A stretch of 40,838 nucleotides of DNA from a bacterium (GTDB lineage: Bacteria > Zixibacteria > MSB-5A5 > WJJR01): positions 1 to 40,838 of the forward strand of contig DATMBC010000014.1 of NCBI GenBank assembly GCA_035559435.1, written 5' to 3'. Position numbers and translations under genes: made by a program. Each line of letters opens with the position of its first letter. The first letter of the stretch is position 1. Under the pieces are notes generated by a model. The model saw nothing but the letters and a program-made list of their open reading frames with translations, did no database searches and was not told the DNA's origin. Positions 1 through 40,838 of this stretch are shown here, in pieces.

Positions 1-258
1 TTCGTAAACTGAGGCGACGGTGTGGGAGAGTTCAAACTCGAGTATTTGTGGGCATGCCTCGCCGGCACCTCGCGATCCAGAGAGAGCACTCTCAACTTCC
101 CCTCTCACAGAGTCCTGGGCGAGCCGGACCCACCCCGGCACGACGGGGTCAATTCTCTCTGTGGCAAGAACGGGACCGAAACCTCCCCCGAGAGTTAGCA
201 CAAGCGCAAGCAACGCGCCGATGCTCGCGATGCAGATGGCTCTACCAAGGCAGTTCAT
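1..258 (-). CDS. N-terminal part of a secreted protein of unknown function, cut by the left edge
   Basis: On the minus strand an ATG at 258 opens a frame that stays free of stops to base 1, giving 86 residues; the C-terminus lies outside the window. The protein starts MNCLGRAICIASIG, followed by a hydrophobic stretch (ALLALVLTL) and a likely signal-peptidase site near VLA-TE at about residue 32, so it is probably exported. The mature part seen so far is polar and I do not recognise a domain in it. An AGGG about seven bases upstream is a weak ribosome site, and a good sigma-70-like promoter lies about 90 bases upstream, which supports this start. The gene is divergent from the TonB receptor gene. 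Function is unknown. The main doubt is the short visible length. Confidence 0.6.
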   Translation of the reverse strand, partial: MNCLGRAICIASIGALLALVLTLGGGFGPVLATERIDPVVPGWVRLAQDSVRGEVESALSGSRGAGEACPQILEFELSHTVASVYE

Positions 259-349
259 GGGATGCCCTGAAGGGGCTGCATTTCAATGAGAGCCCAGACA
301 ACTCACGGGAAGATGGCACACCTGGGCGCTGCAAGCCGTACCATCAGTT

Positions 350-377
350 AATTTAACCGAGTCGGTTGAGATGTCAA
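350..377 (-). promoter_or_regulatory. Sigma-70-like promoter for the left-edge secreted gene
   Basis: On the minus strand TTGACA (372-377) is followed after 16 bases by TAAATT (350-355). The -35 hexamer is perfect and the -10 matches four of six. The spacer contains the short inverted repeat AACCGA-g-TCGGTT (355-367 on the plus strand), which could be an operator. It points at the gene that starts at 258. Confidence 0.45.
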
Positions 378-511
378 TCGACATTGCCTGTCGCTCTGAC
401 GCGCTCCCTGCGTCAGGGTTCACTCCGTCTCGACGGATTTCGCGATCCTGCGCATACGCAGCGCGGACTCCTGGCGGTCATCCCCGCGCTGATCGCTGCG
501 GGCTTGGGCAA

Positions 512-538
512 GCCCTGATGCAGAAAGCGCATCAGGGC
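512..538. repeat. Perfect inverted repeat, 10-base arms
   Basis: GCCCTGATGC (512-521) and its exact complement GCATCAGGGC (529-538) are separated by seven bases. No T-run follows on the plus strand, so it is not a standard intrinsic terminator. It may be an RNA hairpin in a leader or a leftover of a small repeat element. Confidence 0.5.
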
Positions 539-769
539 CACCCCTTGGCGTCTGTCGCGCAGAATCAGCGACCAGACGCAGGGCCACCTTGCCACAGACT
601 ACCATGTCGCTGGCTGGATCCCCGGTTGCGGAGGGTTAATTTCCACTGGCGCCACCGCCGCCTGAACATTATCCCATCCGGGGCCACCAGTGGCGCTGAT
701 CTGCACAATCCAACCCGTTTCGCGGGTCCGGGGTGTACATCCCGGAGCACCAATCCCAGCCATTGGTGG

Positions 770-787
770 CCGGCGACCGGTCGCCGG
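770..787. repeat. Perfect 18-base palindrome upstream of the TonB receptor
   Basis: CCGGCGACCGGTCGCCGG is a perfect palindrome with no spacer. It ends 42 bases before the receptor start codon. It could be a regulator binding site or a strong hairpin in the 5' untranslated RNA. High GC content raises the chance expectation somewhat, but an 18-base perfect palindrome remains unusual. Confidence 0.5.
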
Positions 788-829
788 GAAAGAAGCATAT
801 GCCAGCCGGTCCAAACATGAGAGGGATAT

Positions 830-3748
830 ATGCGAACCGCCCATGTGATGTTTCCGGCGATCGTCCTGCTTGCGGGCCTGATTGTCCCCACGTCAGTGCA
901 GGCGGCAGTAATCTCGGGACGGATCACCGACGCCTCAAACGGCAACCCGGTGGTCTTTGCAGCCATCAAGATCGTCGAACTCGACAGGCAGTCGCATACC
1001 GACGCCGATGGTCGGTATGTCTTTAACGATCTGCCCGCCGGTCGTTACACCGTCGCCGTCTCGTTCGCCGGATACAGCGATTACGCCATCGGCGTGCTCG
1101 ACCTCACGCAGGATGCGATCAAGACGCTCGACGCCGCCCTGCAACCCGACATGGCGCCGCTGTACGGCGGAAACCCAGCGGTTGCACCGTCGCTTTCACC
1201 TCGTGAAATGGACTCGCAATTCAGATTCTCGCTGCGTGAATTCCCGGTGCGTTTGAGCGATTTGCCGTTGCGGGGCTATGAGGACTTCGTGGCGATCCTG
1301 CCCGGAACAGTGCGTCGGCACTATTCCGCGCCCCTGCACGTCCGCGGCGGGCGCATCGAGGAGTTCGATTACAGGGTGGACGGTTTCCCGCAACAAGACC
1401 CGCTGACCGGCGAATCCTTCACCGCGATCAACGCCAATGCGATCGATGGGATCCGATTCCGCCCGGGATACCGTGATCCGTCGAACGGCTGGGCCATCTC
1501 GGGGCAGGCCGATGTCGCCAGCCGCGAGAGCTGGTCAACCGGCGGGGCCATCGAAGTCAGCACCGACAACTTCCACGGCGAGAAATCGGACTACGCCCTC
1601 TACGCCCTCGATCTCACCGGGCCGCTTGTTGCGTCCAGGCCCGAACGTCTGATATACACCGTCGCCGGCGAATACCGCACACGCGGCAATCGCGCCCCCG
1701 GCGAACCGGGGGATTGGAACTATCTGGGCGCCTGGCACACCAACCTGCGCTGGCGCCCGAACGGGCAGACAAGCGCCTTCCTCGGAACTGGTGGCTCCTA
1801 CCGCGACTGGAAGTACACCCCGGGCGCCTGGACCTTCAATGCCGCGCATGCCCCGCGCGGAGTCGACGAGCACTACGCGGTCATGGGACGAGTCGAACAT
1901 GCCTTCACATTTCGCACCCGTCTCTCGGCACAGGCCCAGTGGTTTTCCGCGCGCCACCGTCAGGGCGATGGTGTCTACTTCGACGATCTCTGGGCCTACG
2001 GACGGCCCGGACTGGGACCTTACTCCGACGCCACCAATCTTTACTACGCTTGGGACGACATGCTCCTTGATCCCGACAGTCTGGAAGCTGGCCGCCAGGT
2101 TCCCTGGCGCACGCCGGCCGTGGAGTCGACCATCACCGTGCCGCTCCCGAACGGTGGGTCACGGCAGCAGTCATTTGTCGTGCGCGGCGACGAGAGTTAC
2201 CTCTGGGATGACTATCTGGAGCAGAAGGATTCCTACGTCGGCGGACGTATCGCGCTGGTGCACTCCCATGGACGCGATGCGCGCACGCAAGCCGGGTTGG
2301 AATTCCAGCGGCACACCGTGCGCTCCTACCAGAACATCTTCCCCAGCCGCATCTACCTGGGCGACGAGGGCGGGTTGGACGATATCAGCCGCTACGGGTT
2401 CGATGTCCTCGGCGAAGAGGACGGCAACGGTGCTCTCCATGTTGCGCCCCAGCCGCTGTTTCTGGCGGGCTTTGCTTCGCAGCACTGGGAATTCGGCGAT
2501 CTGACCGTCGACGGCGGGTTGCGCTGGGATCATTTCGACTATGACACCCAAACGCTGCTTGATCCACACAGTCCGCTCGACCCCCACGATCTGCGAACTT
2601 ATGCCGACACCGCCACCGGACTCAGCAACGAAGAACGCAATCGACTGCTCCAGGCATCCCAGGAACTGAACCCCGACGATCTTGCCGAAGCCGAGACGAT
2701 CGGCCGCCTCTCGCCGCGTCTGTCGGCCAGTCTGCGCATCACCGACGAGGCCGCGCTGCACTTTCACGGCGGACGTTATATCCAAAGGCCGCCGCTGGAA
2801 GACATCTACCCCGACTATGGTTTCCTCGAGTACAAAGTGCGCACCGGCGGCTACGCGTTTGTCTTCCCGAATCCCTCGCTATCGCCGACCGAAGTGGTCA
2901 CTGTCGATGCCGGCTGGCAACAGCGGCTGCATGATCGCATCGATTTCGGACTGACACTCTTCCACAAGGACTACGATCACATCGCCGGCGCGGAGACTAT
3001 TGCCGCCACCCCCAACGGCTTTAGCATGATGCAGGATCAGGGCAGCGCGACCGCGCGCGGGATCGAGGCGGAAATCGGCGTCCGAAGCCAACGCGGCATG
3101 ACGGCGCAACTCCACTACACCTACACCGACATCAGCGACGACGAATCCTACGCCAACACCCAATCGAACATTGCCTGGACGAGCGCGCCGGTCCGTCTGG
3201 CCGGGCCGTTCACCTTCGAACAGGAACACCGGCTGGTCGGCATCCTCGATCTGCGCACCGGACCCAATGCCGGGCCGCGGCTCGGCGATTGGCATCTCTT
3301 CGAGAACGCCGGCGTCACGTTTCTCGGCGACTTCGGTTCCGGATTCCCGTATTCGCCGACGCGGGTCCACTCGGAACTGTTTCTGGGCTTCCCTTCCATG
3401 TCGGTTCCCACCGGTCCGATTGGCTCGGAACGGACCCCATCGACCGCCCGTGTCGATCTGCGCGCCAACAAGACCTTCGCGCTGCGCGGCGCCGCGGTCG
3501 AGATCTACCTGTGGGTCATCAACCTCTTCGATCGCGAGAATGCCGTCGATGTGTACTCCGGCACCGGCGAGCCTGATAACACCGGCTGGCTGGGAACACC
3601 CGATGGCCGGCAATTCGCCGACAACTTCGCCGAGATTCACGATGCCTCATTTTTGAGCGGCGAGCAGAAGTACCGCCTGCGCCAGAACGACCCGGCAAAT
3701 CTCGACATCCCGCGGCAGATCCGCGTCGGCATGCGCCTGGGGTTTTGA
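830..3748 (+). CDS. TonB-dependent outer-membrane receptor with N-terminal carboxypeptidase-regulatory-like domain
   Basis: This 972-residue protein begins with a signal peptide (MRTAHVMFPAIVLLAG, cleavage near VQA-AV at about residue 25). Residues 25-105 form a beta-sandwich of the carboxypeptidase regulatory-like type (VISGRITDASNGNPV, then DGRYVFNDLPAGRYTVAV), common at the N-terminus of SusC-like and other TonB receptors. A plug domain follows (about 125-240, with HVRGGRIEEFDYRVDG), then a long barrel rich in alternating aromatic and polar strands, ending in the terminal Phe (RVGMRLGF) typical of outer-membrane barrels. GAGAGG just upstream of the ATG supports the start. Family knowledge says such receptors import large substrates using TonB energy; the substrate cannot be read from sequence. 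No transport partners are adjacent, so the ligand is open. Confidence 0.88.
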   Translation: MRTAHVMFPAIVLLAGLIVPTSVQAAVISGRITDASNGNPVVFAAIKIVELDRQSHTDADGRYVFNDLPAGRYTVAVSFAGYSDYAIGVLDLTQDAIKTLDAALQPDMAPLYGGNPAVAPSLSPREMDSQFRFSLREFPVRLSDLPLRGYEDFVAILPGTVRRHYSAPLHVRGGRIEEFDYRVDGFPQQDPLTGESFTAINANAIDGIRFRPGYRDPSNGWAISGQADVASRESWSTGGAIEVSTDNFHGEKSDYALYALDLTGPLVASRPERLIYTVAGEYRTRGNRAPGEPGDWNYLGAWHTNLRWRPNGQTSAFLGTGGSYRDWKYTPGAWTFNAAHAPRGVDEHYAVMGRVEHAFTFRTRLSAQAQWFSARHRQGDGVYFDDLWAYGRPGLGPYSDATNLYYAWDDMLLDPDSLEAGRQVPWRTPAVESTITVPLPNGGSRQQSFVVRGDESYLWDDYLEQKDSYVGGRIALVHSHGRDARTQAGLEFQRHTVRSYQNIFPSRIYLGDEGGLDDISRYGFDVLGEEDGNGALHVAPQPLFLAGFASQHWEFGDLTVDGGLRWDHFDYDTQTLLDPHSPLDPHDLRTYADTATGLSNEERNRLLQASQELNPDDLAEAETIGRLSPRLSASLRITDEAALHFHGGRYIQRPPLEDIYPDYGFLEYKVRTGGYAFVFPNPSLSPTEVVTVDAGWQQRLHDRIDFGLTLFHKDYDHIAGAETIAATPNGFSMMQDQGSATARGIEAEIGVRSQRGMTAQLHYTYTDISDDESYANTQSNIAWTSAPVRLAGPFTFEQEHRLVGILDLRTGPNAGPRLGDWHLFENAGVTFLGDFGSGFPYSPTRVHSELFLGFPSMSVPTGPIGSERTPSTARVDLRANKTFALRGAAVEIYLWVINLFDRENAVDVYSGTGEPDNTGWLGTPDGRQFADNFAEIHDASFLSGEQKYRLRQNDPANLDIPRQIRVGMRLGF

Positions 3749-3880
3749 ACGCCACATCGCACAGATCGGTCGTTCGCCGGGGGCCGCCCTCGCGATTCCG
3801 GATGTAATGCGCCGTCTTTGTGCTTGCTGAATTCGGGGAAGGTCGTTACTTCCGGGCAATTGCACACATCCGGAGGTCCC

Positions 3881-5524
3881 ATGGCCGAACATGATGACCG
3901 TTTGCGACGGATCGAAGAGCGCTTAAGCGCGATCGAGGCGCGTCTGGGTATTTCCCCCTCCGCACCACCAACGGCCCCGCCGACACCCACCCCCCTGCCG
4001 GTCGCGCCACGGCCGCAGCCATCTTCTCTCCCCCGGCCCGCCCCCTCCGGAGTCGGCATCTCGGCCACCACGGTGCTGGGTTGGGGCGGGGTGGCAGCTC
4101 TGGTGCTGGCCGCCGCCTATTTGATTCGGCTGGCCATCGATTCCGGCTGGCTCACACCGGAACGCCAAGTCGGGATGGCCGGAGTCTTCGGGATGGCGCT
4201 GATCGTCGCAGGGTTGTTGATGCGGGAAGGATATCGCCGCTACGGCAGTCTCTTGCCCGCTGGCGGAATTGCGGTGCTCTTTCTCACTGTCTATGGCGCC
4301 CATCTCTACCACAAACTGATCGGGCCGATGCCGGCCGCGGTCGGAGTGGTGGTCATCTGCCTCGGAGCGCTGGCGCTGCGCGAGCATTACAAGAACGAAC
4401 TCTACACCTTCTTCGCGGTCGTTGGCTCCTACACCGGGCCGTACTTCCTCCATGCGCTGGCGGCGCGTCCCCTGGACCTGGTGATCTATTTCGCCGCGTG
4501 GGATCTGCTCTTTTGCGGCTATGCGCTGCGCGCCGGATGGCGCTCGGTCTACCTGCTTTCCGCCTACCTCGCCTTTGTCGTCTTCGACGCATCGTGGCGC
4601 ATGGCCGAGCATGCCGATTGGGTCTGGGCCGCCGGTTTTCAGGCGGCGCAGTTCGTCATCTTCCTGGCCGCGACCATCCTCTATTCGGTGCGGCATCGCG
4701 CGCCGCTCAAAGAGCACGAAGCGACCCTGCATTTGCCGCCGCTGCTGTTCTTCTATGCGATGGAATACGCCATCCTCGGGCGCTACATCCCTGATGCCGC
4801 TCCCTGGCTGGCGCTGGCCAGCGTGGCCGCCCTCTGGATCGGTTACCTGATTGCGCGGCAGCGCCTGGACGATGACGCCAAAGCCGGCGAGCAGGTGGTG
4901 GCGACCTATGCCGCCATCGCGCTCTTCCACGCCGGGTATATCGAATTGGTCCCCGATGGCTGGGGCGCGTTCACCGGCCTGATCGCGGCGGCGGTCTTTG
5001 CTGTGGTGGCGTCGCGCGCATCCAATTGGATCCGTCGCCTCTGGCCGCTGGCCGTCGCTTTCGCAATCGTCGCCTTCCTCGGCTATGCCCGTCTGGCCAT
5101 CGGCGGACAACTGCATGAAGTGGTCGCCTGGCGCGTGCTGATCCCGCTATATGCCGCCGTGCTCTATGCCGCGTACTGGATCCTGCGCGGACGCGACACA
5201 CAGCGCCTGCCCGCGCTCGCCAGTCTCTATTTCGCCCACCTGATCGTCATGGCCGGCGCGGTGCACTTCACCGACAGCCGCTTTGTCGTGTCGATTGTCT
5301 GGGGACTGCTCGCGGTCGCGGCGCTGGTGATCTCGATGACCACCGGCGACCGACGCCTGGGGCGGTCATCGCTTCTGGTCTTCGCCGCCTTTGCCGCCAA
5401 GGTCCTGCTCTTCGATTTGTCGGGAACGGCGCCGTTGGTGCGGATCGGATGCCTGGTGGTGTTGGGGGTGACACTATATGTCGGCGGCCTGCTATATCAA
5501 CGGATCGATACAAAACCCAGTTGA
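3881..5524 (+). CDS. DUF2339 polytopic membrane protein
   Basis: I place the start at 3881 because GGAGG sits at 3872-3876; a longer frame from 3818 lacks such a site. The 547-residue product has a short charged coiled coil (residues 1-22, DDRLRRIEERLSAIEARLG), a Pro/Ala-rich linker (23-55), then more than a dozen hydrophobic helices to the C-terminus, beginning with TVLGWGGVAALVLAAAYLIRLAI. This order of coiled coil, Pro-rich linker and many helices is characteristic of DUF2339 family membrane proteins. The role of the family is unknown to me. The gene lies 132 bases downstream of the receptor gene and may be read from it or on its own. The alternative that it is a generic transporter is less likely, because no transporter motif is visible. 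Confidence 0.8.
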   Translation: MAEHDDRLRRIEERLSAIEARLGISPSAPPTAPPTPTPLPVAPRPQPSSLPRPAPSGVGISATTVLGWGGVAALVLAAAYLIRLAIDSGWLTPERQVGMAGVFGMALIVAGLLMREGYRRYGSLLPAGGIAVLFLTVYGAHLYHKLIGPMPAAVGVVVICLGALALREHYKNELYTFFAVVGSYTGPYFLHALAARPLDLVIYFAAWDLLFCGYALRAGWRSVYLLSAYLAFVVFDASWRMAEHADWVWAAGFQAAQFVIFLAATILYSVRHRAPLKEHEATLHLPPLLFFYAMEYAILGRYIPDAAPWLALASVAALWIGYLIARQRLDDDAKAGEQVVATYAAIALFHAGYIELVPDGWGAFTGLIAAAVFAVVASRASNWIRRLWPLAVAFAIVAFLGYARLAIGGQLHEVVAWRVLIPLYAAVLYAAYWILRGRDTQRLPALASLYFAHLIVMAGAVHFTDSRFVVSIVWGLLAVAALVISMTTGDRRLGRSSLLVFAAFAAKVLLFDLSGTAPLVRIGCLVVLGVTLYVGGLLYQRIDTKPS

Positions 5525-5527
5525 TAT
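5494..5527. repeat. Inverted repeat at the 3' end of the DUF2339 gene
   Basis: ATATCAAC (5494-5501) and GTTGATAT (5520-5527) are exact complements separated by 18 bases, spanning the stop codon. It lies between two convergent genes and might act as a weak bidirectional stop signal. The arms are AT-rich and there is no clear T-run, so the call is tentative. Confidence 0.25.
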
Positions 5528-5529
5528 GG

Positions 5530-5944
5530 TCAGGGAAGGCAGACAACAATGGCCACGGCGCCGCTCATGGTCCAAAGAATCGCGCGCGGCCAGTTGCCGC
5601 GCACCAGTGGCGCGGTCGATCCCGGATTCCATCCCTGACTGAATCGGCGGTGCGCGGCACTCGAACGAAACCGGGGGTCATCCGCATGAACACCGGTGGC
5701 AACGCGCCCGCCAGAGTGAGAGCTCCGGGCCGAAGCGCGACCGTCGGGCCCCTGCCATCATCGCAAAGACTCCGACGGACATCACCAGGGACCCGATGCG
5801 TCGCGCCAGACGCCGGCGCAGGGCCCTGCCCTGACGGTCGGCCGCATGCGACTACAGAGGATAGTGGACCACCTGGATGACCCGGATGAGCCCGACCATG
5901 AACCAAGTTGCCGCCGGATGCGCCATGGACGGCGTTTTCGTCAT
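5530..5944 (-). pseudogene. Decayed gene for a small polytopic membrane protein, coupled to the epimerase gene
   Basis: An ATG at 5944 overlaps the epimerase stop codon as ATGA. The first frame reads MTKTPSMAHPAATWFMVGLI and on to a QVVHYPL-type sequence, then meets TAG after about 30 codons. Past the stop the same frame continues with RRLARRIGSLVMSVGVFAMM. It then shifts to another frame (ALTLAGALPPVFMRMTPGFV), and a third frame ends with AHRRFSQGWDPGSTAPLVRG, NWPRAILW and a hydrophobic tail, stopping at 5530-5532. Read together these pieces resemble a small family of about 140-150 residues whose members carry a TWxMVGLI..VQVVHYPL start and a GNW.R..LW end. One stop and two frameshifts are needed, so the gene is broken, or the assembly carries errors here. 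Translational coupling suggests it once worked with the epimerase. Confidence 0.65.
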
Positions 5945-6834
5945 CGTCCCAGTTGGTGGCGCAACGACTCTTCGAGGTCGGTGTGGCGGAAGTGGTAGGA
6001 GCTGGCCTGCAGTTTTTCCGGCCGGACACGCGCCGAGTACAACAGCAGTTCATCGGCCATCTCGCCCAGCGCCAGACGCGCCACCGGCGCCGGCAACGGG
6101 AAGACCGCCGGACGCGACAACACGCGGGCCAATGTCCGCGTGAACTCGCGGTTGGTCACCGGATTCGGCGACACCACATTGACCGGGCCGCCCAAACTCT
6201 GGTTCAGCAGCGCATGGCGGATGGCGCCGATCACATCATCGATGTCGACCCAGCACCAGTACTGCCGTCCCGATCCGATCACCCCACCCAGGCCGAGCTT
6301 GAACGGCAGGAGCATCCGCTGCAACGCGCCGCCGCGCGGCGTCAGGATGATGCCGAAGCGGAGGTTGACCACCCGGATCCCCTTCGCCGCCGCGGGGGCG
6401 GTCGCCGCTTCCCACTCACGGACCACATCGGCAAGGAACCCTTTACCGGGGGCGGACGATTCGGTCAACCACTCTTCGCCGCGGTCGCCATAGAACCCAA
6501 CCGCCGAGGCCACCGCCAACGTGGGCGGCGGATTCGGCATCTTGGCCAATTGCTCGCAGAGCGCATGGGTCGGCCCCACGCGGCTGTCGCGGATCAACCG
6601 CTTGCGTGCGGCCGTCCAACGCCCCGCGCCAATGTTCTCCCCCGCGAGGTGAACGATCGCGTCCGCGCCGGCCAGCGCCGATTCGTCGATCGCGCCGGTC
6701 TGCGGATCCCACGTGGGCCCTCTGACATCCCGGCCCGCGCGTCGCAACCCCACAACTCCGTGCCCGTCAGCCGTCAAGGTGGGCGACAGAATCGACCCAA
6801 TCATCCCGGAGGCCCCGGTCAACAGCACTTTCAT
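5941..6834 (-). CDS. TIGR01777-type NAD(P)-dependent epimerase (YfcH-like)
   Basis: The start is the ATG at 6834 (MKVLLTGASGMIGS), preceded by AAAGGGG; frames extended further upstream lack family similarity. The 297 residues match the usual family length of about 300. Visible motifs are the Rossmann dinucleotide loop TGASGMIG (residues 6-13), HLAGENIGAGRWTAARK with SR nearby, SAVGFYGDRG.E.LTE, a GSGRQYWCWVDIDD stretch, and GEMADELLLYSARVRPEKL near the C-terminus. These define the TIGR01777 branch of extended short-chain dehydrogenases. Substrate and reaction are not established for this branch; in other bacteria it occurs in cell-envelope or division contexts. Here it is followed by an overlapping broken membrane-protein gene. 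Confidence 0.88.
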   Translation of the reverse strand: MKVLLTGASGMIGSILSPTLTADGHGVVGLRRAGRDVRGPTWDPQTGAIDESALAGADAIVHLAGENIGAGRWTAARKRLIRDSRVGPTHALCEQLAKMPNPPPTLAVASAVGFYGDRGEEWLTESSAPGKGFLADVVREWEAATAPAAAKGIRVVNLRFGIILTPRGGALQRMLLPFKLGLGGVIGSGRQYWCWVDIDDVIGAIRHALLNQSLGGPVNVVSPNPVTNREFTRTLARVLSRPAVFPLPAPVARLALGEMADELLLYSARVRPEKLQASSYHFRHTDLEESLRHQLGR

Positions 6835-7165
6835 CGCTCCAACCCCTTTCTGCCGCCGGTATACGGCCAGACTATCGCCGGTGATTCGGTGCCGATGACG
6901 AAAGAGTCGCTTAATTGCCGGCGCGCCGTTCGTCAGACAAAAAAGTCCCCAAGCGTTCCCAACGGAAGAACATATTCGATCCAATCCTCCCGCATTGGAC
7001 CATCCCTGCCCGGCGCCGGCTCGCAATGCCGCCCGGACGGCCGGCATGGAAACAGCCCGTGCCGCACGATATCGACAACTGCCGCCCGGTTCGATGTCGC
7101 TGTGCCGCAACAACCAGCGCGACCGCAGCAGATCGCGCCGGGTTGCGCATGGAGCACTTCAATAA
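6835..7165. other. 331-base gap between the 19-haem fusion gene and the epimerase gene
   Basis: Both flanking genes are on the minus strand. Short frames in this stretch have no ribosome site or recognisable product. A possible minus-strand -35 (TTGTCT) lies in the middle, but no good -10 matches it. I see no clear terminator hairpin after the cytochrome gene. Confidence 0.4.
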
Positions 7166-9949
7166 CTAACGGTAACCGAAGACCTCGGCCCAGATGATCA
7201 GCATGATCAGACTCAATCCCAGCGACAGGGCGATCCAGCCGAACACCTTCATCCCCTTGACCACCACCGGCGGCAGGGGCTCGGCCAGATGCTTTTTCAA
7301 CTGGCGGGTGCGCACCAGTTCGGCGAACTCGCGCGGACGGTCCATGCGGAATTCCTGGATCGAAACCCGTCCGGTGAAGATCACCGTGTCCATCGGGAAC
7401 TTGTCGGGACGGAAGTGCGTGTTGAAGAAGTGCACGGTGAAGATAAAGCCCACCGCCAGCAGCGCCTCGTCCGAGTGGATGATGGTCGCCACGTTGATGA
7501 ACCACCCTGGCAAGAAGCGGGTGAAGAACTCGGGGAACCAGAGCATGAGGCCGGTGGAACCGATCACCACCACGCCCCAGAAGACCGCGAAGTAATCGAA
7601 CTTTTCCCAATAGGTCCAACGGCCATACTGCGGACGCGGCCCGCGTCCGATGAACCATTTCAGCGTCGCCTTCAAATCGACCCAGTCGTTCTTGTTCGGC
7701 AGCATGGAATCCTTGTCAAGCAAGAATGCCTTCCAGGACTTGCGACTCTCCTTGCGACGTTGCCAGAGATCGTGCAAATGCATGCCAAAGTAGCTGAACG
7801 TGATCACGGCGCAGACGCGGTGGATAAACGACGCCGACTCAAATCCCCCCAGCACGCTGGAGAGAAACCGCGCCCATCCGAGGTACGAGAACTTCAGCGT
7901 CATGCCCGTCAGCGCCAGACCGAGGAAGCTGATCACGACCAGGATGTGCAACTGCCGCTGGCGGCGGGTGAAGCGCTTGAACTCGAGACGGTACGGTTTG
8001 GCCTGGTGTTTCTTGTGCTGCTTCATCGCCTGGAACGAGCGCGGCAGCCACATCAGAGTGTGGGTCCCCGCCAGGGTCAGAGTGCCGATCAGCAGCGAAC
8101 TCATAAACCAGAAGGTGTAATACAGGATCGGGTACTTGTCCTTGTCGTGGTGGGTCGCGTGGGTCAGGTACCCGGCGAAGCGGCGGTTCGATCCGGGGTG
8201 GCACTGGGCGCAGGTCCGCACAATGTTGGCCCGCGACAGATGCGATTTCGGGTCGCTGGGCGGAAGAATGTCATGTGAGCCGTGGCAGTCGTAGCACTTG
8301 GCCGCCACCGTCGATCCCAGCTTCGACACCTTGCCATGCATCGTCTCGAAGTAGCTCTCGGTGACATCCTTGTGGCACTCGCCGCACTGATCGGTGATGG
8401 CCAGCTTGAATCCTTCTTCGCCGGTCCGTGTGATCGTGTGCGAGGAGTGGCAATCGATGCAGGAGGGGAGCTTCTTGTCGCTCTCGGAGACGGTGGCCGA
8501 ATGGATGCTGCGCGCGAACTTCTCGAAGATGCCGTTGTGGCAGCGCGCGCAGGTCTTCGGGACATTTTCGTGATTGACGCTGGACTGCGGATCGTCCCGG
8601 GGCAGGACATGGTGCGCCGTGTGGCAATCGGTGCACATCGCGGTGACCACCAACCCGCTCTGCAAAAGCCCCTTGCCGTGAATGCTCTCGGTATAGTGTT
8701 CGATGATGTCGTGCTGGGTGCCGGTGTAGCGGACCGCCGCCTTTTGCCCTTCGCGATGGCAGTCGGCGCAAAGCGCCGGCACGTTGATCGGGAAGGTTCT
8801 TGACTTCGGGTCGCGCCGATCGCGCACGCCGTGCGTGCCGTGGCAATCGGTGCAGGTGGGCGCGTTGGGGTCGCCCCGGTCAATCAACTGGCCATGGGTG
8901 CTGGTGGCATAGATCGAGTCCACCTGCGCATGACAGATCCCGCAATCGACCCGCGCCGCGACCGTGGCGCACGGCCGCTCGGTTGCCGAGCGCGTCGCCC
9001 CGGTGTGGCACTGCGCGCAGGCCACCTTCGAGCGATGGTGAATCGACGCGCTGAATTCGGTGGAGTCGACAAACAGCGACACCGTGTCGCCATCCCGCTG
9101 CATCACCAGTTCCGGGCGTCGATGGCAGGACATGCACTCGGCGTCGGAAATGCTCTCCTCATAGACCAGCCGCCGCGTCCGGTGCGGCTCGTGGCAATCG
9201 ATGCAGACCGGGATCTTGTGCGGTTCCTTCTCCCACAATTCCCCGCGGATGACCTTGGCATGCACATCCTCGATGCGACCATGGCACTTCTGGCAGGTGC
9301 CTGGGATCTTGCTGGCGTGGATGCTGGAAGCCGGATCGGTGTGCGGGAGCACATTGTGCGCCGTGTGACAGTCGGTGCACACCGCCGAGACCGTCAACCC
9401 CTTCTGGTAGAGCCCTTCGCCGTGCACGCCGAACGAGTAGTGGGTCTGGATTGAATCCAGCGGGATGTCGTAGGTCTGGCTGACCGGGGTGCCTTCCTTA
9501 TGGCACCGTCCGCACATAAAGGGTATCTGGAATTTGGTGACACGCGAGTTCGGCTGGGTGTGCGCCACGATGTCATGGGAGCCGTGGCAATCCCAGCAAC
9601 GCGGCGCCAGCGGCGCACCCGAGGCCGCCAAACGGCCGTGTATGCTCCTGCCATAAACCGCGGCGACATCCTCATGGCAGAGCCCGCAATCGACCGGCGC
9701 CAGCTTGGGCTTGTGCGGGAATTCGGCACCGGACAGATCGGCATGGCAATCCACGCATTCCAGCGCCCCATGCACCGATGCCTCAAAACTCGCCAGGATG
9801 ACGGTGACCCGACGGCCCGTCCGCTCAGAGACCAGCGTCGGGTCCTCATGGCACATCATACAGTCGTCGGTCGTCTGTGCCGACAGCCGCGCCGGCGCCG
9901 CCAACAGCAGCGCCAGAATCAACTGCGCGATGGTCGGCCAACGGCGCAC
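7166..9949 (-). CDS. 19-haem cytochrome c fused to membrane cytochrome b (CbcL-like quinone oxidoreductase)
   Basis: A GTG start at 9949 overlaps the upstream stop as TAGTG, with GAGG at 9957-9960, so translation is coupled. After a signal sequence (residues 1-25) the periplasmic part (30-585) carries 19 CxxCH c-haem motifs. Residues 30-271 and 272-521 are two homologous eight-haem modules, followed by a three-haem remnant (521-585). Residues 605-927 hold six hydrophobic helices of the cytochrome b561/formate-dehydrogenase-gamma type, with histidines such as H710, H724, H726, H825 and H840 able to bind two b-haems. This matches the Geobacter CbcL plan (periplasmic multihaem c plus di-haem b), an inner-membrane quinol oxidase passing electrons to the periplasm, but with about twice as many c-haems. 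Direction of electron flow is inferred. Confidence 0.88.
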   Translation of the reverse strand: MRRWPTIAQLILALLLAAPARLSAQTTDDCMMCHEDPTLVSERTGRRVTVILASFEASVHGALECVDCHADLSGAEFPHKPKLAPVDCGLCHEDVAAVYGRSIHGRLAASGAPLAPRCWDCHGSHDIVAHTQPNSRVTKFQIPFMCGRCHKEGTPVSQTYDIPLDSIQTHYSFGVHGEGLYQKGLTVSAVCTDCHTAHNVLPHTDPASSIHASKIPGTCQKCHGRIEDVHAKVIRGELWEKEPHKIPVCIDCHEPHRTRRLVYEESISDAECMSCHRRPELVMQRDGDTVSLFVDSTEFSASIHHRSKVACAQCHTGATRSATERPCATVAARVDCGICHAQVDSIYATSTHGQLIDRGDPNAPTCTDCHGTHGVRDRRDPKSRTFPINVPALCADCHREGQKAAVRYTGTQHDIIEHYTESIHGKGLLQSGLVVTAMCTDCHTAHHVLPRDDPQSSVNHENVPKTCARCHNGIFEKFARSIHSATVSESDKKLPSCIDCHSSHTITRTGEEGFKLAITDQCGECHKDVTESYFETMHGKVSKLGSTVAAKCYDCHGSHDILPPSDPKSHLSRANIVRTCAQCHPGSNRRFAGYLTHATHHDKDKYPILYYTFWFMSSLLIGTLTLAGTHTLMWLPRSFQAMKQHKKHQAKPYRLEFKRFTRRQRQLHILVVISFLGLALTGMTLKFSYLGWARFLSSVLGGFESASFIHRVCAVITFSYFGMHLHDLWQRRKESRKSWKAFLLDKDSMLPNKNDWVDLKATLKWFIGRGPRPQYGRWTYWEKFDYFAVFWGVVVIGSTGLMLWFPEFFTRFLPGWFINVATIIHSDEALLAVGFIFTVHFFNTHFRPDKFPMDTVIFTGRVSIQEFRMDRPREFAELVRTRQLKKHLAEPLPPVVVKGMKVFGWIALSLGLSLIMLIIWAEVFGYR

Positions 9950-11940
9950 TATCTGGCCTCGCTGTCCCGGGCGGCCGGCAGATCGCTCGACAAGTGTTGG
10001 TGCTCGTCGCCGGATGCCTTGGGCAGCGACGGGTCCCGCGGATGCTCATGCCGGTAAACATCCTCCGGCATCTTGCCGGTGTACCACGCCGGGTTCATCG
10101 GGTACACCGCCGGATTGAACACCGTGGAGTACATGTGCCAGATCAGAATGGCCAGCGTGGCCAGCCATGCCTCGTAATAGTGAATGACCAGCATGACATC
10201 GAGGAAGCCCTTCGGGAAGAGATTCACAGCGATCGACTCCTCCCACATGAAGAATCCCGTGATCGCCATGATGATCGTGCCCCAGACCAGCGCCCAATAC
10301 TCGACCTTCTCGACGTAGCTGAAGCGTCCAAATTGCGGGCGCTGTGCGCTACGGCCGAGGTTGTAGGCCAGCATCTGCTTGAATTCGGTGAAGTCGGACT
10401 TGCGCGGCATGATGTCAACGAGGAAGGCCCGCCCGCGGCGACCGAGCAGATAACCCACATGCCACAACGCGGTCAGGATGAACAGAACCGCCGCCACGCG
10501 GTGGATCGTGCCTCGCAGCGGAAATCCGCCTTCGCGGCCAAACAGCAATTGCGCCCACCAGGATTCGGAAAATCGCAACGCGAATCCGGTGATGACCAGC
10601 ACGATGAAGGTGATCATCAGAAAGGTGTGCTGCCAGACTTCGTTGTAGTTCATCCGCACAATCTGCTTTTTCAGGTTGACCAGGTGAATCTGCTTGCGCA
10701 GATCGATCAGCCAATGCAGCGCCATGCCGCCGATCACCACGGCGATGATGACGATGTAGATGTTCTTGATGAGGCCGGCCAGCGGAGTGCTGCTCACCCC
10801 CGGCGCGCCGTGAATCGGCACCGCGGCGGCCGCCGCCGAGATCCCCGGATGGCAGAGCCCGCACGTCTTCTGCAGGTTGCTGGGATGGATCGAGGAGGTC
10901 GTGTCACTCGATGGCAGGATGCGATGGCCGCCGTGACACGAGGCGCAGTTGGCCACCGTGACGTCGCCCGTCTTGCTCTTGAGACCATGGTAACTATCGA
11001 CAAACGATTTCAACCGTCCGGTCGGGACACCATACTTCTCGTTCAGTCGCGCCGACTCATGGCAAGGCGAACAAGTGGCCTCGGCCACGCGGTTGGGACT
11101 GACCGGCGAACGCGGGTCGCGCAGCGGCAGAATGCCATGCTCACCGTGGCAATCGGTGCAGACCGGCGAATCGGTCTCGCCCCGCAGTGTCAGTTCGCCG
11201 TGAATCCCTTCCCAGTAATCCTGCTCGACGTTGCGGTGACACTTGCCGCAGGTCTTGGGAATATTGAAGTGATTGATGGACGATTCGACGTTGCCGGGCG
11301 GCAGGATGCGGTGGGCGGTGCCGCCGGTGGAGTGGCAGTCGTTGCAGGTCGCCGCCAGGTGCACTCCCGCGGTCGAAGCGCGACCATGAACGCTGCTTTT
11401 GAACAGCTCCACCGGCCGTTCCAGCGGGATGGCATGCTTCTTGACCAGATCGAGATTTTCATGGCAGCGGCCGCAGGTCTTCGGAAGGTTGATTGGATTG
11501 ACGTGCGAGTTTCGATCCGAGGATGCGAGGATGTCGTGGGTGCCGTGGCAGTCGACGCAGGCCGGGATGTCCTCGCCCACGCCGACCTTCAGCCGGCCAT
11601 GCCACTGGTAGATCGATGCCTCTTCCTCGTGGCAGGAGCCGCAGTGAACGGTGGCCAACGACTCAGCGTGCGGGAACTCGGCAACCCCGGCCAAATCGGC
11701 GTGGCAGTTGACGCATTCCAGGCCCGCGTGCGCCGAGGCGCCCAGATGGGCGTCGGTCACCACCATCGAGTCGGCGCGCGCCCCGTAGTCCTCAAACAGA
11801 TCGCGCGTGCCATGGCACTCGCGGCACGCGGCGTCGTCCGCCCGCGACGGCACAAAACTCAACAGGATCAGAACGGCGCTCAACCAGAGAATGCGGAGCG
11901 CCCGCGCGCTTGTGTCTGTGCGTTTCATGGCATCGGACAT
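9949..11940 (-). CDS. 11-haem cytochrome c fused to membrane cytochrome b (CbcL-like)
   Basis: I choose the ATG at 11940 (MSDAMKRTD) because GAGG lies 5-8 bases upstream; a GTG at 11976 in the same frame has no such site, and an ATG at 11928 is also possible. The 663-residue product has a signal sequence, then 11 CxxCH motifs (CRECH to CGLCH) with repeated GTHDI/HRILP-type elements. It ends with five hydrophobic helices that begin around GLIKNIYIVIIAVVIGG and carry paired histidines (HRVAAVLF...ALWHVGYLL, VIHYYEAW, LIWHMYSTVF). It is a shorter paralogue of the next gene, with which it overlaps by one base. Inferred role: inner-membrane quinol oxidation with electron delivery to periplasmic cytochromes. 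Two tandem promoter-like sequences precede it. Confidence 0.87.
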   Translation of the reverse strand: MSDAMKRTDTSARALRILWLSAVLILLSFVPSRADDAACRECHGTRDLFEDYGARADSMVVTDAHLGASAHAGLECVNCHADLAGVAEFPHAESLATVHCGSCHEEEASIYQWHGRLKVGVGEDIPACVDCHGTHDILASSDRNSHVNPINLPKTCGRCHENLDLVKKHAIPLERPVELFKSSVHGRASTAGVHLAATCNDCHSTGGTAHRILPPGNVESSINHFNIPKTCGKCHRNVEQDYWEGIHGELTLRGETDSPVCTDCHGEHGILPLRDPRSPVSPNRVAEATCSPCHESARLNEKYGVPTGRLKSFVDSYHGLKSKTGDVTVANCASCHGGHRILPSSDTTSSIHPSNLQKTCGLCHPGISAAAAAVPIHGAPGVSSTPLAGLIKNIYIVIIAVVIGGMALHWLIDLRKQIHLVNLKKQIVRMNYNEVWQHTFLMITFIVLVITGFALRFSESWWAQLLFGREGGFPLRGTIHRVAAVLFILTALWHVGYLLGRRGRAFLVDIMPRKSDFTEFKQMLAYNLGRSAQRPQFGRFSYVEKVEYWALVWGTIIMAITGFFMWEESIAVNLFPKGFLDVMLVIHYYEAWLATLAILIWHMYSTVFNPAVYPMNPAWYTGKMPEDVYRHEHPRDPSLPKASGDEHQHLSSDLPAARDSEAR

Positions 11941-11982
11941 GGCTTGCCTCGTCTGCGGAACGCGTTGGGGTTCCACTCACAA

Positions 11983-12011
11983 ATCGTACGCGGCCGTGTC
12001 CGGATTGTCAA
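11983..12011 (-). promoter_or_regulatory. Sigma-70-like promoter (proximal) for the b/c cytochrome pair
   Basis: Minus-strand TTGACA (12006-12011), 17-base spacer, TACGAT (11983-11988). The -35 is perfect, the -10 matches four of six, and the ATG at 11940 is about 43 bases downstream of the -10. Confidence 0.55.
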
Positions 12012-12051
12012 CGTTCGGACACGACTCTCTGACAGCCCGACTGTGAAGCGG

Positions 12052-12080
12052 ACTGTATTTTGTCAGGAATGAGATGTCAA
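12052..12080 (-). promoter_or_regulatory. Sigma-70-like promoter (distal) for the b/c cytochrome pair
   Basis: Minus-strand TTGACA (12075-12080), 17-base spacer, TACAGT (12052-12057). It has the same geometry as the proximal promoter about 70 bases downstream and abuts the hairpin that ends the NapC-like gene. Confidence 0.5.
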
Positions 12081-12104
12081 AACCCTAGCGACGCGGTAGG
12101 GTTT
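12080..12104 (-). terminator. Terminator-like hairpin overlapping the NapC-like stop codon
   Basis: AAACCCTA (plus 12080-12087) pairs exactly with TAGGGTTT (12097-12104) around a nine-base GC-rich loop. On the minus strand the right arm reads TAGGGTTTT, so the stop codon TAG is in the stem and the T-run closes it. The stem is short, so termination may be partial. Confidence 0.4.
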
Positions 12105-13503
12105 CAATCGTCGGCGTCGGGTTTTCCTCTTCCATGGCCAGGAGTTCGTGGCAGGTTCCGCAATCCTGCGAGATGGTGGCGCCGTCTTTCGACGTGTGCG
12201 CCTCATCATGGCAGCGGAAGCAGCCGTTGGCCTGGGTGTGGCCGATCTGGGTGCGGTAGGTGCCCCAGGTGATGTTCATGCTTGGGAAGATGTTGCGCAG
12301 ATAGATATCGGCAAGCGTGGCGGCGGCGCGTTCGATGTCGGCGGAGCGTCCCGCTGCCACATCGGGGCAGTTTTGTGTGTAGAAATCCTTCAGCCCCGCC
12401 TTGATGCGCGTTTCCGCCTCGTCGCGAGACGGATACGGCTCGGTGAGCAGACGCACGCTCTCGCGTTTGACATACGGAAGATCGGCGGCGATCTCGCCGG
12501 AGGACATCGACTGGTCGACCGCCACCTCCGGCACTTCGAAGACGTGCGACGGCCGGTTGTGGCAATCCATGCAGTCCATGGTCCGCCGCGGCATGGCGCG
12601 CAGTTCTTCGAGAGAGTACGGACTGTCGTCGGCGACATACTCGACTTCGCTGCTGTCGGAGCGCACCAACCGCACATAGGGGATCGTGTCGCGCTGATGG
12701 TCGATGGCCACATACTCCACCCGGTGCGAGAAACTGGTGTGCCAGTGGATGCCTTCGGCCGCGCCCCCCGGCAAACCGCCGCCCGTTTTCATGAGGAGGA
12801 CATTCTTCAACGGCGTATTCGACTCGTCGGGCGAATAGTGGGTGTTGACCAGCAGTTTGGAGCCATGGAACTTCTCCGGCCAGTGGCAATGCTCGCAGGT
12901 CTCGCGCGCCGGACGCAGGTTCTCCACCGGCGTCGGAATTGGGCGGTCGTAGGTCTTCAGCATCACCGCGAACACCTGACGTGTGCCCGACAACTTGGAG
13001 CGGACAAACCAGTCGGCGCCCTCGCCGATATGGCAATCAACGCACCGCACCCGCGCATGCGGCGAACGGCGATAGGAGGTCAATTCCGGCATCATCACCG
13101 AATGGCAGACTTCGCCGCAGAAGGTGGTGGTGTCCATAAACATCAGACTCTCGTAGGCCGCCGCCGCCATAAACGAGAGCACCAGCGCCGCGGTCATACT
13201 CAACATCAGGATCCGCCGGCGCGTCGAGGCCTTGTCGAGATCGATCTCGACTTTGATCAACCCGGCCGCGGTCCCGCGCGCCGCCGCGCGCTTGCGCTCC
13301 CAGGCCTTGCCGACCGGTATCAGGATGATGCCGAAGGTGGCGACCATCGGCAGAATCAGGAAGGCCACCACGCCGATGTACGGATTGAACTCGAAGCCGA
13401 TCCAGTCGGCCACCAGTACGAAGGCCACCAGGACGAGGCAGACCGCAAAGATCACAAGCCCCGCGAAACTGATAAAGTTGCTGGTCAACGAACTGAGCTT
13501 CAT
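12085..13503 (-). CDS. NapC/NirT-like membrane-anchored hexahaem cytochrome c (quinol dehydrogenase)
   Basis: The ATG at 13503 (MKLSSLTSNFISFAG) follows a purine-rich GGGGAGTAGGGGA and is the natural start. The 472 residues begin with two hydrophobic helices, a cytoplasmic basic segment (KAWERKRAAARG) and a third helix (LMLSMTAALVLSFMAAAAY). A NapC-type domain follows: FCGEVCH, a CX3CH variant, then VRCVDCHIG, a WFVRSKLSG stretch, and ETCEHCHWPEKFHGSKLL. Three more motifs (CMDCH, CFRCH, CGTCH) lie in the C-terminal half, making six haem sites. Family knowledge: such proteins oxidise membrane quinols and pass electrons to periplasmic partners. A promoter-like sequence lies at 13563-13591. The downstream genes are the two b/c fusions, giving the island three candidate quinol entry points. 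Confidence 0.86.
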   Translation of the reverse strand: MKLSSLTSNFISFAGLVIFAVCLVLVAFVLVADWIGFEFNPYIGVVAFLILPMVATFGIILIPVGKAWERKRAAARGTAAGLIKVEIDLDKASTRRRILMLSMTAALVLSFMAAAAYESLMFMDTTTFCGEVCHSVMMPELTSYRRSPHARVRCVDCHIGEGADWFVRSKLSGTRQVFAVMLKTYDRPIPTPVENLRPARETCEHCHWPEKFHGSKLLVNTHYSPDESNTPLKNVLLMKTGGGLPGGAAEGIHWHTSFSHRVEYVAIDHQRDTIPYVRLVRSDSSEVEYVADDSPYSLEELRAMPRRTMDCMDCHNRPSHVFEVPEVAVDQSMSSGEIAADLPYVKRESVRLLTEPYPSRDEAETRIKAGLKDFYTQNCPDVAAGRSADIERAAATLADIYLRNIFPSMNITWGTYRTQIGHTQANGCFRCHDEAHTSKDGATISQDCGTCHELLAMEEENPTPTIETLPRR

Positions 13504-13562
13504 TCCCCTACTCCCCGTTTCCATCGCCCTGTGGTCCGGCCCGCGTCGCAGACCCATGCCCA

Positions 13563-13591
13563 AACGTAGCGGCCCGGACGCGCCCAGTCAA
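13563..13591 (-). promoter_or_regulatory. Sigma-70-like promoter for the NapC-like gene
   Basis: Minus-strand TTGACT (13586-13591), 17-base spacer, TACGTT (13563-13568), about 60 bases upstream of the ATG at 13503. It would let the NapC-like gene be transcribed independently of the lower-GC protease gene upstream. Confidence 0.42.
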
Positions 13592-13667
13592 TGCGCGCCG
13601 GTGGATTGCTGACAAATGTTGAGGGGATTTGACGCGGCCCGTTGACCCACACAGAGATTAATCGCCT

Positions 13668-16600
13668 CTACTTGAGGAGCGACATCTTCCCGGCTGTGGT
13701 GTTTTCGCCAGCCTGGATCCTGTACAAGTAGGTTCCGCTCGGGACTGGATGCCCTGAGTCGTCTCGACCCTCCCACACTATCTCATGCATGCCAGATTCC
13801 TGCAGACCCTCGCGAAGCACACTTACCCGCTGTCCGAGAACATTATAGACCTCTATCGTGACTAACATACTGTGGTACAGGCGGTATGCGATCGTGGTGC
13901 TCGCGTTGAAAGGATTTGGATAGTTTCCGAGTAGCTGGCACCCCGTCTCGGCGGGAGGACTTGCAAGAACCGGCTCATAGCGGCCCTCCGCCTTTACTAT
14001 GAGGCTTCGCCTGGATGACGGAGTGATGACTTCGGGCAGTTTAAAGGAAAACGTCGCAACATCTCCGTTTCGAAGCAGAGTCACCCCCTGGCCAAGTGAT
14101 TGGTCGGTCATCCCTGAGCTGACCTGCCCGCGAGTAATTCGGACCGATGTCGGTTCCAGCCTGTCTATCGTAGGTTGGATTGGCAATATTGCATACAAGG
14201 GGAGATAGTCCACTTCGTACGCCCCGACCCACGCCACACGTACACGTGTAAGCCCTTCCGCGCCTACCGGCTGATCCAGCACGAAATACTGCACACTTGC
14301 ATTCACTCTGGAAGGAGGCAATGGCAACTGAGTCCATGATCCCTCCGATGTCAACTGCTCCACGCGCAACTCTGCGGATGGACTCAGTGGCGATCCTGGC
14401 TTCGTGACCGGGCATCCCCCTTTCTGGGCTGATTGGGCAGCAATGACCCCTCCAAGTGCACGAAAACACAGTACAAGCGAACCCGAGGAGTGTGCTTGGA
14501 AATAACGGCCGTCCTCTGCTATCACATCAGGCAGTCGATCTGCGCCAGTTTCATCGACCGCCGATGTGGGCGACAAAGCTCCCGCTGCGCAGATCACGAT
14601 CTTCCCCGTCGCATCGGATGCCAGCTTTGTCTGAGCTGGGTGCTCGACGGCCAACAATTCAATTGAGTTCAGATACGTAACTTCATCCTCAAGCTCGCGA
14701 AGCTGGAGAACCAGTTCTCGTTGGGTGACAGGGACCGGAGTCGCGATTTGGTAGTGATCGGTTACAGTTGCCTGGTAGCCAAACAACTCGCAGCCTGTAA
14801 GCAACGGATTCTCCTGAATGTAATCCCCTCCGACTTCTACGAACAGCACCGGGCACGACGGGTTTCCTCCGCCACTGGTGAACTTCTGGAAGGAACGCGC
14901 CTCCGACCACCGACTCCAAATGCCTAACTCTGGGTCACCGACAGCATTGAACTTCTGCCGCGCACGCCAGTACCACACGCCATCCGCCAGGCCCGGTGAC
15001 ACATTCCAGTGGGACGATTCCAAGTCCGTGGACGTCATGGTCGGGAGCGAGAACGCCACGTCATCGTCAACCTGCACGCCGTAGGTGAAGTACTGCTGTG
15101 GGCTACTAGTCTCGCCGTCAGTCCAATCCAGCAGAGGGGTCGCCGAACTTGTTCTGCTGCCATCTGGTGGGGTGAGCAGAATCGGAGCAGGCCCGCAGCC
15201 CACCCCCTTCGCCCCCTTCCCGACGCATGGTGATTCCCACGACAGCGAGTAATCGCTGCCCTCGAAGTCGCAATAGATAGGATCCAGTGCGGTGAGAGTT
15301 CCTCCCGGAACTTGTTGCACGACGCCTGCCGGGTTGAAATCTCCAAGTGCATTCTGCCAGAAATTGCAGTCAACGGCACCCCAAGTCGGGTAGCCAGTCT
15401 TACACATTGCATATGTTAGATTGTTCGTGAGAATCTCATTCTCAACGGTAATCCACGCGCCGGGCTCGGAATAGTCTTCCTCGCTCCCCATTACGCAGGG
15501 GAATCGCGCTGTCGTAGAGCAGTCATTCATCACATAAGTGTTGTTGTGCACATGCGTCGTCCCGCTGGTTTGAATTAGCCAGACAGCGCCGCCGGAATTA
15601 CTCGAAGAGTTCCCTACAAACGTGTTGAATGCCAATTCTACCTCTATAGTCGAGGTTTCGAGGCCATTGACAACGCAGACAGCTCCACCCTTCCCATAGC
15701 AATAGTTGTTGAGGAAAAGATTGCCCCTCACTTCCCCTCCCGATTGCAGGAAGAGAATGGCGCCGCCCCACAAACTGCCGCTGCACTCCTGGAAGCGGCT
15801 GTCGTATATCTTGGGGTATGAAAGCTCGCCCGTCACATGAATCGGAGCGCAATCAATGAAGTAACAGCTGTCAACCAAGGGTGAGGAATTCTTGATTCTC
15901 ATTCCCCCGCTGCCTTGAACGGTAAAGCCCCGGATAACGGAGCCGTCGGGTTCGTGGTTTTCAAGAACGAACGCAGTCTCGTTCGAGACCGTAATAATAG
16001 TTGAAGAAGCACCGGCTGACGACATCACAACCAGCCGTTTGCCTCCAAAGTCGATGTTGTTGCCCGTGGTCACTGAATAAGCGCCGGGCGCGACCAGCAC
16101 TGTATCGCAGACCTTGGCTGCGTCTACCGCCTCTTGAATCGATGCGTAGTCCTGAGGTACGAGAATCGTGCGTGATCCTGTAAGACCGCACGCGTATCTG
16201 TGTTGCAAAACGTACCACATCTTTGCGATCTGCATTGGAGAGAACTCATCCATGCACGTCCAGACGGAGTACGACATGATGTTTCGGACAGGAGGCGCAT
16301 ATGGTGTTGGGCCGCATGCCGCCGGAGCCGCGTCCGAGCCGTCATACTCACAATTGGGTGGCTGAGAGACTTTACCTAGCAGCATTGGGTCCGCAGGCGT
16401 GTCGCAGAGGAAATCGCCTGCGGTCGCGCAATTGCTCCCATCCGGGCACTCTTTGACACCTCCGCAAAGCGTGTTGCAAGGGCCATGCGTATGAGAGAGC
16501 CCAAAGAAATGCCCCATCTCATGCGCAAAAACACTAGGATACCTCGGTGACGCTGCGAGTCTGCTCTCATGAAAAATGTACTCGCGGTACGGATACGCGT

Positions 16601-17048
16601 CACCCTCTCTGAGCGTTGGCGTCCACAAGACGTTGATTACATCCTGCACAATTGTGCCTGCCGCTCGGTCATAGATAAGTGCAGGGTCGTCGCTATGGTA
16701 AGCAAGGTCGTCATCAATGTAATTGACATCGCCATACTGATAAAACTGGAAACCAACTTGTACGAAGGCAGTATTCAGGTAATTCAATGCGACCGACAAA
16801 TCTACTTCTTCCAGCCCCCCGGACCCGTCCGAGCGCCGAATCACATGGAATGTGACAGGCAGAGTGACCGCACCTGCGGTTTGTGGCGCCCAAGGGTAGT
16901 CCCATCCCTTCGCGACGCGCTCTTGTTCAAACTCTATGTCCGATTGCGGCGTTATAGCCCCGCACTGGAACTCCTGCGCGCCAGCGGATTGGCCGCTGCC
17001 GAGCATGAGACAGATCGTGATGGCACTCAGCATGAATAAACGCCGCAT
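13668..17048 (-). CDS. Secreted M43-type metalloprotease with beta-helix and C-terminal FlgD/T9SS-like domain
   Basis: The start is the ATG at 17048 with GGAGG at 17054-17058 (a GTG at 17060 would bury that site). The 1126-residue protein has a signal peptide (cleavage near AGA-QE, about residue 24). Its pappalysin-type M43 domain carries the zinc motif HEMGHFFGLSH (H176, E177, H180, H186) and the later NIMSYS Met-turn. A pectate-lyase-like beta-helix starts near residue 290 (DYASIQEAVDAAKVCDTVLV). An Ig/fibronectin-like section with a TPLLDWTDG motif follows. The protein ends with NYPNPFNASTTIAYRL and a GTYLYRIQAG-type domain, as in FCB-group secreted proteins sorted to the cell surface. Codon use is visibly less GC-rich than in neighbours. 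It sits inside the cytochrome cluster, so it may be an insertion or a surface protein for the conduit. Confidence 0.85.
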   Translation of the reverse strand: MRRLFMLSAITICLMLGSGQSAGAQEFQCGAITPQSDIEFEQERVAKGWDYPWAPQTAGAVTLPVTFHVIRRSDGSGGLEEVDLSVALNYLNTAFVQVGFQFYQYGDVNYIDDDLAYHSDDPALIYDRAAGTIVQDVINVLWTPTLREGDAYPYREYIFHESRLAASPRYPSVFAHEMGHFFGLSHTHGPCNTLCGGVKECPDGSNCATAGDFLCDTPADPMLLGKVSQPPNCEYDGSDAAPAACGPTPYAPPVRNIMSYSVWTCMDEFSPMQIAKMWYVLQHRYACGLTGSRTILVPQDYASIQEAVDAAKVCDTVLVAPGAYSVTTGNNIDFGGKRLVVMSSAGASSTIITVSNETAFVLENHEPDGSVIRGFTVQGSGGMRIKNSSPLVDSCYFIDCAPIHVTGELSYPKIYDSRFQECSGSLWGGAILFLQSGGEVRGNLFLNNYCYGKGGAVCVVNGLETSTIEVELAFNTFVGNSSSNSGGAVWLIQTSGTTHVHNNTYVMNDCSTTARFPCVMGSEEDYSEPGAWITVENEILTNNLTYAMCKTGYPTWGAVDCNFWQNALGDFNPAGVVQQVPGGTLTALDPIYCDFEGSDYSLSWESPCVGKGAKGVGCGPAPILLTPPDGSRTSSATPLLDWTDGETSSPQQYFTYGVQVDDDVAFSLPTMTSTDLESSHWNVSPGLADGVWYWRARQKFNAVGDPELGIWSRWSEARSFQKFTSGGGNPSCPVLFVEVGGDYIQENPLLTGCELFGYQATVTDHYQIATPVPVTQRELVLQLRELEDEVTYLNSIELLAVEHPAQTKLASDATGKIVICAAGALSPTSAVDETGADRLPDVIAEDGRYFQAHSSGSLVLCFRALGGVIAAQSAQKGGCPVTKPGSPLSPSAELRVEQLTSEGSWTQLPLPPSRVNASVQYFVLDQPVGAEGLTRVRVAWVGAYEVDYLPLYAILPIQPTIDRLEPTSVRITRGQVSSGMTDQSLGQGVTLLRNGDVATFSFKLPEVITPSSRRSLIVKAEGRYEPVLASPPAETGCQLLGNYPNPFNASTTIAYRLYHSMLVTIEVYNVLGQRVSVLREGLQESGMHEIVWEGRDDSGHPVPSGTYLYRIQAGENTTAGKMSLLK

Positions 17049-17496
17049 AACAGCCTCCACTTTTGGATTCTCCTGACATCACACGAAGGCCCTTTGATCG
17101 GACAATACCGCGTTACTGACAACGCTGAACTCGCTATTCCCCTGCGCCTCACATCACTCCGTGCCACAATCACGAATGATTGCGATTCCATTGACCTGTT
17201 CCTCACTTCGACCGCAACCAACAAGTGCTCGCGGGCAAGCAAAGCGTTCGTCAGCCGCCGTCGTATCCACGTAAGCCATCATGCGGGTGTCCCTCCACAC
17301 AGCTAGCGGCGACTTGGCTATCTGCTCGTAGCATGAACTGCAAGTGTGGAATCCTTTTGTGCTGCGTGGCACACCCGCGCCCCAATGTCCGACGCGAGCG
17401 CTCAGTGTCTGTACTGGTGACAGAATCAAGTCTTATAGCGAGGATGTCAAGCGCTTTTTGCAACCACTCAATCCGGGATACATGCGAATTGCAAAA
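17049..17496. other. Lower-GC intergenic stretch between the protease and cytochrome lipoprotein genes
   Basis: About 450 bases of lower GC content upstream of the protease gene. A 91-residue minus-strand frame (17154-17429) contains a CSSC motif but no good ribosome site and no recognisable family, so I do not call it. The protease promoter should lie here, but I find no convincing -35/-10 pair. Confidence 0.4.
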
Positions 17497-17520
17497 CGGG
17501 CTGTCCGCGAGGACAGCCCG
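17493..17520 (-). terminator. Intrinsic terminator after the cytochrome lipoprotein gene
   Basis: On the minus strand CGGGCTGTCC, a four-base loop and the exact complement GGACAGCCCG (17520-17497) are followed by TTTT. This strong 10-base stem starts 36 bases past the stop codon at 17557. It would end the transcript of the barrel, 13-haem and lipoprotein genes before the protease gene. Confidence 0.7.
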
Positions 17521-17556
17521 TCCGAACCAGTGCGTCCAGTTCAATTCGTTGCTAAG

Positions 17557-18576
17557 TCAATGAGACATTACCCAAGCTTTCGTCGCTGCCAGCACGGATT
17601 CAGCATACTTCTTGTTATGAACTCCCCTGCTCTTATCGTGCCGAAGCAAGAGGTAGTTCAAGACCGCACCCCTTGGCTCGCCGGGCGGTGGCGCCCCCGC
17701 TCCGCGCGAGGCATACTCCCTATCCGCTGAAAGCCACCCTCGATCCGCCAGCAAGTCACCCAACTCGCTCAACTCCTGTTCAAACGAGTCTTGATATTCT
17801 CTCGTTAGTCGCGTCGCAGTCGTGTCGCTGGCCCATCCATGACATGAGCAGCCCTTGGAGTTTATGATCACCTTGCCACCTGATTCATAGTTGATTGCGA
17901 AGCTATGTCCGCCGGCGATCACGTTATCGGGTAGTTCTGCCATGTGGCATTCGACGCACCCGTCGGCAATCGCGCGGTGGGCCGCATCGGCCTCGTAGAT
18001 GATGTCCGGGAACTCATACGCACCCTGGCCGGACAGTACGTTGGCTTGTGGAGCGTAATGAGGGCCCCAGCGGGTGACAGTAATTGGATTTGGCGAGTCT
18101 ACCGACGGGTCGGTTGGGCGCGCCTGATGGCAAACGGCGCATGTATTGCTCAAGCCTCGGTCATACTTACCGCCATAATTCAAGTCAATGGCAGCCGTAA
18201 CGCGCAGGCTGAAGTCCGCGTAAGTGTGCGGGGCATGGCAGGCGAAGCAACTGATGTGCGATGATTCCTCCAGCGGCAGCTCCTCGCCGGTGGCGACATA
18301 GTGCTGGAACCCCTCGGTGGTGTGGCATTTCGAGCACGAGGGGCTGGCGTCGGTGCCGCGGCGGACATAAGTGTCGCTCATGTTATGCCCGGAGATCGCG
18401 TACTGATCCTGGATCGGCCGCAGGTAGTTGGCCATGGTGAAATCGTCGGTGTGACAGTCCATGCAGAGCGCCGTTCCGGGCGGCCCCGCCGGTCCCTCGT
18501 CTCCTTCGCAACTGGCCAGGCCCAGAAGCAGGCCGCATATCGCCAGTGGCGCCAGGGCTTTCAACCAGTTCCTCAT
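17557..18576 (-). CDS. Multihaem cytochrome c lipoprotein
   Basis: The ATG at 18576 (MRNWLKALAP) has AAAGGAG upstream and gives 339 residues. The signal peptide ends in the lipobox LASC (C23), so the mature protein is lipid-anchored. A short collagen-like GPAGPPG follows. Five CxxCH motifs are present (CMDCH, CSKCH, CFACH, CAVCH, CVECH) plus an irregular GCSCHGW, a CXCH. The C-terminal 100 residues have no haem motif. It sits downstream of the 13-haem and barrel genes in the same direction and ends at a strong terminator, so the three form a likely porin-cytochrome unit. Anchoring at the outer membrane is inferred. Codons for the first 120 residues are GC-rich like the neighbours, while the later part resembles the lower-GC protease gene. 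Confidence 0.82.
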   Translation of the reverse strand: MRNWLKALAPLAICGLLLGLASCEGDEGPAGPPGTALCMDCHTDDFTMANYLRPIQDQYAISGHNMSDTYVRRGTDASPSCSKCHTTEGFQHYVATGEELPLEESSHISCFACHAPHTYADFSLRVTAAIDLNYGGKYDRGLSNTCAVCHQARPTDPSVDSPNPITVTRWGPHYAPQANVLSGQGAYEFPDIIYEADAAHRAIADGCVECHMAELPDNVIAGGHSFAINYESGGKVIINSKGCSCHGWASDTTATRLTREYQDSFEQELSELGDLLADRGWLSADREYASRGAGAPPPGEPRGAVLNYLLLRHDKSRGVHNKKYAESVLAATKAWVMSH

Positions 18577-18646
18577 GCTGTGCTCCTTTCCCCCGTTAAC
18601 TGACAACTCACTTCGTGATCGCCATCATCAACAAACAACTCGTTGG

Positions 18647-19765
18647 TCAATCCGCGTCCCGCCCGTGGCACTTGCCGCAGAATCCCACACCCGGTGTCCG
18701 GCTGCCGTTCTCATGGCAGACAAAGCAGACGGCGTCGCGGTCATCGTGCCAGGATCCCTTGACATCCTGCAGGAATCCATCGGGATGCGGCGACACGATC
18801 GTGCGGTGGCACTGCAGGCACGACGGGTCGGCGCCGCTGGGCTCATGGCATCCGGCGCACACCTCGATGTCGCGCCGGGCAAAGTCGGCGTGGGTGTAGA
18901 ACTTGAAGTCGGCCAGATCGTGCCAGACCGGACGATGACGGCTTGCATCGTTCTCCGGGTTGTGGCAGGCATTGCAGAACGACTCGGTTTCATGGCAGAC
19001 GGCGCAATCCATCGTCTTGGCGCGCACATCGCTGCCGTGCGTCCAGCGGTAGTTGAGCGTGTGGGCGCGCTGCAAAAGCAGGATGTCGTTGCCTTCATGC
19101 GCCGGCGCCAGCGGCCCGAGGCGGTCAACCGGCGCGCCCTCCTTGTTGCGCACCGCCAGCCCGAGCGCCGCTCCCTCATGGCATTCGGAGCAGTAGCTCT
19201 CGCGGTGGCAGCTCTCGCAGGAACGGGCGTCGCCACGCGCCGCGATGGAGTGATCGAGCGTCCAATCGGCCACGTGGTCCTTCGGACGCAGCAACTGCAC
19301 CTGCGAATGGCAGACGCCGCAATCGTCCTTCATCTCGCGCTCGTTGTGGCAATCGGTGCAGAGTTCCATCGGCGGCAGGGCCTCGGAGGGGGCCTTGGTG
19401 GCCGTCTCGACACCGGCATGGCAGGTGGCGCATTCCAACCCCTGCGCCATGTGCCTGGCATGGTCGAAAGTCAGTTCGCGCGGCGCGGTCGGCCACGGCG
19501 AGGAACCATCGGCCGGCACCGTCCAGTTGACCTCCGATGGCTCATGACAACCGTAGCAGTCCTCGACCTTCGGCAACAGCATGGTGACCGCCGTGGTGGC
19601 CGAGCCGGCCTCCTTGTGGCAATCCAGGCAGGCCGCTCCGACCTCCTCGATGTGCTTTTTATGATCGAAGGGGATGGTCGGCGTCTTGGAGCCGGTCGCA
19701 AGCGACGCGAAGATCATGCCTCCCGCCGCCATCACCATCATCGCTGTGAGTATCTGCCGTTTCAT
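18647..19765 (-). CDS. Periplasmic 13-haem cytochrome c (c3/c7-like repeats)
   Basis: The ATG at 19765 (MKRQILTAMMVMAAGG) has a GGAAGGGTGGG upstream, and its hydrophobic N-terminus (about residues 8-24) acts as a signal sequence. The 372-residue product carries 13 CxxCH motifs from CLDCH to CGKCH. Elements such as PFDHKKHIEEVGAACLDCH and LTFDHARHMAQGLECATCH are the F-D-H-x-x-H...CxxCH pattern of cytochrome c3/c7 folds, in which the upstream His is the distal haem ligand. A close CESCHRESYCSECH pair lies mid-protein. It is 43 bases downstream of the barrel gene and 70 bases upstream of the lipoprotein cytochrome gene. Inferred role: a periplasmic electron wire, or the haem chain inside or beneath the barrel, as MtrA is in MtrCAB, without clear sequence identity to it. 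Confidence 0.84.
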   Translation of the reverse strand: MKRQILTAMMVMAAGGMIFASLATGSKTPTIPFDHKKHIEEVGAACLDCHKEAGSATTAVTMLLPKVEDCYGCHEPSEVNWTVPADGSSPWPTAPRELTFDHARHMAQGLECATCHAGVETATKAPSEALPPMELCTDCHNEREMKDDCGVCHSQVQLLRPKDHVADWTLDHSIAARGDARSCESCHRESYCSECHEGAALGLAVRNKEGAPVDRLGPLAPAHEGNDILLLQRAHTLNYRWTHGSDVRAKTMDCAVCHETESFCNACHNPENDASRHRPVWHDLADFKFYTHADFARRDIEVCAGCHEPSGADPSCLQCHRTIVSPHPDGFLQDVKGSWHDDRDAVCFVCHENGSRTPGVGFCGKCHGRDAD

Positions 19766-19808
19766 CGTCGCCCACCCTTCCGTGACGGGTCCGCCCGCAA
19801 CCGCCGGC

Positions 19809-21089
19809 TCAACTTTGGCCGCCGAGACGGTTGAAGAACCACCAGGAGAATCGCGCGATCAGACGAAAATCCGATTCGTCCCCGGCAAACGTGGACATCG
19901 TCTTGATGTCCTGCGTAAGAAACTGCGCCTCCACGTCGAGGGTCGATTGCGGCATCCACTGCCAGCGCACCCCGCCCCAGATCGACGCTTCGATGTTCGC
20001 TTCGTCCTGTTCCTCGATCAGCTCATAGGAGGAGTAGTGCGATCCGCCGCGGACCGTCCAGCGGTCATTGAGCGGATACATGGCGTCGCCGGAAATTCCG
20101 ATGGTCGATCCGGCGGCCCCGCCTTTGCCATGCAGCATCAGCGCGAAGTACCGGTGCGAGACACCCAGATCGAGGCGTTGCGAGTTATCCTCACCCAGTT
20201 CGACCAGCGCGCCGCCCACGGTCACCGTCCAGTCCCGATGGACGCGATAGAGAATGCGCAGACGCCCCTCGGTGAAGTCCGATTCGCCGAAGACCCAGAA
20301 GATCGAGTTGTAGGCGATGCTCGGACGGCGGAAGCGGAACTGTCCCTGCAGACTGACCTGCCGGGAAGCATCCCAACGCGCCGACAGATGCGCGCGCTGC
20401 AGACGCATGCGCGGCTCGTCGTAGATCAGATTGACGTAGAGCGAACCGAAGCGCGGGATCGAGCGGCGCCAGTCCAGCCCGAACTCGCGCGCCGCCAGAT
20501 TGTCAACTTCGGTATCGCCGTAGTGCCGGATGCGGCGAATTTCATGGAAACTGAGGAACATCGTGCCGAGCGTCTGGCAACGCCGTCCCAGACGCGCCCC
20601 GACCGCGTGGCCCTCATCGAAATCGGCCGGCTTGAACCGCCCGTCCTCGGGCGCCAGCGAACCGACATAGCCGCCGACCTCCCAGCCCTTCCACACCCGG
20701 GCATCCGCCGAGGCGCCGTCGATGGCCAGCGACCGGGCGGGCCAGCTGATCCGGTGACGCCCCAGCGTGGCGTCGGCGGCCCCGGCGATCTTCCGCCAAC
20801 GGGCGTACAGATCATAGACGCGGTAGTCGTCGACGTTGTCGCCCTGTCCGCGCGAATCGAAGCGCCCGCGCATGGTCGTTGCGATCTCGAGGTCCTGCTG
20901 CGCAATTCGTCCCAAACGCAGTCCGAGCGTGCCGCTGTTCTGCCAATGGCGCGTGTCGCTGGAATCCAGCTCACTGCGCTCCCAGAGATAACTGGACACA
21001 CCAACCCGTCCGGAGAGAACGGCGGCTTCGGATAAACCGACGAAACCCAGAAATAGAACGAGGGCAACGGCGCAGAGCATGCGGTTCAT
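19809..21089 (-). CDS. Outer-membrane beta-barrel, probable partner of the multihaem cytochromes
   Basis: The ATG at 21089 (MNRMLCAVALVLFLGFVG) follows GAGGGGGAA and begins with a signal peptide (cleavage near SEA-AV). The 426 residues show alternating polar/hydrophobic strands with aromatic girdles across their whole length, and the end (FSWWFFNRLGG) is aromatic-rich as in outer-membrane barrels. There is no haem motif. It is the first gene of the transcript with the 13-haem and lipoprotein cytochromes, which is the gene order of porin-cytochrome conduits. I see no CxxC or other MtrB signature, so similarity to MtrB/PioB is by context rather than sequence. An alternative is a stand-alone channel for anions or small solutes. 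Confidence 0.75.
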   Translation of the reverse strand: MNRMLCAVALVLFLGFVGLSEAAVLSGRVGVSSYLWERSELDSSDTRHWQNSGTLGLRLGRIAQQDLEIATTMRGRFDSRGQGDNVDDYRVYDLYARWRKIAGAADATLGRHRISWPARSLAIDGASADARVWKGWEVGGYVGSLAPEDGRFKPADFDEGHAVGARLGRRCQTLGTMFLSFHEIRRIRHYGDTEVDNLAAREFGLDWRRSIPRFGSLYVNLIYDEPRMRLQRAHLSARWDASRQVSLQGQFRFRRPSIAYNSIFWVFGESDFTEGRLRILYRVHRDWTVTVGGALVELGEDNSQRLDLGVSHRYFALMLHGKGGAAGSTIGISGDAMYPLNDRWTVRGGSHYSSYELIEEQDEANIEASIWGGVRWQWMPQSTLDVEAQFLTQDIKTMSTFAGDESDFRLIARFSWWFFNRLGGQS

Positions 21090-21476
21090 CGGATTCCCCC
21101 TCGATTGAGTGACCCTGCCATCCACCGTCTTTTATCGGCGGCCCAAATCGGTCCGAGAACCAAGACCGGGCCAACAGTACACTTGTTGACAGAATCCGGC
21201 AACGATGAAAGCCGGCTTTTGTCAGACTGGCGCCGCGAATTGTGACAATCCGGCTTGAAGTTGTTCGGTTTGGACGGCGGCCGGATGCATGCGCAAGTGG
21301 CGCGCCGGCGTGGAAATGTATGACCGGCGCGGTCGTATTGCCATGCTGAATCGACAACACCCCGCCGCCCGGGGAGGCGCCGGCCCTTAGCAATTGCCGT
21401 TCAACAGTATCGCGGCGGTGCCGATACTACAAGAAGTGAGTTACCGCGCGGCGTCGCGCGACGAAACGGGGCAAAC
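21090..21476. other. 387-base divergent control region between the electron-transfer and kinase/cyclase operons
   Basis: No gene is visible. It should hold the promoters of both divergent operons. A minus-strand candidate is TTGCCG (21197-21202), 17 bases, TACTGT (21174-21179). On the plus strand a TTGACA at 21186-21191 has no good -10 at the right distance. I do not see a CRP-type TGTGA-N6-TCACA site. Confidence 0.4.
21174..21202 (-). promoter_or_regulatory. Candidate promoter for the barrel and cytochrome operon
   Basis: Minus-strand TTGCCG, 17-base spacer, TACTGT. The -35 matches four of six and the -10 three of six. Position (85 bases before the ATG at 21089) and spacing fit, but the match is weak. 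Confidence 0.28.
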
Positions 21477-23030
21477 ATGGGGCTGCAGGACACCGGACAC
21501 ATCGCCCTCCAGTCGGTCGATATCTTCGAAGGACTGCCGGACAACATGCTCGGCGCGATCCGTGGTTTCATGGACCGTCGCGATTGCCCGGCGGGAACGG
21601 TGCTGTTCTCCGAGGGCGAGCGCGCCGATGCGATCTACTTCGTGCGCAAAGGCACGGTGCAGATTCTTAAAACCAGCGGCGGCAAGTCGGAGGTACTGGC
21701 CACACGCGGACGCGGCGAAGTTATCGGCGAGATGGCCCTGTTCGACTCCACCCCGCGCTTTGCCACCGCCATCTGCGAAACGGATTGCCAGGTGTTTGTG
21801 CTCTCCCGCGCCCGATTCTTCGAGTTGTTGCCGCAGCACCCCAGCATCGCCGAACGCATCATGCGCATCATGAGCCAGCGCGTTCGCGAGGCCGACGTGC
21901 GGCGGCTGGAAACCCTGGAAGCCAAGACACGGGAGTTGGAGAACGCCCGCCTGCGCCTGGAAGCGTCGCTGCGCTACCGGGAGCGGGTGCTGGCCTGCGC
22001 GCCTTACCCGATCATCGTGACCGATCCGCAGAACCGGATCCAACTGGCCAATCATGCGGCCCAGCGCCTGTTCGGGCACCCAAGCCAGCGATCGTTCTGG
22101 GAGTGGCTGCAGCCGGCCGATCCCGGCGTGGTCGCCGAGGCGCGTGCGCGGCTGGAGGCCGGCGCGACGTGGAAATCGGAGCTCGAGCTGGAAGGCGTCG
22201 ACGGCGATCAGATATTCTGCGTGGTGACGGCGGTGCCGATCGCCGACACGGGCGACGGACGCCCGGCGCGACTGTGGATTCTCGAGGATCAGACCGAGAT
22301 GCGCGCGCTGCAATCGCGCGCTCTGGACCGCGAACGCCTCGCGCTCAAAGGCGAGATGGCCGGCGAAATTGCCCATGAGTTGAACAACTACCTGGCAGTC
22401 CTAATGGGCAATGTCGAGCTCCTGCCGATGTTTTTGGGCGGCGCGGTGCCGCCGCCGGCCGAACGCGCGCTCGCCAGCATCCAGCAGGCGCTTGCGCAGG
22501 TCGCGCTGTTCACCGACAATCTCCTGCGCTCGCGCCATCCGGCCGGCCAGAAGACCGAGATCCAACTCAATGAGTTCCTCGAAAATCAGATCGCCTTCCT
22601 CCGCCCGCAGAAACGGATGAAGAAGGCGGTCATTCAGACGCAGTGGGCCGAGGGCATCCCGCCGCTGGAGTGCGATGCGTCGGGGCTGCAACAGGTCTTC
22701 TACAACCTGATGCTTAACGCGGCCGATGCGCTGGCCGAGGGCGATCACAATCATCACACCATTTTTGTGTCGACCCACTACGACGCCGAGCGCGAATGCG
22801 CGATGCTGGTGGTGGAGGACGACGGCCCGGGGATTCCGCGAGACGTTCTGCCGCGCATGTTCAAGGAGCGCGTCTCCTCCAAGCCGACCGGCCACGGATT
22901 CGGTCTCCTGACAATCGCACGTATTATTCAGGAACACGGAGGCACGATCACCCCCGGCACCCGCGCCGGCGGCGGGGCCCGCTTTGTCATCACCTTGCCG
23001 CTCGGCCGGGGCGTTGAACCCTTGAGGTGA
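21477..23030 (+). CDS. Histidine kinase with N-terminal cyclic-nucleotide-binding domain and PAS domain
   Basis: The 517-residue soluble protein has a cNMP-binding domain at residues 10-140. Its phosphate-binding cassette GEMALFDSTPRFATA keeps the Glu and Arg that hold the cyclic phosphate, so it should bind cAMP or cGMP. A coiled linker (ETLEAKTRELENARLRLEAS), a PAS domain (about 170-275) and a kinase core follow. The H-box is EIAHELNNYLAVL, the N-box FYNLMLNAADAL, and the ATP lid DDGPGI with GHGFGL. No receiver or transmembrane segment is present, so it senses inside the cell and signals to a partner elsewhere. The cyclase gene two genes downstream probably makes its ligand. It is divergent from the electron-transfer operon, which it may control. 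The start codon has only a weak ribosome site. Confidence 0.86.
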   Translation: MGLQDTGHIALQSVDIFEGLPDNMLGAIRGFMDRRDCPAGTVLFSEGERADAIYFVRKGTVQILKTSGGKSEVLATRGRGEVIGEMALFDSTPRFATAICETDCQVFVLSRARFFELLPQHPSIAERIMRIMSQRVREADVRRLETLEAKTRELENARLRLEASLRYRERVLACAPYPIIVTDPQNRIQLANHAAQRLFGHPSQRSFWEWLQPADPGVVAEARARLEAGATWKSELELEGVDGDQIFCVVTAVPIADTGDGRPARLWILEDQTEMRALQSRALDRERLALKGEMAGEIAHELNNYLAVLMGNVELLPMFLGGAVPPPAERALASIQQALAQVALFTDNLLRSRHPAGQKTEIQLNEFLENQIAFLRPQKRMKKAVIQTQWAEGIPPLECDASGLQQVFYNLMLNAADALAEGDHNHHTIFVSTHYDAERECAMLVVEDDGPGIPRDVLPRMFKERVSSKPTGHGFGLLTIARIIQEHGGTITPGTRAGGGARFVITLPLGRGVEPLR

Positions 23031-23034
23031 CCGC

Positions 23035-23379
23035 ATGGACCTGCTGTGGTACCTCCTCCTGGCGCACCTGACCGGCGATTTTGCCCTGCAGTCCGACCGG
23101 ATGGCGGCGGACAAGGCGCAATCACCGCGCGTACTGTCTGCCCACGTCATCGTGTACGTGACCTGTGTGGCACTGGCGATCTGGCAGTACACTCTCTGGA
23201 CCGGCGCGCTGCGCGCCTCGGTGACCACCGTCGCCGCGGGACTCTCCGTCATCTTCACGCTCCATTGGATACAGGACTACATCAAGGGCCGTCGGTTTCC
23301 CGAAAGTAAGCAGGCCTTTTACGCCGATCAGGTGCTCCATCTCCTCCAACTGTACGCCCTGAGGATCATCCTCGCATGA
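23035..23379 (+). CDS. DUF3307 small membrane protein
   Basis: This 114-residue protein starts four bases after the kinase stop codon and overlaps the cyclase start as ATGA, so the three genes are one transcript. It opens with LLAHLTGDFALQSDRMAADK, the H-x-x-x-D-F-x-x-Q signature of DUF3307, and has hydrophobic helices at about 30-55 and 60-80, then HWIQDYIKGRRF. Family members are short integral membrane proteins of unknown biochemical role, sometimes next to phage or signalling genes. Its place between a cNMP-responsive kinase and a cyclase suggests a link to this signalling pair, but nothing in its sequence proves it. Confidence 0.8.
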   Translation: MDLLWYLLLAHLTGDFALQSDRMAADKAQSPRVLSAHVIVYVTCVALAIWQYTLWTGALRASVTTVAAGLSVIFTLHWIQDYIKGRRFPESKQAFYADQVLHLLQLYALRIILA

Positions 23380-26300
23380 GCCCCACGCCGCCCACTCCGG
23401 GCGTGGCGGCGCTGGTCGCCCGGCGATTGTGGGACTGGGACAATGCCGCCGATGTGCGCGGCGTACGCGGCGCCGTTCTGTTTGTCGACATTGCCGGCTT
23501 CACCCGTCTGACGGAGTCGGCGCAAGCCCGCGCCGGCACCCGCGGTATCGAAGAACTGACGATACGACTCAACGCGCTTTTCAGCGACCTCGTCGATGCC
23601 GCGCACCAGACAGGCGGCGACATCCTCAAGTTTGGCGGCGATGCCCTGCTGGCGGCCTTCGACGACACCCCATCGGCGCCGGACGGACTGGCGCGGGCGT
23701 TGCGGAGCGCTCACGCCATGCGGCTTCTCGCCATCCGGCATCGCCGTCACTTGCGCACACTGAAACTGCGCCTGGGACTGGCCCATGGACCGTGGCGCGA
23801 AGGCGTGGCCGGCGGCGCCGACGGCCGACGCGAGCATTTCGTCTGGGGTAAGACCGTCACCCGCGCGATGGCGGCCGCCGATGCCAGCGCCGGACAGATC
23901 TGCTATTGGGGCAGAGCTCGTGATCTGGAAGGCATCGATCGCGCGGCGGCCCGGCGCATCGGGCCGTCACTCTTCGAGCTCCGCCAGCGTGGCAACGCGG
24001 CCATGGATGCACCGCCCCCGCCGCCGCGCCCGCCCCGCGATCCAACCAACTTGCTGCGCTTCGTGGGAGAGCCACTGCACACGCTCGAAACGCTGGCCGA
24101 ATTCGATCCCACACGCAGCACCGAGCACCGCCGCGTCGTATCCCTGTTCGTCTATTGGCAAAGCCCGGCGTTGCGCGCCGATCCGGCGACGTCCGCACGC
24201 CAACTGGAATTCATTCTGTCCTGCGCGCAGGAAACGGTCGTCGCCCATGACGGACTGTGGGCGCGCAGCGATCCTGCCGGCCCCCGGCAGAAGCTGCTGT
24301 TCCTCTTCGGCGCAACCGTCAGCCGCGCGGACGACATCGACCGGGCCCTGCATTGCGCCGCCGCGCTACACGCGCGCGTGCGCGAAGCCCGGCCCACCTG
24401 GCCGGGTCTGCGCGTGGGCATCGGGATTGCCGCCGGCACCGCGTTGACGGGCTTCGTGGGAAACACTTCCCGTCGTGAATTCACTGCGCTGGGCGAGCGG
24501 GTCAATTTGGCCGCCCGCCTGGCGGCCCGCGCCGCATCCGGGACAACGCTCGTCGACGCAATGGTCCGCGACGGCGCCTCCGCGTATTGGTTCCGCCACT
24601 CCGGGATTGTCCGTCTCAAGAACGTTCGCCGCCCGACACCGGTTTTCGTTCCCGTCCCTCCGGGGACTGTCCGCAGCGCGTCGGACACCGACAACATCGT
24701 GGAGCATCCCGAGGCGATGCGGCGGCTGGTGGACGCATGGATCCGCGATGAGCGCGCCATCCGGCTGGCAGTGGCGCCCGGCGCGGACTGGGGACGATTC
24801 CTTCGGCAGTTCACCTCCGGTTCACACACCGATGAACGAGCCGTCACAATACGTATCGACCTGAGCGAGTCCGAGAGCGCGCATCCTCTCGGCGGGTGCC
24901 GCCTGCTGCTGCGGCGACTTCTGGGTGCGCAGGCATCGTTGCCCGAGAAGTGGCCTTCCGAGGTCCGCGCGGCGCTGTGGGAATCGGGCGACCCCAACGG
25001 ACGACAATTGTCCTGGACCGACCCTGAGACCGCCGCCCATGCCATCGGCCGCCATTTGCAGACTCTGCGGTTGCCCGCGGCGCTTGTCATCGTGCAGGGG
25101 TACGAAACCGCCGGCGTGCTCGACCGACTCGTGATCAGGCATTTGGCCGCGACCTGTCGGCCGCGGTGGATACTAATCGACTGTGGCGGCGGCCACGCTG
25201 ACGCTGAAACGGACACCGTCATCCATCTCGGACCGCTGCCCGCTGAAGAGTTCGCTGAATTCATCGGCAATCTCATGTCGCCGGACCGGCCGGCCAGAGA
25301 GCTGATGTCATTCCTGCTGTCGCGGTCACAGGGCGTGCCGCGCCTGGCGCGCCAGTTCTTTGTGTCGCTGCAACGGACACAGGCGGTGACACGCTCGCCG
25401 GGCCGCGGGGGAGTCTGGCGATTGCGAGATCCGGCCGCCGCACGCATTCCCGATGGCCTGCGCGCCTACTACCTGCAGGGCTTCGACCGATTGCCGTCAC
25501 CGGCCAAAATGGCGGCGCGCGCGATCGCCCTTTGGGGTCCCGCGGCGCCGGTCGACGGGATCGCAATGCTGTGCGCCGACTTGTCGCCGGCCGAAGTGCG
25601 CGATGCGGTCGCGCATCTGCAATCGCAGATGATGATCGAATGCCTCGACGGCGGTGACGGGCAGCGGGTGGCCTTCCTCGACCGCGGATGCCGCGAGGCG
25701 GTCTATTCATCCATGTCGCACGAACTGCGCGAGCAGTGGCACCGACGGATTGCGGCGGCGCTCCGCGCCATGTCCAACCCGGATCCGGGGGCCATCGGGG
25801 ATCACTTGTACGCCGCCCGGCGACCACAATCGGCACAATGGCTGGCGCGCGCGTCCAAACGGGCCGCCCGCCATTGGATGTTGGAGAAGGCCTCCACGTG
25901 GACCCGCCGGGCGATCCTGGCCACGCAGGGCCGCTATGACGACGCATCCACCATACGATTGCCGCGCCGCCCGCTGACCGCTCGCGAGGTCGGTCTGTTC
26001 GATGACTGGGTGGGACTGCTGGCGTTGCGCGGACAGTACGACGAGGCCCGTAAACTGCATCAGGGCCTGGCATCGCTCGCCGCGCGGGCCGGCGAATATG
26101 GGCGCGCGGCGCATCATCGCCTGGAAGCGGCGCGCATGGATTGGTATGCCGGCCACTATGATCGGTCGGGCCGCGAGGCCCGTGCCGTTCTGCACGATGC
26201 CCATCGCCCGCCGGATGCTCTGCTGACGGCCCAGGCGGCCTACCTCTACGGCGAAACCTGTCGACGCACCGGACGCTCAACCGCGGCCCTGCGGGCGCTC

Positions 26301-27413
26301 GAGCAGGCGCGTGATCTGCTCGGCGACGCGCACAATCCCGGCCTGCTTGCGGATGCGCACAACGCGCTCGGCCTGCTCCACTGGAGCTGCGGCCGCCTGT
26401 CGGAGGCGCGCCGTTGTTTTGAGCAATCATTGCGCGCACTGGGCCGTCGCGGCGCCCCGGCCCGGCGCGGCCAGGTGGCTAACAATCTGGGTATCCTGCT
26501 GGAGGAAATGGGCGCACTGCACAAAGCCCGTCGCCACTATGCGCGGGCCTTCGCGATTTTCGACCGCATCGGCATCCGCCGCCACCGCGCCTACAGTCTG
26601 GGCAATCTCGCCAACCTCCATCGGCACAGCGCGTCCTACGAACAGGCGCGCGAGGCGTATGAGGAAGTTGAGACGGAACTGCGCGCCATTGGCGAGGGCC
26701 ATGCGGCCGCATACACCGCCGGCAACCTGGGTGATCTCGCGCGCGACTTCGGTGACTGGGCCGAGGCGCACCGCCGCTACGAGCAGGCGCTCCAATTTGC
26801 GCTGAAGTCGGGCGATCAGGAACTCAAGGCGGAGTGTCAGGTGCGGCGGGCGCATCTCCACTGGCTGGCCGGTGTCACACGGCCGCTGCCACGGCTCCTG
26901 CGCAGCGCGACCGCGGCGGCGCGCCGCGCCAATTCTCGCGAGTTTGCGCTCTACGCCGCGCTGCTTGACGCCGAACGCGTCACCATGACCGGCGATGCAT
27001 CCAGAGCCCAACGAACCTGGGACCGCGTCTTGGACGAGGCCCGCGCAGTCGGCCTGGTCTACTACGTGCTCTGGGCATGGTATGGGCGGCTTCGCTGCCA
27101 CTTCACTGCCGCTTCCTGCCGCGCGACCGCCTCCGAACTCCGGCAGGCGCTGCGGCTGGCGCGGCAGTCCGGATACCGCTGGTGGGAATTGCGGTTGGCG
27201 ATTCTTGGCGCGCGCTCCGCCCGCGCCAACCGCCTCCGCGCCGCCTGCCGCGAACGCGCCATCGCGCTGATCGGCAAGATTGCCGCCGGCATCGGCGACC
27301 CGCAGGTGCGCGCCCGGTTCGTTCAGTCTCCGCTGGTCGCAGAACTCGCCAGTGACGAGGTCGGCCGGTTCATCGCGCCCGACGCCTTCTCCCGGAATCA
27401 GCCGCGGATGTGA
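23376..27413 (+). CDS. Soluble-adenylyl-cyclase-like protein: tandem class III cyclase domains, degenerate ATPase, TPR repeats
   Basis: The 1345 residues begin with class III cyclase domain 1 (about 30-180), which has both metal aspartates (D38 in FVDIAGFT, D89 in LKFGGDALL) and a lysine (K85). It lacks the transition-state Asn/Arg, since the usual VNxAAR reads VTRAMA. Domain 2 (about 250-430) lost the first aspartate (FVYW, Y260) and the second metal loop but keeps N377 and R381 in LGERVNLAARL. The domains are therefore complementary and could form one active site, as in mammalian ADCY10. An NTPase-like region follows (about 440-700), but the P-loop position reads APGADWGRFLRQF without GK[ST]. 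The rest (about 880-1270) is TPR-like helices. It is translated by overlap with the DUF3307 gene. cAMP is the likely product; cGMP is possible. Confidence 0.85.
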   Translation: MSPTPPTPGVAALVARRLWDWDNAADVRGVRGAVLFVDIAGFTRLTESAQARAGTRGIEELTIRLNALFSDLVDAAHQTGGDILKFGGDALLAAFDDTPSAPDGLARALRSAHAMRLLAIRHRRHLRTLKLRLGLAHGPWREGVAGGADGRREHFVWGKTVTRAMAAADASAGQICYWGRARDLEGIDRAAARRIGPSLFELRQRGNAAMDAPPPPPRPPRDPTNLLRFVGEPLHTLETLAEFDPTRSTEHRRVVSLFVYWQSPALRADPATSARQLEFILSCAQETVVAHDGLWARSDPAGPRQKLLFLFGATVSRADDIDRALHCAAALHARVREARPTWPGLRVGIGIAAGTALTGFVGNTSRREFTALGERVNLAARLAARAASGTTLVDAMVRDGASAYWFRHSGIVRLKNVRRPTPVFVPVPPGTVRSASDTDNIVEHPEAMRRLVDAWIRDERAIRLAVAPGADWGRFLRQFTSGSHTDERAVTIRIDLSESESAHPLGGCRLLLRRLLGAQASLPEKWPSEVRAALWESGDPNGRQLSWTDPETAAHAIGRHLQTLRLPAALVIVQGYETAGVLDRLVIRHLAATCRPRWILIDCGGGHADAETDTVIHLGPLPAEEFAEFIGNLMSPDRPARELMSFLLSRSQGVPRLARQFFVSLQRTQAVTRSPGRGGVWRLRDPAAARIPDGLRAYYLQGFDRLPSPAKMAARAIALWGPAAPVDGIAMLCADLSPAEVRDAVAHLQSQMMIECLDGGDGQRVAFLDRGCREAVYSSMSHELREQWHRRIAAALRAMSNPDPGAIGDHLYAARRPQSAQWLARASKRAARHWMLEKASTWTRRAILATQGRYDDASTIRLPRRPLTAREVGLFDDWVGLLALRGQYDEARKLHQGLASLAARAGEYGRAAHHRLEAARMDWYAGHYDRSGREARAVLHDAHRPPDALLTAQAAYLYGETCRRTGRSTAALRALEQARDLLGDAHNPGLLADAHNALGLLHWSCGRLSEARRCFEQSLRALGRRGAPARRGQVANNLGILLEEMGALHKARRHYARAFAIFDRIGIRRHRAYSLGNLANLHRHSASYEQAREAYEEVETELRAIGEGHAAAYTAGNLGDLARDFGDWAEAHRRYEQALQFALKSGDQELKAECQVRRAHLHWLAGVTRPLPRLLRSATAAARRANSREFALYAALLDAERVTMTGDASRAQRTWDRVLDEARAVGLVYYVLWAWYGRLRCHFTAASCRATASELRQALRLARQSGYRWWELRLAILGARSARANRLRAACRERAIALIGKIAAGIGDPQVRARFVQSPLVAELASDEVGRFIAPDAFSRNQPRM

Positions 27414-27505
27414 GCCGCTCGTCCGCAGAGCCCGGGGCGCTCGCCGCATTGCGAGTTCACCGATCATCGATGGCGGCGCACGACCCGGGCAACGGGACTG
27501 TCGGT

Positions 27506-28102
27506 CTAACTGATCCCGTACTTGGAGAAGTGATGAATCGAGAAGCTGACCTGGCCGCCCGATACGGTGCAGGTCTCCTGCAGTTCCCAACGTTCCGTCG
27601 ATGGGTTCCACCAGAACAGCCGCAACTGGTCGCCGTCGGGACGACTCGTCTCAAGCGACAAACGCGCCGGCGTGCCGAAGACCAGGCCATCCGGGGCAAA
27701 GTCAATAATGGTTGCCTCGCCCCACGGCGTCTGGAGTTGCGCCACATTCATGACGATGAGGGCATCGCCGGTAAGCGCCGCCGCCGGAACATCCAGACTG
27801 GCTGTCAGGCCGCCCAGATCGACACTGAGCATTCCTCCCTCCGCGCCGACCAGCAGCATGTCCAGCGCGCGGAACACCCCGTTGAGCAGTTTTGCGGAAC
27901 CGCCGGCGTCGGAGGCGAAGAAACTGTCGCCGTGCATCTGGTCGACGTACTGCAACGCGTCGGCGCCCGTGCCGGAAACGGGTGAGGTGGGTTGATCACC
28001 GCACCCAGACAGCAGAAAGACGCTGGCGACAAACGCGGCGACAAACGTCGCGCCTACAAACCACCGGCCGGCTTTTTGCCATGGGTTGCGATTTCGCTTC
28101 AA
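27506..28102 (-). CDS. Lipoprotein with ZU5-like domain, function unknown
   Basis: I place the start at a TTG (28102), because a perfect AAGGAGGT lies five bases upstream; an in-frame ATG at 28144 has no such site and would bury it. The 198-residue product has a basic N-terminus, a hydrophobic segment (FVGATFVAAFVASVFLL) and the lipobox LSGC, so it is a lipoprotein. The middle (VDLGGLTASLDVPAAALTGD) and the C-terminal part (PDGLVFGTPARLSL...LFWWNPSTERWE...SIHHFSKYGIS) look like a ZU5-type beta-sandwich seen in secreted proteins of FCB-group genomes. Lower in the genome map it follows the flavin operon but is separated by 250 bases with hairpins, so it is probably a separate unit. Confidence 0.72.
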   Translation of the reverse strand: MKRNRNPWQKAGRWFVGATFVAAFVASVFLLSGCGDQPTSPVSGTGADALQYVDQMHGDSFFASDAGGSAKLLNGVFRALDMLLVGAEGGMLSVDLGGLTASLDVPAAALTGDALIVMNVAQLQTPWGEATIIDFAPDGLVFGTPARLSLETSRPDGDQLRLFWWNPSTERWELQETCTVSGGQVSFSIHHFSKYGIS

Positions 28103-28134
28103 ACGGACCTCCTTGGTTACGGCGACTCGTGTTC

Positions 28135-28152
28135 TCTGCTGCAATCAGCAGA
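28135..28152. repeat. Small hairpin in the lipoprotein leader
   Basis: TCTGCTG and CAGCAGA are exact 7-base complements around a CAAT loop, about 33 bases before the TTG start codon on the minus strand. It may fold in the leader RNA; there is no T-run. Confidence 0.35.
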
Positions 28153-28244
28153 CATCCGGGGCCCATGCAACCGGACTGCCCAATTTGACAAGTTTTTGAG
28201 CAACACCGGGAGTCGAACGAAGTCAACCCCTTAGAGTCCGATTT

Positions 28245-28292
28245 CCCGACCGACTGTGCGCAATCCGCACAGCCCGGGCCGGGCAGGTCGGG
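28245..28292. repeat. Nested inverted repeats downstream of the flavin operon
   Basis: Outer arms CCCGACC (28245-28251) and GGTCGGG (28286-28292) enclose inner arms CTGTGCG (28254-28260) and CGCACAG (28266-28272). The remaining CCCGGGCCGGG is also self-complementary. On either strand it would fold into a compact structure. It lies 62 bases past the last gene of the operon and may be its terminator or a small structured RNA; no T-run follows. Confidence 0.4.
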
Positions 28293-28353
28293 ATTTCAGA
28301 GGGAGACGCCCCATAGTGGTGTGGGCGCCGCCCCACTCGCATGAGGGCGACTG

Positions 28354-28854
28354 TCAACGCCCAGACGGGGCGCCCTCGGAGTCTGAACGAGGGGTCAGCG
28401 AATGCCAGAGGACCGAAATCGACATGAGCAGATAGCCGATCACCATCAGGACGGAACTGGGATACAAAAGCCAGACCATGCCAGACCAACCCAACGCAAT
28501 CAGCCACAGCGAGCCAAAGGTTGTCAAAAGCGACAACAACGTTTCCGCCGCCCAGAACGTTTTCAGGCGGTCCGAACCATCGGTCGCGGCATAGAGCAGC
28601 GCCACGAGAAAGAACAAAAGCCCCATACCCAGAAGATGCGTGTGGACGATGCCCAGCATCTCCGCCGTCGACTTGCCGAACTTGAGCTCTTCCTCGTTGC
28701 CGTGGTAATGATCGGAGATGCCGGATGCCGCCATTCCGGTGTTATGATACACGAACGCCAATCCGGCGGCATAACCGACCAGACCGACCAGAATGAAGGC
28801 GGCGATGGTTACCCGGTACACCGCCGGCAGCGTCCGCAGTCGCAGCGCAATCAT
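28354..28854 (-). CDS. Four-helix membrane protein with conserved-looking histidines
   Basis: This 166-residue protein starts by ATGA overlap with the FMN-binding gene. It has four hydrophobic helices (about 13-36, 66-91, 98-121 and 124-150). Histidines stand at membrane edges: H37 (FVYHNTG), H49 and H51 (SDHYHGNEEE), H71 and H73 (GIVHTHLLGMG). A periplasmic SDHYHGNEEELKFGKSTAEML segment lies between the first two helices. I recall similar small membrane proteins, with a HY.G.EEE..F.KS stretch and a THTHL helix, in metal-reducing delta-proteobacteria, usually without an assigned function. The histidine pairs could bind b-type haem or a metal. Position after ApbE and the FMN protein suggests it passes electrons to or from the flavin. 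This is inference. Confidence 0.72.
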   Translation of the reverse strand: MIALRLRTLPAVYRVTIAAFILVGLVGYAAGLAFVYHNTGMAASGISDHYHGNEEELKFGKSTAEMLGIVHTHLLGMGLLFFLVALLYAATDGSDRLKTFWAAETLLSLLTTFGSLWLIALGWSGMVWLLYPSSVLMVIGYLLMSISVLWHSLTPRSDSEGAPSGR

Positions 28855-29438
28855 GGCGTAGGGCTCCCTTCCTGCAAGATCGCCGCCACCGCCAGCGCCT
28901 TGCGCACACCGACGTTGAGCGCGTTGACCGAAATCGTGGCGCCGGTGATGTTGACGATGTCGCGATTGATGCGCAACGGCGACTCCAGCGACTTTCCGCG
29001 GTACTGTTTCAGAAAACGGGTGTGCCGAATCTCACCGCCGCGGCTTTCGCGGTAGATCAGCACACGGACATCGACGATCCGCAGCGTGGTGTCGATCCCG
29101 GCCATGTAGGTAATGGGACGGTACTTCCCCTTCTCCTCCCCGACCACCGCCCAACCGACGGATTGACCGGCCTCGAAGACTCGGTAGAAGACAAACGCGG
29201 TGTCACGGATCTCCCCGCCGAGGCGGGCGTGCAGATCGGCGGCGACGGCCGGTTCGACACGCAGAAGCCCGGGTTGCGCCGAGTCCGCATCGGGAAAGAT
29301 CGCCGTCAGCGCCTCCGCCTCCGAGGCCAGTACTTCGACCGCGCCGATCTCCTCCTCGGTGGGCGGCTCCTCCGCCGACGACGCCGTCACGGTCAGCAAT
29401 ACGGCCAGCGTCACAATCCAGGGCCAACGGCGCGTCAT
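28851..29438 (-). CDS. Exported FMN-binding (RnfG/NqrC-type) protein
   Basis: The 195-residue protein starts by ATGA overlap with the apbE gene. It has a signal peptide (MTRRWPWIVTLAVLLTVTASSA) and an FMN-binding domain. The flavinylation motif is ITGATIS (T165-T168) near the end, where ApbE attaches FMN through a phosphoester bond to the threonine. Upstream strands (VGWAVVGEEKGKYRPITYMAGID and RIVDVRVLIYRESRGGEI) are typical of the family. Coupling with apbE upstream and the small membrane protein downstream forms an extracytosolic flavin electron-transfer module. The partner enzyme is not a normal Rnf or Nqr complex, because no other subunits are present. Confidence 0.87.
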   Translation of the reverse strand: MTRRWPWIVTLAVLLTVTASSAEEPPTEEEIGAVEVLASEAEALTAIFPDADSAQPGLLRVEPAVAADLHARLGGEIRDTAFVFYRVFEAGQSVGWAVVGEEKGKYRPITYMAGIDTTLRIVDVRVLIYRESRGGEIRHTRFLKQYRGKSLESPLRINRDIVNITGATISVNALNVGVRKALAVAAILQEGSPTP

Positions 29439-30475
29439 ACCGGCTCAACCTCCAGCGGGCCAATCACGCGCACCCCTGACAATCCGCCTTTGTGATCGCG
29501 ATGAATCAGGACCGCCGCCGCATCCTTGCGTCCATTCAACCAGCGCACCGCGTCGGCCATGCCCATGACATAGAGCCCCGACGATGTCGCGTCGGCCATC
29601 AGTCCGTCGTTGGCGAACACGGTCACCGACAGGAGGTCGGAGACGGACGGCGCGCCGCGACGCGGGTCCATCAGATGCCCGTGGCGGTGTCCGGTCGCGT
29701 CAACGCGGTAAGTCTCATAGACAGCCGATGTCGCGGCGGTACGGAAACGGTGCCGCACGGTCAACACCGGTTCACTGCGCTGGCCGCGCGGGTCGCGGAT
29801 TGCGCATGTCCAAGGTCCGGCATCGTTCGCGGCGCGAAAAATGTCGCCGCCGCAGTTGGCGCGCGCCTCGACCGCTCCGGCCCGCAATCCCGCATTGGCC
29901 GCCTCCTCGGCGGCCAGCCCCTTGGCCCAACCGCCGGAGTCGATGGCGAGGCGGGCCGATTCGCGCCGGATCACGCCACCGCACACATCGCATTCCACGC
30001 CCCGGTAATTCCAATCGCGCTGATCCGCCGGCGGGCGAATCACACCGGCGGACTCATCGCGAAATCCCCAACGCTTCATCAGGCGCTCAATGGTGGGATC
30101 AAACAGTCCCTCCAGCGCCGCAGACCACCGCAGACTGCGGTCGATTGCATCCAGCACGACAGGGTCATCGATAGCGACCGTCAGCGTGTCGGCGGCATTG
30201 AAGCGCGACAGCGGGGTGCGCGCATCGAAGACCGAGAAACTCTGGTCGATCCGACGGATGGCATCGGCCATCGCCGTCAAGGCGGCCTCGCCGGCCTGCG
30301 GCGACTCGGCCACCGCCTCCAGGTGACTCCATCCGCCCATCGCCCACAGTGGGCGACGGAAGGTGGCACGGCCCGTCGAACCCGCCCAGGCGGTCAACGC
30401 ACGCGGACAGGCGAGCGCGCCAGCGGCCAGAAGCCCCATGCTCAGAAGACGGCGGCGGCTGATGTGTGTGGTCAT
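29435..30475 (-). CDS. apbE: ApbE-type FAD:protein FMN transferase
   Basis: The ATG at 30475 starts a 346-residue protein with a Tat-like SRRRLLSMGLLAAG leader, which places it in the periplasm. Family elements seen are GLFDPTIERLMKRWGF (residues about 123-138), IDSGGWAKGLAAE, an ANCGGDIF segment, HGHLMDPRRGAPS, and VFANDGLMADATSSGLYVMG, the last holding the metal-binding Asp and Thr of the active site. ApbE uses FAD and Mg to attach FMN to threonine of target proteins. Its target here is almost certainly the FMN-binding protein encoded by the overlapping next gene. It is 27 bases downstream of the porin gene. Confidence 0.9.
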   Translation of the reverse strand: MTTHISRRRLLSMGLLAAGALACPRALTAWAGSTGRATFRRPLWAMGGWSHLEAVAESPQAGEAALTAMADAIRRIDQSFSVFDARTPLSRFNAADTLTVAIDDPVVLDAIDRSLRWSAALEGLFDPTIERLMKRWGFRDESAGVIRPPADQRDWNYRGVECDVCGGVIRRESARLAIDSGGWAKGLAAEEAANAGLRAGAVEARANCGGDIFRAANDAGPWTCAIRDPRGQRSEPVLTVRHRFRTAATSAVYETYRVDATGHRHGHLMDPRRGAPSVSDLLSVTVFANDGLMADATSSGLYVMGMADAVRWLNGRKDAAAVLIHRDHKGGLSGVRVIGPLEVEPV

Positions 30476-30502
30476 AGTTTCCAGGGTGCGTTGATCATGA
30501 TC

Positions 30503-31711
30503 CTAGAAATACGTGGCCAGCGAAAGACTGAACAGCTTCGCCGGCTTCGACCAGGTTTCCAGCCCGACCTTGCGACTCCAGTTCCAGCTATAGTCGACCT
30601 TGACCACCGTCATTTCCACCGGGCGGAAATTCAGCCCGAGAGTGGCTGTCTGCTCATCGTCGCCGTCGCGGTCGGAGTCGTAATCGACACGGTCCCAACG
30701 AACCACGCCGGTGAACACTGATTCGGGGTACCGGCGAATCGCGCCAAATCCAAAGTGATAGCCGGCCTGCGCATACCAGCCAATCTGTGACTCAGCGGTC
30801 GGGCTGCCGTCCGGCACATCGGCCGAGACCAGCGCGCCCTCGCCCAGCAGCTGCAACGGACCCCGTTGCAGATCGACATCGAGCGCCGCGATCGACAGCG
30901 ACCGCTCTCCGGCGTTGTCGTATTTGCCGAAGTGGCCCGATAGCCCCAGATCGACGCCCAGCGCCGGTGAGACCGAGACACGCCCGGCCAACGACTTGTT
31001 CTCGTTGTTGTCGGTCTTGTGCGAGCCGCGCCCGCCGCGCACGCGCAGCTGCTGCTTGCTGTCGATGATCTTCTGATTGAACCCGTTGACCAAGTAAAGT
31101 TCATACCCCACAACCCAATCCTGCGGATAGAAGGCGCCGTAAATCCCCATGCCCGCCTCCGAAAGCGTCGTCGGCAACAGTTGGCGCGACACCGTCGGAC
31201 GGTTGGTCAGATCATTGAGGGGCGAATCGTGATTGAGATTGAAGCGCCCAAGGGGTGTCAGCAGCAGTCCGGCGCGCACGTTCAACGCGTCGGCCAGTGC
31301 CCAATCCATAAAGGCGAATTCCAGTTTGATTTCGCCGTCGGTGGTCGAGTTGCTGATCTTGTCGATGTTGCCGTCGCCGTTGCTGTCGCTGCCGCTGGCC
31401 GAGCCGGAGCGAACAAAGCCGCCATACTCGAACTCGATTTCCGCGGTCACATGGATGTAGTCGACCGGCTGGGCGTAGATGAACGGGATGAAACGGTGGG
31501 TGGTGAAAGTCGAGGTCGAGTCGGTCATGAACAGTTCGTGGTCCATGTAGCCGCCGAGGGCGATGCCGCCGGCAAAGTTCTTCAGGTAGGGTTTGTCCGT
31601 CACGCCGCCCGGCACGACCGGACGCGGTGGGCGCGTTTGGCCCGTGGCGGGTGAGGCCAGCACAAGCGGCCACAGTGCGGCCAACAGGATGAAACGATGG
31701 ATACGGTTCAC
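30503..31711 (-). CDS. Outer-membrane porin of the flavin operon
   Basis: A GTG at 31711 with GGAGG at the right distance (four bases) is chosen over a longer frame. The 402-residue product has a signal peptide (VNRIHRFILLAALWPLVLA, cleavage near TGQ) and then a barrel. Its features are alternating strands, an EFEYGG segment, a periplasmic or loop DSNGDGNID that resembles a calcium-binding loop, and the C-terminal LFSLSLATYF ending in Phe. The pattern resembles phosphate-selective porin O/P-like barrels of about 400 residues. It is the first gene of the porin, apbE, FMN and membrane-protein transcript, about 120 bases downstream of a DtxR-type operator. Its cargo could be iron chelates or flavin; this is not visible. 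Confidence 0.8.
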   Translation of the reverse strand: MNRIHRFILLAALWPLVLASPATGQTRPPRPVVPGGVTDKPYLKNFAGGIALGGYMDHELFMTDSTSTFTTHRFIPFIYAQPVDYIHVTAEIEFEYGGFVRSGSASGSDSNGDGNIDKISNSTTDGEIKLEFAFMDWALADALNVRAGLLLTPLGRFNLNHDSPLNDLTNRPTVSRQLLPTTLSEAGMGIYGAFYPQDWVVGYELYLVNGFNQKIIDSKQQLRVRGGRGSHKTDNNENKSLAGRVSVSPALGVDLGLSGHFGKYDNAGERSLSIAALDVDLQRGPLQLLGEGALVSADVPDGSPTAESQIGWYAQAGYHFGFGAIRRYPESVFTGVVRWDRVDYDSDRDGDDEQTATLGLNFRPVEMTVVKVDYSWNWSRKVGLETWSKPAKLFSLSLATYF

Positions 31712-31829
31712 ACAACCTCCAGCAATCGGTGATGGACCCGGCGCATCGGGACGCAAGGGGGCCGCACGCCGGGTCGGCGCGGCCGGCCGCCAGACACAAT
31801 CGTCACCCTGGGCGGCCGCGCCAGGGATC

Positions 31830-31851
31830 GATTGTTAGGCATGCCTAACTT
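31830..31851. promoter_or_regulatory. DtxR-type operator ahead of the porin/apbE operon
   Basis: The core TTAGGCATGCCTAA (31835-31848) is a perfect palindrome, matching the TTAGG-N4-CCTAA halves of DtxR/IdeR boxes. The 22-base window shares 18 positions with the operator in the dtxR promoter at 32394-32415. It lies between the dtxR stop and the porin start, about 120 bases upstream of the porin GTG. No convincing -35 or -10 flanks it. Confidence 0.82.
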
Positions 31852-31874
31852 ATGGGCGAAAAAAGAGAGGAATC

Positions 31875-32372
31875 TCATCGTTTGACCAATTCGCAGGTCG
31901 CTTCCAACTCGCAGTCGCGGCAACGCTCGCCGGCCAGGCGCAGTTCGAGATACTCATGGAAGTGCTCGATCATCCCGGAGATGTCCATCCGGCAGTGCTG
32001 CATGTAGTCGAGAAAGGCGGTGAGCCGCTGCAGTGTCTCCGGCCCCATGACATGCTCGATCTCGCAGGCGTCGCGGGCGGCGGTCCGCGGCGCAACCTGC
32101 AGCACATCGGTGAAGAAGCGCTGCAGGATCTCAAACCGCAGGTTGATCGCCTCGGCTGTGCGCCGTCCCCGCGCCGACAACTGCACCGCGCCATAGGACG
32201 GATGCAGGACCAGCCCCCGCGCCCGCAGCGACCGCAGCGCCTCCGACACCGAGGGCATGGTCACCCCCAGCGCCTCGGCGATCGCCTTGACCCGCACCGG
32301 CTGCCCGTCGGCCCCCAGACGCAGAATCGTCTTGAGGTACATCTCCATGTTCGATGACAGCGCCTTGGACAT
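31875..32372 (-). CDS. DtxR/IdeR-family metal-dependent repressor with C-terminal Cys cluster
   Basis: The ATG at 32372 gives 165 residues: a winged helix at about 5-75 (NMEMYLKTIL, RVKAIAEALGVTMPSVSEALRSL) and a dimerisation/metal domain. The primary metal site is kept: M11, C103, E106 and H107 in DACEIEHVMG, the Met/Cys pair being the iron-type pattern of DtxR rather than the MntR one. Aligned with DtxR from memory, the ancillary-site residues H79, E83 and H98 are F80, Q84 and A99. The C-terminus carries CRDCELEATCELVKR (C151, C154, C160), and C127 lies close in sequence. The SH3-like third domain of DtxR is absent. It should repress its own gene and the porin operon when iron is plentiful. 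Confidence 0.85.
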   Translation of the reverse strand: MSKALSSNMEMYLKTILRLGADGQPVRVKAIAEALGVTMPSVSEALRSLRARGLVLHPSYGAVQLSARGRRTAEAINLRFEILQRFFTDVLQVAPRTAARDACEIEHVMGPETLQRLTAFLDYMQHCRMDISGMIEHFHEYLELRLAGERCRDCELEATCELVKR

Positions 32373-32392
32373 GCGTCGCTCCCGCGGTGATG

Positions 32393-32421
32393 AGATTATT
32401 AGGGCGGCCTAACTTAGTCAA
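32393..32421 (-). promoter_or_regulatory. dtxR promoter with operator in the spacer
   Basis: On the minus strand TTGACT (32416-32421) is followed by exactly 17 bases and TAATCT (32393-32398). The operator core TTAGGCCGCCCTAA (minus-strand reading of 32399-32412) fills the spacer. A repressor bound there would block RNA polymerase, giving autoregulation. The -10 is weak (three of six), but the geometry fits and the ATG is about 20 bases downstream. Confidence 0.75.
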
Positions 32422-32483
32422 GCGAATTCCCCGACACCGGTCAGGTTTTGACAACCGCGGCGGCCGGGACGGCTAAGGCATTG

Positions 32484-34202
32484 TCAGGAGGGACGATCCA
32501 GCCCCACGATGCGGAAGAGATTCGGCACGGGATCCAGATACAGATAGACGCTGCAGGCCTTGGCCCCGGCGCGGCGCGGGGTAATATCGAGACGGAAGAC
32601 GCGCTCCCGGCCGGCGCCGGAATTGGACGCGACCGCGACCAGCCGCGAACGAACCGTGTCATCGAGGACGACGATCGGCGCCGAAGCCACGCCCTCCTGC
32701 GACCCGAGGCGGCCCGCCACCCGGTCGAGAGACCATCGGTATTCCATCGCGCCGCCCTCTCCCACCCCGTCGGCAATCACCCGATCGACAAACCGGAGCG
32801 TGACGGAATCGCCGGTGTCGTCAAGCGTGAACGCGTCCAGCGGAGAGGTCTTGGCGTAATAGTACGCCAGAATCTTGTTCCGCCGCACCCACAGATGCCT
32901 GACCAAATACTCGGTCGCGGCCGGATCACTGTACGCGGCGGTCTCGACACAGGCGCGCAGATCATCTTCAGTGAACTGCGACAGGATGCGGCAGGCCCAG
33001 AACGCGTCGGCGTGCGTCATGTTGTCGAACGCCGGATTGGCATGCAGCGGCTTCCATCCCGGCGGATCGAACAGGTCGCTTTCGAAATACCCGACCGCCG
33101 CGGGGATCCCGCGCGGATCGGCCTCCTCCCATGCCCAGCGCCGCAGCCCCAGCGTCACCAGCGACACCAACGCCTGCTCGAGATCGAGAACGTAGGCATA
33201 CCCCTTGTAGACCGACTTGGGTTCGTCGCCGTCGGATCCGAGCGTGGAGCCGAAGTCGATCAGGTAGTGACGGACAAACCGGCGCCCGTCCTCCTCAACC
33301 ACGACGTCCAGCGAGTTGTGGTCCTTGGTGTCGAAATGATTCGTCAGCTGCGCGAAGATTTTCAGCCCGCGCAGTTCACGGCGATGTTCATGCGGTACGC
33401 GGTCGTTGGGATCATCGCGACGCACGCCTTTGTAGGAAAACGGTCCGATCGGTGCGCCCGGCAACAGACGGCTGGCCACGGCGCGGATCGTGCCGTCGGG
33501 ACGACGCGCCACCTTCGCCAGCACCCGCTCTAGTTCCTCGCGCGTGAATGGATACTGCCGCCCCCTTGAGTCCTTGACTTGCAGTCCGTCGCGAATCACC
33601 AGCCGCGCCGGATCGAACGTGACCAGGTAGTTCTCCGGCACATGATAGCCGAACGCGTGGAACAGTTTGGTGGAGATCATCTCCGCGCCGGTGGCCAACT
33701 CGGGATGCGCCGCCGGATCGAACTTGAGAATGAAGGTCTCGCCCGCCGCGTCCTTAATGAAGAATCCTGGCGTGACGCCCTCGGTTTTGGCGCGGGTGAT
33801 CGTCCAGACGCCGGCGGTGTCCGGGCCGGCGATCCGATTGGGACCGCGCTGGAGCTCGTCCCGGCTCAGACGCGTCCGGCCATGGCGATGGGTAAACCAA
33901 CTCGAATTGGGAATCTCGCCGAAGACATCGGCGTTGACCGCCTCGTGCATCCGGCCGGTCAGCTTGCGGAGCTGCCGCGGCAGATCCAGCGACTGCTCCA
34001 ATAGATAGAAGGAACTCTGATGCACGGCGTCCCAGTAGAGACTGGGGTCGCGCTCGCGCGGATCGACGCTGATGTCCGTCCACTCCGGCGCGACCGTCGG
34101 CGGTTCCAGCAGACTCCACTCCGCCCGGGAGGCGCATCCCAGCCCGGCGGCCGCCGCCACGGCGCCGACCAGCCCGATCATCCATCGCCGCAGGCGCCGC
34201 AT
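32484..34202 (-). CDS. Predicted lipoprotein with a protein-kinase-like core
   Basis: The ATG at 34202 overlaps the Omp85 gene stop as TAATG, giving 572 residues with a basic start, a hydrophobic stretch and a lipobox-like GLGC (C23). Residues 145-320 show a kinase-like series: GETFILKFDP (K160, like the beta-3 lysine), a GAEMISTKLF helix (E174), HFDTKDHN (289-296, with H, D, K and N at the HRDxKxxN spacing), and LIDFGSTLG (DFG at 316-318). The glycine-rich loop is not clear. Such a set suggests an atypical kinase-like fold, perhaps HipA- or PI-kinase-like. As the protein is exported, ATP supply is a puzzle; it may be a pseudokinase or use another donor. The pairing with the Omp85 barrel implies a surface or export role. 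Confidence 0.68.
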   Translation of the reverse strand: MRRLRRWMIGLVGAVAAAAGLGCASRAEWSLLEPPTVAPEWTDISVDPRERDPSLYWDAVHQSSFYLLEQSLDLPRQLRKLTGRMHEAVNADVFGEIPNSSWFTHRHGRTRLSRDELQRGPNRIAGPDTAGVWTITRAKTEGVTPGFFIKDAAGETFILKFDPAAHPELATGAEMISTKLFHAFGYHVPENYLVTFDPARLVIRDGLQVKDSRGRQYPFTREELERVLAKVARRPDGTIRAVASRLLPGAPIGPFSYKGVRRDDPNDRVPHEHRRELRGLKIFAQLTNHFDTKDHNSLDVVVEEDGRRFVRHYLIDFGSTLGSDGDEPKSVYKGYAYVLDLEQALVSLVTLGLRRWAWEEADPRGIPAAVGYFESDLFDPPGWKPLHANPAFDNMTHADAFWACRILSQFTEDDLRACVETAAYSDPAATEYLVRHLWVRRNKILAYYYAKTSPLDAFTLDDTGDSVTLRFVDRVIADGVGEGGAMEYRWSLDRVAGRLGSQEGVASAPIVVLDDTVRSRLVAVASNSGAGRERVFRLDITPRRAGAKACSVYLYLDPVPNLFRIVGLDRPS

Positions 34203-35479
34203 TAGAAGGAGTCCCCGAAGTTGATGTAGAATCCCCATTCGTCGGTGCCCTTGGCCACCAGAAGGGCCAGATGCCCGGCGTTATTCCAGAACCGCAATCC
34301 GCCGCCGTACGACGATCGGAAATCGGAGAATTCGAAGTCCCTGAGCAGATCGTGGAAGACGCGGCCATGGTCGGAAAGCAACAGCGCATCGATGCGCCGC
34401 CACAGCGGCCAGCGGTACTCCAGCGACAGGGCGGCATACCCCCGATCGCGGAAACGCCCTGTCTTGTAGCCGCGCAGCAACTGCGACCCTCCCAGTTTCG
34501 CCAGTTCATAGAAGGGCACACGCGTCCCGGGGTCCGGTTCGATATGCTCGGCGGTCAGGCGGACACCGATCACCCGCTCGTGGAACAACTCGAAGAAGTG
34601 CGACACGTCGCCGTGCACGCGCCAGAACCCGACCGCCGTGTCGGCGCGACCTTCCCCCATCGTGTACGTCACCGCCACGGCAGCGGCGCCGCCGCCCAAC
34701 GGCGAGGGCGGACGCTCGCGCCAATCGCCGGCCACTTGCGCGCCCAAGTCATACAGATCCAGCCGCTCGAAGAGGCCGTAGAGGTCCTGCCCGGCGAACC
34801 GCGCCGCGATCGAATCCCGATCATGTGGAATGCGCTGCAGACGGCCGTCCTCCGGATCAATGCGCCGCCATCCGCCCGACAGCGACACTTCGCCGCGCTC
34901 GCCCAGCGCGCGGTACAGATGCAGCGCGGCGAACCCGCCGCGGTAACCGTAGTTGGATTGATCTTTCCGCGAGGACCCCGGACCGATGCCATAAAAGCGC
35001 TCGCGTGTGTCGGCACGCCAGCCCCCATCGACGGCTGCGCCGTAGGCCGAGCCGTGGAGCCGGCGATCGCCGAGACGCGCCGCCGCGAAGCGATAGGTGT
35101 TGGTCGAATACGTGCCCCGGAGCGACAGCGGAATATCGGAGCCAAAGGCGCTCCGCGTGAAATAGGCCGCTCCCAGCGTCAACCCGGTGCGCGCTTTGTA
35201 GCCCACCACCGGATAGATGCCCCAGGGATCGTCAAAGGCAAACAGGCGCTCGATGCGGTGCGGGAGTGTCGATTCCTCAACCAGCACGACCGGACCGGAG
35301 ACCGCGGCGCCGAGAACCCAGAACGGCGCCTTCAGCGCCACCGACGGCACCGCGAGGATATAATCAAGCGCGTCGCGCGGCGGCTTCTGAACGCCGCCGC
35401 TGGAGTCGGCGTCGCCGGCGCGCGCAATCCCGCACGTCAGGAGCCAGATGACTCCGACAATCAGTTCCGCGGTTCGCAT
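34202..35479 (-). CDS. Omp85/BamA-like outer-membrane barrel (bacterial surface antigen domain)
   Basis: The ATG at 35479 (MRTAELIVGVIWLLTCGIARA) carries a signal peptide. The 425-residue product is barrel-like, beginning with a short periplasmic part that has no recognisable POTRA repeats. Near the C-terminus ELAKLGGSQLLRGYKTGRFRDRGYAALSLEYRWPL is the classic GG..LRGY...RF.D....EYR element of the Omp85 surface-antigen domain. The protein ends FYINFGDSF with terminal Phe. POTRA-less members are found in several phyla and may act as transporters or lipases. It overlaps the kinase-like lipoprotein gene by one base, so the two are co-translated; a complex is likely. Confidence 0.84.
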   Translation of the reverse strand: MRTAELIVGVIWLLTCGIARAGDADSSGGVQKPPRDALDYILAVPSVALKAPFWVLGAAVSGPVVLVEESTLPHRIERLFAFDDPWGIYPVVGYKARTGLTLGAAYFTRSAFGSDIPLSLRGTYSTNTYRFAAARLGDRRLHGSAYGAAVDGGWRADTRERFYGIGPGSSRKDQSNYGYRGGFAALHLYRALGERGEVSLSGGWRRIDPEDGRLQRIPHDRDSIAARFAGQDLYGLFERLDLYDLGAQVAGDWRERPPSPLGGGAAAVAVTYTMGEGRADTAVGFWRVHGDVSHFFELFHERVIGVRLTAEHIEPDPGTRVPFYELAKLGGSQLLRGYKTGRFRDRGYAALSLEYRWPLWRRIDALLLSDHGRVFHDLLRDFEFSDFRSSYGGGLRFWNNAGHLALLVAKGTDEWGFYINFGDSF

Positions 35480-35497
35480 CAGTGGTATCGGCCCGAG

Positions 35498-35989
35498 CTA
35501 CTTGAAGGCGCGCAACAGGTCAGCGTACAGCCCCTTCAAATCCGAGGACGCCTGGTCCAGTTCGGCGACTTTGGCCTCCAGTCGCTTGAGCAGTTGCCGC
35601 TTTTCAATGGCGTTGCGGATCACCAACCGCAAGTCCTCATTCTCCCAGGGCTTCTCGATGTACTGGTAGAGCCCGACATCGTTGATCGCCTTGATGGCGT
35701 TTTCCTTGTCGGCGTACCCGGTGAGCAGCACCCGGGTTGCCTGCGGCTGGATGTCCTTGGCGCGGAGAAAGAAGTCGATGCCGTTGAGATCCGGCATCAG
35801 GTAGTCGGAGATGATGACATCCACCGGCCGCGCCTGCAAGGCCGTGAGCGCTTCCAAAGGCGAGGTGAATGCGAGAACCTCGTAGTCGGTCTCGAGGGTG
35901 AGAAAGTTCTTGATGCTCTGGATGACCATCGGCTCATCGTCAATGATCATGACCACTTGACGTTCTGGTTTGTCGTGTGCCGCCGGCAT
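35498..35989 (-). CDS. Stand-alone response-regulator receiver with coiled-coil tail
   Basis: The ATG at 35989 (MPAAHDKPERQVVMIIDDEP) has AAGGA upstream; longer frames start without one. The 163 residues are a CheY-like receiver (about 10-130) with the acidic pair IDDEP, phosphoacceptor aspartate in ISDYLMPDLNG, Thr in LLTGYADKENA, and Lys in IEKPW. A helical coiled tail (RQLLKRLEAKVAELDQASSDLKGL) follows, and no output domain. The receiver resembles that of the RsbU-like protein upstream (AINxVxLYQYxEKPW, VIRNAIE). It is probably part of the histidine kinase phosphorelay encoded upstream, and it may dimerise through its tail. Confidence 0.85.
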   Translation of the reverse strand: MPAAHDKPERQVVMIIDDEPMVIQSIKNFLTLETDYEVLAFTSPLEALTALQARPVDVIISDYLMPDLNGIDFFLRAKDIQPQATRVLLTGYADKENAIKAINDVGLYQYIEKPWENEDLRLVIRNAIEKRQLLKRLEAKVAELDQASSDLKGLYADLLRAFK

Positions 35990-36077
35990 GCGGGTATCCT
36001 TCTCCGTTGCAGTTTTGAAAGTCGCGCGAAGATACCCCGATTGCCGGTTGCTGTCAACCCGGCCCCGCGCGGCGATC

Positions 36078-37280
36078 TTACTCGTAGTCAATCAACAGCA
36101 GATTCACGTCATCGGGCAGCGCGCGGCCGCCGACTCCGCGCGCGGCCGCCAGCCGTTCCAACAACTCCTCGCCGTCCAGCTGGCGCAGTGAGTCCACCAA
36201 TCCGACCAATTCGCGCGGGTCGAATGTCTCGCCCAAATCAATGCGGCTGTCGAGGAGTCCGTCGGTGTAAAGCAGGATACGCTCCCCCGGGCGCAGCCGA
36301 ATGTCCTCCCGCTCGACGCCGCGGTACAGCGAATCGGGCACCACACCCAATGGCAGCCCGTTGAGCACCCACAGCCGCGTCGGCGCGCCGTTGTCACGCG
36401 ACATCAGAATCGGGTGCGGCCCGCCCGCGGACGCGCCGGTCACCGCGCCGCTGGTCCCGTCGGCGTTGAGCACGAACGCCGTGACGAATTGGTGCCGCGG
36501 CATGAAGGCCGCCAGCCGGCGGTTCATCTCCGCCAGCATCTTGTCGCAGCACTGGCCGCGCTCCGAGGCCTCCCAGAACATCACCTTGACCAGCATCGTG
36601 CCCAACGATGCCGGCACACCATGCCCGGCGACATCGGCCACGATCGCGTTGAATTGCCCGTCGCCCCTGACGGCGATGTCGTAATAGTCCCCTCCCAGAA
36701 GCCCGGTCGGGTAGTAGCGGTGGTAGAAGCGGAATCGTCCGTGGTCGGTCAAACGGCGCGGCAGGATCGACTGTTGCACCTGTTGCGCCAGCGCCAGTTC
36801 CTGCTCCCAGCGCTCGGCCGATTGACGCAGCGACTCACGATCGCGCAGCGCCAGATCGAGCTCCCGCAGTCGCTCGCCGAGATGCTGCCGCATCGTCCGA
36901 TGCTCGATCGCGTTGCGCAGAACCATCTTCAGGTGATCGTTGTCCCACGGCTTCTCGAGGTACTGGTAGAGGTTCACCTCGTTGATCGCCGCGATCGCGC
37001 TCTCCTTGTCGGCGTAACCGGTCAGGAGGATGCGGGGCACGTCGGGGGCGACCTTCGCCAACTCGCGGAAAAACTGCAGCCCGTCCATCTCGGGCATCAG
37101 GAAGTCGCTGATGGCGACATCGACCGGCTCGCGCCGCGCCAGCTCCAGCGCCTGCACCGGGTTGTGATGCGAAAGCACCCGGTAATCCGTCTCCAGTTCG
37201 AGCAGATTGGCGATCGCGCTGGTGACGATCGCATCGTCGTCCACCAGCAGGATCGTCGGCGGCTTGGCGGCGCTGTTCAT
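36078..37280 (-). CDS. Receiver-PP2C (SpoIIE/RsbU-type) serine phosphatase
   Basis: The 400 residues start by ATGA overlap with the kinase gene. An N-terminal receiver (about 8-125: ILLVDDDA, ISDFLMPEMDG, LLTGYADKE, LEKPWD) is joined by a helical linker (130-175) to a PP2C domain (about 185-400). The metal-binding residues are visible in GGDYYDI, ADVAGHGVPASLG, LYTDGLLDSR and DDVNLLLIDYE. Such proteins dephosphorylate anti-sigma-factor antagonists when their receiver is phosphorylated. No anti-sigma or antagonist gene is adjacent, so the target is elsewhere. Phosphoryl input probably comes from the overlapping kinase. Confidence 0.88.
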   Translation of the reverse strand: MNSAAKPPTILLVDDDAIVTSAIANLLELETDYRVLSHHNPVQALELARREPVDVAISDFLMPEMDGLQFFRELAKVAPDVPRILLTGYADKESAIAAINEVNLYQYLEKPWDNDHLKMVLRNAIEHRTMRQHLGERLRELDLALRDRESLRQSAERWEQELALAQQVQQSILPRRLTDHGRFRFYHRYYPTGLLGGDYYDIAVRGDGQFNAIVADVAGHGVPASLGTMLVKVMFWEASERGQCCDKMLAEMNRRLAAFMPRHQFVTAFVLNADGTSGAVTGASAGGPHPILMSRDNGAPTRLWVLNGLPLGVVPDSLYRGVEREDIRLRPGERILLYTDGLLDSRIDLGETFDPRELVGLVDSLRQLDGEELLERLAAARGVGGRALPDDVNLLLIDYE

Positions 37281-39505
37281 ATGGTCGTGGCCGGCTCGTC
37301 AGTGGTGGTCGGCAGACCCGGGACACGCACCGGGCAGGTGATCGTAAAGACCGTTCCTTCTCCGACACGGCTTTCGACATCGATGCGGCCGCCGTGCGCC
37401 TGAATGATCTTGTAGACGATCGACAAACCCAGGCCGGTCCCGACCCCGACGCCCTTGGTCGTGAACCCCGGGTCAAAGATACGGGACAAATTCTCTTCCG
37501 CAATCCCCACGCCGGTATCGGCGATGCGCACTTCGAAGTGCTGGTCCAACGCCCGGGTGCGGATGGTGATCGTCCCCTCCTTCGGGATCGCGTGGATGGC
37601 GTTGACAATCAGGTTCATGAAGACCTGGTTCATTTGGTTCGGGTAGCAGGTGATCGGCGGCAGTTGCCCGTAGTCGCGCACGATCTTGATGCGATTCTTG
37701 TACTCGTGGTAGACCAGTGTCAGGGTCGATTCGAGTCCCTCGTGGAGATCGACCGTCTTGAGTTCGGCCTCGTCGAGGCGGGCGAAATTGCGCAACGAGC
37801 GGACGATCCCGACAATCCGGTCGGTGGCGGTGCGGGTAGTGGTGTTGGCCTCCTCGAGGATGTGCAACGCGCGCAGGAAGCGGCCGCTTTTGGACGAGGA
37901 AACAAAGACGCTGGTCTCGCCCAGACTGTCCTTGACCACATTGAGGGCGCGCCGCGAGACATCGGCGTTGGCGTGGATGGAGCCCAGCGGTGTGTTAATC
38001 TCGTGAGCCACCCCCGCCACCAACGCGCCCAGCGCCGCCATCTTCTCCGACTGCACCAGTTGCGCCTGGGCATCGCGCAATTCGTGATTGGCCTGCTCCA
38101 GTTCCGCCGCGTAGGCGTGGATCCGTTCCTCGGCGCGGATGCGCTCGGTCACATCGACCAGCCAGACATAGATCTGCCGGCTTTCAGTCAGCGGTCGGTA
38201 GGTCACCGAGAACACATGCTGCCGCAGCTCCAGACGCCCGTCGACCACGGTGGTGTTGGTGTCGATCAACCGACGCACCATTTCGCGGAAATCGGACGGC
38301 AGGAAATCGGTGATGTGCAGCTCCGGGTGTCCCATCTCCCCCGGGTAACGGCGCGCCGCCGGATTCATGTAGAGGAGGTTGCCGTCCCGGTCAAAGCGCA
38401 GCACCGGGAAGGGGTTGGTCTCCGGCAGCTGCGCCAGCCGACGGATTTCCTCCTCCATGCGCACCTTTTCGGTGATGTCGCGCACCGCGCCCATGGTGTA
38501 GATGACATTCTCGTTGCGGTGGATGGTCATGTCGCAGATGCGCGGTTCGCTGCGGCGCGCGTCGATGATCTTCAGCGTGTAGTGGTTCGGCGCCGGCTCG
38601 CCGCGCAGACGCGCCATATGGATATCGACAATCCGCTGGCGGTCGTCGGGATGAATCACGGCGGTGAAGTGCGTGTGCCGCAGCTGCTCGGCACTCAGAC
38701 CCACCATCTCCTGCAGCACGCTGTTGGTCATGATGAACCCGCCCTCGATATCGGAGTACAGAAAGATGCCGTCGGCGGAGTTCTCAAACAGCGCGCGGTA
38801 TTTCTGCTCCGATTCGGTGATCTGGGCGCGCAGATCCTGTTCCTGCTTGCGGCCGCGGAAGAGCTCGTAGCGGCTGCGGTAGATGAGCGCGCTCACCCCG
38901 CAGCAGGCCAGCGTCACGATCAACATGAACACCGGGAAATCCGGAAAAATCGCGGCGGGATTGTTGCCGTGCGCCTGCGGCGCGAGCAGCACGACCAGCA
39001 TGTACCCCAGCGTCATGGCCGTGCCCAGAAGCGCGGTGTGCCAGGCCCGGTAGGGCAGCGTGCCGACGCAGATCAGCATCGCCACCGCCTGGATGCCGAA
39101 ACCCGACGGGTGGTGCTCGCCCAGGACCAGCCAGTCCAGCCCGAAAACGCTGGAGACCGCCACCACAATGGCGGCCATGAGCAGGCGGCCGTAGCGGGCG
39201 CCGAACGGCCTGAACGACGCCGCCAGCATGATGCACGACCCAAGGACCGCCACAAGTGGTATCCAGAGCGCGAACGTATCGGGCAGGCTGTCCAGACCCC
39301 ACTGGAATCTCAGCGATGGCCGCACCAGCATCTGCGCGCCGACGGCCAGCACCGGGGCAACCCCGGTGAGCGCGAACGCGGCCCGCAGCCCACGGCGGGT
39401 GGTGCGTTCGATCTCGGCGCGAAACTCCGGATCACGCTCCGCCACCGACGGCGTGATCAACCCCAGCGATGAGATGAATCGGCGAAACATGGACATCATC
39501 ACCAC
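37277..39505 (-). CDS. Membrane histidine kinase with two PAS domains
   Basis: The start is taken as a GTG at 39505; ATG codons at 39499 and 39496 in the same frame are alternatives, as none has a strong ribosome site. The 742 residues contain about six membrane helices (residues 40-215), PAS domain 1 (about 230-345), PAS domain 2 (350-470) and a coiled linker. The kinase core reads EKMAALGALVAGVAHEINTPLGSIHAN (H-box), NQVFMNLIVNAIHAI (N-box), IADTGVGI and GTGLGLSIVYKII. It overlaps the receiver/PP2C gene downstream and follows the CNB-like protein by six bases, which gives a likely signalling order. The membrane part has no recognised sensor motif. Confidence 0.86.
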   Translation of the reverse strand: MVMMSMFRRFISSLGLITPSVAERDPEFRAEIERTTRRGLRAAFALTGVAPVLAVGAQMLVRPSLRFQWGLDSLPDTFALWIPLVAVLGSCIMLAASFRPFGARYGRLLMAAIVVAVSSVFGLDWLVLGEHHPSGFGIQAVAMLICVGTLPYRAWHTALLGTAMTLGYMLVVLLAPQAHGNNPAAIFPDFPVFMLIVTLACCGVSALIYRSRYELFRGRKQEQDLRAQITESEQKYRALFENSADGIFLYSDIEGGFIMTNSVLQEMVGLSAEQLRHTHFTAVIHPDDRQRIVDIHMARLRGEPAPNHYTLKIIDARRSEPRICDMTIHRNENVIYTMGAVRDITEKVRMEEEIRRLAQLPETNPFPVLRFDRDGNLLYMNPAARRYPGEMGHPELHITDFLPSDFREMVRRLIDTNTTVVDGRLELRQHVFSVTYRPLTESRQIYVWLVDVTERIRAEERIHAYAAELEQANHELRDAQAQLVQSEKMAALGALVAGVAHEINTPLGSIHANADVSRRALNVVKDSLGETSVFVSSSKSGRFLRALHILEEANTTTRTATDRIVGIVRSLRNFARLDEAELKTVDLHEGLESTLTLVYHEYKNRIKIVRDYGQLPPITCYPNQMNQVFMNLIVNAIHAIPKEGTITIRTRALDQHFEVRIADTGVGIAEENLSRIFDPGFTTKGVGVGTGLGLSIVYKIIQAHGGRIDVESRVGEGTVFTITCPVRVPGLPTTTDEPATTI

Positions 39506-39511
39506 GGCTCG

Positions 39512-39937
39512 TCAGGCCACCCGTTCGGCGAGCACGCCGCGGATCCGGCGCACCAACGTGCGGAACAGTGTCTGGATGATCTCGGTGTGATCGGCCAGCA
39601 AGTCGTAGAAGTCATCCTGCGCGATCCGCAGCGCGTGGGTGTTGTCCAGCGCGCGCGCGGCATAGACATGGGGTTCGCCGTCGAGAAGCGCCCAAATGCC
39701 CAGGTCTTCGCCGACACCGACGGTCAACGCCGCGGCGCCGCCGCGCCGCAGCTCCACCGACCCCGCCAGGATTAAGTAGCAGGCCTCCGGCACGCCCCCC
39801 TCCTCGAAGAGAATGTCACCCGGGCGGAATTCCGCCTCCTCGGCGATCGCGGCCAGATGCGCCAGGCCGTCGGTGGGAATCTCGGCGAAGATCGGACTTT
39901 TCTGCAGGGCCAGCACTCGTTCGATGGTGGTCAGCAT
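39512..39937 (-). CDS. Small protein with a cyclic-nucleotide-binding fold, degenerate cassette
   Basis: The ATG at 39937 (MLTTIERVLALQKSPIFAEI) starts 14 bases after the upstream stop. The 141-residue product is a single cNMP-binding-fold domain (FRPGDILFEEGGVPEACYLILAGSVEL). The phosphate-binding cassette reads LGIWALLDGEPHVYAARA, so the usual Glu and Arg are Ile and His, and binding of a cyclic nucleotide is unlikely. Such domains serve as a regulatory tail of nucleotide-transporter and HEAT proteins. Here it is encoded as a separate gene between the HEAT-repeat gene and the PAS kinase gene. Confidence 0.8.
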   Translation of the reverse strand: MLTTIERVLALQKSPIFAEIPTDGLAHLAAIAEEAEFRPGDILFEEGGVPEACYLILAGSVELRRGGAAALTVGVGEDLGIWALLDGEPHVYAARALDNTHALRIAQDDFYDLLADHTEIIQTLFRTLVRRIRGVLAERVA

Positions 39938-39950
39938 GTCGTCATCCGGG

Positions 39951-40838
39951 TCAGACGCGGACGTTGAGACGCGTGCGCAGGGCATCGACGGTTTCGCGCG
40001 CGATTGGTTTACGGTCGCCGTCGGCGACCTCGGGATCATTCATAATGTTGTAGAGTGTCGACTGCTTGGCCGACCAGACGGTGAACACCGCCACCGCCGC
40101 CAGCCAATCGTCGCGGTAACGCGCCTGATGACGCAGCAACTCGGGCCAGGCGTGCGCGGTCTGTCCCTGCTCGCGCAGGCGACGCCGGACCTGATCAAGC
40201 GCCGGCCTCTCCTCGACCAGTCCGAGCACCCATTTCTTCGTCCGGCCCTCCAGCAGATTGTCGAGGTATTCGATGGCGTTGGCGCGCACCCGCGCATTCG
40301 GCGACTGCAACGCGCGTGAGGCCGCATACAGTTCCGCCGGCGGGTGCTGCATGGCCAAGAGCCGGAAGATGCGATCCACTGTCTTGGCCGACTTTTCCCG
40401 CAGAGCGTTGCAGAGAAGCCGTGTCTCCTCCGACGGTCGCACCACCATGAGCCATTCCTGATAACGATAGGCCCGGCCCAGTTCCTCCTCCAAACGGCGC
40501 ACGATCGCCGGTGTGGAGGGCACGACGTGGGGATGGCGCGCCCGCAGACGCCCCAGCGAGCGCAGACAGATGAATCGGAACCCGTCATCGGGATGATCCA
40601 GACGGTCCAGCAAGGCCTCGGCGGCGCGGGACGAGGGAATCTGCGCCAGCACCCGGGGCAACTGATCGCGCAACCGGCGCTCGGTGGACGGCGACGCCAT
40701 GGCGGCAACCAGCGCGTCGACCGCCGTCTCGCCGTAGGCGGCGATCGCCTCGCGCGCCGCCGCGCGCGTCGCACGATCCGACAAAAGCGGAATCAACATG
40801 TCCAGCAGGCTCGGCGACGCCAGCCGTCCCGCCGCCTG
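39951..40838 (-). CDS. C-terminal part of a HEAT-repeat protein, cut by the right edge
   Basis: The frame stays open to base 40838, so the start lies outside the window; about 295 residues are visible. They contain HEAT-like helical pairs (ATRAAAREAIAAYGETAVDALVAAM, SSRAAEALLDRLDHPDDGFRFICLRSLGRL) and a helical section RIFRLLAMQHPPAELYAASR...NARVRANAIEYLDNLLEG. This resembles the C-terminal part of large membrane proteins of the NTP/NDP-antiporter-like class with HEAT repeats and a cNMP domain, in which the cNMP part follows as in the next gene. Without the N-terminus this remains a suggestion. Confidence 0.72.
   Translation of the reverse strand, partial: QAAGRLASPSLLDMLIPLLSDRATRAAAREAIAAYGETAVDALVAAMASPSTERRLRDQLPRVLAQIPSSRAAEALLDRLDHPDDGFRFICLRSLGRLRARHPHVVPSTPAIVRRLEEELGRAYRYQEWLMVVRPSEETRLLCNALREKSAKTVDRIFRLLAMQHPPAELYAASRALQSPNARVRANAIEYLDNLLEGRTKKWVLGLVEERPALDQVRRRLREQGQTAHAWPELLRHQARYRDDWLAAVAVFTVWSAKQSTLYNIMNDPEVADGDRKPIARETVDALRTRLNVRV

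Follow-up and report, generated by a model that had tools for sequence, protein, structure and literature searches.

In a genome of Candidatus Zixiibacteriota, an operon for a porin, an ApbE flavin transferase, an FMN_bind protein and a small membrane protein carries the same palindromic operator core as the dtxR-type gene beside it and the feoAB genes on another contig. Control of this operon by iron is well supported by sequence. Judging from the gene content and the operator common with feoAB, we also find it rather probable that the porin, a flavinylated periplasmic reductase and a membrane electron carrier feeding Feo would together serve reductive iron uptake.

A predicted operator common to dtxR, a flavin operon and feoAB

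The genes lie on the minus strand of the window, by which we mean the whole analysed stretch of 40,838 nucleotides, in the order dtxR, porin, ApbE, FMN_bind and membrane protein (28354-32421). The features are the following, G001 to G006 and G013 being relatives introduced below.

28354..28854, minus strand: four-helix inner-membrane protein with His71-x-His73, 166 aa; no Pfam family; AlphaFold2 model
28851..29438, minus strand: secreted FMN_bind protein, predicted ApbE substrate, 195 aa; Pfam FMN_bind 32.7 bits
29435..30475, minus strand: ApbE FAD:protein FMN transferase, 346 aa; Pfam ApbE 169 bits
30503..31711, minus strand: porin-like outer-membrane beta-barrel with signal peptide, 402 aa; weak match to Pfam Porin_O_P, 22.7 bits (cut-off 20.9)
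31834..31849, no strand: flavin-operon operator, GTTAGGCATGCCTAAC; its core, 31835-31848, is 123 bases 5' of the porin ATG; kept at the orthologous operons in G004 and G013
31875..32372, minus strand: dtxR-family iron-dependent repressor, 165 aa, two-domain, with Cys-rich C-terminal tail; Pfam Fe_dep_repress and Fe_dep_repr_C
32393..32421, minus strand: putative dtxR promoter by direct reading, -35 TTGACT (32416-32421), 17-base spacer, -10-like TAATCT (32393-32398)
32399..32412, no strand: dtxR-promoter operator, putatively autoregulatory; counterparts 5' of dtxR in G001, G003, G005 and G006

The original prediction placed two TTAGG-N4-CCTAA cores at 31835-31848 and 32399-32412, with agreement at 18 positions between the 22-base windows around them. 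Both cores are exact (TTAGGCATGCCTAA and TTAGGGCGGCCTAA), the windows ATTGTTAGGCATGCCTAACTTA and ATTATTAGGGCGGCCTAACTTA differ by direct reading at four positions, and all of its coordinates are correct. The ATGA overlaps that it described are found between ApbE and FMN_bind and between FMN_bind and the membrane protein gene, with a gap of 27 bases separating porin and ApbE. As for the dtxR promoter, the operator does fill the 17-base spacer of TTGACT-N17-TAATCT, but the -10 is weak and a consensus scan with a threshold of 9 of 12 called no dtxR promoter; another possible -10 is AATAAT, at a spacing of 15 bases.

We compared the two cores with chance expectation. The window has two exact cores, and 100 dinucleotide shuffles of it produced none; when two mismatches were tolerated, the window had about as many cores as chance would give. 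The whole genome (3.0 Mb, 106 contigs) holds three exact cores versus two for the reversed control pattern, so that the count alone is no proof and the argument lies in the position of the cores. One is in the dtxR promoter, one is 5' of the porin-ApbE-FMN_bind-membrane protein operon, and the third is 5' of feoA-feoB. The latter, on contig C65 (8360-8373 of locus L001), lies 29 bases 5' of the feoA start codon, with feoB as the next gene (Pfam FeoA 70.5 bits, FeoB_N 188.6 bits), and the 16-mer GTTAGGCATGCCTAAC is identical in the flavin-operon and feoAB operators. One could suppose that the two palindromes of the window are a chance pair, given that genome-wide the core is in effect not more frequent than its reversed control. 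The shuffles, the 16-mer repeated at feoAB and the retention of the motif at orthologous operons all argue against this, and the comparative data already refute it; its probability is practically nil. Three sites with one mismatch (C65:66475, C71:29566 and C102:8712) are located within or next to unrelated genes and seem to be chance occurrences.

Conservation within Candidatus Zixiibacteriota

Besides the source genome (G000), we considered six genomes of the same family (G001-G006) and G013 from another family, within a phylum-wide set of 132 genomes. The search for the motif at orthologous operons, a check named with the original prediction, found it at three of three operons with upstream DNA on the contig (G000, G004 and G013), G004 and G013 having two copies each. 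Operators at feoAB were found in G000, in G003 (5' of fur-feoA-feoB), in G004 (two) and in G013 (at feoA and at the start of feoB), and those at dtxR in the four relatives listed above. In the source family the operator also stands 5' of other genes: in G001 of one for a TonB-dependent receptor, in G004 of a DUF6607 gene, and in G002 (two sites), G005 and G006 of one for a barrel of 250 residues; one mismatch is present in some of the family's copies. The flavin operon of G004 is located apart from dtxR, yet it has operators, and no operator was detectable at the dtxR gene of this genome. The operon of G013 follows the order porin-FMN_bind-membrane-ApbE, and an operator is also present there at a different dtxR gene, encoding a FeoA-domain protein. 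The recurrence of the motif at dtxR, feoAB and the flavin operon, including G013 with its different gene order, indicates that selection keeps it.

The longer form GTTAGG-N4-CCTAAC, GTTAGGNNNNCCTAAC, occurs in 7 of the 132 genomes, five from the source family plus G013 and G045; roughly 55 of the 132 contain the reversed control pattern. The consensus of 22 sites is close to AAGTTAGGCGCGCCTAAC. Two further copies (G006:C24 and G045:C1) adjoin genes that have no evident link to iron and were set aside.

The FMN_bind gene is present in four of the 132 genomes (G000, G003, G004 and G013), and a search of all of them with FMN_bind revealed no further Zixiibacteriota operon. This rarity speaks against an uptake module, as does the fact that relatives with the same regulator control other outer-membrane proteins, namely the receptor of G001 and the unrelated barrel of G002, G005 and G006.

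The regulator

Both Pfam domains of the regulator, the N-terminal winged HTH and the metal-binding/dimerisation domain, score above cut-off. Alignment to DtxR from the PDB matches Met11, Cys103, Glu106 and His107 to the primary metal ligands Met10, Cys102, Glu105 and His106. On the other hand, two of the three ancillary ligands (DtxR His79, Glu83 and His98) are replaced, Phe80 and Ala99 standing for the two His, which speaks against the proposed regulation. The corynebacterial C-terminal SH3-like (FeoA) domain is absent and the protein ends in its Cys-rich tail, so we describe it as DtxR superfamily, iron-type, and not as a corynebacterial-type DtxR.

At the places of DtxR Met10 and Cys102, MntR has Asp8 and Glu99. 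Close relatives of the regulator share the Met signature NMEMYL, and most of the distant relatives read display the Asp-type xxEDYL or xxQDYL. An Asp-type paralogue in the same genome heads a ZnuA-type ABC transporter operon and would be the natural candidate for Mn or Zn sensing. The Met/Cys ligands and this paralogue together make iron the likely metal of the regulator. If it sensed manganese instead, the operon would belong to manganese or general metal homeostasis; the best-scoring NCBIfam equivalogs are indeed MntR models, far below their cut-offs. However, the operator stands at feoAB in four genomes, and the Met11/Cys103 pair and the separate Asp-type paralogue also contradict this possibility, which we regard as highly improbable. 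DtxR control in response to iron, as originally predicted, is thus supported by the conserved operators, the feoAB operator and the Met/Cys ligands.

Proteins of the operon

Assignment of the porin comes from its weak Pfam match; its orthologues share 61% identity in G004, 41% in G013 and 52% in the Gemmatimonadota locus L081. ApbE has an export signal, twin-arginine-like by direct reading, with an SRRRLL N-terminus. The FMN_bind protein has its predicted flavin site at Thr168 in NITGATISV, where TGATIS agrees with the flavinylation motif [ST]GA[ST]x[ST]. Residues D160, G166, A167, T168 and S170, hence GAT-x-S, are invariant in nine sequences from four phyla. Flavin-based electron transfer at the envelope, the second part of the original prediction, fits these protein families and the invariant motif, and it is from this fit that we infer it.

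The AlphaFold2 model of the membrane protein consists of four long helices (pLDDT 81.9), for which the best PDB match had an E of 2.5 and was not meaningful. A Pfam scan of this protein and eight relatives gave no family above cut-off, a sub-threshold DUF2871 hit (17.8 bits versus a cut-off of 27.4) covering the HTHLL stretch, and comparison with the known electron donors NapH, MsrQ, PepSY, DsbD, NQR/RNF and DUF4405 gave no family match. Nine relatives share Tyr50, Gly52, His71 and His73 without exception; that the HxH motif might bind haem or a metal is a guess. As the protein belongs to no known cytochrome family or fold, electron entry through it is likewise a guess. A similar membrane protein in genome G023 follows an FMN_bind-like protein that has CxxCH and no TGAT site.

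The module in other phyla

Scanning a genome collection with an FMN_bind alignment returned ten loci. Gemmatimonadetes (L081), Planctomycetes (L082) and Omnitrophota (L086) each have a locus with porin, FMN_bind and HxH membrane protein; in Jettenia (L083) and Planctomycetota (L085) FMN_bind is accompanied by this membrane protein. A single open reading frame encodes both FMN_bind and ApbE in L082 and L083. Two Gammaproteobacteria (L087 and L088) have a porin and an FMN_bind gene of more distant kinship, and the gene after these encodes a PepSY-type membrane protein, identified by a PepSY_TM Pfam match in L087 and by reading in L088. In the position of the HxH protein, these two loci thus have a known type of transmembrane electron carrier.

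The membrane protein was detected in 12 of 47 genomes of the class of L081. Every Gemmatimonadota locus with a long enough contig, nine in total, has the porin-FMN_bind-membrane module divergent from feoB; the same envelope set adjoins the iron importer in this different phylum. Six of these loci have GTTTGG-N4-CCAAAC between the module and feoB, as its sole exact copy in each genome, and in a seventh genome the one copy is located in another place. This palindrome and the Zixiibacteriota operator are both 6-4-6 and differ by one base per half. A search of the Gemmatimonadota dtxR genes for an autoregulatory GTTTGG palindrome gave none. In the Omnitrophota locus, a Fur gene (Pfam FUR 124.5 bits) is flanked by the genes for the membrane protein and for FMN_bind, and the Fur-box-like TTGAGAATCATTCTCATTATC lies 5' of the porin.

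Proposed function and related systems

The operators, their conservation, their occurrence also at feoAB and the physical linkage to feoAB elsewhere are read from the sequences themselves, and we propose the following mechanism on this basis. An Fe2+-loaded DtxR-type repressor would bind 5'-(AA)GTTAGG-N4-CCTAAC(TT)-3' and shut off its own gene, feoAB and the porin-ApbE-FMN_bind-membrane protein operon; a drop in cytosolic iron would derepress all three units. The porin would then admit iron or small iron chelates to the periplasm, and ApbE would link FMN covalently to the FMN_bind protein at Thr168. Electrons may reach this flavin from the cytosol or the quinone pool through the four-helix HxH protein, unless that protein provides some other membrane coupling. 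By this presumed electron path, the flavoprotein would act as a reductase and convert Fe3+ to Fe2+ in the periplasm, for import by FeoB.

The third operator, at feoAB, had escaped the original prediction and makes iron uptake a better reading than respiration. One would nevertheless wonder whether the operon could be iron-regulated for extracellular electron transfer, with ferric minerals or shuttles reduced in respiration and not for assimilation. A porin, a flavoprotein and a membrane redox protein would make a plausible outward path, and a flavin-based version is known in Listeria (PMC9973259). But one would hardly expect iron respiration to be repressed when iron is replete, the operon encodes no multihaem cytochrome, and each protein has one flavin site. 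We therefore hold this explanation to be very improbable.

The main rival is an iron-sparing swap, in which a flavin carrier would replace a periplasmic haem cytochrome under iron limitation, under iron control and without iron uptake. The replacement of ferredoxin by flavodoxin is the model for such a swap. PMC8238504 brings up such a possibility, and PMC545781 predicts that flavodoxin is under Fur control. Moreover, the CxxCH protein of G023 is as a haem counterpart would look. This hypothesis leaves the porin unexplained, as well as the position of the module beside feoB in nine of nine Gemmatimonadota loci, and we consider it unlikely.

A parallel can be drawn between reductive uptake and several described systems. 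Meheust et al. 2021 tie flavinylation to iron assimilation through PepSY-like proteins with DUF2271, MsrQ-like with VIT1 and P19-FTR1 with FMN_bind, and PepSY-like clusters are reported as Fur-repressed in Shewanella and Caulobacter (PMC8238504). Our module resembles the clusters described there in joining ApbE and/or a secreted flavinylated protein to a membrane protein with linkage to an iron transporter. It differs by its four-helix HxH protein without Pfam family, its porin, its FeoAB transporter and its DtxR-type regulator, the words porin and DtxR being absent from the main text of that paper.

Rodionov et al. 2004 (PMC545781) assign psp and OprB-like porins to the Geobacter/Desulfuromonas Fur regulon; in Geobacteraceae a weakly PF07396-like porin has tandem Fur boxes, or a porin precedes feoAB, with a suggested role in ferrous iron transport. 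These porins are comparable to ours in having iron-regulator boxes or lying beside feoAB; there the regulator is Fur and not DtxR, and no flavin genes are described with psp. The DUF4405/FezC cytochromes associated with flavinylation and ferrosomes are proposed electron movers in an mSystems 2024 paper (PMC11334425). They too are small multi-helix membrane proteins with conserved His and a link to ApbE clusters or ferrosomes, whereas the HxH protein has neither a DUF4405 match nor a PDB fold match.

The corynebacterial DtxR regulon, with its iron-dependent repression of iron uptake (PMC524172), similarly shows TTAGG/CCTAA half-sites at iron uptake genes, binding of the regulator being predicted in our case. 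Its tox site has an N9 spacer (TTAGG-N9-CCTAA, TTAGGATAGCTTTACCTAA) versus N4 in Zixiibacteriota, and corynebacterial DtxR possesses the SH3-like third domain that the 165-aa regulator lacks. Among open-licence papers on DtxR with flavinylation or ApbE, the sections consulted contain none that describes this gene set or its control by DtxR.

A broader hypothesis would be that these loci represent a new reductive iron-uptake pathway in at least four phyla, where a porin, an FMN_bind reductase flavinylated by ApbE and HxH four-helix carriers of a new class lead to FeoB. It would have come independently under a DtxR-type repressor in Zixiibacteriota, Fur in Omnitrophota and a presumed repressor with a 6-N4-6 palindrome in Gemmatimonadota. 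We put this forward tentatively, as a possibility with somewhat less than an even chance.

FeoB imports Fe2+, and the module is a concrete candidate for the missing periplasmic reductase that would produce it in many Gram-negative bacteria; the linkage to feoAB in one phylum and the common operator in another make this candidate testable. The module would add to flavinylation-linked iron assimilation, a function that we consider probable from the gene sequences. The uncultured lineage gains an operator sequence for its iron regulon, and a membrane protein family without current function is brought to light. In Zixiibacteriota, one iron-sensing repressor appears to switch a ferrous-iron importer together with a set of covalent-flavin envelope proteins, which probably reduce iron outside the cytosol.

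Gene neighbourhood and variants of dtxR

Upstream of the window dtxR lies a gene pair, and the regulator itself ends in a cysteine-rich tail:

32484-35479, a 584-residue protein and an Omp85-family barrel
31875-31930, the tail CRDCELEATC at the dtxR C-terminus

A Pfam scan assigned no family to the 584-residue protein. Since a similar pair precedes dtxR in G004 (L033:5079-8131), from the same family, dtxR is syntenic between the two genomes; the flavin operon of G004 is sited elsewhere. The tail is retained in G001, partial in G004 and, among the dtxR relatives compared, not present in G005/G006. More distant relatives display a CxGC near the corresponding place. The tail could possibly form a second metal site or an Fe-S site in the window protein.

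In these family members, the operator-bearing slot adjoining dtxR is occupied as follows:

L032:11917-14421 (G001), TonB-dependent receptor
L034:8021-8782 and L035:8246-9052 (G005/G006), another barrel

A second type of dtxR is observed in G013, from another family of the phylum:

L124:789-2510, dtxR with a FeoA domain, then a second gene

The operator preceding this dtxR is the same as that of the window, and the following gene reads, from its sequence, like a DtxR/FeoA fusion.

The flavin module in other genomes

Six Gemmatimonadota loci (L081, L099, L100, L101, L107 and L109) carry a palindrome, GTTTGG-N4-CCAAAC, found once per genome and located exactly between the porin-FMN_bind-membrane module and feoB. 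Other phyla display variants:

L082:1119-2759 (Planctomycetes), FMN_bind and ApbE fused in a single open reading frame
L083:5278-7098 (Jettenia), the same fusion
L086:7441-7884 (Omnitrophota), fur gene within the module
L086 about 4540-4562, Fur-box-like sequence upstream of the porin
L087:6499-9312 and L088:1033-3670, gammaproteobacterial versions

Each fusion unites a flavin transferase and its own substrate in one polypeptide. In the gammaproteobacterial versions, a PepSY-type membrane protein takes the place of the HxH one alongside porin and FMN_bind.

G023, a genome with a similar membrane protein, contains a related pair:

L076:7070-8379, FMN_bind-like protein, then HxH membrane protein

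Its FMN_bind-like protein possesses a CxxCH motif and lacks the TGAT site; this pair is a possible haem counterpart of the flavin module.
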